Part shown: positions 1-29,999 of the stretch, piece by piece
How the letters are laid out: each line of letters begins with the position of its first letter
Numbering within the stretch: the stretch's first letter is position 1
Virus record (IMG/VR): IMGVR_UViG_3300027759_000303
Location: 1-29,999 of that record
Strand: one strand, 5' to 3'
Length of the DNA stretch: 29,999 bases
Source of the DNA: a virus
Position numbers and translations under genes: made by a program
The notes under the pieces: model-generated
Seen by the model: the letters and a program-made list of their open reading frames with translations, nothing else
What the model was told of the DNA's origin: nothing
Database searches by the model: none

Positions 1-78
1 TTCAGAGTCAAAGGCATAGCCAGAAGCTACGGACCACACAAGGGTGGCATTAGCTAATGGCGATGAACCGTTGATCAT
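1..78 (-). CDS. Partial head/tail-junction gene, runs off the window
   Basis: An open frame starts at the ATG at 78 and leaves the window on the left, so only 26 codons are visible (begins MINGSSPLANATLVW). Its ATG overlaps the TGA of the DUF4054 gene as ATGA, which supports translational coupling and a real start. No family can be recognised from so little. In phages with DUF2184 capsids and DUF4054 connectors the next gene is usually a head-completion or tail-completion protein, so a virion role is inferred from position only. Confidence 0.55.
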   Translation of the reverse strand, partial: MINGSSPLANATLVWSVASGYAFDSE

Positions 79-389
79 GCGACAAAACCAATGGAGAAAG
101 AACCAGCGACGGTTTCAGTCATTCGTTTGAACTCTTGGCCATATTGTGTGGCCTCCAGTCCTTTGCCATATACCTTACCTTCTGTGGCACCAATTTGAAT
201 GCCCATTTGTGCAAGTTGAATGGCAACGATATGTGCAGCAAGATGCTTTACGGCACGATCAGTTTGATCTCCAAAAACATCTACACTGGCATCCGCTGTA
301 GCTTCAGTGATTGCCCCGTTTACGATTCCCGATGGATGGGGCGTAAATTCAGGGAAACGATTAAGAAACGTTGCATAAGTGACAGTCAT
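75..389 (-). CDS. DUF4054-type head-tail connector protein
   Basis: A 104-aa protein beginning MTVTYATFLNRFPEF. The opening 'FLNRFPEF' followed by a helical segment containing 'AVKHLAAHIVAIQLAQMG' resembles DUF4054, a small family of phage neck proteins that sit between portal and tail. The chosen ATG at 389 has AGGAAGG eight bases upstream; a TTG six bases earlier is less likely. The gene begins three bases after the preceding stop (392) and ends in an ATGA overlap with the next gene, so it is embedded in the leftward head operon. The family call rests on pattern recognition. A general adaptor role is more secure than the exact family. Confidence 0.65.
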   Translation of the reverse strand: MTVTYATFLNRFPEFTPHPSGIVNGAITEATADASVDVFGDQTDRAVKHLAAHIVAIQLAQMGIQIGATEGKVYGKGLEATQYGQEFKRMTETVAGSFSIGFVA

Positions 390-391
390 GG

Positions 392-778
392 TCAAGCCCT
401 TCCTGCCTTAATTGCTTCTTGACGTTTTGCAATGGCATTACGAACCCTCACTCGCCCTTCGATTTTCTTCCATGACGCCAGTTGATCTAGGTCATGAATT
501 ACTTCAATGGTCCGAGAGGCTTCAATAATGGGGAGATTGGCAAGGGTTTGCACGTCATGAGGAATAGTTTCCACAGTCGGCTGTTCCCTTACTTCTTCAA
601 TGGCGCCAATGGTCATCAATCGCTTAACGGTTGAATTGTCACGGGCTTTCTTCCATTGATCTTCTGGCACTTCTTGGTTAAGACCAGGCGCCAGTTGAAT
701 CATCCCTCCATCGGTGATAATGCCGAAGCCACCTTCACGAGGCGGATTTTCAAGCTCAGGGCGATAAGCAATTAACAT
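392..778 (-). CDS. Hypothetical protein of the head operon
   Basis: A 128-aa protein starting MLIAYRPELENPPREGG. It has a glycine-rich N-terminus, a middle part with 'DNSTVKRLMTIGAIEEV', and a basic C-terminal helix ('WKKIEGRVRVRNAIAKRQ'). I do not recognise a family. The start at 778 is preferred over a TTG at 790; neither has a convincing ribosome site. It lies 54 bases downstream of the major capsid gene and abuts the connector gene. The middle segment, threonine-valine then a run of small hydrophobics, resembles short capsid-associated or neck proteins found at this position in other phages, so a structural or assembly role is likely but not shown. Confidence 0.6.
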   Translation of the reverse strand: MLIAYRPELENPPREGGFGIITDGGMIQLAPGLNQEVPEDQWKKARDNSTVKRLMTIGAIEEVREQPTVETIPHDVQTLANLPIIEASRTIEVIHDLDQLASWKKIEGRVRVRNAIAKRQEAIKAGRA

Positions 779-832
779 TTGATTGTTCAATTAGAACTGT
801 TAATTAGCTTAACGCCCATTGCCTGTCTAGGC

Positions 833-1747
833 TCAGGCCGAAGCTTGAACGTAGATGACGCTCTTGGGATAGTACAGAGCCACACCACCCACGCGAGCGT
901 GAGCAGGAACAATGAACTCAAGACCGCGCTGCTGGGGCGGGAAAAGCTCCAACGGTTGGGGGATGTGCAGTTGCACCTTCTCAGGGTCACGCTTGTACAC
1001 AACCATGCGGTTAGTGTTCAGAACGCTATTGTCTGCATCCAACTGGTTGACGGGCTCAACGTTACGGATGTAGGGGTTGGTGCGGAGGAAATACTCAAGC
1101 ACCGTCACGTCCGAAGAATCGGAGTTACGAGTGGTGCTGATTTTGTTGTAGTCCTCGTAAGCCAACAGGATGGTGTCGGGCTGCTCCTTCATTTTGGAAG
1201 CGTTGATGATGGCGCTAACGCCATGGTTCAACAGTTCCAGCATGTCTTGAGCAGTGCCGCTAGCAGTGGCGCCAGTGAACCAACGGTCAGTGGCAATAAC
1301 GTCAACAGTGGAGTTGTTGAAGAAGCCAGCCAGGCCAACGCTCGACTCACCGAACATTGCAACGGCTTCAACTTTCTCTTCATAAGCACGACGAACGGCA
1401 GAAGCGCGACGTTGCTCAAGAGCAATGTTTGCCATTTGAGCGGCACGCAGTTCCTGCACGGTGTAGCCAAAGCTACCGCCGAACGAACGAATGTTGATGC
1501 TCTTCTCCACTTGGCTGATATCGGCACGGGGCAGATCGTCAGCAGCGTCCGCAATCAGCTTGAACTCTCCAGTGGAGTCCATGATGCGGTAGGTGAAGGT
1601 TTGTGCGCCAGGACCAGCTTCGCTGGTTACAGGCAGCAGGGTGGGGTATTTGATATCTGCATAAGTGATTTCAAATACTTGAGGGCGGATGTACTCAAGC
1701 TGACGCTCAAGAAACAGGCCCGCATCGTCCATGCGAAAATCAGACAT
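833..1747 (-). CDS. Major capsid protein, DUF2184 family
   Basis: A 304-aa protein matching the DUF2184 capsid family, an HK97-like fold that builds the icosahedral head. Family features visible: an N-terminal 'LERQLEYIRPQVFE' arm, 'AYEEKVEAVAMFGES' near residue 145, 'GLAGFFNN' just after it, and near the C-terminus 'PLELFPPQQRGLEFIVPAHA' then a glycine-rich strand 'RVGGVALYYPKS'. The ATG at 1747 has GGAGG eight bases upstream, one of the best ribosome sites in the window, as expected for the most abundant virion protein. It follows the decoration gene by 15 bases. Length is normal for the family. No maturation cleavage site can be assigned by eye. Confidence 0.85.
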   Translation of the reverse strand: MSDFRMDDAGLFLERQLEYIRPQVFEITYADIKYPTLLPVTSEAGPGAQTFTYRIMDSTGEFKLIADAADDLPRADISQVEKSINIRSFGGSFGYTVQELRAAQMANIALEQRRASAVRRAYEEKVEAVAMFGESSVGLAGFFNNSTVDVIATDRWFTGATASGTAQDMLELLNHGVSAIINASKMKEQPDTILLAYEDYNKISTTRNSDSSDVTVLEYFLRTNPYIRNVEPVNQLDADNSVLNTNRMVVYKRDPEKVQLHIPQPLELFPPQQRGLEFIVPAHARVGGVALYYPKSVIYVQASA

Positions 1748-1762
1748 TAGTAGGGCCTCCTA

Positions 1763-2323
1763 TCAAGAATCAGCGGAGAGAGTGAAGCTGGGACCATTCA
1801 GTTCCAAGATCGCCAGTCCGCTACCAGTGGTGGAGGACAGATAGCGAGCGCCAGAAAGGCGAACAGTCTTGCCAGAAGCAAAAGCATGGCTGAATTGACC
1901 AGCCTTGCCAGTGCCGCTTGCTGAATACAGCACGCGAACGATGGAAGAAGGATTGACAGCGCCAGTCACATAGACAGCCACTGCGCCTTCGTTAGCAACG
2001 TTCAGCACTTGATCAATCTTTACGCCAGGACGGTTGTCGCTATTAAGCGCAGTCTCGTCAACGTAGGTGAGCACGTTGATGCCAACTACGGTGTCGCCGC
2101 TAGCGGAAAGGGTTTTAGCAGAGTTGGCGACGGTGCCAGCAGAGTTGTACACTTGTACATCACCGAAAGGCAGGGTGACTGCAGTTTCGTTGATATAGGT
2201 GCCAATGGTGTTGTCGCGGATGTCAGAGAGTTGGCCTTCCAGAAGCGCAGCGTGAACGAGAGCATAGCTCTGTTGCACACCGCCAGCGGAAGCGGTCCCT
2301 GACGTGGTAAAAGTTACGGCCAT
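1763..2323 (-). CDS. Head decoration / structural cement protein
   Basis: A 186-aa protein, rich in Ser, Thr, Ala, Gly and Val, with few charged residues. It starts MAVTFTTSGTASAGG and carries 'GQLSDIRDNTIGTYINE' followed by 'TLPFGDVQVYNSAG'. A near-N-terminal 'G..aD....tv.syi.e....pfG..V' pattern is typical of phage cement proteins (Gp24-like), which stabilise expanded capsids on the outside. AAGGAG lies upstream of the ATG with nine bases after the GGAG. The position between protease-scaffold and major capsid protein, with four bases to the former and fifteen to the latter, is the usual one for this role. The rest is predicted beta-rich. Confidence 0.7.
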   Translation of the reverse strand: MAVTFTTSGTASAGGVQQSYALVHAALLEGQLSDIRDNTIGTYINETAVTLPFGDVQVYNSAGTVANSAKTLSASGDTVVGINVLTYVDETALNSDNRPGVKIDQVLNVANEGAVAVYVTGAVNPSSIVRVLYSASGTGKAGQFSHAFASGKTVRLSGARYLSSTTGSGLAILELNGPSFTLSADS

Positions 2324-2326
2324 GGG

Positions 2327-2944
2327 TCAGCGCTCCTTAGAGACGGAGAGAGGGGATTTCCAAGCATTCTGCAGCTTGTCCATATAGGACGAAGGAGCAG
2401 ACATTGGGGAAGCAATGGAAGCAACGGCTTTACGCAGTTCTTCCGTAGCAGCAGAATCGCCACGAGGAGCAGATTCAGCCAAGGTGTCGAACATCGCAGT
2501 CACATAATCATCGGAACGCTCCGACAGATCAGCATCACCACGAACAGCCTTAATGGAAGCTTCCATGATTTCACGGGCAGATTTGCCAGCGAAGTCAAAA
2601 GCGGAGTCAAGGGAAGTGCGAGCTTTGTCAATCAGCGCAATGCGCTCTTCAACAAGGCTGTCAACATTCACTTGCTTAGCAGCGTCAAGGTCAGTCTTGA
2701 GGCTTTCCACTTCTTCGGCAAGAGCATCGGCCCGCCCTTCGGCAGAGTCGCACTTACCTTTCATTTCCTTTTGCATGGCATCCATTTCTTCCTTCATTTC
2801 GGAAGCTTTGGACATCATGCCATCGTACATTTTCTTCATGTCCTCGTAGGACTTTTTGGCGTCTTCCCGTTCTTTAGTGACAGCTAGAGCTACGCTCTCG
2901 GTCACCTCAAACTCAGCGCCATCAAAGTTGACTTTTGCAGTCAT
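2327..2944 (-). CDS. Scaffold protein from an internal in-frame start
   Basis: Inside the protease-scaffold gene, an ATG at 2944 (residue 193 of the long form, begins MTAKVNFDGAEFEV) is preceded by GAGG with eight bases between, as good a ribosome site as that of the capsid gene. It falls exactly between the protease domain and the coiled-coil region. Use of this start would give a free 205-aa scaffold in excess over protease, the arrangement known from lambda (Nu3 within C). The ribosome site and reading frame are seen in the sequence. That it is used is an inference. Confidence 0.55.
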   Translation of the reverse strand: MTAKVNFDGAEFEVTESVALAVTKEREDAKKSYEDMKKMYDGMMSKASEMKEEMDAMQKEMKGKCDSAEGRADALAEEVESLKTDLDAAKQVNVDSLVEERIALIDKARTSLDSAFDFAGKSAREIMEASIKAVRGDADLSERSDDYVTAMFDTLAESAPRGDSAATEELRKAVASIASPMSAPSSYMDKLQNAWKSPLSVSKER

Positions 2945-3520
2945 AGATGGTTCCTCAATGGGAGTAAATAGAGAAGGATCGGCAGCATCCAGACGGTCTA
3001 GATGAAGCTTCACTTGCGGGCCAGCGCGGCCCCTACGAACAACAGCAATGTGATTTCCGCTGATTTCCTTTTGGATGCCATCGTAATTCTCACCACTGTC
3101 AGTAACGCCTGGAGTCGCTTCATAATTGACGCGATAACCAGCGCTGACCTCCTTCGCATCACCGCGCATAATGCGCTCAATGGCTTCCTGATCAGTGATG
3201 GTCATAACAGCACGAACGAATCCGTCGTCATATACCACTTCAGTGCCACTAAAGCCAATTTGATAGTCCTTTGTATTGGCGCTATCTAATAGGACTGGAG
3301 GATGCTCAAGAGTAATCGCTTTGCCCGCAAATGAGGCCAAGCTTTCAGGAGACGCCACTTCACCTTCGGGACGATATTCACGACGAATGGAACCGTCTGC
3401 ATCGGTGTACATTTGTACACCAGTGCGTGCGATGGTTGCCCAAGCACGGAGATAACCTTCGGGGGTTAGCTCGTACTTGTCAATCGGCGCTACGTCGTAA
3501 CGAAAGCATGTGTCGCTCAT
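2327..3520 (-). CDS. DUF2213 prohead protease fused to scaffold
   Basis: A 397-aa protein with two parts. Residues 1 to about 180 match DUF2213 phage maturation proteases: 'TLEHPPVLLDSAN', 'VSAGYRVNYEATPG', then 'NHIAVVRRGRAGPQVKL'. Residues 190-397 form an acidic/basic coiled coil ('KKSYEDMKKMYDGMMSKA' and onward) typical of scaffolds that fill the procapsid and are then digested. The ATG at 3520 has AGAG seven bases upstream; an ATG six bases earlier is also possible. The gene leads the leftward head operon. A good internal start (listed separately) would make the scaffold part alone. The fused arrangement is common in HK97-like phages. Confidence 0.8.
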   Translation of the reverse strand: MSDTCFRYDVAPIDKYELTPEGYLRAWATIARTGVQMYTDADGSIRREYRPEGEVASPESLASFAGKAITLEHPPVLLDSANTKDYQIGFSGTEVVYDDGFVRAVMTITDQEAIERIMRGDAKEVSAGYRVNYEATPGVTDSGENYDGIQKEISGNHIAVVRRGRAGPQVKLHLDRLDAADPSLFTPIEEPSMTAKVNFDGAEFEVTESVALAVTKEREDAKKSYEDMKKMYDGMMSKASEMKEEMDAMQKEMKGKCDSAEGRADALAEEVESLKTDLDAAKQVNVDSLVEERIALIDKARTSLDSAFDFAGKSAREIMEASIKAVRGDADLSERSDDYVTAMFDTLAESAPRGDSAATEELRKAVASIASPMSAPSSYMDKLQNAWKSPLSVSKER

Positions 3521-3557
3521 GAGCATACTCTATCAAATAATAATATGCGCGATAGAC

Positions 3558-3569
3558 TAACTTAGGTTA
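3558..3569. promoter_or_regulatory. Possible operator dyad between divergent genes
   Basis: The 61-base gap between the leftward protease gene and the rightward Xre gene is AT-rich and holds TAAC-TTAG-GTTA, an inverted repeat with 4-bp arms ending 12 bases before the Xre ATG. Placement suits autoregulation by the Xre protein. The arms are short, so chance is a real alternative. No clear -35/-10 pair was found here. Confidence 0.25.
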
Positions 3570-3581
3570 TCCTGCCTAGAA

Positions 3582-3878
3582 ATGCAGCACATTCAACATC
3601 GCCGTCTCACCACTCGCCTTCAGGCGCCAATTGTCACCATTCAAGAAAGTAGGCAAGTTATTGGAAAAAGAATGAAAGAAGCTCGTCTAAACTGTGGTTT
3701 GTCACAAGCAAACATTGCCGAAATATTGCATTGTGATCAAACTACTATCTCACGAATGGAACGTGGACAAATCTCCCCTGACTGCGCCCAGATTCGTATT
3801 CTTAGCTCTGTTTTTCAGCTCTCTATTTTGTACCTGCTCGGTTATCCTACGTTTGTGGTTTCCGCAGTAAGCAGTTAA
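3582..3878 (+). CDS. Xre/Cro-type helix-turn-helix regulator
   Basis: A 98-aa protein with one HTH_3 domain from about residue 25 to 85: 'IGKRMKEARLNCGLSQANIA' gives the first helices, and 'CDQTTISRMERGQ' is the recognition helix and turn typical of the Cro/C1 family. It is the only rightward gene in the first 12 kb, diverging from the head operon, and its end overlaps the end of the next leftward gene by four bases. It probably controls one or both flanking transcription units. There is no dimerisation or peptidase domain, so it is a small Cro-like protein rather than a full LexA/CI-type repressor. A later ATG at 3673 would cut into the domain and is less likely. Confidence 0.75.
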   Translation: MQHIQHRRLTTRLQAPIVTIQESRQVIGKRMKEARLNCGLSQANIAEILHCDQTTISRMERGQISPDCAQIRILSSVFQLSILYLLGYPTFVVSAVSS

Positions 3879-4186
3879 TCGTCGTCGTTGGGTTCGCCGC
3901 GAATTTCAGCAAGTTGATCTTCTAGGTTTTCCATAATATATGCCTTTGCCATTGCTTCAATTTCAAAAGTTAGAAATTTTGCAGGCTCAAAATATTCATG
4001 AGGCTTATCGTAATAACTGACGACAAAAATGTGTGTCTCGTCGAGGCGCCCATTTTTAAAATGTTGCTCTTCAACTAGGCGCCACTGTGAAGTATCACGA
4101 TGCTCATTGGCGGAAAGGATGGCCAGTGCCTTCATCACCCCAATGCCTTCTTCTTCTTCCTCTATAACCCGTACATACTCGCTCAT
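3875..4186 (-). CDS. Hypothetical acidic protein
   Basis: A 103-aa acidic protein beginning MSEYVRVIEEEEEG and ending in a run of Asp (GEPNDDD). The centre 'WRLVEEQHFKNGRLDE' followed by 'THIFVVSYYDKP' reads like a small beta-sheet domain. The second half 'FLTFEIEAMAKAYIMENLED' is helical. I do not recognise a family. It is convergent with the Xre gene (4-base overlap of the stops) and lies downstream of the DUF6496-like gene. A weak AGGA lies close to the ATG. Codon use and CAATGG content match the surrounding phage genes. Function unknown. Confidence 0.6.
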   Translation of the reverse strand: MSEYVRVIEEEEEGIGVMKALAILSANEHRDTSQWRLVEEQHFKNGRLDETHIFVVSYYDKPHEYFEPAKFLTFEIEAMAKAYIMENLEDQLAEIRGEPNDDD

Positions 4187-4237
4187 TGTCCTGATTGGCG
4201 GCTTTCAACCATCTTAATGATTCGTTTTGCCCATGAC

Positions 4238-4501
4238 CTATTCCATTTCTTCTTCTTCCGGTTCCTCTATCTCCATGCACATCATGGTGTCAATGTAAGC
4301 ATCTACATAGGCATCGCTTTTGCCTGTCATTGACATGCCAGCTTCAGACATAGCAATGGCAATCGCCTGTTTTCTGTTGGTCACAGGCTTTTTATCACTA
4401 CCTTTAAGGGTGCCAGCCTTAAACTCGCGCATTACTTTTGCGATCTTGGCCTGCTTCGCTTTTTTAGATTTAGGCGCAGCCGCGTCGTCACGATTTTTCA
4501 T
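4238..4501 (-). CDS. DUF6496-like small basic/acidic protein
   Basis: An 87-aa protein with a lysine-rich first half ('PKSKKAKQAKIAKVMREFKA') and a glutamate-rich end. The segment 'VMREFKAGTLKGSDKKPVTN' followed by 'RKQAIAIAMSEAGM' matches the short DUF6496 signature (basic helix, 'Gs.kkVtnrkQAiAIAlseA'), found in many phages and bacteria. No biochemical role is known to me. The lysine-rich helix suggests nucleic-acid contact. The ATG at 4501 is used here; a TTG at 4519 would add six residues and start right after the previous stop at 4523. Neither has a good ribosome site. Confidence 0.65.
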   Translation of the reverse strand: MKNRDDAAAPKSKKAKQAKIAKVMREFKAGTLKGSDKKPVTNRKQAIAIAMSEAGMSMTGKSDAYVDAYIDTMMCMEIEEPEEEEME

Positions 4502-4522
4502 TGCTCTGTGGGATAACAATGG

Positions 4523-5104
4523 CTATTCTTTTACCACCGTAAACACTAAATCATCATAGCGTCCCTTTACACCACGCAAATCAATGGTTTCAAAAGTAAA
4601 GTCTTCTGGGACTTGCTGCTCTAGGGCGCTAAACCAATCAGTGCTCTGCACATCTTCAATCACTGCCATGCCACCTTCAGCAAGCAACGGAAGATACAGG
4701 GAAAGAAATTTGCACTGACTTTCTAGCGTGTGCGGACCATCATCAATAATAAAATCAATGCCCTTAGGGGCTAGCTTCTGTACTTTTGCAGCAGCTTCTT
4801 TGGTGTAGGCATCTTCAAAGATAAGCTGGGAGCGTTTCAAGTCAAGATGCTCACGAATCTTAGGGTGAATGGCGTCAACGTTGTCCAAGTAGATAAAGCT
4901 TGCTTTAGGCAAATAATCTTGCCATAACAGCATTGAGCCGCCATATTGAATGCCAACTTCTGCAATGGTTGCAGGCTTGTCAATCAATGGCGAAAGAAAT
5001 TGTTCATACATTTCAATGTACGAATGGAAGGTGTCCTTGTCGGTGCCACCATCTTTTTCGTGACCATTGATGTCGTAATGAGCAATAATTTCGCGGAGAT
5101 TCAT
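4523..5104 (-). CDS. SAM-dependent methyltransferase-like protein (CmcI/Methyltransf_24 type)
   Basis: A 193-aa Rossmann-fold protein. 'ATIAEVGIQYGGSMLLWQDY' is the SAM-binding motif I with its preceding strand; 'ASFIYLDNV' is the second strand ending in an acidic residue; 'IDFIIDDGPHTLESQ' is the 'D-D-g-p-H' loop seen in CmcI/cephalosporin-hydroxylase-like and sugar O-methyltransferases; 'GGMAVIEDVQ' is the later strand. It is the last of six sugar/methyl-transfer genes reading leftward and overlaps the upstream gene by four bases (ATGA). A methyltransferase acting on a glycan made by its neighbours is the simplest reading. Substrate unknown. Confidence 0.7.
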   Translation of the reverse strand: MNLREIIAHYDINGHEKDGGTDKDTFHSYIEMYEQFLSPLIDKPATIAEVGIQYGGSMLLWQDYLPKASFIYLDNVDAIHPKIREHLDLKRSQLIFEDAYTKEAAAKVQKLAPKGIDFIIDDGPHTLESQCKFLSLYLPLLAEGGMAVIEDVQSTDWFSALEQQVPEDFTFETIDLRGVKGRYDDLVFTVVKE

Positions 5105-5721
5105 GGCGTGAAATAAGCAGGGCAGTAGCTGTTAGATGAGCAAGCTTGATTGTAATGGTCCAAATTGGTTTCATACATGTTGGCAATCTTACCCTCAATG
5201 GAACCAATCCAAAATTCTTGACTCATGCGATCATGGTCATTAAGGAAACCAGGGTCTAGCTTTTGCAAGAACGAAGCATTGGCCCACCAGTAATTACCAG
5301 ACGAATGCGGCACTGGGAACGTTCTCCAGTTCACTCCCACCACATCGTGACTATCAAGCAATGCAACGGCTTCTCGCCATTTCACCAGGATGAAATGCTG
5401 CATCATCATGCGCCAATCATCTTGATTTTTGGTGGGATGTGAAATACCCTTGCTATGGAAGTAAAGGATTTGTGAATCAGGGAATTCTTCTGCATATTGC
5501 TTGGCTAGCAGCAAAGATGGTTTTTCGGAAAAGCCGTCTGTTCTATAAATTGTTTCATAGCCAATTGATGGCACTGGGAGCTGCCCATTGATTGAAATGG
5601 TTAAGCGGGCATTGTCCATTAAGCCGCTCATAAAGAGTAGTCCCATTTGCTCGCTAAACAATTGCTCCCAGTCATGAGCCTGGTACAAATGGTAAACAAT
5701 AATCAGCTTTTTATTTGTCAT
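5101..5721 (-). CDS. Putative glycosyltransferase, uncharacterised family
   Basis: A 206-aa protein starting MTNKKLIIVYHLYQ. It contains 'QILYFHSKGISHPTKNQDDW' and then 'DVVGVNWRTFPVPHSSGNYW' followed by 'WANASFLQKLDP'. The combination HSKG, DVVG and GNYWWAnasyl recurs in uncharacterised GT-A-like proteins of phages and giant viruses that sit in glycan clusters; I infer a glycosyltransferase but have no named family. The ATG at 5721 overlaps the upstream gene end by 11 bases, and its own stop overlaps the next gene by four, so all three are coupled. No DXD motif of the canonical kind is seen. Confidence 0.6.
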   Translation of the reverse strand: MTNKKLIIVYHLYQAHDWEQLFSEQMGLLFMSGLMDNARLTISINGQLPVPSIGYETIYRTDGFSEKPSLLLAKQYAEEFPDSQILYFHSKGISHPTKNQDDWRMMMQHFILVKWREAVALLDSHDVVGVNWRTFPVPHSSGNYWWANASFLQKLDPGFLNDHDRMSQEFWIGSIEGKIANMYETNLDHYNQACSSNSYCPAYFTP

Positions 5722-6868
5722 TTGCAATGGGAAGTAATGTCATAATGCGGCCATCAAAGTCTTTCCGCAGGGATGCTTCAATGTAGTCCGCAAAGTTATG
5801 AGCAAGAATAATTACTGTATCGTAATCTTTCAACGCGCTTCTATCAACCACTTGAAATCCAGTGCCTGGAACATAGAGCCCTTGCTTTTCAACAGTGTCG
5901 TCTACGACTACTGTTTTACCCATCGTATTAATATTCAAATTAAGAGCATTCAAGAATACACAACCCTTTGCTGCAGCGCCAAAGAAACAAATCCTTCCAA
6001 GTTCTTTTGTGGCAAGAATGCGATCAAAGTAACAACGCAAATCAGCAATAGTTTGATCAAAATTGCATAGATCAACTGCTTCTTTCTCTTGCTTTTTGAT
6101 TACGGACAGGTCTATTGCCCGTGCTCCAAGTTCTTTGTTTGTCATCCAAAGTCGCATTGTCCCCCCATGAATAACCTGAGGGAAGAGGGCAATAATTCTC
6201 AAGCCATATTGCTTAAACAGTGTTTCCAGCGGGGAAATGAGCCAGTAATAATAATGCTCATGGTAAAATTGATCAAACTGGCCAGTGGTAATAGTGTCTA
6301 AGGTGTAAGGAAATTCCAAAATCCATAGGCCATCTAAAAACTTAACGATGCCACCCATGAAGGCATGAATATCTTTAGTGTGTTGAAATACATTAGTGGA
6401 AACAATTAAATTTGCTTTTGGCAAATCCATTTGATCATTAAATTGTCCACACACAAATTCATTACCCGCCTGCTCATTAACTTCTCGCAGGTTCTGCCCC
6501 ATGTCTACATTAATAAAGCGCGTTGGCTTTATTCCACTCCAAAACTCGTTCTCTGCGGATGCCTCACGAAAGGCATTCAACAGTGTTCCATCATTGCCGC
6601 CCACGTCAATAATTGTGGGCAAATTGAGATGGTAAATACTTTTGTATAACGCTTTGCAATGATCAATGTACGGCTGACTTACTCCGCTCCTGTAGAGATA
6701 ATGCTTGTACAGAATTTCTGGATCTACTGCATGGTCCAAATGGATCGTCAAATCCTCTTCAACAACAGCCTTCAATGGGAACTGTTCCGCTGCCATTGAC
6801 TCTTCCTTGCTGCTACACAAATTGTTTACCAATGGCTGGGTGCCCAAGTCAAGGATGGTTTTGGTCAT
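5711..6868 (-). CDS. C-methyltransferase-like protein without zinc-binding cysteines
   Basis: A 385-aa protein laid out like the sugar C-methyltransferase family (TylCIII/NovU type; Methyltransf_13, _23 and _14). 'ILDLGTQPLVNNLC' matches the 'LG.qPlaN' box; 'PTIIDVGGNDGTLLNAF' is SAM motif I; 'YHEHYYYW' is the conserved 'HEH..y' catalytic-region box; the C-terminal Rossmann part has 'RICFFGAAAKGCVFLNAL' and 'VVVDDTVEKQGLYVPGT'. The four zinc-ribbon cysteines usual at the N-terminus are absent: the protein starts after the first pair and the second pair is replaced by 'AVVEEDLTIHL'. Probably modifies an NDP-sugar or glycan; activity uncertain given the loss. Confidence 0.75.
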   Translation of the reverse strand: MTKTILDLGTQPLVNNLCSSKEESMAAEQFPLKAVVEEDLTIHLDHAVDPEILYKHYLYRSGVSQPYIDHCKALYKSIYHLNLPTIIDVGGNDGTLLNAFREASAENEFWSGIKPTRFINVDMGQNLREVNEQAGNEFVCGQFNDQMDLPKANLIVSTNVFQHTKDIHAFMGGIVKFLDGLWILEFPYTLDTITTGQFDQFYHEHYYYWLISPLETLFKQYGLRIIALFPQVIHGGTMRLWMTNKELGARAIDLSVIKKQEKEAVDLCNFDQTIADLRCYFDRILATKELGRICFFGAAAKGCVFLNALNLNINTMGKTVVVDDTVEKQGLYVPGTGFQVVDRSALKDYDTVIILAHNFADYIEASLRKDFDGRIMTLLPIANDK

Positions 6869-6870
6869 TG

Positions 6871-7584
6871 TCAATTAATAAAGCCCAAGTGGGCGCAGCT
6901 CATTGGCATATTACCAAAGAATTTGTCCTTGTACAGAACAATGCCCGAAAGCAGGCGCTCACTGAGAAATGCCATGGCGCGTTGATCGTACCCTTCTAAG
7001 GTCATGATCTGCTCCTTGTATGCATCCCACACGGGCCACAGGCAGTCGAACAAGACCCTCATAACTCGTTCGTAGGAAGCTCTAGGACCAAACAGCATTG
7101 GACCTCCCTGAAATTGGTTCTGATTCCATATGCCAGCCATCTCTGATGCCGTGAACGGCAACTTTCCCTGCATTGCTAGTTCCATTGTCATTTCAATGCC
7201 AGGAAATGAATGCCCCCCTTGAAACTGCTGAGCGAGGGAACAGCTAAAGATGCAAGGCTCGGAAGTGTATAGCACTGAACTGTCTGCTCTTGCAATGGCA
7301 CCTTCGTCCCAGTAGCGCCTGTACTGACAGTTGCCAATCAATGGGGCGGTGGTGTTCTTAAGGAGCCAGTACACAGCCGTCAATTCTCCCCACCATGGAT
7401 TCAAGGCGGAAATGTTGTCACCAGAATCATCTAGAAGCTTTCCTTCTTCAAGACAAGCAGTTTTCTCATCGCCTGTCAGGCTACAAGCATTGGCAACAAT
7501 GATTTGTAAATTAGTGCTAGAGGAGAAACGGAGCGGTGTGTTATTCATGCACACCGCAAACATTGACAAATCAGAGGGCTGCAT
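6871..7584 (-). CDS. DUF4422 glycosyltransferase-like protein
   Basis: A 237-aa protein of the DUF4422 type. The family signature is clear: 'NPWWGELTAVYWLLKNT' followed by 'APLIGNCQYRRYWDEG' (typically 'N..y.ElTa.YW.wkN....yiGl.HYRRyf'), and a later 'YDQRAMAFLSERLLS' corresponding to the family's 'R...fiaErll..y'. DUF4422 proteins are predicted glycosyltransferases found in capsular and phage glycan clusters. The gene overlaps the upstream GT32-like gene by 14 bases and is followed without a gap by the C-methyltransferase-like gene. Acceptor and donor sugars cannot be predicted. Confidence 0.8.
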   Translation of the reverse strand: MQPSDLSMFAVCMNNTPLRFSSSTNLQIIVANACSLTGDEKTACLEEGKLLDDSGDNISALNPWWGELTAVYWLLKNTTAPLIGNCQYRRYWDEGAIARADSSVLYTSEPCIFSCSLAQQFQGGHSFPGIEMTMELAMQGKLPFTASEMAGIWNQNQFQGGPMLFGPRASYERVMRVLFDCLWPVWDAYKEQIMTLEGYDQRAMAFLSERLLSGIVLYKDKFFGNMPMSCAHLGFIN

Positions 7585-8284
7585 AAACGTTCCTTGCCGC
7601 CCATAGCTCGTTGTAATTGTTCACGCCTTTAGCGCCTAGCCCAGTGAGATCACCCCCTCCAGAGGGCTTACTCCATGCCATGATCGTGCCATCGGGCAGC
7701 ACAAAGGCACGGTTCTTTTGTTCGTGCGTGGGCGTTAGTTCCAAGTAGTCACCGTAGACAAAGTTGGCATTGCCACCATTTGCAGCAAGAGCTGCCCCCA
7801 GTAATGTTGGACCAGTGGGGCACAATGGAGTGATCCCGTAATACTGTTCGTGACAGTTGTTGACAATCATTTCAATGGCAGTAGTCAGTGCTATGTTGTC
7901 GGGCTTTGAATAAAGAACAGTAGTTGCGCAGGCCCAAGTGGTGTAACTAAAGCGCTGAATATCGCGGAAGGCCAAAAATTCAATACGATCTCCCACTTCC
8001 ACTGAATTCACCACTCTGACGGCAATGTCCATATACCACCCTCCAAGCTTGTTCAGCAAGCAAAACCTGCCAAGATCAGCTTTATACGAATAGGGCTTCA
8101 GGCAGTCGTAGGCCCATAGTACTTCCGCTGAATAGTTCGCTTCAATAAAAGCGCGAAGGGTTTCCTTTGTGTAAATTTGATGGTCTGCACCAGGAAATGC
8201 TTGCCGCACAGTGCCAGTTGCGTGCCCCAAGAATGGTGACAGTTCGGCGCCGTTGTCAGAAAGAAAAATTTGGGATACTTGCAT
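7571..8284 (-). CDS. GT32-like glycosyltransferase
   Basis: A 237-aa protein. 'YSYKADLGRFCLLNKLGGWY' followed by 'MDIAV' is the GT32 / Gly_transf_sug signature ('.SD..R...L...GG.Y.D.d'), with the second Asp of the usual DXD metal site replaced (D-I-A). Upstream 'YTKETLRAFIEANYS' resembles the family's 'w....i' start. The middle 'TTAIEMIVNNC' and 'TGPTLLGAAL' match the later 'TGP' box. It overlaps the next gene by 14 bases and starts five bases after the GT4 gene. The altered DXD may mean a different metal dependence or a reduced activity. GT32 enzymes add hexoses to glycans or proteins. Confidence 0.7.
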   Translation of the reverse strand: MQVSQIFLSDNGAELSPFLGHATGTVRQAFPGADHQIYTKETLRAFIEANYSAEVLWAYDCLKPYSYKADLGRFCLLNKLGGWYMDIAVRVVNSVEVGDRIEFLAFRDIQRFSYTTWACATTVLYSKPDNIALTTAIEMIVNNCHEQYYGITPLCPTGPTLLGAALAANGGNANFVYGDYLELTPTHEQKNRAFVLPDGTIMAWSKPSGGGDLTGLGAKGVNNYNELWAARNVYAAL

Positions 8285-8289
8285 GATGA

Positions 8290-9513
8290 TTAAACGATTT
8301 TTGCGGGGATGCCAAAACCTTTGAAGGACTCTTGGTCTTGTTTTTGATTGAGCACGTCATTTACGATGCGCAACATCTTTTTAGTAATGACAGGCCAGGT
8401 GAATTGCTTTTCATGGATGCGCTCGTGACACCAATTGCCAGCAGCTTTCAAAGCATTGCGATCCTCGTAGTAGTAGTTAAGGATGTCAGCAACGCTACTA
8501 GGGTCAGGCAGCAAACGCTCCAGACCATAGTTTCTATCTGTCTCTGACCCATTACAAGCGATGCGTGGAATGTCATTAAAGATTTCCTTAAGGCTTGTAT
8601 GGTCAGGCACCACTTGCGCAACCCCCGTTGCGGCATGCTCAGTATTGACTAGCCCCCAGCCCTCTCCAATGCAAGTATTAAGACCAATGTCCACTGCGTT
8701 ATACACTTTGTTTAGCTGCTCAATGGAAAGGCAGTTGTGAGTGGCAAAGTGAGGGCTCGTGAGGATGAGCTTGCCAGCAGCATCGTAACCAGTGTCACGC
8801 GCTACGCGCTTAAACAATGGAATCAATTCCCAGCCCATGTCTTTAGCGCCCATATTTAGCCATAGACGAGCGTCAGGCTTGTCCTTTGCAAATTCAATGA
8901 AGCCCTTTATGGTCAAGTCAATGCGCTTGCGTGGCTGGTTTCTATTGCCATTGAACACAATAAACGTATCCTCTGGTACTCCCAGCTCCCTGCGGCATTC
9001 AAGAGGATCAATGGGAAAGAATTTAGTAAAGTCCGTACCGTGTGGAATGATGGAGATAGGCTTTTCATAGCCCATCTTTACTATTTCCTCTTTGCCAAAT
9101 TCCGTGTAAGTGGCAAGCCCGTCCCATTCGCTAACTGGATCGTTTAATTCAGGGAATATGCCATAGCTATCAATAGGCGTATAAACAAAAAACTTAAATG
9201 GCAGCCTTTCTTTCAATGGTTTGATTGCTTCCCATAAATTAATTGCCACCCACAAATCATTTGTTACCCAGATCAGGTCGGGCTTAATGGTTTGAACTAG
9301 TTCGGCAATACGATGAGAGCCAAACGGGTCGGAGCCATGCACCATGGCTGGGTAGGTTTTGTATTTAATGGCTTCTTCGTCGTGGTCGCCATGGTAGTTA
9401 GTGGCGAGCACATGCACTTCATGCTCTTTTGCCAGTGCAGGCAGCAGATATTCGGCTACTCGCCCAAAGCCCGTCTGAACAAATGCGTCACCGCAATACA
9501 GAATTTTTGCCAC
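8290..9513 (-). CDS. GT4-family glycosyltransferase
   Basis: A 407-aa GT-B-fold enzyme. 'FVQTGFGRVAEYLLPALAKE' is the N-terminal glycine loop; 'FIVFNGNRNQPRKRIDLTIK' is the linker/C-domain start typical of GT4 ('G....rK.....i.af'); 'GEGWGLVNTEHAATG' is the E-x7-E-like nucleotide-sugar site near residue 290-305. It starts with GTG at 9513 with no clear ribosome site and leads the leftward glycan cluster. Length is normal for GT4. It would transfer a sugar from an NDP donor. The cluster's position among virion genes suggests the target may be a virion protein or a cell-surface glycan. Confidence 0.85.
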   Translation of the reverse strand: MAKILYCGDAFVQTGFGRVAEYLLPALAKEHEVHVLATNYHGDHDEEAIKYKTYPAMVHGSDPFGSHRIAELVQTIKPDLIWVTNDLWVAINLWEAIKPLKERLPFKFFVYTPIDSYGIFPELNDPVSEWDGLATYTEFGKEEIVKMGYEKPISIIPHGTDFTKFFPIDPLECRRELGVPEDTFIVFNGNRNQPRKRIDLTIKGFIEFAKDKPDARLWLNMGAKDMGWELIPLFKRVARDTGYDAAGKLILTSPHFATHNCLSIEQLNKVYNAVDIGLNTCIGEGWGLVNTEHAATGVAQVVPDHTSLKEIFNDIPRIACNGSETDRNYGLERLLPDPSSVADILNYYYEDRNALKAAGNWCHERIHEKQFTWPVITKKMLRIVNDVLNQKQDQESFKGFGIPAKIV

Positions 9514-9549
9514 AAAAACAATGAATCTTGCTTGATGATAGTGGCAAAA

Positions 9550-10227
9550 TTACACGGGAACAGTCGGCGCTTGTTGCCTGAAATATTTAACGGTGCATTT
9601 GCATCGTGCCCCACACGCGCAACGCACGCCAGGCATGGGAACGCTGCCGATAGGCACCATGCCACGCGCTGCATAGCCAAGGCAGTCGGCACAATGCACT
9701 GCTTGAGCATCCAAGATGCGGCGCATCAACGAAAACCCACGTTGCTGTTCGCGCATTTCCGTACCCTGCCAATAAGAGCCACGCACCGATTGAGCGTACA
9801 AACCAATACGAGCAACAGCCATAGGAGCACTGACACGCCCCTCCAAAAGGTCGCGGACAAAACCTTGTAGATAAGTGTATTCCGAACGTAAACGCTGCCC
9901 AATGCGACCATATTCCGCGCTGCCCATTTCGGCCCTTCCGCCGTAACCAATGGTTGCTGCTTGGATGTGCGTTGCTTTAATTGCTTCGCGGACGCTACCT
10001 TGCCATTGATCAAGCGTAATTGAACCATCGCCTAACATCCGCGTGAAACGCTTTAGCTGCGTTTCTAGCTTATCAATGCGACCATCAACAAGCTTACCCA
10101 CTGATGCCTTGCTTAGAAAGCGGCCTTTCTCGTCACGATAACGTCCACTACGACGGTCATAAGACCATTCAGCGTCCATCCTGGTGGACATAACGACGGC
10201 GCTGAACGAGGATAAATCATTCAGCAT
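9550..10227 (-). CDS. MuF-like head morphogenesis protein
   Basis: A 225-aa protein placed directly after the portal gene, as MuF-type proteins are. The N-terminal two thirds are helical and basic. The C-terminus has the MuF-like cysteine/glycine box: 'HCADCLGYAARGMVPIGS' followed by 'PGVRCACGARCKCTVKYF', where most MuF domains end in 'P..H..CRC'. MuF proteins enter the procapsid with the portal and may aid genome ejection. The ATG at 10227 overlaps the portal stop by 11 bases and has GAGG six bases upstream. Seven cysteines in the last 50 residues suggest a zinc or disulfide site. Confidence 0.7.
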   Translation of the reverse strand: MLNDLSSFSAVVMSTRMDAEWSYDRRSGRYRDEKGRFLSKASVGKLVDGRIDKLETQLKRFTRMLGDGSITLDQWQGSVREAIKATHIQAATIGYGGRAEMGSAEYGRIGQRLRSEYTYLQGFVRDLLEGRVSAPMAVARIGLYAQSVRGSYWQGTEMREQQRGFSLMRRILDAQAVHCADCLGYAARGMVPIGSVPMPGVRCACGARCKCTVKYFRQQAPTVPV

Positions 10228-12058
10228 TGTCAGCCTCTAGCAGCTCTTTGAACTGAGCAGGGGCCTCTTCCTGCCATTGCTTCATGGCCTTTTCAATGTC
10301 TTCATCCGAAATAAACGCAGCCTCGTCAATACCCGCAAGCATTAACCCCTCTACTTTCATGGGTTCAATGGCGTCTTGCTTTTTGAAATATTCAGCAGTG
10401 GTTTTCTTTCCTTTGAAAGCGCCTTCAACTGAACCGTGCTTGCTCTTGTACAACTGCTTGTACTTTTGCGTCACGTAGGCGCCAGCAACGGCACTTGGCC
10501 ACACTTTGAATTTGCTTTTTGCAGCAGCAATGGCTTGTTGATGAAGGGCCTTGTCTTTGAATTCTGCATCTTCCTTTTCTTCTCCTTGTTCATGCTCTAA
10601 ATCACCAGCGAGGTGCAAACCAGCACTGTCTTCAACTTCCCTAGTGCCATCCATCGGGAGAGTGCCATTCTCTTCATTCATTGGATCGCGGCCTCCAGGA
10701 GGCACTTCTTTCTGACCAGGCGCCTGCGGCAATTCACGAGGGAGCGATGGGTCCAGAGTGAGTTCCATCGACCACTCAGAGCCGCCATAGCGTGCATCTG
10801 CTACTTCCTGTGGGTGCAGCACGCCAAGTTGAATGTAACGAGCGTCTACTGCTGCCACGCGGGCGCGAACGTCTGCCTTTTCTCTTTCGTTTAGCTCAAA
10901 CAAGTCGTTGAATTTAATGCGCCATGATTCAGGCAGTTTTCCTGCAGTCGGCCCCTCTTTGCTAAGCATGATCATCTTCATCAAGTGCTGAAGAGGACGC
11001 TTGTATTGCGAAGCCTGGTAGTCACCAAGATGCTTTGTAAAGTCACGCTCTTCGCTGCGGCCAGTGGAGCCAAGTCCTCCTGGACTTTCACCAAACAAAA
11101 TAGTATGAGGAATTTGTGAGGCTCCAATAATATCAATGCGAAGCTTTTCTAGGATTTCTCCTACGCCACCAAAGTTGCGACTAATAAACTCAAGCTCTTC
11201 TTTTTCAGCGTCAATTGCATAGCCACGATAAATACTCTTGCTCATATCATTCAACACCAGGCGGTCACGCACATCCTTCTCTTTACCAGCGGCAAGCATG
11301 GAAGAAAGCCCACGAAGTTTATGTACAAAGATGTCAAACTCCGTCAGTAGTGTTGCAGCAGAACTTATGCCAGTGGCATAAAAGCGGAAGCTGTCATATA
11401 CACTTTGCAGAGCACTCATTCCCCAGCCATAGTTCCTCTGCCTAATGCGATAAGGGAGCCATTCACCATCAAAGCGAAGAATCCTGTCTTTATGAATTTT
11501 GGTTAGTTGTGGCTGTCTAATAAGATCGCCAGAAATGATTTGATAATAAGTTGCCTTGGAATAATCGTAAAGTGAATCTTCGTTAATCACTGGCGCTATT
11601 TGCCAGCGATCTAATACTTCCATTCCTTCAATGGAACGAATATTTTTGTAGTCCACTGGCTGGTCAGCAGATCGACCATCGTTGATATAGAGCAGAATGA
11701 CTGCACCGCCAAACAACCGTGCATTCTTGGATGCCAATCCCAGATTTTCAAGGATGTACAAATCTTCAATCACCTGCTCGATGCCAGCCACTTCCTCCGC
11801 TGCTGCTCCTTCCCCACCGAAAAGCACCTTAAAGCCTTTCCTGGTGGATTGCTCCGCAACAATGTCTACGATACGCTTAGGAATCCACTCGCTATAGAGA
11901 TTTTCAAGTTCCTCTTGCCCCAAAAAGACGATGGGGGTGGAAGTGGTGTATTGACTTTTATCACGAGCACTGCCCATGCCCGTCAAGGCATTCACCAGGC
12001 CATCAGCTCGCAAACTGCTCTCGCCATTGTGTCCTAGATCCACCAGTTCTTCTGACAT
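10217..12058 (-). CDS. Portal protein (DUF1073-type)
   Basis: A 613-aa protein beginning MSEELVDLGHNGESSLRADG. The centre has portal features of the DUF1073 type: 'YSEWIPKRIVDIVAEQSTRK', 'NARLFGGAVILLYINDG', 'HKDRILRFDGEWLPY', and 'SQIPHTILFGESPGGLGSTG', the loop before the long wing helix. The last 150 residues are an extra, lysine- and glutamate-rich domain containing 'KFKVWPSAVAGAYVTQKYKQ', a short module seen appended to many phage structural proteins. The start at 12058 has AGG six bases upstream; longer versions run into the divergent rightward gene and look non-coding. The portal forms the dodecameric DNA channel and docks the terminase. Confidence 0.8.
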   Translation of the reverse strand: MSEELVDLGHNGESSLRADGLVNALTGMGSARDKSQYTTSTPIVFLGQEELENLYSEWIPKRIVDIVAEQSTRKGFKVLFGGEGAAAEEVAGIEQVIEDLYILENLGLASKNARLFGGAVILLYINDGRSADQPVDYKNIRSIEGMEVLDRWQIAPVINEDSLYDYSKATYYQIISGDLIRQPQLTKIHKDRILRFDGEWLPYRIRQRNYGWGMSALQSVYDSFRFYATGISSAATLLTEFDIFVHKLRGLSSMLAAGKEKDVRDRLVLNDMSKSIYRGYAIDAEKEELEFISRNFGGVGEILEKLRIDIIGASQIPHTILFGESPGGLGSTGRSEERDFTKHLGDYQASQYKRPLQHLMKMIMLSKEGPTAGKLPESWRIKFNDLFELNEREKADVRARVAAVDARYIQLGVLHPQEVADARYGGSEWSMELTLDPSLPRELPQAPGQKEVPPGGRDPMNEENGTLPMDGTREVEDSAGLHLAGDLEHEQGEEKEDAEFKDKALHQQAIAAAKSKFKVWPSAVAGAYVTQKYKQLYKSKHGSVEGAFKGKKTTAEYFKKQDAIEPMKVEGLMLAGIDEAAFISDEDIEKAMKQWQEEAPAQFKELLEADNAE

Positions 12059-12124
12059 TTTTAACCTAGTGTGCATTGCATCTATGCTAGCAATGGCTAA
12101 GATGGGCTTGATCTCTTTCTCTTT

Positions 12125-12628
12125 ATGCCCACCCCAATTTCGTTTGTTTTTTCTGAAGAAGAAAAAAGCCTTGCAATGGAAGAAGGCATGAGACGACAAG
12201 GTGTGAATGAAGCCAAAGGACTACGTGGGCGTAATGGTGGCTCATGGAAAGGCAGCAAAGCCCTTGACATTCACTTGCTTGGCGCAGCAGGCGAGATGGC
12301 TGTTGCCTCGCATCTGGGCATGAAAGACTTTCTGTACCAAGAGACGCAAGCTAAGAAAGGCTCTGACGACTTGCCAGGCATCGACATCAAAACCAGGAGC
12401 AAGCACTCCTACGATTTAATCGTGCAACGCAACGAAAACCCTGACAAGAAGTTTGTCCTTGTTACCATTCAAGACAAAACCACTCTCATTCATGGTTGGT
12501 GCTATGGAAGGGAGGCAATGAAAGAAGAATTCTGGGCTGATCCTGCTCGTGGTCGTCCCGCATACTTTGTCACCAAAGAACATCTCCGTCCCATGGAAAG
12601 CTTAAATGCCGAAGCTAAAGTGCTCTGA
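12125..12628 (+). CDS. Putative PD-(D/E)XK-like nuclease-fold protein
   Basis: A 167-aa protein reading into the terminase gene, whose start it overlaps by 23 bases. 'LLGAAGEMAVASHLGM' is an N-terminal helix with the conserved Glu, and 'SDDLPGIDIKTRS' gives a D-x-K site after a beta turn, the layout of PD-(D/E)XK nucleases and Holliday-junction-type resolvases. The later 'TTLIHGWCYGREAM' and 'RGRPAYFVTKEHLRPM' resemble proteins found beside phage terminases. A nuclease role in packaging or host DNA degradation is an inference. No Shine-Dalgarno precedes the ATG at 12125; an ATG at 12176 is an alternative. Its first 40 residues are the least certain. Confidence 0.6.
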   Translation: MPTPISFVFSEEEKSLAMEEGMRRQGVNEAKGLRGRNGGSWKGSKALDIHLLGAAGEMAVASHLGMKDFLYQETQAKKGSDDLPGIDIKTRSKHSYDLIVQRNENPDKKFVLVTIQDKTTLIHGWCYGREAMKEEFWADPARGRPAYFVTKEHLRPMESLNAEAKVL

Positions 12629-13985
12629 TTTTGCCAAGCACGTACTAAATACTCCACTGTGGCCCAAGCAAGAGGAAATTCTTGATGAATATTTCGGGGG
12701 CGGGAAAAGCCATGCTTGTTGGGCTCTTGGTCGGCGCTCTGGCAAAACTCTCATGGCTTCTATTGCAGCCGTATATGCCTGCTTTGTTCTAGAAACCAGC
12801 TACAAGCGCAAAGTACGAAAGAATGAAAAGTGGTACATTGTTACCATTGCTAACGACCAGCAGCAGGCAAAAATTGCCCTTAATAACATTCGTCAATTAG
12901 TGCTAGACAGTCCTCTTGGTTCTGAAATCACGAGGGAAACTGCCACTGAAATTGAAATTAGCAATGGCTGTGTATTCCAAGCCATCCCTGCTTCTGCTCG
13001 TGCATCACGAGGCAAGGCAGTAGTCATGTGCGTATTTGACGAGCTTGCCTTCTCCCTAGAAGGCGACGCCAACCGTGGCGCCAAAGCAATTTACGACGCT
13101 CTGTCTCCCTCCATCGCTCAGTTTGGGGATAATGGGCGCATTTTGGAGCTATCTTCTCCATGGCTCACTGACGGCCTGTTCTACGAGCATTTCAAGGAAG
13201 CGGAAAGTGGACAGTTTCCTTTCATGCAAGCAAAAAACATTCCCACGTGGGAGATCAACCCTAATTTGCCATGGGGCTGTCCCTTCCTGGATGCAGAACA
13301 AAAGCGAGATGAAGATAAATTCTGGACTGAATATGGTGCCAGATTCAGGGGGAATAAATCATCGCTGCTTGCTGCTGAAATAGTCGAAGCTGCCATCAAC
13401 CGAGAAAGAGGCATCCTTCTGCCTGACAGGCAAATCATGGGCAAGTACGTACTAGCTCTAGACCCTGCTCGTGGTGGTGTGGGACGTGACGAATACGTTT
13501 CCTGTATTGTGCATTTTGACAAAGAAACCCTAGTCGTAGACAAATTCCACGTTTTTATGGCAGACTTTGAGATCAATGGCAAAAAAGAAGTCAGCATCCA
13601 AGCAGTGGAAGATTGGATACGAGAGCACCATAAAATTTATCAATTTGACAGCATTGTTCTTGACCAGTTCAACAGTTCAGCCACCATTCAAAGCTTGTCT
13701 AGTGATTTTCCTATAAGAGAACTCACTTGGTCAGTAAGTACCAAGATGAAAGCATTTAGCAAGATGAAAGAACTCTTTAATGCTGGCCTTGTAGACATCT
13801 ACCCGCATGAACGCGCCATTCGCCAGCTAAAGAACCTTAATGTTCTCTATAGACAAAGCGGGCAATGGTCAGTAACTGGTGGTAAAGAAGTAGGCGTGGA
13901 TGACTTTTGCTTTGCCCTTGCTGCTGCAATCCTAGAAGCATCAAAAGAAGATGATTTGCATTGGCTAGAAAGCTTAGTGCGTTAA
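12606..13985 (+). CDS. terL: Terminase large subunit
   Basis: A 459-aa packaging motor. Walker A is 'GRRSGKT' (residues 42-48); Walker B is 'VVMCVFDELAF' (139-149) with the catalytic Glu at 146; the coupling segment follows as 'ILELSSPW'. The RNase H-like nuclease domain has its acids at 'LALDPARGG' (Asp286), 'IVLDQF' (Asp353) and 'GVDDFCFALA' (Asp432/433). GGA lies eight bases before the ATG. It cuts concatemers and drives DNA through the portal, encoded divergently at 12.06 kb. No small terminase subunit is recognisable in the window; the two tiny genes downstream or the upstream nuclease-like gene are the only near candidates, without evidence. Confidence 0.92.
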   Translation: MPKLKCSDFAKHVLNTPLWPKQEEILDEYFGGGKSHACWALGRRSGKTLMASIAAVYACFVLETSYKRKVRKNEKWYIVTIANDQQQAKIALNNIRQLVLDSPLGSEITRETATEIEISNGCVFQAIPASARASRGKAVVMCVFDELAFSLEGDANRGAKAIYDALSPSIAQFGDNGRILELSSPWLTDGLFYEHFKEAESGQFPFMQAKNIPTWEINPNLPWGCPFLDAEQKRDEDKFWTEYGARFRGNKSSLLAAEIVEAAINRERGILLPDRQIMGKYVLALDPARGGVGRDEYVSCIVHFDKETLVVDKFHVFMADFEINGKKEVSIQAVEDWIREHHKIYQFDSIVLDQFNSSATIQSLSSDFPIRELTWSVSTKMKAFSKMKELFNAGLVDIYPHERAIRQLKNLNVLYRQSGQWSVTGGKEVGVDDFCFALAAAILEASKEDDLHWLESLVR

Positions 13986-14032
13986 TGCCACTAGAATTTT
14001 CAACAATTGATAAATTCTACATTCTGTGAACA

Positions 14033-14215
14033 ATGACTCCGTTTGAACTATCGTCTAAGGATGCAGCATATTTAATTGCCCTATTAGAAAGTAATAAGCA
14101 GACGGCATTACAACTGCTAGCCGCTGATCATTTTTACCAGCCATCGCTTCTTCCTCGATTAAAGAAGTTTCAGCAAACGTTGAAAAGAGAGCGAGAGATG
14201 AAAGCAGAACAATAG
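14033..14215 (+). CDS. Small hypothetical protein after terminase
   Basis: A 60-aa protein beginning MTPFELSSKDAAYLIALLES and ending in a basic/acidic helix ('FQQTLKREREMKAEQ'). It is probably two or three helices. It follows the terminase gene by 47 bases on the same strand; that gap holds the inverted repeat AGAATTT/AAATTCT. No clear Shine-Dalgarno is present. I recognise no family. Its size, helical nature and position next to the large terminase would fit a packaging accessory factor, but nothing in the sequence shows DNA binding. Confidence 0.5.
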   Translation: MTPFELSSKDAAYLIALLESNKQTALQLLAADHFYQPSLLPRLKKFQQTLKREREMKAEQ

Positions 14216-14240
14216 ACTGTAAACACTTTCCTTTGTTCCC

Positions 14241-14414
14241 ATGGCTTTGTCTCGTGCCATAGAAGAAGCTTGGGAGAAAGCCCTGGAAGCCTCTAGCGCC
14301 GTTGAAGAGAGCAGCAGGATATACGGACAGAACAGCGAGGAGACGCGCCTTGCAAAGGCTGCCTTTGAGCAATGGAAAGAGGAATATTTGGAACTGACTG
14401 CACGGCGGAAGTGA
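14241..14414 (+). CDS. Small helical hypothetical protein
   Basis: A 57-aa frame (begins MALSRAIEEAWEKALEASSA, ends LELTARRK) found by reading the gap after the previous gene. It is Ala/Glu/Lys-rich and predicted to be a single amphipathic helix pair with 'AKAAFEQWKEEYLE'. Reading frame, codon use and spacing (25 bases after the previous stop) support a real gene. The ribosome site is poor. The same phage-like 'helix with W/Y at heptad positions' occurs in many tiny phage proteins. Function unknown. Confidence 0.5.
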   Translation: MALSRAIEEAWEKALEASSAVEESSRIYGQNSEETRLAKAAFEQWKEEYLELTARRK

Positions 14415-14433
14415 ATGGTGCTAAGCTTCTGGA

Positions 14434-14626
14434 GCTTCTGCAGAAGCCCAGTGGCCACTGGTTACCAGTATCCTCGTCAATGCTGGTTTTTCGGGATTTC
14501 GTTGAGAATTGAAGACTCTCTTCGGAAATAAGCAGGGTACTGGCCGCACCAGTTAATCGTCTATTGCGACGTAACCCTGCTTCACACCCATCAATCGTGC
14601 CAGTGGCGCAAGACGCCTGCCACGAT
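14434..14626. other. Gene-free stretch built of palindromes and hairpins
   Basis: Between the last rightward gene (ends 14414) and the convergent leftward gene (ends 14697) there is no convincing gene. Instead the stretch holds two abutting perfect 14-bp palindromes, GCTTCTGCAGAAGC (14434-14447) and CCAGTGGCCACTGG (14448-14461). Next are the hairpin GAAGA-CTC-TCTTC (14511-14523) and a possible three-way junction at 14530-14582: closing stem AAGCAGGGT/ACCCTGCTT, inner hairpins ACTGG-CCGCA-CCAGT and CGTC-TATTGC-GACG. An imperfect hairpin follows at about 14594-14626 (TCGTG/CACGA outside, GGCG/CGCC inside). It could be a structured RNA, a terminator complex for convergent transcription, or a DNA site used in packaging or replication. 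Confidence 0.5.
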
Positions 14627-14696
14627 AAAGAAATTTGTTGTTAAGTATGAAATGAATACAACAGTTCGCACATAAGCAATAATGTCTGCTTCTTTT

Positions 14697-14942
14697 TCAT
14701 TCGTTCCCTCCTTGGGGCCCAGCGCTTTTGCCCATATCCTCCATAGTGTTTTTCTCTTCTTCACGAATCCAGTCCTTCAAGCTTCTAACATAATGCCTTA
14801 GTAGCTCAGCTTGGTCTAGGTGCCAAACATTACCAGTGAGAAAATACTGTTCATTGTGACAGTCCACTGCCCGTAAGCATTGATAGACAATGGGGTTCCA
14901 CGGCTCTCTAAGGGGAGTATTGAACGTCCTGCGTTCCGTCAT
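14697..14942 (-). CDS. Hypothetical protein
   Basis: An 81-aa protein starting MTERRTFNTPLREPWNPIVY. It has a Trp/Tyr/Cys-rich centre ('CLRAVDCHNEQYFLTGN') and a helix 'AELLRHYVRSLKDWIREEE' before a polar tail. It overlaps the end of the metallophosphoesterase gene by 35 bases, so the two are coupled. I recognise no family. A stand-alone protein of about 80 residues with 'H..QaelLR.YV..LK.WI..eE' resembles small phage proteins of unknown role. Expression together with the phosphoesterase is the only functional hint. Confidence 0.6.
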   Translation of the reverse strand: MTERRTFNTPLREPWNPIVYQCLRAVDCHNEQYFLTGNVWHLDQAELLRHYVRSLKDWIREEEKNTMEDMGKSAGPQGGNE

Positions 14943-15480
14943 GGCCCTTAAAGAAGGCTTTTATGTCTTCTAATGCTACAGGGGAAAAGTTATGCCTTTC
15001 GACGCAAGCGTTGTAATACCTTCTATCTACTTTGCCATCGTCAATGATTTGGTGGCAATGCAAATGACCATGCACGTTGCCCCAGTAGTGCCCAGAAAGG
15101 CACGATGGATGCACTGGCACATGCGTGAAAATAAGACCGCCTCTCATGGTGGAATCACCAGGATGAAAGAACGCTCCTCTCACGTCTTCAAAATACTTGG
15201 CCCATTCTGAAAGCTTTACGTGCTGGTCATGATTGCCTTTAATGAGAATTTTCCTGCCATTGAGCCTTCCCAAAATGCTTAGGCTTGACCGAGGAATAAT
15301 TACATCGCCTAAATGGTAAATAGTATCTTTCTTGCCTACTGTTGCATTCCATCGTTCCACCATTGTTTCGTCCATCTCCTCAACGGAAGAGAATGGACGC
15401 AATGGCGAGCCGTCGGGCTGCATGAAGGACAAGCTTTTAGCATGTCCGAAATGAGTGTCTGCAATGACGAAGGCGCTCAT
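14908..15480 (-). CDS. Calcineurin-like metallophosphoesterase
   Basis: A 190-aa enzyme with all the metal-binding boxes of the family in order: 'VIADTHFGHAKS' (D-x-H), 'YHLGDVII' (GD), 'LIKGNHDQH' (GNHD), 'FTHVPVHP' (H) and 'NVHGHLH' (GHxH). It would be a soluble dinuclear-metal phosphohydrolase. Phage members of this size act on nucleotides, cyclic nucleotides or phosphorylated ends, but the substrate cannot be told here. It shares a leftward unit with the 81-aa gene it overlaps, and the tRNA lies 18 bases upstream. Length is normal for the compact phage branch of the family. Confidence 0.85.
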   Translation of the reverse strand: MSAFVIADTHFGHAKSLSFMQPDGSPLRPFSSVEEMDETMVERWNATVGKKDTIYHLGDVIIPRSSLSILGRLNGRKILIKGNHDQHVKLSEWAKYFEDVRGAFFHPGDSTMRGGLIFTHVPVHPSCLSGHYWGNVHGHLHCHQIIDDGKVDRRYYNACVERHNFSPVALEDIKAFFKGHDGTQDVQYSP

Positions 15481-15497
15481 GAAAGGGCTATGGGAAA

Positions 15498-15571
15498 GGG
15501 CGCTGCTGGGAATCGAACCCAGGATTCCATGCTATGAGCATGACGTGTGCCAACACTTCAGAGCCAGCGAC
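15498..15571 (-). tRNA. tRNA-Met-like gene (anticodon CAT), odd D arm
   Basis: On the minus strand a 74-base cloverleaf can be drawn. The T arm is perfect (CTGGG-TTCGATT-CCCAG). The anticodon arm TCATG-CTCATAG-CATGG places CAT at 15536-15534, giving Met (or Ile if the C is modified). The acceptor GTCGCTG/CAGCGCC pairs at six of seven positions. The 3' CCA is not encoded. The D arm is abnormal: the canonical stem does not form, and the best local stem is GTGT-TGGC-ACAC. It lies between the phosphoesterase and ribonucleotide reductase genes. It may be a functional phage tRNA or a degenerate one. Confidence 0.65.
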
Positions 15572-15625
15572 CTCCTTGTTTGAGCATTGTTAAGAGGCTT
15601 AGGAGGTGTTGCCGTTAATATAGCA

Positions 15626-16360
15626 TTATGCAGCTCCGTAAGCAGGCAGGTTTAGCGCATTTGTTTCAAAGAAACTTGGCATGACGCTAGCAGTGGTGCC
15701 GTTCAGCTCGGGAGCTTTGCCGCTAAAGAATAAGCTATCGCTTTGACGCAGCCAAAAGTCCTTATCCAGGTACTTATTAGACGACTTTCCAAGCTTGTCA
15801 TAAATCCATAGCGCCGTCATCTTGCGAAGCTTATTCAAGCTTTCGCCATACTTCTCTCCCACTTCTTCGCAGATTTGCGTATGGCAATATGCGTGGCAGA
15901 TCTCGTCGCGACTAATGTCACTCGCTACTGTCCGCAGCCCTTTATCGCCATTGAAACGAAAGAACGGAAGAATGGTAAAGAACAAGCTCCGCTCCAGGAC
16001 AGCCACCTTGGCCATGGGGAAAGCAGGATGATCAATCCATGCCTGACGAATGCGCAATGCCTCCTTCTCGGCCTTCTCGTCGATGCCATGAGCTTCTGCT
16101 ACATAATTAAGAGCCAGGTCATGGCGCTCTTCGTCCAGGATGTTGCTTTCAATGGAAGCAATCAGGCCAGGAGTATTTGGCAGATCCCCTCTGAGTCCCT
16201 CTAGGAGCATGTCCTTTACAGGCAGTTCAAGGTGACGAATAGCAAGGGCACGGAAAATGGTTTCTTCTGCACCATCGACAAATTGCCCACTGGTGACAGG
16301 AACTGCCTGCCAAGGGCGCTTCTTGGCAACAGCGGAAAAGTAATCAAGCTTTGTGGACAT
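15626..16360 (-). CDS. nrdB: Ribonucleotide reductase small subunit-like (R2), no canonical radical Tyr
   Basis: A 244-aa ferritin-like diiron protein. Metal ligands fall in the R2 order: Glu45 in 'RHLELPVKD', Glu77-x-x-His80 in 'ILDEERHDLAL', Glu123 in 'VLERSLFF', Glu153-x-x-His156 in 'DEICHAYCH'. In classical R2 the radical Tyr lies four residues after the first His; here that position is Leu84. The protein is much shorter than usual R2 proteins (about 320-375 aa). It lies 69 bases downstream of the large subunit gene, so the pair should form a class I enzyme making deoxynucleotides for phage DNA. The radical may be metal-based, or the assignment could shade into an R2-like oxidase. No Shine-Dalgarno is seen. 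Confidence 0.75.
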   Translation of the reverse strand: MSTKLDYFSAVAKKRPWQAVPVTSGQFVDGAEETIFRALAIRHLELPVKDMLLEGLRGDLPNTPGLIASIESNILDEERHDLALNYVAEAHGIDEKAEKEALRIRQAWIDHPAFPMAKVAVLERSLFFTILPFFRFNGDKGLRTVASDISRDEICHAYCHTQICEEVGEKYGESLNKLRKMTALWIYDKLGKSSNKYLDKDFWLRQSDSLFFSGKAPELNGTTASVMPSFFETNALNLPAYGAA

Positions 16361-16429
16361 TTTTTACAAGCAATGGAAAACAATACAGACAAGAAGAGAC
16401 AGCAAAGCTGCCCCTCCTTTTTTCAAGGT

Positions 16430-17863
16430 TTATTCAGCACAACTACTGCAAAAGCCAACATCTAAAGGGCAGGCTTCAGTGTCGTCCTCTAAGTTGAAAA
16501 AGTCATTCAGACTCTCTCCCAATTCTACACCAACGCTATCCTTCGCTTGTGTGCCACTCTGCACTTGAAGAGCGTAATACATAGAAGTTTGAGGACTGTC
16601 TAGCCACTCCTGCAGGAAATTCCTATCGCAAATTACTAGGTCTGACCAAAAATTCATGGAATAGCCATGGAATAAGCCAGTTTCTTGATATAAGGAAACA
16701 ATGCCGTCCGCTACTCTGCGGAATGATTTCCAACCCACTTCCTCAGCAATTTCCACTGCGCCATATTCAAAACGCTCTACGCCCATGGTTTCGCTGTCAC
16801 GATCAACAATGCGATCAATGGGAGGCGCAATTTCAGGCGTTGTAGTAAAGCCTTTCTTGTCGAGATAGCGATAGGAGCATGAGGCTGTGGGAGCAATGCA
16901 GAAAGCACGGTCCATGCCATAGCCACGAGCTACTGCCGCTGCATCTTCAATGGCATTGTCAAGCTTCCACACGATTTGACCTGCAATGGTATCAAACCAT
17001 TTGGTTTCCCAAGCACGAAGATCATCGCTTAGGTAAGCCTCAAGGGCTTTGCCAAAATCTTCATACGACACGCCTTGATTAGCTAAGAAATTGGCTAAGC
17101 CCAACATGCCTAGTCCCACTTGCTTATCAATGGCAGGGGAAAGATATTCGCCAGTGTCGCCCACGCCCGTAGAAGGGTGAAGCTGGCAAAGCTGCTCCAT
17201 GCCCTCTACAAAGGCATTTGACAAATCGTCAATGCCGCAAGCGCCCATATTTACATGCTGCAGCAAGCAAGTGCCACGATGGGGCAAATATACTTCCAGG
17301 CAAACATTGGCGCGAAGACGATTGCCATTGTCGTCATAGCGAATCTTATTTAACCAGACGTCGCCAGAGCTAATGCCTTGCAGCAAAGCATCAATTAGCT
17401 CAGGAGAAGAATCTTTCAGGAAGTTGTCATCTACATTCAAGCAGCGCTTAGTCCATGGCAGTTCTTTCCTGGAAGCCTTAATAAAATCCAAAGCATCAGG
17501 ATGCGTATAGTCAAGATGCAAAACTACAGCACCATTCTTATACTTTCCTCCGCGACGAAGGATTTCATTAAGCGTTGAATAAATCTTGCCGAAGCTAACA
17601 GGACCACTTGCAACTAAGCCTTTGCCATTCTCTTCTCCCTTCCCACGCAAGTTAGAAAGATGAATGGCAACGCCCGCACCATTCCGTAGCCCGTGGGATA
17701 CAAAGCGCCAGGAGTCTTCAATGCCACTGGCTCCTTCCATTGAGTCCTCGACTACGAAGACCGTGCAGCTAACGGGCAAACGACCATCAGCATCATCCAT
17801 CCAACTTTCAACCCTGCCAGTGCGTGCAATCTTGTCGCACCTTGCGTTTTCCTTGAGATTCAT
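16430..17863 (-). CDS. nrdA: Ribonucleotide reductase large subunit, minimal form
   Basis: A 477-aa catalytic subunit. Cys33 in 'LPVSCTVF' and Cys199 in 'HRGTCLLQ' would be the redox pair; 'ANVCLEVYLP' gives Asn186, the thiyl Cys188 and Glu190; 'NGAGVAIHLSNLRGKG', 'SGPVSFGKIY' and 'RRGGKYKNGAVVLH' are substrate-barrel boxes; 'APTASCSY' matches the phosphate-binding loop; 'MYYALQVQSG' carries the radical-transfer Tyr pair; the tail ends 'CSSCAE'. There is no ATP-cone and almost no N-terminal domain, so allosteric activity control is missing; cellular enzymes are about 750 aa. The ATG at 17863 follows a terminator-like hairpin by 12 bases. A GTG at 17905 would read through that hairpin and is rejected. 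Confidence 0.88.
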   Translation of the reverse strand: MNLKENARCDKIARTGRVESWMDDADGRLPVSCTVFVVEDSMEGASGIEDSWRFVSHGLRNGAGVAIHLSNLRGKGEENGKGLVASGPVSFGKIYSTLNEILRRGGKYKNGAVVLHLDYTHPDALDFIKASRKELPWTKRCLNVDDNFLKDSSPELIDALLQGISSGDVWLNKIRYDDNGNRLRANVCLEVYLPHRGTCLLQHVNMGACGIDDLSNAFVEGMEQLCQLHPSTGVGDTGEYLSPAIDKQVGLGMLGLANFLANQGVSYEDFGKALEAYLSDDLRAWETKWFDTIAGQIVWKLDNAIEDAAAVARGYGMDRAFCIAPTASCSYRYLDKKGFTTTPEIAPPIDRIVDRDSETMGVERFEYGAVEIAEEVGWKSFRRVADGIVSLYQETGLFHGYSMNFWSDLVICDRNFLQEWLDSPQTSMYYALQVQSGTQAKDSVGVELGESLNDFFNLEDDTEACPLDVGFCSSCAE

Positions 17864-17875
17864 GAGACAACAAAA

Positions 17876-17891
17876 GGGGGCCACAGCCCCC
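17876..17891 (-). terminator. Terminator-like hairpin just before nrdA
   Basis: On the minus strand GGGGGC-TGTG-GCCCCC is followed by TTTTGTTGTC, a strong intrinsic terminator shape. It ends the 122-aa gene's transcript (stop at 17931), yet the nrdA ATG lies only 12 bases after the stem. Either nrdA transcription starts inside or after the hairpin, or readthrough is regulated. Confidence 0.7.
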
Positions 17892-17930
17892 CTCAGAACG
17901 AACACTTCCTACTGTAACCCAGATCCAATC

Positions 17931-18299
17931 CTACTTCCACGGAACCATGTGAATGTCAAAGGCTTCATGCAGCGCCTCACGGACGCCGCCGCCATCCTGG
18001 TAGCCTTCGCCGTCAAACTTTCCATCTAACCATTTGTAGATGGCAAGAAAAATAGCTTCAGCACGAATCATGCTGTCTTCGCCATTGTTTTCTACTTGCT
18101 CAAGTACAAGATCGTAAATATTCCGACTTTCCTTTTCTTTTTCCTCCATGGCAATTAAATAACCAAGCGCAGCAGCACCCGCCTTGCTCGTGGCATGTTC
18201 GCACATTTCCATGCGTTCCTTTAGCTCATTGAAACGCTCTTGAGAGCCAAGTACATACTTTGTAACTACTTTGCTGAATTCGTTGAAAGAAGGTTCCAT
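17931..18299 (-). CDS. Hypothetical protein
   Basis: A 122-aa mostly helical protein starting MEPSFNEFSKVVTKYVLGSQ, with 'RFNELKERMEMCEHATSKAG' and 'AIFLAIYKWLDGKFDGEGYQ' as clear helices and a short 'DGGGVREALHEAF' end. I recognise no family. The ATG at 18299 is used; a GTG at 18317 that overlaps the previous stop as GTGA is an alternative. It is the second gene of a leftward pair and is closed by the hairpin before nrdA. The size and helical content resemble small phage regulators, but no DNA-binding motif is seen. Confidence 0.6.
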   Translation of the reverse strand: MEPSFNEFSKVVTKYVLGSQERFNELKERMEMCEHATSKAGAAALGYLIAMEEKEKESRNIYDLVLEQVENNGEDSMIRAEAIFLAIYKWLDGKFDGEGYQDGGGVREALHEAFDIHMVPWK

Positions 18300-18313
18300 G
18301 GGGAAAACGCTGG

Positions 18314-18556
18314 TCACCAATCAGGATAGGAGCCAGCAAGGGCAGAGTCAAGGGCAGAGTCAATGGCAAAAGAAACTAGGTCGGCCTGGTAGCCATTGAA
18401 CTTAGTCACAGAGGATTTCCAGAGGCATGTGTGCTCTGGCTGGAGCCTTCCTTTCAGTTCTGCTATTGCCTGGTTGAAATAACGCCTTGCTGCTACGCGC
18501 ACATGCCAGTGCTGCGTCACCGTGACAATGGTTTCTTGAGAATCGTAGTAACCCAT
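18314..18556 (-). CDS. Hypothetical protein
   Basis: An 80-aa protein beginning MGYYDSQETIVTVTQHWHVR. It seems to have an N-terminal beta segment ('TIVTVTQHWHVRVAARRY'), a helix ('FNQAIAELKGR') and a C-terminal acidic/Ala repeat, 'DSALDSALAGS', encoded by a tandem AGGGCAGAGTCA duplication on the plus strand near 18340-18360. I recognise no family. It stands first in a leftward pair with the 122-aa gene. The ATG at 18556 is used; a TTG two codons upstream is possible. No ribosome site is visible. Confidence 0.55.
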   Translation of the reverse strand: MGYYDSQETIVTVTQHWHVRVAARRYFNQAIAELKGRLQPEHTCLWKSSVTKFNGYQADLVSFAIDSALDSALAGSYPDW

Positions 18557-18644
18557 CGTCAAATCATACTATTAGCCACTTTGCTAATTGGCACAAGCTT
18601 AAGCTTTCAAGCTATAACTGGAGTCTTAAGTGAGTCTCATTCAC

Positions 18645-18656
18645 GTCTCATGAGAC
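18645..18656. repeat. 12-bp perfect palindrome GTCTCATGAGAC
   Basis: GTCTCATGAGAC is a perfect palindrome. A second AGTCTCAT half lies 13 bases upstream at about 18632. It sits about 90 bases upstream of the leftward 80-aa gene and could be an operator for it. There is no further support. Confidence 0.3.
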
Positions 18657-18662
18657 TGTGAT

Positions 18663-18997
18663 TTACGATAGGTAAAGGAGATGCACACGGTTACAAGCCT
18701 TCTCGACCAGGAGCCTCGTACACCGCACCACGTAACCTCCGCTAGGAGCCCTGCGCGCAGAGCCCCAAGCGCCTACGACAATAAGGGCTCCTTCCTAACC
18801 ATCCTTTCAATATTTCTTTAGCGAGAGCTGACGACGCCGCTGAAATTGTGATCGCACACGGCCAGGCAGAAGAAATTAACTAATACGATGTGAAGAAAAA
18901 GAAAGGACGCAATGATTGACGCTCTTGGGGAGCTACCTTCGCGATGAGCCCTGGAAGAACAATGGGAAAAGCAAGCGATTATTGTGAATCTCGATAT
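18663..18997 (+). pseudogene. Stretch with broken short reading frames, no intact gene
   Basis: About 335 bases without a convincing gene. A 46-codon frame runs 18681-18821 (begins MHTVTSLLDQEPRTPHH), with AAAGGAG touching the ATG, too close for a normal ribosome site. A one-base backward shift at its stop would continue into 'LARADDAAEIVIAHGQAEEI' ending at 18883. Further on, AAGGA precedes an ATG at 18912 (MIDALGELPSR then a stop, then 'LEEQWEKQAIIVNLDICRLS' in frame). These look like remains of one or two small rightward genes damaged by shifts and stops. Chance open frames are the alternative. Confidence 0.3.
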
Positions 18998-19026
18998 TTG
19001 CCGTTTATCGGGAATCGTTGTATGAT
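18998..19026 (+). promoter_or_regulatory. Sigma70-like promoter for the HNH gene
   Basis: TTGCCG (18998-19003), exactly 17 bases, then TATGAT (19021-19026), ending 21 bases before the ATG at 19048. The -10 matches five of six consensus positions and the -35 four of six. It gives the endonuclease gene its own transcription, as expected for a free-standing mobile gene. Confidence 0.6.
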
Positions 19027-19047
19027 TAGCGCAACTTATAACTGTTC

Positions 19048-19569
19048 ATGCCCGACATTGCTGCTTCTCTGACGGGCGTTGTGCTGACCAAGCAATGCAC
19101 TGTTTGCCGGAGAGAACTGCCAGTAACAATGTTTTACAAAAAATCAAGCGCCAAGGAGAGCCGGAAATCTTTTTGCAAGAAATGTGACAATAAGCGCAGC
19201 GCTCAATATAAAAAACAAAACCCAATACTTGTCCAAACTTGTCAAATGGTAGACCGGGCCAAGCGAAGGGCTGCCGAGAAACAATTAAGCTTTGATATCG
19301 ATACTAAATATGTGCGCTCACTTGTTGTTTTGCATTGCCCAGTTCTGGGAATGCCTTTGGAGTGGTCGTGCCGAAGAAATGTAGGCAATATTGTCTTGGA
19401 TGGAAGCCCATCGCTAGATCGCATTGATCCAACAAAAGGCTATGTCAAGGGCAATGTATGGATTATTAGTTATCGAGCTAATTTAATAAAAAACAATGCT
19501 ACGCACGAAGAATTAAAGCTTGTGACAAAAGCAGTAGGTGAAGCAATTGTTAAATCATTAGAGTTTTAA
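19048..19569 (+). CDS. HNH-family phage endonuclease with zinc-finger N-terminus
   Basis: A 173-aa protein. The N-terminus has paired cysteines 'CTVCRRELP' and 'SFCKKCDNKRS', a zinc ribbon. The C-terminus carries 'PSLDRIDPTKGYVKGNVWII' followed by 'SYRANLIKNNATHEEL', a segment characteristic of a large group of phage proteins annotated as HNH endonucleases related to endonuclease VII. It stands alone, rightward among leftward genes, with its own promoter, and sits at the edge of the abnormal-composition island. These are the usual marks of a homing-type mobile endonuclease. Active-site residues beyond the D-R-I-D box cannot be confirmed by eye. Confidence 0.75.
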   Translation: MPDIAASLTGVVLTKQCTVCRRELPVTMFYKKSSAKESRKSFCKKCDNKRSAQYKKQNPILVQTCQMVDRAKRRAAEKQLSFDIDTKYVRSLVVLHCPVLGMPLEWSCRRNVGNIVLDGSPSLDRIDPTKGYVKGNVWIISYRANLIKNNATHEELKLVTKAVGEAIVKSLEF

Positions 19570-19881
19570 TGCGCTCACTCCCCATCGTCCATGTTCAATC
19601 GTTCGCGCAGTCGCGACTAGCTTTACGCGCAATTAGTGACAATTACAAACGTGGTAGTAAATTTACGAACAAAAAGGTAAAAACCGGATGAAAAATGGTG
19701 TCGTATTTTTTACAGGATGCCCACCGCCCCTTCGGCCATAATTGCCGGGTTACTGCGCCAGACTAGCATCGGATTGGCAAACATTCTGTATCGGTTGCTA
19801 CAGTTTGACAAAAATATACATTAGCAACGCTAATAGTTGACTCTAAAGGTCGGGATTGACCCCCAACCAAGCACAACAAAA
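19570..19881. other. Gene-free stretch downstream of the endonuclease
   Basis: No open frame with coding character was found on either strand. The stretch is AT-rich in its centre and holds the candidate promoter/dyad at 19805-19833 and, at its right end, the terminator of the leftward operon. A weak hairpin CGGC-CATAATT-GCCG lies near 19735. No terminator was recognised for the rightward endonuclease gene. Confidence 0.4.
19805..19833 (+). promoter_or_regulatory. Candidate promoter with overlapping dyad
   Basis: A consensus TTGACA lies at 19805-19810. A weak GCTAAT-type -10 follows 18 bases later, within the inverted repeat TTAGC-AAC-GCTAA (19821-19833). If used, it would transcribe rightward, antisense to the end of the island operon. 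The poor -10 keeps confidence low. Confidence 0.3.
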
Positions 19882-19902
19882 GGCCCCCACTGCGGGAGGC
19901 CC
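19878..19902 (-). terminator. Intrinsic terminator of the island operon
   Basis: On the minus strand GGCCTCC-CGCAGT-GGGGGCC forms a stem of about seven pairs with one G-T, followed by TTTTGTTGTG. It begins 24 bases after the stop of the 51-aa gene, so it closes the leftward operon that comes out of the island. Confidence 0.7.
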
Positions 19903-19925
19903 TAAACAATCAGCACAGCCTGCGA

Positions 19926-20081
19926 TCAATTAATGAACCATCGGGGCTCGATAAGCTCCCATGGTTCGCCCATATAATTTTCGATAAGATCGATCAATTC
20001 GGTATCATTACAGGACGCTAGGTTATCGCTCAAAAGTTCTAGGTAGGCTTTAATTACGTCGGCGCGGTTGACTAGTTTCAA
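19926..20081 (-). CDS. 51-aa protein at the end of the island operon
   Basis: Found by reading the gap: TTG start at 20081, stop at 19926, product MKLVNRADVIKAYLELLSDN continuing to a C-terminal 'YMGEPWELIEPRWFIN'. It is a normal, non-repetitive sequence (helix then an acidic 'TELIDLIE' helix), unlike the genes upstream. The biased island begins within a base or two of its start codon, so an original N-terminus may have been lost or replaced. The TTG has no Shine-Dalgarno. A terminator 24 bases past the stop supports a real transcribed gene. Family unknown. Confidence 0.6.
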   Translation of the reverse strand: MKLVNRADVIKAYLELLSDNLASCNDTELIDLIENYMGEPWELIEPRWFIN

Positions 20082-20145
20082 GGGAGAGGGAGCGGAGGAG
20101 AGGAGAGGAGAGGAGAGGGGGCCCGGCTTAGCAAGCCTCGAGGGA

Positions 20146-20337
20146 TCAGTTAAGGAGGCGCTCGCGAGCTTCTCGAGAGGAGGAGAAAGGGAGGCGAGGA
20201 GCGAAGGCTTCGAGCTCTTCGAGAAGGGAGGAGAGGAGCTCTTCTTCGCGGGAGCTTTCGGGAGAGAAGCTTTCGAGAGCGAGGAGGAGGAGAAGCGCTT
20301 CGAGCTCAGAGAGGCGAAGGCGAAGGGAGGCGCTCAT
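20146..20337 (-). CDS. 63-aa Leu/Glu/Ser/Arg protein in the island
   Basis: Starts MSASLRLRLSELEALLLLLA and ends 'SREARERLLN'. Apart from Met1 and the last Asn it uses only Leu, Ser, Glu, Ala, Arg, Phe and Pro, just what the restricted dinucleotides allow, so coding status rests on context. Its ATG overlaps the GP88-like gene's TGA as ATGA, the usual coupling in this genome, and its end lies 64 bases before the 51-aa gene. If real it is a pair of amphipathic helices. If not, it is an accidental open frame in stop-poor DNA. No ribosome site. Confidence 0.45.
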   Translation of the reverse strand: MSASLRLRLSELEALLLLLALESFSPESSREEELLSSLLEELEAFAPRLPFSSSREARERLLN

Positions 20338-21458
20338 GAGAGGCCACCGAAGCGAGCGAGGCCTCCTCCCGCGAGCTCTTGCCAGTCAGAGGAGGGAGCA
20401 AGAGCGAAGCGAGAAGCGGCCGAAGGATCAGCGCCTCTCGAGCGCTTGAGGCGAAGCATCACGGCAAGGCCGGAGAAGCCCGCTCGAGGCGCGCGGTCCA
20501 ACATGCGAAGGTCGTTGAGATCCCCGTCTATGCAATCAAGGAGAGCGGGAGCTTCGCCTTCGGCCTCGAGGAGAAGGTTCGAAGGGAGAGGCGCGCCTTT
20601 CGGGAGAAGGATGGGCACAGCAAGAGAGAAGCCATGGCGAACCGCTTCGAGCGCGCGCCTTGCTCCTCCGGGATTGTCTGCAGCAAGAGAAGCCGTGGTG
20701 TGAATCCCGGCCTCTCTCATGGCGAGAAGGCGAGGGAGAGGAGCTTTCGCGTAGTCATATAGCGAAAGCCCGCGAACGTTCCGAAGCGCTTCGGGGATTG
20801 TGACTGTTCCCGAAGGTATGGGGCTTCCATAAAGGCGAGAAAGGCCGAGCGCCTCCTCCTTCGAGAGGCGCGCGCTCATGAAAGGCTCATGCCATGGAAG
20901 TTCTTGAGTGCCATTCCCGCGAAAGGCGAAAGGGAGGCGAAGCTTTCGCGCCTTTCTCATGGCGAGGCCTCCTCCCCATAGGAGGGAGCGGATAAAAAGC
21001 TCGCGATTGGCGAGCATGGCAAGCATGCGACGAGCGCGGCACTGGCCAGGCACTGTGGAAAGCCCTCCATGGCCAGAAAAGGCAAGGCAAAGCTCCTCAC
21101 AAGAGGGAGAAGAAAAGGCGCAAGCATTAAAGAGGAGCGCGCGCTCGAGGAGGCCTTCGCGTATTGCAAGCTCCCGAAGGCCGGGGAGCTCGCCTCTCAC
21201 GTTGCAAGCATGAGAAGAAGGAGTGAGTGCTCGCGCGAGGCCTTTCGCGGGGAGCATATGAAGAAGCGAGGAGAAGGCGAGGCCTCTCCCTTTCGCGAGC
21301 TTCGCATTGGAGTTCCCGCTCGTGAGAAGGCCGGGGATCGAAAGGCCGAAGCGGGAGAGAAAGGCCGAAAGCTCGCGAGGAGAGCGAGGCGCGCTCGAGC
21401 GAACCGAAGGAGGAGTGAGAAGCGAAGGAGGAGCGAGAAGAAGAGAAGAGGAGGCCAT
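20334..21458 (-). CDS. GP88-like protein in the island
   Basis: A 374-aa protein whose scattered conserved boxes resemble the GP88 family (mycobacteriophage gene product 88, function unknown): 'LLTSGNSNAKLAKGRGLAF' with 'LHMLPAKGL' (44-74), 'SPSCEELCLAFSGHGG' (117-132), an Arg-rich helix, 'FRGNGTQELPWHEPF' (179-193), 'LSLYDYAKAPLP' (231-242), 'TTASLAADNPGGARRA' and 'CIDGDLNDLRMLD' (309-321). These boxes are written with dinucleotides otherwise avoided around them, while the joining sequence has drifted to Leu, Ala, Ser, Arg and Pro. This argues for a real, selected gene. The first 40 residues are low complexity. The stretch before the ATG is CTTCTTCTC, with no Shine-Dalgarno. Confidence 0.7.
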   Translation of the reverse strand: MASSSLLLAPPSLLTPPSVRSSAPRSPRELSAFLSRFGLSIPGLLTSGNSNAKLAKGRGLAFSSLLHMLPAKGLARALTPSSHACNVRGELPGLRELAIREGLLERALLFNACAFSSPSCEELCLAFSGHGGLSTVPGQCRARRMLAMLANRELFIRSLLWGGGLAMRKARKLRLPFAFRGNGTQELPWHEPFMSARLSKEEALGLSRLYGSPIPSGTVTIPEALRNVRGLSLYDYAKAPLPRLLAMREAGIHTTASLAADNPGGARRALEAVRHGFSLAVPILLPKGAPLPSNLLLEAEGEAPALLDCIDGDLNDLRMLDRAPRAGFSGLAVMLRLKRSRGADPSAASRFALAPSSDWQELAGGGLARFGGLS

Positions 21459-21504
21459 GAGAAGAAGAGAAAAGAAGGAGAGAAGAGAAGGAGAGCGAAG
21501 CCGG

Positions 21505-21783
21505 TCAGGAAGGAGGGAGAAGCCAATCGAAGAGGAGGAGCTCGAGCTTCTCGAGCTCTTCGCTCACGTAGGTTCGGCTTTCTATATGAGCGCGAAAGTA
21601 GGAGCCTGCAGCATCAGAGCAAACGAGAAGCCACACATCACCCTCATAAAGCAGCACGGCCTGAGGAGGAGCCTCCTCGAGCGCGAACGTGTCAATTGTG
21701 CCGGGATGCATGCGCTCGAGCTCTTCGAGCGAACCGAGGCGCCTTGAGAATTTCCAGAGAGCGAAAGGAGAGAGAGAAGCCAT
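21505..21783 (-). CDS. 92-aa protein in the island
   Basis: Begins MASLSPFALWKFSRRLGSLE. The middle, 'MHPGTIDTFALEEAPPQAVL' then 'LYEGDVWLLVCSDAAGSYFR', uses His, Thr, Ile, Asp, Val, Tyr, Trp and Cys, residues whose codons need the avoided dinucleotides, so it looks like a true protein core (probably a small beta domain) flanked by drifted ends. It lies between the coiled-coil gene (27 bases upstream) and the GP88-like gene (46 bases downstream), in the same direction. Upstream of the ATG is TTCTCTCCC, with no Shine-Dalgarno. No family recognised. Confidence 0.6.
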   Translation of the reverse strand: MASLSPFALWKFSRRLGSLEELERMHPGTIDTFALEEAPPQAVLLYEGDVWLLVCSDAAGSYFRAHIESRTYVSEELEKLELLLFDWLLPPS

Positions 21784-21810
21784 GGGAGAGAAGGCGAAGA
21801 AGAAGAAAGA

Positions 21811-22245
21811 TCAGCGAGCGAGGAGAGGCCAGCGAACCTCTGCCATGAGCTCCTCGAGCTCTTCGAGGGAGGCCTCGAGGCGAGCGCGAAGCTCCTCGCG
21901 CTGATCAGCAAGAGCGCGAAGCTTCGAAGCGCTCGCGCGAAGCTGATCGACCAATGCGGCAATGCTTCGAGCGCTTGAGGCGAGGCGAGGCTCCCGCTCG
22001 AGAGCGAGGAGCGCTGATTGCGCATCCCTTTCGAGCTCTTGCGCATCAGAGCGAAGGGAGAAAGGCGAGGAGCGCTCCTCAAGAGCGAGGAGATCCCTCT
22101 CGAGGAGAAGCGCGAAAGCTTCGGCCTCCTCAAGAGAAGAGAAGGAGGTCTCTGGCCATGAGAGCTCACCGGGGAGGAGAGGCGAAGGCGAAAGGCGAGG
22201 AGCGCGAGGCGCGCGCTTCTCACCGGGGAGGAGAGGCGAAGCCAT
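21811..22245 (-). CDS. Coiled-coil protein, first gene of the island operon
   Basis: A 144-aa protein. The first 35 residues are Pro/Leu/Ser-rich with a repeated 'PLLPGE' motif. Residues 36-135 are a long amphipathic helix: 'LEEAEAFALLLERDLLALEE' early on and 'SIAALVDQLRASASKLRALA' with heptad spacing later, ending 'ELMAEVRWPLLAR'. It is a plausible phage coiled-coil protein, but the composition is partly dictated by the island, so the coiled coil could be a by-product. It leads the leftward operon. Upstream CTTTCTTCTC gives no Shine-Dalgarno. The hairpin region 22268-22386 would form its 5' leader or an RNA antisense to it. Confidence 0.5.
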   Translation of the reverse strand: MASPLLPGEKRAPRAPRLSPSPLLPGELSWPETSFSSLEEAEAFALLLERDLLALEERSSPFSLRSDAQELERDAQSALLALEREPRLASSARSIAALVDQLRASASKLRALADQREELRARLEASLEELEELMAEVRWPLLAR

Positions 22246-22267
22246 GAGAAGAAAGGAGCGAAGGCCT

Positions 22268-22386
22268 CCCCATATAAAGGCTTCGAGGCGCCTTTATGGG
22301 GACCTGATCAGGCATCCTGATCCTTTCGGGCAATATTGCCCATTGATAAGCGGCTAAGCTGATGAGTGCCCGATTGCGGGCTTTTT
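22268..22386 (+). ncRNA. Candidate four-hairpin RNA ending in a terminator
   Basis: Rightward, in the leader of the leftward island operon. H1 pairs CCCCATATAAAGGC (22268-22281) with GCCTTTATGGGG (22290-22301), with a two-base bulge. H2 is GATCAGG-CAT-CCTGATC (22306-22322). H3 is the perfect palindrome GGGCAATATTGCCC (22328-22341). H4 is GCCCG-ATTG-CGGGC (22368-22381) followed by TTTTT. Compact hairpins plus terminator, opposite a leader, are what antisense regulators of plasmid replication look like. No convincing rightward promoter was found, so transcription is inferred. Confidence 0.45.
22368..22386 (+). terminator. Intrinsic terminator (GCCCG-ATTG-CGGGC-TTTTT)
   Basis: A five-pair GC stem with a four-base loop and a run of five T, rightward. 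There is no rightward gene upstream for 2.8 kb, so it must end a non-coding transcript or readthrough from the candidate promoter at 19.8 kb. Confidence 0.65.
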
Positions 22387-22410
22387 GATCAGCCAGGCTG
22401 ATGGGTCGAA

Positions 22411-22517
22411 GGGAGCGGGGAGGAGCGGGGAGGAGCGAGGAGGAGCGAGGAGGAGCGAGGAGGAGCGAGGAGGAGCGAGGAGGGAGCGAGGAGGGAGCGA
22501 GGAGGGAGAGAAGGAGA
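22411..22517. repeat. Purine minisatellite, 10-11 bp unit
   Basis: Tandem copies of a 10-bp unit AGGAGCGAGG (about six to seven, the first two as AGGAGCGGGG), then two to three copies of an 11-bp form with an extra G. The plus strand is almost pure purine with single C residues at fixed spacing. Such tracts can form triplex or G-rich structures and slip during replication. It lies between the candidate RNA and the iteron array. Confidence 0.8.
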
Positions 22518-22537
22518 GCGATAAACAAGAGCTCACG

Positions 22538-22702
22538 GGTGAGCTATATTTAGTGCCCCTATAGGTGAGCTATATTTAAAGGCGCCGCGAGTAGGCTATT
22601 CCACACCTTGAAGGTAGGGTATATTTAGCGCTCCGAGAGTAGGGTATATTGTACGGCGATTAGGTAGGGTATATTGTACGGCTAGCAGGTAGGGTATATT
22701 TA
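22538..22702. repeat. Iteron-like array, seven repeats of about 25-bp period
   Basis: GGTGAGCTATATTTA at 22538 and 22564, a decayed copy AGTAGGCTATT at 22590, then AGGTAGGGTATATTTA at 22612, AGTAGGGTATATTGTACGG at 22638, AGGTAGGGTATATTGTACGG at 22662 and AGGTAGGGTATATTTA at 22687. Spacing is 26, 26, 22, 26, 24 and 25 bases, all in the same direction. The spacing and conserved core GGTATATT are what is expected of protein-binding iterons at a plasmid or phage origin, or of a tandem activator site. No gene lies in the array. Confidence 0.75.
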
Positions 22703-22707
22703 GCAGT

Positions 22708-22787
22708 AGTACAAACGCACTATAGTACAAGTGTACTATTTTGAGAATGAGTCGCAATAGCAATAACCAATAGCACAAGCGTACTAA
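22708..22787. repeat. 16-bp repeats with an internal dyad
   Basis: AGTACAAACGCACTAT (22708) directly abuts AGTACAAGTGTACTAT (22724), and a third copy AGCACAAGCGTACTAA lies at 22772, exactly 48 bases (three units) from the second. The second is centred on the inverted repeat ATAGTACA-AG-TGTACTAT (22722-22739), a classic dimer-binding site. This is a second, different repeat family immediately beside the iterons. Confidence 0.65.
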
Positions 22788-22797
22788 TACAACCCTG

Positions 22798-22882
22798 GCC
22801 GGACCCTATACGCCTCCAGCCGGGTCTTGATACATTCCCAGCCGGACCCTATACGCCTCCAGCCGGACCCTACAAATTTCCC
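22798..22882. repeat. Four tandem 21-22 bp repeats
   Basis: Units start with GCCGG at 22798, 22819, 22841 and 22862. Units 1 and 3 are identical (GCCGGACCCTATACGCCTCC plus A), unit 2 is diverged, and unit 4 keeps GCCGGACCCTA then runs into the 3' end of the methyltransferase gene (stop at 22870). One further AGCCGGACCCT lies at 28800-28810. The function is unknown; binding sites or a recombination scar are possible. Confidence 0.7.
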
Positions 22883-23421
22883 CATTGAATTGCCATTGCA
22901 TCTGCAATTCCTTGATAAGTACGGCTTCTTTCCTTCCACCGATTGGGACTAGGTGTCATTCGATGCACTTTTGCTTCTCTTCCTTCAACAATATTAGTGG
23001 GAACGAGTTTAGGCAAGTTTTTTAACCATAAACAAGTTGCCTTTGTTTCACCATGGCCAAATTGCCAAGGTTGTATAATTTGACCAGGCTTGCGAATGCG
23101 AGAGGAAATAATACTAACGGGATTTTCCAAAGCAATACGATCAATAGGAGCATTTAGCAATAGACGCACAAAGTCCAGTGCTTCAATCTGCTCTGCTTGT
23201 TTATCTTTAAACCATCGTGCGCCACTAACTGCTAAATGTGTACAGGGAGGGTGAGCAATCATTAAATCAAATCCATTGTTGATAATGTCGCACACATCTC
23301 CTTCGTAGTGAGGGCCTGGTCTTTCGCTGGGCAGCAAGTCGCAACTAATGGCATTGTGTCCTTGCTCGATAAAGGCATCGCGTACCACTCCCGAATATTC
23401 GCAGGCCACTAATACCTTCAT
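22870..23421 (-). CDS. Phage DNA cytosine-methyltransferase-like protein
   Basis: A 183-aa protein of a widespread phage family usually annotated as a DNA cytosine methyltransferase. It begins MKVLVACEYSGVVRDAF (SAM-binding loop), then 'DLMIAHPPCTHLAVSGARWF' with the Pro-Cys catalytic loop, 'RIALENPVSIISSRIRKPGQ' (the ENV-like motif as ENP), 'PWQFGHGETKATCLWLKNLP' and a conserved 'HRMTPSP' region. There is no separate target-recognition domain, so specificity is unclear; it may modify phage DNA against host restriction. The ATG at 23421 overlaps the preceding stop as ATGA, which fixes the start. It is the last of six coupled leftward genes. Confidence 0.75.
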   Translation of the reverse strand: MKVLVACEYSGVVRDAFIEQGHNAISCDLLPSERPGPHYEGDVCDIINNGFDLMIAHPPCTHLAVSGARWFKDKQAEQIEALDFVRLLLNAPIDRIALENPVSIISSRIRKPGQIIQPWQFGHGETKATCLWLKNLPKLVPTNIVEGREAKVHRMTPSPNRWKERSRTYQGIADAMAIQWGNL

Positions 23422-23597
23422 TTGTGCAGTTGCCAAGGCGAATCCCAGCCAATACCGTTTTCAGCGGCAAGTATAGCATCATCTTCATCATCAAACGGAC
23501 CTCCCATGCCTTCCCCATCGTCCTCATACCAATACCAGCCTTCCACGATTTCTGTGCCCTTGCAGCACGTTTCAGAAAAGAAATCAATGATAATCAT
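23418..23597 (-). CDS. 59-aa acidic protein
   Basis: A short gene found by reading the gap. It starts MIIIDFFSETCCKGTEIVEG, continues 'WYWYEDDGEGMGG' and a run of Asp/Glu, and ends 'GWDSPWQLHK'. GGAG lies seven bases before the ATG, and both ends overlap neighbours by four bases (ATGA), so it is clearly translated as part of the coupled series. It is strongly acidic and aromatic, like DNA-mimic or small inhibitor proteins of phages, but that is only a resemblance. No family recognised. Confidence 0.75.
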   Translation of the reverse strand: MIIIDFFSETCCKGTEIVEGWYWYEDDGEGMGGPFDDEDDAILAAENGIGWDSPWQLHK

Positions 23598-23926
23598 GAA
23601 AAGTCTCCAACAATGTAATCAAATGGGCCATTGCCATGGCCAATGCAGCGATCATCAAGCTCATGCCTGCAAGAATTCACGTCCCTGTTCCATACAACAG
23701 TAAAGAATTCACCAGGGTCAATAATCCTGCCATATTCATCCCGTATGGTGTAATTAAATTCATAAACAAGTTCTTCAATGTATTCCCACATGGATTGCCA
23801 ATCTTTTAGTCCGGCTTCTGGGTAAACATGCAAGCCAAAGCACCATCCTTGTGAACTCTTGCCCAAATGCTCAACTGCTCCCCATTTGCAAGACTCAGAA
23901 GTATGCAGATAGTAGTTGGTGCTCAT
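23594..23926 (-). CDS. Conserved phage hypothetical protein
   Basis: A 110-aa protein starting MSTNYYLHTSESCKWGAVEH. 'MSTNYYLH', 'HLGKSSQGWCFGLHVYPEAG' and 'DEYGRIIDPGEFF' recur in a widespread phage/bacterial family of unknown function that opens with M-S-T-N-Y-Y-L and has a 'iGKSs.GWcFsLh' core. GGAGG lies four bases before the ATG at 23926, which also overlaps the preceding stop as ATGA. The product is compact, aromatic and probably globular. It is a middle member of the coupled leftward series. Confidence 0.75.
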   Translation of the reverse strand: MSTNYYLHTSESCKWGAVEHLGKSSQGWCFGLHVYPEAGLKDWQSMWEYIEELVYEFNYTIRDEYGRIIDPGEFFTVVWNRDVNSCRHELDDRCIGHGNGPFDYIVGDFS

Positions 23927-24177
23927 ACGTCCTCCACAAGCAGCCAGCAAGGCTCGTAAGCATCGAGAAAGTCTATCTGCTCCTCTTCGGTGGTAGGCCA
24001 GTCGCTACGCTCCGCCAGCAGGATTGCAGCCTTGCATACGGCACTACCATGCTCTTCTTCGTAATCACTGTGATCCCAATGCCACGAATTCACTGTGAAA
24101 TTATCAACAGTGGCCTTGACGCTCAACACGTCGCTATCAGGGTCGATGGACCAATCAAGAATGGAAAGAACGCTCAC
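23923..24177 (-). CDS. Hypothetical protein, GTG start
   Basis: An 84-aa protein beginning MSVLSILDWSIDPDSDVLSV, with a beta-like first half ('VLSVKATVDNFTVNSWHWDH') and an acidic helix ('AAILLAERSDWPTTEEEQI') then 'YEPCWLLVEDV'. The start is GTG at 24177, overlapping the preceding TGA as GTGA, with GAGG about eight bases upstream. Its stop overlaps the next ATG. The acidic, tryptophan-rich make-up is like its neighbours in the coupled series. I recognise no family. Confidence 0.7.
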   Translation of the reverse strand: MSVLSILDWSIDPDSDVLSVKATVDNFTVNSWHWDHSDYEEEHGSAVCKAAILLAERSDWPTTEEEQIDFLDAYEPCWLLVEDV

Positions 24178-24470
24178 TGGAGGGCCTCACAGAGAATCTT
24201 GAACAGCTTAGGGCTGGAGCCATCAGGCCGGTATTGCGCATAAGCATTAGGGCCTCTGTTCCAACCGCCTTCGCCATCGCTATCAACGTCTGGCTCGTTC
24301 TGCCAAATGCCAATGCAGGCATCATCGTGGAAAATGCCAATGATGTCCTCCCCATCGCTCATTGCTAGGCGGCAATGGAAAAGAATGTCCTTAAGGCGTG
24401 CAGCTTGATAAGAACCGCAAGAAGCATCAAAATACGGGCCGTTGTCAGTGAAAGTGCGGATGGTAATCAT
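24174..24470 (-). CDS. Hypothetical protein
   Basis: A 98-aa protein starting MITIRTFTDNGPYFDASCGS, with 'RLKDILFHCRLAMSDGEDII' and 'IFHDDACIGIW' forming a strand-turn-strand core, an acidic 'EPDVDSDGEGGWNRGPNA' loop and a C-terminal helix 'SPKLFKILCEALQ'. GGAG lies seven bases before the ATG, and the preceding stop overlaps it as TGATG. It is the second gene of the coupled leftward series. The 'GIFHDD.CIGIW' type strand pair is typical of small phage alpha/beta proteins, but no family is assigned. Confidence 0.7.
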   Translation of the reverse strand: MITIRTFTDNGPYFDASCGSYQAARLKDILFHCRLAMSDGEDIIGIFHDDACIGIWQNEPDVDSDGEGGWNRGPNAYAQYRPDGSSPKLFKILCEALQ

Positions 24471-24658
24471 CAATCGTCTCCAATAATGCAAAAATCAGGA
24501 TCATTGTCTTTTTTAATCCATCGACACTGATTAGTGCCAGGAATCACAATAAACATCTTGTCATGGTGGTTTTGTTCCACTATTGCCATAGTTAGCTTTT
24601 TACCAATGCGGCTTTTACCTTTGTCGCTGATAGCAATGATGTTGATGATGTCTTGCAT
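24470..24658 (-). CDS. Hypothetical protein, start of coupled series
   Basis: A 62-aa protein MQDIINIIAISDKGKSRIGK continuing 'MAIVEQNHHDKMFIVI' and 'NQCRWIKKDNDPDFCIIGDD'. It looks like a small all-beta fold, Ile-rich with a basic patch in the first half and acidic end. Its ATG lies eight bases after the preceding 43-aa gene, with a weak GAG at seven bases. Its stop shares a base with the next ATG (TGATG). It may bind nucleic acid (KGKSRIGKK), but no family is recognised. Confidence 0.65.
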   Translation of the reverse strand: MQDIINIIAISDKGKSRIGKKLTMAIVEQNHHDKMFIVIPGTNQCRWIKKDNDPDFCIIGDD

Positions 24659-24666
24659 GGTTTTAC

Positions 24667-24798
24667 TCAGAAGGTTTTGATGAAAGCAGGGAAGAAATGG
24701 CCTGCGATGGCGGCAGCAGCTCGTAGGGCCTGATCGTGATCAGCGGCTTCTACGTCGATGCGCTGGTTGCTGCTGCAGTTGATAAAACGAAAAGTCAT
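24667..24798 (-). CDS. 43-aa protein behind repeated leader E1
   Basis: A short gene starting MTFRFINCSSNQRIDVEAAD and ending 'AAAAIAGHFFPAFIKTF'. The middle 'DHDQALRAAAAIAG' is a helix as in small phage proteins with 'A.d.d.AlR.A..i.g'. The upstream sequence, including the hairpin with GAGA loop, is the first copy of the repeated leader; reading frame extension upstream would run through that leader and is rejected. There is no Shine-Dalgarno before the ATG at 24798. Function unknown. Confidence 0.6.
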   Translation of the reverse strand: MTFRFINCSSNQRIDVEAADHDQALRAAAAIAGHFFPAFIKTF

Positions 24799-24846
24799 GG
24801 CTGGTAAGCAGGTGGAGAGCCTCTCGGCCCGTTGAAAGAACAATAA
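24799..24846 (-). promoter_or_regulatory. Repeated 5' leader, copy E1
   Basis: Read on the minus strand: TTATTGTTCTTTCAAC, then the hairpin GGGCC-GAGA-GGCTC (24830-24817), then 18 bases without Shine-Dalgarno to the ATG. TTGACT lies exactly 17 bases before TATTGT, so a promoter with -10 TATTGT is possible; transcription would then begin at or just before the hairpin. The small hairpin GCTC-GTTT-GAGC (24858-24847) precedes it. Confidence 0.6.
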
Positions 24847-24864
24847 GCTCAAACGAGCCAGAAG

Positions 24865-25410
24865 TCAAGTCTTCCAGCCAAATTCAGTCATGGAAGCAGG
24901 GCACAGGCCAGTAAAGCGCTGAAAAGCTGCAAGGGCGGCTTCAGAGTGGCCGCCAATGTGCCACTGGTATTCGCCTTTAGGAGTGGAACACTGCTTCCAA
25001 TCGTAGACGGTGAAGGATTCGCCATTTTCCAGCTTCCAGCACCACTGCACAGTAGTTTTATCGCCATTACATTCGTGGGGCTTGCCCATGGTGGCAACAA
25101 GGGCTGCAAAGGTGGTTGTGACGTAGCCCTGAAGGCTGGTGCCCGATGGTTCGCCTTCGGAAGCAACAGCAATGGAAGGAAGCTTGGCGGCAGGGGCGGG
25201 AACAGGGGGCAGGCGGTAGGCCCCTCGGACATAGGAGCGAATCGTGGCCAGATTTGAGTCGATAATCGTGCCGCCTCCGCTCAGGGCTTCAGTAGTCCAG
25301 CCAAAGGCGAGATGGCAGCACCAACCATCGGGGCAGCGCTCCAATGATTCAACGCCGGGCATGGCCAGGATGGCGGCGGCGGCCTTGGGCAGCAGTTTGA
25401 AAACGGTCAT
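24865..25410 (-). CDS. Conserved phage hypothetical protein behind leader E2
   Basis: A 181-aa protein. The N-terminal half, starting MTVFKLLPKAAAAILAMPGV, includes a Trp/Cys-rich 'CPDGWCCHLAFGW' and a proline-rich linker ('LPPVPAPAAKLP'). The C-terminal half is a separate domain: 'TTTFAALVATMGKPHECNGD' then 'VQWCWKLENGESFTVYDWKQ' and 'EYQWHIGGHSEAALAAFQR'. That layout ('..LG.Ph...dgKt...W...f.dG...tiYDwK....p...W.iGGh') is shared by many phage hypotheticals. Function unknown. A domain duplication or fusion is possible, since the second domain usually occurs alone at about 100 aa. Confidence 0.7.
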   Translation of the reverse strand: MTVFKLLPKAAAAILAMPGVESLERCPDGWCCHLAFGWTTEALSGGGTIIDSNLATIRSYVRGAYRLPPVPAPAAKLPSIAVASEGEPSGTSLQGYVTTTFAALVATMGKPHECNGDKTTVQWCWKLENGESFTVYDWKQCSTPKGEYQWHIGGHSEAALAAFQRFTGLCPASMTEFGWKT

Positions 25411-25461
25411 GGTCTTTGGGGGGGGTGGTGGAAGCTCTCGCTCCCGTTGAAAGAACAATAA
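25411..25461 (-). promoter_or_regulatory. Repeated 5' leader, copy E2
   Basis: TTATTGTTCTTTCAAC, then the hairpin GGGAGC-GAGA-GCTTCC (25445-25430), then 19 bases including a run of eight C to the ATG, with no Shine-Dalgarno. The stem differs from E1 and E3 at several positions but stays paired. It follows directly on the terminator at 25465-25491. Confidence 0.6.
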
Positions 25462-25464
25462 GCC

Positions 25465-25491
25465 AAAAGGGGCGACCAAGCGCCCCCTTTT
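25465..25491 (-). terminator. Terminator after the 101-aa gene
   Basis: On the minus strand AAAAGGGGGCG-CTTGGT-CGCCCCTTTT, a stem of about ten pairs with one bulged G, followed by GGCTTATTGTTCTTTC. It begins ten bases after the stop at 25501. The A/T arms make it usable in both directions. Confidence 0.7.
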
Positions 25492-25500
25492 ATTGTTTCT

Positions 25501-25806
25501 TTACAAAGCGACGGTGGACCCTACTGCTTTTAGCCATTCCTTAAGCCAAGTGCCGGTGGTGGTAAAGCGAATGGTGGAGCCCTTGACAAATCTGCCCTGA
25601 AGATGGTTGTGGTTCACCAGTGTGATGTCGAAGCAGTCGCCACCCACCTTGACGGCATTAAGCACTTTCTTGCCGTTGAAGCTGCGCACAGCACAATCAA
25701 CGATGCCGCCAAAGTCATGGACAGTGGCGCACACCTCCCAAGGGCTGGAGGGAGCCGCAACAAGGCAGCGCTCGGTAGCGGTCAAAGTGGAAAAGGAAGC
25801 AGTCAT
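25501..25806 (-). CDS. Hypothetical protein behind leader E3
   Basis: A 101-aa protein starting MTASFSTLTATERCLVAAPS. The second half is rich in beta-strands: 'VRSFNGKKVLNAVKVGG', 'FDITLVNHNHLQGRFVKGS', 'TIRFTTTGTWLKEWLKA', as in small barrel proteins. No family recognised. It is a separate transcription unit, preceded by a terminator and leader E3 and followed by its own terminator. No Shine-Dalgarno precedes the ATG at 25806. Confidence 0.65.
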   Translation of the reverse strand: MTASFSTLTATERCLVAAPSSPWEVCATVHDFGGIVDCAVRSFNGKKVLNAVKVGGDCFDITLVNHNHLQGRFVKGSTIRFTTTGTWLKEWLKAVGSTVAL

Positions 25807-25851
25807 GGCGTGAAAAGCGGTGAGGCTCTCGCCTCGTTGAAAAGACAATAA
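25807..25851 (-). promoter_or_regulatory. Repeated 5' leader, copy E3
   Basis: TTATTGTCTTTTCAAC, then GAGGC-GAGA-GCCTC (25835-25822), then 15 bases to the ATG with no Shine-Dalgarno. TTGCGC lies 17 bases before TATTGT, the second copy in which a -35-like hexamer stands at promoter spacing, although this TTGCGC is also the loop and arm of the upstream terminator. Confidence 0.6.
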
Positions 25852-25858
25852 GCCAAAA

Positions 25859-25884
25859 GGGCCAGGAGCGCAAGCCCCTAGCCC
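25859..25884 (-). terminator. Terminator after the DUF932 gene
   Basis: On the minus strand GGGCTAGGGGC-TTGC-GCTCCTGGCCC, an eleven-pair stem allowing two G-T pairs, followed by TTTTGG. It begins 20 bases after the stop at 25905. Confidence 0.75.
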
Positions 25885-25904
25885 AAATTGCTTTATGGCA
25901 GCAG

Positions 25905-26906
25905 TCAGACCAAGGCCAGGGAGTGAGCCTTAGCGATGGTGGTGGCACCAGTGCCCCAGTAGAGGCTTTCCAAGCGCTGGCGGGCAGCATCAGTGGAATC
26001 AATGGCACGGCCCGCATCATGGGAGAAATACTCTGTGATGGCTTGGTAGGCACCCCACATGGTTCCCTGAACGCCAGGAATGTCAAAGCCAATTCCTTCG
26101 CCATGGAACTTGTTTGCCACGCTGTCCCAAGCAGTGAGGTCTTCCAGCTTTTTAGGGCGAGCAGAAGCCTTGTCGCCTCGCTTGTCGTTGGTGGTGCCAA
26201 CTAGCTGATCAGCAAATACGCCCTCGCAATACTGACGGAATAGAGCAGCAGTACATGGTTTTGCAGCCATTGCTTCTAGCTCTTCAATGCCAGCGGTGAA
26301 TTGCTGACGCTGCATGTCAATAATTGAAGGGAGATGATCAATCAAGGAATTAGCATTCTTGGTGTGACGAATGCGCATCTTTTTAGTAGATGCACCAGCG
26401 GTAGCACGACCTAGAGCATACGAAAGCGTGTTTTGACACACCACGCGAATGGGACTGAACATCACCTGGAAAGCAATAGTGCCATCGTGAGAAGTGCAGC
26501 CAACAAGGTATTGGTGGATGGTGTCGCCAGGCAGCACGTCAGCTTCGGAATTGTTCACTTTGGCAGTGAATGCAACCTTGCGGCCTTCGTTGAGCACTAC
26601 TACGGCATCCATCGTTGCATCTTCATGCAGGGCTTCTGCCACTCTGATTAGCTGTTCGTTTTGAACAATGGAATAGCTTTCGCTTTGAATGGAAAGTACG
26701 TTGCCAGTGTCGCCACGAGTGATGGCTTGATAGCCAGGAATGGGCAGGCCAGCAGGATCAAACACGGGAGTGCTGATGGTGCTCCAGTCAGCGTTGGCAG
26801 TGGCGAAGGCTTCACGAGCGGGCTGGGTGCCATCGAGAACAGTGCCAAGCTTGTGCCAAGCGGGCTCGTTGTTGAAGAAAACGCCGGAGGTGAATTGGTG
26901 GCTCAT
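25905..26906 (-). CDS. DUF932 phage/plasmid-like protein
   Basis: A 333-aa protein beginning MSHQFTSGVFFNNEPAWHKL, the typical start of the DUF932 / TIGR03299 family ('..aW..lG'). Further family boxes: 'LSIQSESYSIVQNEQLIRVA' (the 'V...Y..vqn.e.f' box), 'GRKVAFTAKVN', 'MFSPIRVVCQNTLSYAL' (the 'ivRVVC.NTL..A' box) and a Trp-rich C-terminus 'QGTMWGAYQAITEYFSHDAG'. Its role is unknown; it is common on phages and plasmids and often near replication or anti-defence genes. No Shine-Dalgarno precedes the ATG; a hairpin GGGCTTGA-CT-TCAGGCCC lies about 40 bases upstream. A strong terminator ends its unit. Confidence 0.85.
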   Translation of the reverse strand: MSHQFTSGVFFNNEPAWHKLGTVLDGTQPAREAFATANADWSTISTPVFDPAGLPIPGYQAITRGDTGNVLSIQSESYSIVQNEQLIRVAEALHEDATMDAVVVLNEGRKVAFTAKVNNSEADVLPGDTIHQYLVGCTSHDGTIAFQVMFSPIRVVCQNTLSYALGRATAGASTKKMRIRHTKNANSLIDHLPSIIDMQRQQFTAGIEELEAMAAKPCTAALFRQYCEGVFADQLVGTTNDKRGDKASARPKKLEDLTAWDSVANKFHGEGIGFDIPGVQGTMWGAYQAITEYFSHDAGRAIDSTDAARQRLESLYWGTGATTIAKAHSLALV

Positions 26907-26988
26907 GACTTTGAAGGAAAGTTGGCTGACAAAAAGAAAATTAGCTGGTTTTGGGCCTGAAGTCAAGCCCGTTTACAAAGCTTCACAA

Positions 26989-27249
26989 TTAGGGCATTTG
27001 GTCACAAATGCCTGCAAGCATTTCTTCCACGTAAAGCTGCGCCTCATGAAGCTTTTGGAAAGCAGCGGTGCGTTCCTTGCGAGCCTGCTGGTAAGCGTCA
27101 GGCCCTTGAGGGTAGAAATCACGACCATTTAAGGTAGCGTCTGACAGCTTTTCAATGGCTGCATCAATAGCTTCGTGGGCAGCCCAGTATTCGTAGCGCA
27201 GCTCAGTGGCGCCCGTGCCGTTTAGATGGATGGTTGGAATGGTTGCCAT
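26989..27249 (-). CDS. Conserved phage hypothetical protein behind leader E4
   Basis: An 86-aa protein starting MATIPTIHLNGTGATELRYE. 'IHLNGT', then a helix with 'YWAAHEAIDAAIEKL', then 'LNGRDFYPQGPDAYQQARKE' and a final helix is the pattern of a small family widespread in phages ('HLNGTs...L......a..al....pngRDYYpqg..a...a..eh'). It is two helices joined by the conserved 'RDfYpqG' turn. Function unknown. No Shine-Dalgarno; the ATG at 27249 is preceded by leader E4. CAATGG, frequent in this genome, occurs within the gene. Confidence 0.75.
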   Translation of the reverse strand: MATIPTIHLNGTGATELRYEYWAAHEAIDAAIEKLSDATLNGRDFYPQGPDAYQQARKERTAAFQKLHEAQLYVEEMLAGICDQMP

Positions 27250-27295
27250 GGGAGGAAAGCGAAGGTGAGGCTCTCGCCTCGTGAAACAACAATAA
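27250..27295 (-). promoter_or_regulatory. Repeated 5' leader, copy E4
   Basis: TTATTGTTGTTTCAC, then GAGGC-GAGA-GCCTC (27280-27267), then 17 pyrimidine-rich bases to the ATG with no Shine-Dalgarno. A short hairpin GCGC-TCTT-GCGC (27307-27296) lies directly before TTATTGTT, so that T-rich stretch could also be a weak terminator tail. Confidence 0.6.
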
Positions 27296-27349
27296 GCGCA
27301 AGAGCGCCCGTTTCCAGGCGCCAGCGGCAATCTTCACACTCTGTAACAA

Positions 27350-27535
27350 TTAATCCGTAGGCATGGAAGCGCCGCCCACCACGCGGAACCGTCTATTGGT
27401 GAAGATCCTGCGCAAGCTTTCAGCTTTAAGCCTGATGGCAGCTTCGTCGTTGCTGGTGTCCATGTGGTGGTATTTACCATCGACATAGCTCCAAAGGCTC
27501 CAGACGTTATTGGGACGATCAAGAACGGTAGCCAT
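27350..27535 (-). CDS. Hypothetical protein
   Basis: A 61-aa protein MATVLDRPNNVWSLWSYVDG with 'NDEAAIRLKAESLRRIFTNR' as its helix and a basic/Gly-rich end 'RRFRVVGGASMPTD'. It overlaps the end of the upstream 92-aa gene by 17 bases. There is no leader hairpin and no Shine-Dalgarno; upstream the element CCCACTCGCAT occurs twice, 42 bases apart on the minus strand. The 'W.LWsyvdGkYh..dt.n.e.A...' opening resembles small phage proteins with a beta hairpin and helix. Unassigned. Confidence 0.6.
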   Translation of the reverse strand: MATVLDRPNNVWSLWSYVDGKYHHMDTSNDEAAIRLKAESLRRIFTNRRFRVVGGASMPTD

Positions 27536-27797
27536 GGCTTGCAATGCGAGTGGGAAGTGCAACTGAACGGCTAGTGGGTTTAACGATGCGAGTGGGCAGA
27601 GCTATGGCATTAGCGGGTAGCCAATGCGTACATCTCTCGCCGCGTTCTTGTGCATACCTCCAGGCCCACACGCCTTTGTGTAGTAATCGCCCCCAATAGC
27701 AAAAGCCTCTGTTGTCACATCCGCCAAGAACAGATGGATCGTTGCTGCTTGTAAGTTCAATGGGAGTGGGAATAGACAGAATGATTTTACTTGCCAT
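27519..27797 (-). CDS. Hypothetical protein
   Basis: A 92-aa protein starting MASKIILSIPTPIELTSSND. The central part 'NRGFCYWGRLLHKGVWAWRY' and 'CTHWLPANAIALPTRI' looks like a compact aromatic beta domain ('f.yWGr....g.W......e....tHWLPa.aiplP'), a pattern found in small phage hypotheticals. The last 25 residues include two 'ALPTRI' copies encoded by the duplicated CCCACTCGCAT element, so the tail may be an extension by DNA duplication. It overlaps the 61-aa gene downstream. The ATG at 27797 has only pyrimidines upstream (TTTCCCACC). Confidence 0.6.
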   Translation of the reverse strand: MASKIILSIPTPIELTSSNDPSVLGGCDNRGFCYWGRLLHKGVWAWRYAQERGERCTHWLPANAIALPTRIVKPTSRSVALPTRIASHGYRS

Positions 27798-27810
27798 GGT
27801 GGGAAATGAT

Positions 27811-28110
27811 TTAACAGTACAGACTTACGCCGTTTGCTTTGATGCTTACCACGCGCTCACAGTCAAAGGAACGCCAAGCGCCTTCCCCTTTAGTACGAGC
27901 AATGGTGAAGTCACGGCAACGAACGATGCTGGGCGCCTTGAGAGCGTAGCCAGTGCCTTTTACCTCCTTGGTGTCTCTAGGGTTGAACTGCAGCTTACGA
28001 AGGCTGCCATCCGCCTTGCGGAACTCAACGGAGACAATGGAAGAGCCAGCGTCAAAGATAAAGCTTTTGACGAGATCGGTCTTGGACTGAGGCTTAAGAG
28101 CGCGAGACAT
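27811..28110 (-). CDS. Small beta-barrel-like phage protein behind leader E5
   Basis: A 99-aa protein MSRALKPQSKTDLVKSFIFD, then 'IVSVEFRKADGSLRKLQFNP' and 'RDTKEVKGTGYALKAPSIVR', ending 'EGAWRSFDCERVVSIKANG'. The order of strands, a 'vtF.kkdGs.R.l' hairpin, a basic 'r...kgv.g' loop and the closing 'WRsF....V.si' strand, is that of SH3-like barrel proteins common in phages. Function unknown; such folds often bind RNA or DNA. Preceded by leader E5; no Shine-Dalgarno. Confidence 0.65.
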   Translation of the reverse strand: MSRALKPQSKTDLVKSFIFDAGSSIVSVEFRKADGSLRKLQFNPRDTKEVKGTGYALKAPSIVRCRDFTIARTKGEGAWRSFDCERVVSIKANGVSLYC

Positions 28111-28154
28111 GGTGGGAAGGAAAGGAGAGGCTTGCGCCTCGTGAAACAACAATA
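28111..28154 (-). promoter_or_regulatory. Repeated 5' leader, copy E5
   Basis: GTATTGTTGTTTCAC, then GAGGC-GCAA-GCCTC (28140-28127), then 16 pyrimidine-rich bases to the ATG with no Shine-Dalgarno. The loop is GCAA where the other copies have GAGA; both are GNRA-type. Its position overlaps the end of the upstream unit by only a few bases (stop at 28163). Confidence 0.6.
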
Positions 28155-28162
28155 CCTTGAGG

Positions 28163-28339
28163 TCAGCCCTCGTCGGGGGCTTGTTCATACTCTGTAACAA
28201 TGTCCTGAAGGGTGTCGGCAAGCCCTTCCAGACCACGAGCGCCATCGTCGATGGAATTCAACACGCCTTCCAGCGCCCATCTGGCATCTTCAACGGTTTC
28301 AATGTCTAGCTCTTGGTCGCCGTGGACAACAGTGATCAT
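28163..28339 (-). CDS. 58-aa acidic protein
   Basis: A short gene found by reading the gap, starting MITVVHGDQELDIETVEDAR and continuing 'WALEGVLNSIDDGARGLEG' to 'TEYEQAPDEG'. It is acidic and mostly helical, with a regular i/i+3/i+4 pattern of hydrophobics (a likely helical hairpin). There is a clear stop at 28163 directly upstream of leader E5. There is no Shine-Dalgarno, and the bases before the ATG (AAGACCACC) resemble the other leaderless-type starts here. No family recognised. Confidence 0.65.
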   Translation of the reverse strand: MITVVHGDQELDIETVEDARWALEGVLNSIDDGARGLEGLADTLQDIVTEYEQAPDEG

Positions 28340-28387
28340 GGTGGTCTTGTAAGGGACATGCCATTATTGCCTGTACCATCGCCCCTG

Positions 28388-28591
28388 TCAACCCTGGAGG
28401 CCCTTTACGAAGAATTGTGACAAGCGGCTTAGGCGAAGCTTGTCAGGGCTTACAAATTGCTGGCTCTTTGTGCCGAGATTTTGAATCTTAATTAGTTCAA
28501 AGTTACTTTTCTGTGCCACCACTTTGTATTGACCTCGCCAGCCAAATAGGCCGTCGTTGAAGTCAACAATAGTGCCAATGGGAAAAGTCAA
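28388..28591 (-). CDS. Hypothetical protein, TTG start with good ribosome site
   Basis: A 67-aa protein MTFPIGTIVDFNDGLFGWRG continuing 'QYKVVAQKSNFELIKIQN' and 'QQFVSPDKLRLSRL'. It reads as a small KOW/SH3-like barrel: 'G..V......gw.G...V......el..v....g....v.pd.L', a pattern of small phage proteins with nucleic-acid-binding folds. The start is TTG at 28591, overlapping the preceding TGA as TTGA, with AGGAG four bases upstream; this decides the start in spite of the rare codon. Confidence 0.65.
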   Translation of the reverse strand: MTFPIGTIVDFNDGLFGWRGQYKVVAQKSNFELIKIQNLGTKSQQFVSPDKLRLSRLSQFFVKGLQG

Positions 28592-28764
28592 TTAACTCCT
28601 AGAAAAGTGATGGCGCAGTATCTTTGCGGATGTAGCTGAATGCACTTGTTGTAGGCTAATGCGTCTTTTGCGGGAGCTGGAGTGCTGATAATACTGGCGC
28701 CAATGATTAGGCTCATTCCTGTTGCGATTGCGAAGAATGATGCAATAGCGGAGAAGTCGCGCAT
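28588..28764 (-). CDS. Small exported or membrane peptide
   Basis: A 58-aa protein. MRDFSAIASFFAIATGMSLI gives a short charged N-terminus and a long hydrophobic segment (signal peptide or single membrane helix), followed by 'TPAPAKDALAYNKCIQLHPQ' and 'RYCAI'. The 'A...C...HP.RYC.i' ending is a recurring motif in small phage membrane/secreted peptides with two cysteines. It may be cell-envelope-directed, near the RlpA-like gene. The ATG at 28764 is used. Its stop overlaps the next TTG start. Confidence 0.65.
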   Translation of the reverse strand: MRDFSAIASFFAIATGMSLIIGASIISTPAPAKDALAYNKCIQLHPQRYCAITFLGVN

Positions 28765-28854
28765 GATGGAAAAGGAATTTAAGAGCACATTACAGCACGA
28801 GCCGGACCCTGCGACATGCTCGTTGCTTTTTGCAATAAAACGCTGGCCGGTTCC

Positions 28855-28892
28855 CCAAAAAAGGCGCCCCTTCCAGCCGAAAGAGACGCCTT
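28855..28892 (-). terminator. Terminator after the RlpA-like gene
   Basis: On the minus strand AAGGCGTCTCTTTC pairs with GGAAGGGGCGCCTT over 14 positions (several G-T) around the loop GGCT, followed by TTTTGG. It starts 18 bases after the stop at 28910. Confidence 0.75.
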
Positions 28893-28909
28893 AGATATTT
28901 CCTCAAGAA

Positions 28910-29272
28910 TCATACCTTGGCGAAGCACACTTTGGCAACTCCCTGACCAGGACTGGCAATGCGAGAGAATGCACCATAACTGAGGTCTAGCGATCTGCCT
29001 GCAATGAACGGCCCGCGATCAGTGACAGTAACGGTCACGCTCCTGCTGTTGGCGGGATTCGTCACTCGCAGGCGTGTGCCGAAAGGGAGCGTCTTATGGG
29101 CGGTTGTAAGGCCATGAGCATCAAAGCGACTGCCGTCTGCAGCTCGCTGACCATGGAAGCCGTCTCCAAGCCCATAGAAGCTTGCGTGAGCGCATGAAGA
29201 AGCGGCCTCCACAGCAGCAGGCGCAAAAGCACCAAGAGCAATGGAAGCGGAAAGAAGAATAGATTTGAGCAC
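28910..29272 (-). CDS. RlpA-like double-psi beta-barrel protein, exported
   Basis: A 120-aa protein if begun at the GTG at 29272. It has a signal peptide (basic 'VLKSILLSASIALGAF' then 'APAAVEAAS') and an RlpA-type barrel: 'CAHASFYGLGDGFHGQRAAD', 'GLTTAHKTLPFGTRLRVTN', 'VTVTVTDRGPFIAGRSLDLS' and 'GAFSRIASPGQGVAKVCF'. The D-R-G-P-F box is the family's hallmark, shared with lytic transglycosylases acting on peptidoglycan glycans. In a phage it may aid wall passage or host lysis. Upstream in-frame codons to 29506 look non-coding, so the shorter start is chosen, though without a Shine-Dalgarno. Confidence 0.8.
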   Translation of the reverse strand: MLKSILLSASIALGAFAPAAVEAASSCAHASFYGLGDGFHGQRAADGSRFDAHGLTTAHKTLPFGTRLRVTNPANSRSVTVTVTDRGPFIAGRSLDLSYGAFSRIASPGQGVAKVCFAKV

Positions 29273-29700
29273 TTGTTTGGAGAAATAATGAGCAAGGGCT
29301 ACCAGTCTCCCAGCAGCAAAATGCAGCTTATCACAATTCCCATTGCCATTGCTCCCCCTGTTCCATGCTATGCTCTTCAAGCAAGTCGGTCCTGGAGCTT
29401 CGGCTCTGCTCTCGTAAGGGAGCCCGTGAGGGTGGACGGTGCTGAATGGATGGACCTCTTCGCAAGGATTGGTCGGGCGCTCATGGTTTGCCTGTAAGGC
29501 ATCCATTCCCTTTGAGCGAAGCTCAGGAGCCGCATTATCGGAGATTTGTAAAGAGAGGGGAGCGCAAGCTTCCCTTTTCTTTTGTCATGATATAGTGACA
29601 ATGGTATGGAAGGCAAGCGTTCTTCAAGCTTGTGAAGCAATCAGCTTCTCGGAGCCCCAGGATTCTCGTCATAGCAAAGGGGCCTCTCGGCCCCTCTTTT
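29273..29700. other. Gene-poor stretch with two rightward terminators
   Basis: No convincing gene on either strand. It holds a UUCG-type hairpin GAGC-TTCG-GCTC (near 29397), the rightward terminators at 29557-29583 and 29678-29702, and between them the dyad TTGTCA-TGATATAG-TGACAA (29582-29601). Leftward frames here lack coding character. A rightward RNA of about 100 bases between the terminators is possible. Confidence 0.45.
29557..29583 (+). terminator. Rightward intrinsic terminator 1
   Basis: GGGGAGC-GCAA-GCTTCCC, seven pairs with one G-T, followed by TTTTCTTTT. There is no rightward gene upstream within 9 kb, so it ends readthrough or a non-coding RNA. On the opposite strand it lies in the leader of the RlpA-like gene. 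Confidence 0.65.
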
Positions 29701-29702
29701 TT
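29678..29702 (+). terminator. Rightward intrinsic terminator 2
   Basis: AGGGGCC-TCTC-GGCCCCT followed by CTTTTTT, a perfect seven-pair stem. On the minus strand the loop reads GAGA and the stem is followed by TTTG, so it also ends the leftward 22-aa and 76-aa genes and resembles the leader hairpins. Confidence 0.7.
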
Positions 29703-29769
29703 AATAATCAACGGCTTGTCGATACAGAATGTAAATGCGCCATTCATAGAGTTCCTTCCATTCCTCCAT
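29701..29769 (-). CDS. Possible 22-aa peptide
   Basis: ATG at 29769, product MEEWKELYEWRIYILYRQAV plus two residues. It overlaps the last 26 bases of the 76-aa gene in another frame and ends at the terminator. Trp/Tyr/Glu-rich helices of this type occur as tiny phage proteins. The start lacks a clear Shine-Dalgarno of its own. The length is too short to be sure. Confidence 0.35.
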   Translation of the reverse strand: MEEWKELYEWRIYILYRQAVDY

Positions 29770-29974
29770 TGTCAGGGGCTTTCGTTTGCGCCCACGTTGT
29801 GTCGTAAGGGATGGGCTCAGTGGCGTATTCGTAGGAGTCATAATCTGAGTCGTTGCGCGGGTCATAAGCCAATGCACTTTGAATTTCAGCTAGTACAGTC
29901 CAATAGTCTTTGCCTTTAGTCCATCGGTCCATTAACTTGGCGCATAGTGCGCGAAAATCAGGTTCTTTTGTCAT
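29744..29974 (-). CDS. Hypothetical protein
   Basis: A 76-aa protein MTKEPDFRALCAKLMDRWTK continuing 'DYWTVLAEIQSALAYDPRN' and an acidic/aromatic tail 'SDYDSYEYATEPIPYDTTWA'. The opening 'fRaLCA.L...w..g.d....L.ei..al' is a helical pattern seen in small phage proteins of unknown role. It is the first leftward gene at the right edge of the window; the bases before its ATG (TTAACTTCCTGCC) contain no Shine-Dalgarno. Its end overlaps a possible 22-aa gene. Confidence 0.65.
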   Translation of the reverse strand: MTKEPDFRALCAKLMDRWTKGKDYWTVLAEIQSALAYDPRNDSDYDSYEYATEPIPYDTTWAQTKAPDNGGMEGTL

Positions 29975-29999
29975 GGCAGGAAGTTAATACGGAGCAATG

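Follow-up and report, generated by a model that had tools for sequence, protein, structure and literature searches.

At one locus in a group of phages of aquatic cyanobacteria, a DNA-level rule overrides codon choice in every phase, reshapes the composition of the encoded proteins and varies between related phages. Ordinarily, what shapes coding DNA is pressure from proteins, codons and mutation. The locus was found in a 29,999-base virus record of a tailed phage (the window, i.e., the whole stretch of DNA that was analyzed), where an island at positions 20082-22516 is packed with the trinucleotide GAG and its reverse complement CTC; related phages carry islands built from other words at the same place. 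As a tentative explanation, we favor selection on the duplex DNA for a short word that would be read by a putative DNA-acting protein, beside a putative origin.

The TerL and portal proteins of the window phage are 64% and 67% identical, respectively, to those of the cultured Synechococcus phage S-CBS4, and the gene order of the window is co-linear with that of S-CBS4. Judging from the host of this relative, the window phage probably infects a picocyanobacterium. The carriers of the locus are a group of viruses of aquatic cyanobacteria, the S-CBS4-like phages (given by L numbers where they must be told apart); no relative was found in the bacterial genomes searched.

Signature, borders and genes of the island

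The features of the locus, in window coordinates, are as follows.

16430-17905, minus strand: nrdA, the syntenic anchor of the locus
19048-19569, plus strand: HNH/endonuclease VII-like gene, flanking the locus in many relatives
19926-20081, minus strand: gene E, 51 aa, normal composition, with its TTG start at the border; 94% identical in L076
20082-22516: word-packed island of the GAG/CTC dialect, a four-gene minus-strand operon plus a GA-rich array at either end
20146-20337, minus strand: gene D, 63-aa ORF within the island (ORF reading)
20152-20307: strict core, with zero of the six dinucleotides named below across 156 bases
20334-21458, minus strand: GP88 homologue, 374 aa (phrog_1617, E = 1.7e-16)
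21505-21783, minus strand: gene C, 92-aa ORF within the island; the overlapping stretch 21527-21810 has no family match
21811-22245, minus strand: gene B, 144-aa protein, with a 73% identical copy in L004/L031
22412-22516: 10-bp tandem array, GGAGCGAGGA x10.4 with 92% matches, at the right border
22612-22700: 25-bp iteron-like array (GTAGGGTATATTGTACGGC...), just upstream of the operon
22870-23436, minus strand: small DNA-methyltransferase-like gene (phrog_757), adjoining the island

The dinucleotides AC, GT, CA, TG, AT and TA account for 331 of the 2434 steps in 20082-22516 (13.6%) vs 36.0% in the rest of the window, and their count never fell below 651 in 1000 mononucleotide shuffles of the island; as a sequence-only reading of this DNA had held, the signature goes beyond GC bias. 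The same reading had called the six dinucleotides nearly missing. This is true of AC, GT and TA (plus-strand odds ratios 0.18, 0.30 and 0.29) and of core stretches; CA and TG are merely reduced (0.63 each), and the depletion of AT is slight after correction for composition (0.89). The stretch 20153-20307, in which no such step was said to occur, is indeed free of them and belongs to a run, 20152-20307, that is the longest of its kind in the window. An erasure of stop codons was also claimed: there are none in 20153-20307, and the island overall is only 60% thinned (80 stop codons in six frames, where the density in the remainder of the window predicts 203). The loss of stop codons is a side effect.

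Both borders are sharp. On the left, 5-10 six-dinucleotide matches per 20 bp are seen until 20079 and then 0 and 0, with the border at the TTG start of gene E and thus, as noticed at the outset, within a base or two of a normal gene; on the right, the transition at ~22516-22520 is as abrupt. The rule is strand-symmetric, in accordance with the earlier suggestion that it acts on the duplex (AC is depleted about as much as GT and CA as TG, and GAG and CTC are enriched with similar z values), and within GP88 the three codon phases are depleted alike (56, 59 and 61 of about 375). Long ORFs exist on the opposite strand of the island, and the phase-independent depletion speaks against an overlapping-gene constraint. 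Rfam and tRNA searches gave no match inside the island.

Tandem arrays precede most islands, with units mostly of 20-25 bp, and our guess is that the iteron-like repeats are an origin. The phrog_757 methyltransferase was not found at the relatives' loci examined, which speaks against it as the setter of the dialect. Elsewhere in the window, a GC-rich inverted repeat, AGGCCCCCACTGCGGGAGGCCCT, lies downstream of gene E (19881-19903) and is possibly a terminator, and a match to the abiF RNA family (51 bits, 15570-15606, minus strand) adjoins a tRNA-Met gene at 15498-15565.

Membership of the GP88 family appears weak in the window copy, which scores 21.4 bits against Pfam GP88 (PF17338; cutoff 24.4), and clear in the L010 orthologue, which at 43.2 bits exceeds the gathering cutoff of 24.4. 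An AlphaFold2 model of GP88 (pLDDT 78.5, pTM 0.81) matches other GP88 proteins in a structure search. Foldseek against the PDB gave weak barrel-like (enzyme) matches, none at E <= 0.001, and a PDB sequence search with GP88 gave no match.

Words and dialects

The density of CTC plus GAG is 122 per kb in the island vs 25 outside. When GP88 was shuffled synonymously, with protein and codon usage held constant, the top trinucleotides in other lineages were CTC (z 23.9) and GAG (z 22.3), and the leaders in the window lineage were GAG (9.2), TCG (7.5) and CTC (7.4); in backbone genes, CTC and GAG show no effect (z -1.9 to 1.2). It should be noted that z alone is not to be over-read, because other, ordinary backbone trinucleotides (GCA, TTG and CAA) reach z 9-13 in larger sets. 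Vocabulary size is a cleaner measure: the number of distinct 6-mers lies 8-16 SD below synonymous shuffles in GAG/CTC islands; in most islands of other dialects the deficit is about 7 to 11 SD (only 2.8 in L093), and for backbone genes its median is 2.4 SD. The choice of the third codon base follows the first base of the next codon, completing the word across the codon border; in NCx codons followed by C, x is T (giving CTC) in 75% of cases vs 35% in control genes. Codon usage alone is rejected as an explanation, since the packing is phase-independent and goes beyond synonymous shuffles, and the joint shift of both words of each reverse-complement pair points to duplex DNA. The attractor is the duplex trinucleotide GAG/CTC, and the six-dinucleotide rule is mostly its by-product; the gap seen in the window stems largely from the dense use of GAG/CTC and words like it. 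The packing bends the encoded proteins: residues under weak constraint have shifted toward amino acids with fitting codons (L, S, A, R, E, P and G), and strongly conserved motifs retain off-word codons.

Looking for the signature in metagenomes had been proposed as a check. Searches by GP88 recovered 28 contigs of independent metagenomic origin (59-100% identity in GP88), all with the signature in the GP88 region and with ordinary DNA in the remainder of the contig. Two relatives, of 70 and 75 kb, each carry a single island; in the former, CTC plus GAG reaches 57-95 per 500 bp in the island vs about 13 elsewhere. Across the group, islands are 2-4.5 kb long and ~60-70% GC vs ~49% in the backbone, and every dialect found is GC-rich. 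Anchoring on nrdA yielded 80 loci, and among those reaching that far, many share the gene order o24174 - repeats - island - HNH - nrdA.

More distant relatives use other dialects at the same locus (GGCC/CCTG, CTCGCC/GGTGG and TTCGC/GCCG), and some of their loci are ordinary. At 47-49% GP88 identity, islands are GC-rich with other words, and the GP88 genes of this group (L088/L075 and others) have z values of +7.7 for TG, +4.1 for CA and -10.5 for CG. The initial formulation of the rule, as six forbidden dinucleotides or purine/pyrimidine blocks, fails on these relatives, whose words at the same locus include TG- and CA-rich ones. At 25-30% GP88 identity, most of the loci are ordinary, and in L065 CTC and GAG are enriched in two genes (z 6.2/6.0) with GP88 absent. 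Packing therefore follows the locus, not the gene, and GP88 was rejected as its cause. The window and L076 have different dialects and a GP88 identity of 44%, between flanks that are 86% (23461-24647) and 90% (19860-20124) identical, so that the island has been exchanged as a block. In several pairs GP88 is similar and nrdA divergent, or vice versa. Because locus and gene family are shared, several dialects occur and some sister loci are ordinary, the group provides a clean natural experiment for identifying a DNA-reading or DNA-writing process.

Other odd sequences lie at these loci. Fur-box-like sequences (GATAATGATTCTCA) and AGTAC..GTACT palindromes are found directly upstream of islands (L017 3348-3420, L088 581-600 and L093 3928-3945); an 18-bp array, ACGCGCGCACGCGCACCC, mostly of alternating purines and pyrimidines, adjoins the L004 island (3978-4097) and is another odd repeat class at the same locus; and L099, where the locus has no GAG/CTC island, carries repeats of the CATATGGG type together with a tract of CTTT repeats at 5800-6150 and 6730-6800.

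The S-CBS4 record (NC_016766, L045/L044; linear, 69,420 bases) has no island. Its ends (69416-69420 and 1-6) map to the two sides of a 6.8-kb stretch in the 70-kb relative that holds repeats and the island and is unrepresented in the 'complete' S-CBS4 record. The locus may be missing from the record, or the ends of the phage may lie there. Genome records may thus lose word-packed loci: this one stops on both sides of the locus. Separately, S-CBS4 gp086 (L045:26648-27376), annotated as 'RNase E', matches a LuxR-type HTH and gives no match to an RNase E domain; the annotation is likely wrong.

Selection, recombination or mutation

Divergence was compared between fourfold sites able and unable to form CTC/GAG in nine close pairs, which are partly dependent (L017 occurs twice). 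Differences were found at 188 of 1122 word-capable sites and 194 of 761 incapable sites, a ratio of 0.66 (Fisher p 5e-6); control words gave ratios of 0.86-1.30 and nrdA 0.84, and CTC/GAG was the lowest among the words tried. A pure bias toward the word would produce equal or faster turnover, whereas the observed slowing is predicted by selection or by a mutational coldspot. An odd mutational process or escape from an enzyme, as originally proposed, may still be at work, but the slowing fits selection or a coldspot better than plain mutational bias.

Word selection would act on the duplex for word density. The putative reader, encoded by phage or host, would serve in replication, recombination or packaging, and the island would be a dense landing zone next to the putative origin; a shift in the specificity of the reader, or a swap with another phage's island, would change the dialect. 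For this tentative explanation speak the density, the shuffle z values, the equality of codon phases, the context-dependent codon choice, the low 6-mer vocabulary and the slow word-capable sites. The packing of L065 without GP88 and the normal composition of gene E, the next ORF on the same strand, count for word selection bound to the locus. Against it count that no reader protein was found, that a coldspot at the word would likewise slow divergence, that a trinucleotide would make a very short target for specific landing, and that 16-mers are reused within islands 2.6x as often as between them, which trinucleotide selection alone does not predict; counted here too is that substitutions between L003 and L004 are transversion-rich (ti/tv 115/170 vs 166/79 in nrdA), which could reflect another process. 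An extended form, which we regard as possible though on the improbable side, would make the island a lineage watermark: the word would be read by the phage's own replication/recombination machinery, reader and dialect would co-evolve, and the operon would be a swappable cassette whose proteins are bent.

The strongest rival to word selection is homogenizing recombination, a serious possibility that we nevertheless doubt. Here, an annealing recombinase would pair island strands non-allelically and copy short tracts, and common words would spread by conversion drive into lineage dialects. S-CBS4 encodes a Sak-like protein and an exonuclease, and lineage dialects and the block swap between 86-90% identical flanks are in line with such concerted evolution. 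Exact repeats of at least 16 bases are 2.6x as frequent within as between islands of the same dialect (1.8x for 14-mers and 1.4x for 12-mers); because long exact repeats are enriched in this way, non-allelic copying may contribute. Word reuse stays nearly level over distances from 12 bp to 4 kb, as expected if copies anneal anywhere; since it hardly decays with distance, and the closest GP88 pairs have no gaps, local slippage was rejected. Mismatches are clustered in close GP88 pairs, but some control nrdA pairs cluster equally. Against concerted evolution, most word sharing is also found between different phages of the same dialect, and the closest pairs, besides being gap-free, differ mainly by isolated point changes (in L017-L020, 49 of 55 difference runs are single-base).

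Context-dependent mutation, or escape from a mutagen targeted to the locus such that unhittable words accumulate, is unlikely. Strand symmetry, phase independence and sharp borders would suit it, as would the amino-acid divergence, 3-4x higher in GP88 than in nrdA across the three pairs with the closest backbones; in these pairs, however, fourfold divergence is not clearly raised (0.32-0.38 in GP88 vs 0.27-0.32 in nrdA). The dialects differ by transversions, so that a deaminase cannot explain them, each lineage would need a new specificity, and we know of no mutagen whose reach stops at either end of an operon.

Mimicry of GC-rich host DNA, or a codon use like that of the host in an early operon, with word reuse arising incidentally, seems more unlikely still. 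All dialects are GC-rich, and the words of L088/L075 resemble plain high-GC codon use, but the vocabulary shrinks beyond what codon use gives, the GAG/CTC packing is context-dependent, and the window GP88 lacks CTG altogether and rarely uses GTG or ACC. A constraint at the RNA level, whether from mRNA structure or from the need to avoid endoribonuclease sites, is very unlikely. The island covers nearly an entire run of co-directional genes, and its folding is a little stronger than that of synonymous shuffles (z -0.1 to -5.3); the effect is mild, however, with z -0.1 in L011, and antisense strands mostly shift likewise, and RNA structure was rejected as the driver. AC and GT are equally depleted, which RNA cleavage would not require, and gene E, which follows immediately downstream on that strand, has a normal composition. 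The 'RNase E' of S-CBS4 was rejected as the selector, given its LuxR-type HTH match and the islandless record. Avoidance of restriction sites was likewise discarded, palindromes being enriched in the window lineage (z 7.0 for 4-mers and 9.8 for 6-mers), not depleted. An assembly or sequencing artifact is barely conceivable, and misassembly is excluded, because 28 contigs from many metagenomes share the signature at 59-100% protein identity with conserved reading frames.

Comparison with known systems

GP88 phage proteins (PF17338, phrog_1617) form the family of the central island gene, and their most distant members sit at the same locus in mostly ordinary DNA. Chi and other polar recombination or replication words are short, enzyme-read and favored in coding DNA; they are genome-wide and orientation-biased, whereas the island word stands on both strands in a single island. 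Slippage-born cryptic simplicity reduces the short-word vocabulary of coding DNA and predicts short-distance clustering and indels; the island shares the reduced vocabulary, but its word reuse hardly changes from 12 bp to 4 kb and its closest pairs are without gaps.

HIP1 (GCGATCGC) and the alternate HIPs are over-represented GC-rich words of cyanobacterial genomes, swapped for other words in some lineages; a proposed mismatch-repair drive ties them to DNA methyltransferases (PMC4390886). The island resembles them in its GC-rich over-represented words and in their replacement between lineages. HIPs, however, are 8-bp palindromes spread genome-wide, whereas the island has a short word at extreme density in one locus of 2-4.5 kb; CTC/GAG is unenriched in backbone genes, with a single island per genome rather than a HIP-type genome-wide frequency. 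The phrog_757 methyltransferase of the window, a possible counterpart of the HIP-linked enzymes, has no match at the relatives' loci examined. The DNA uptake sequence (DUS) of Neisseriaceae likewise has lineage dialects, under selection by the reader protein ComP (PMC3630211). DUS words are longer and of moderate genome-wide density with ComP as reader, whereas the island has a trinucleotide core, one locus and a putative reader; the slower word-capable sites fit selection of the DUS type but also a mutational coldspot. HIP1 and the DUS dialects are the closest precedents for lineage-specific words, and neither is confined to one locus or so dense; a literature search on phage word islands or cryptic simplicity in phages found nothing relevant.
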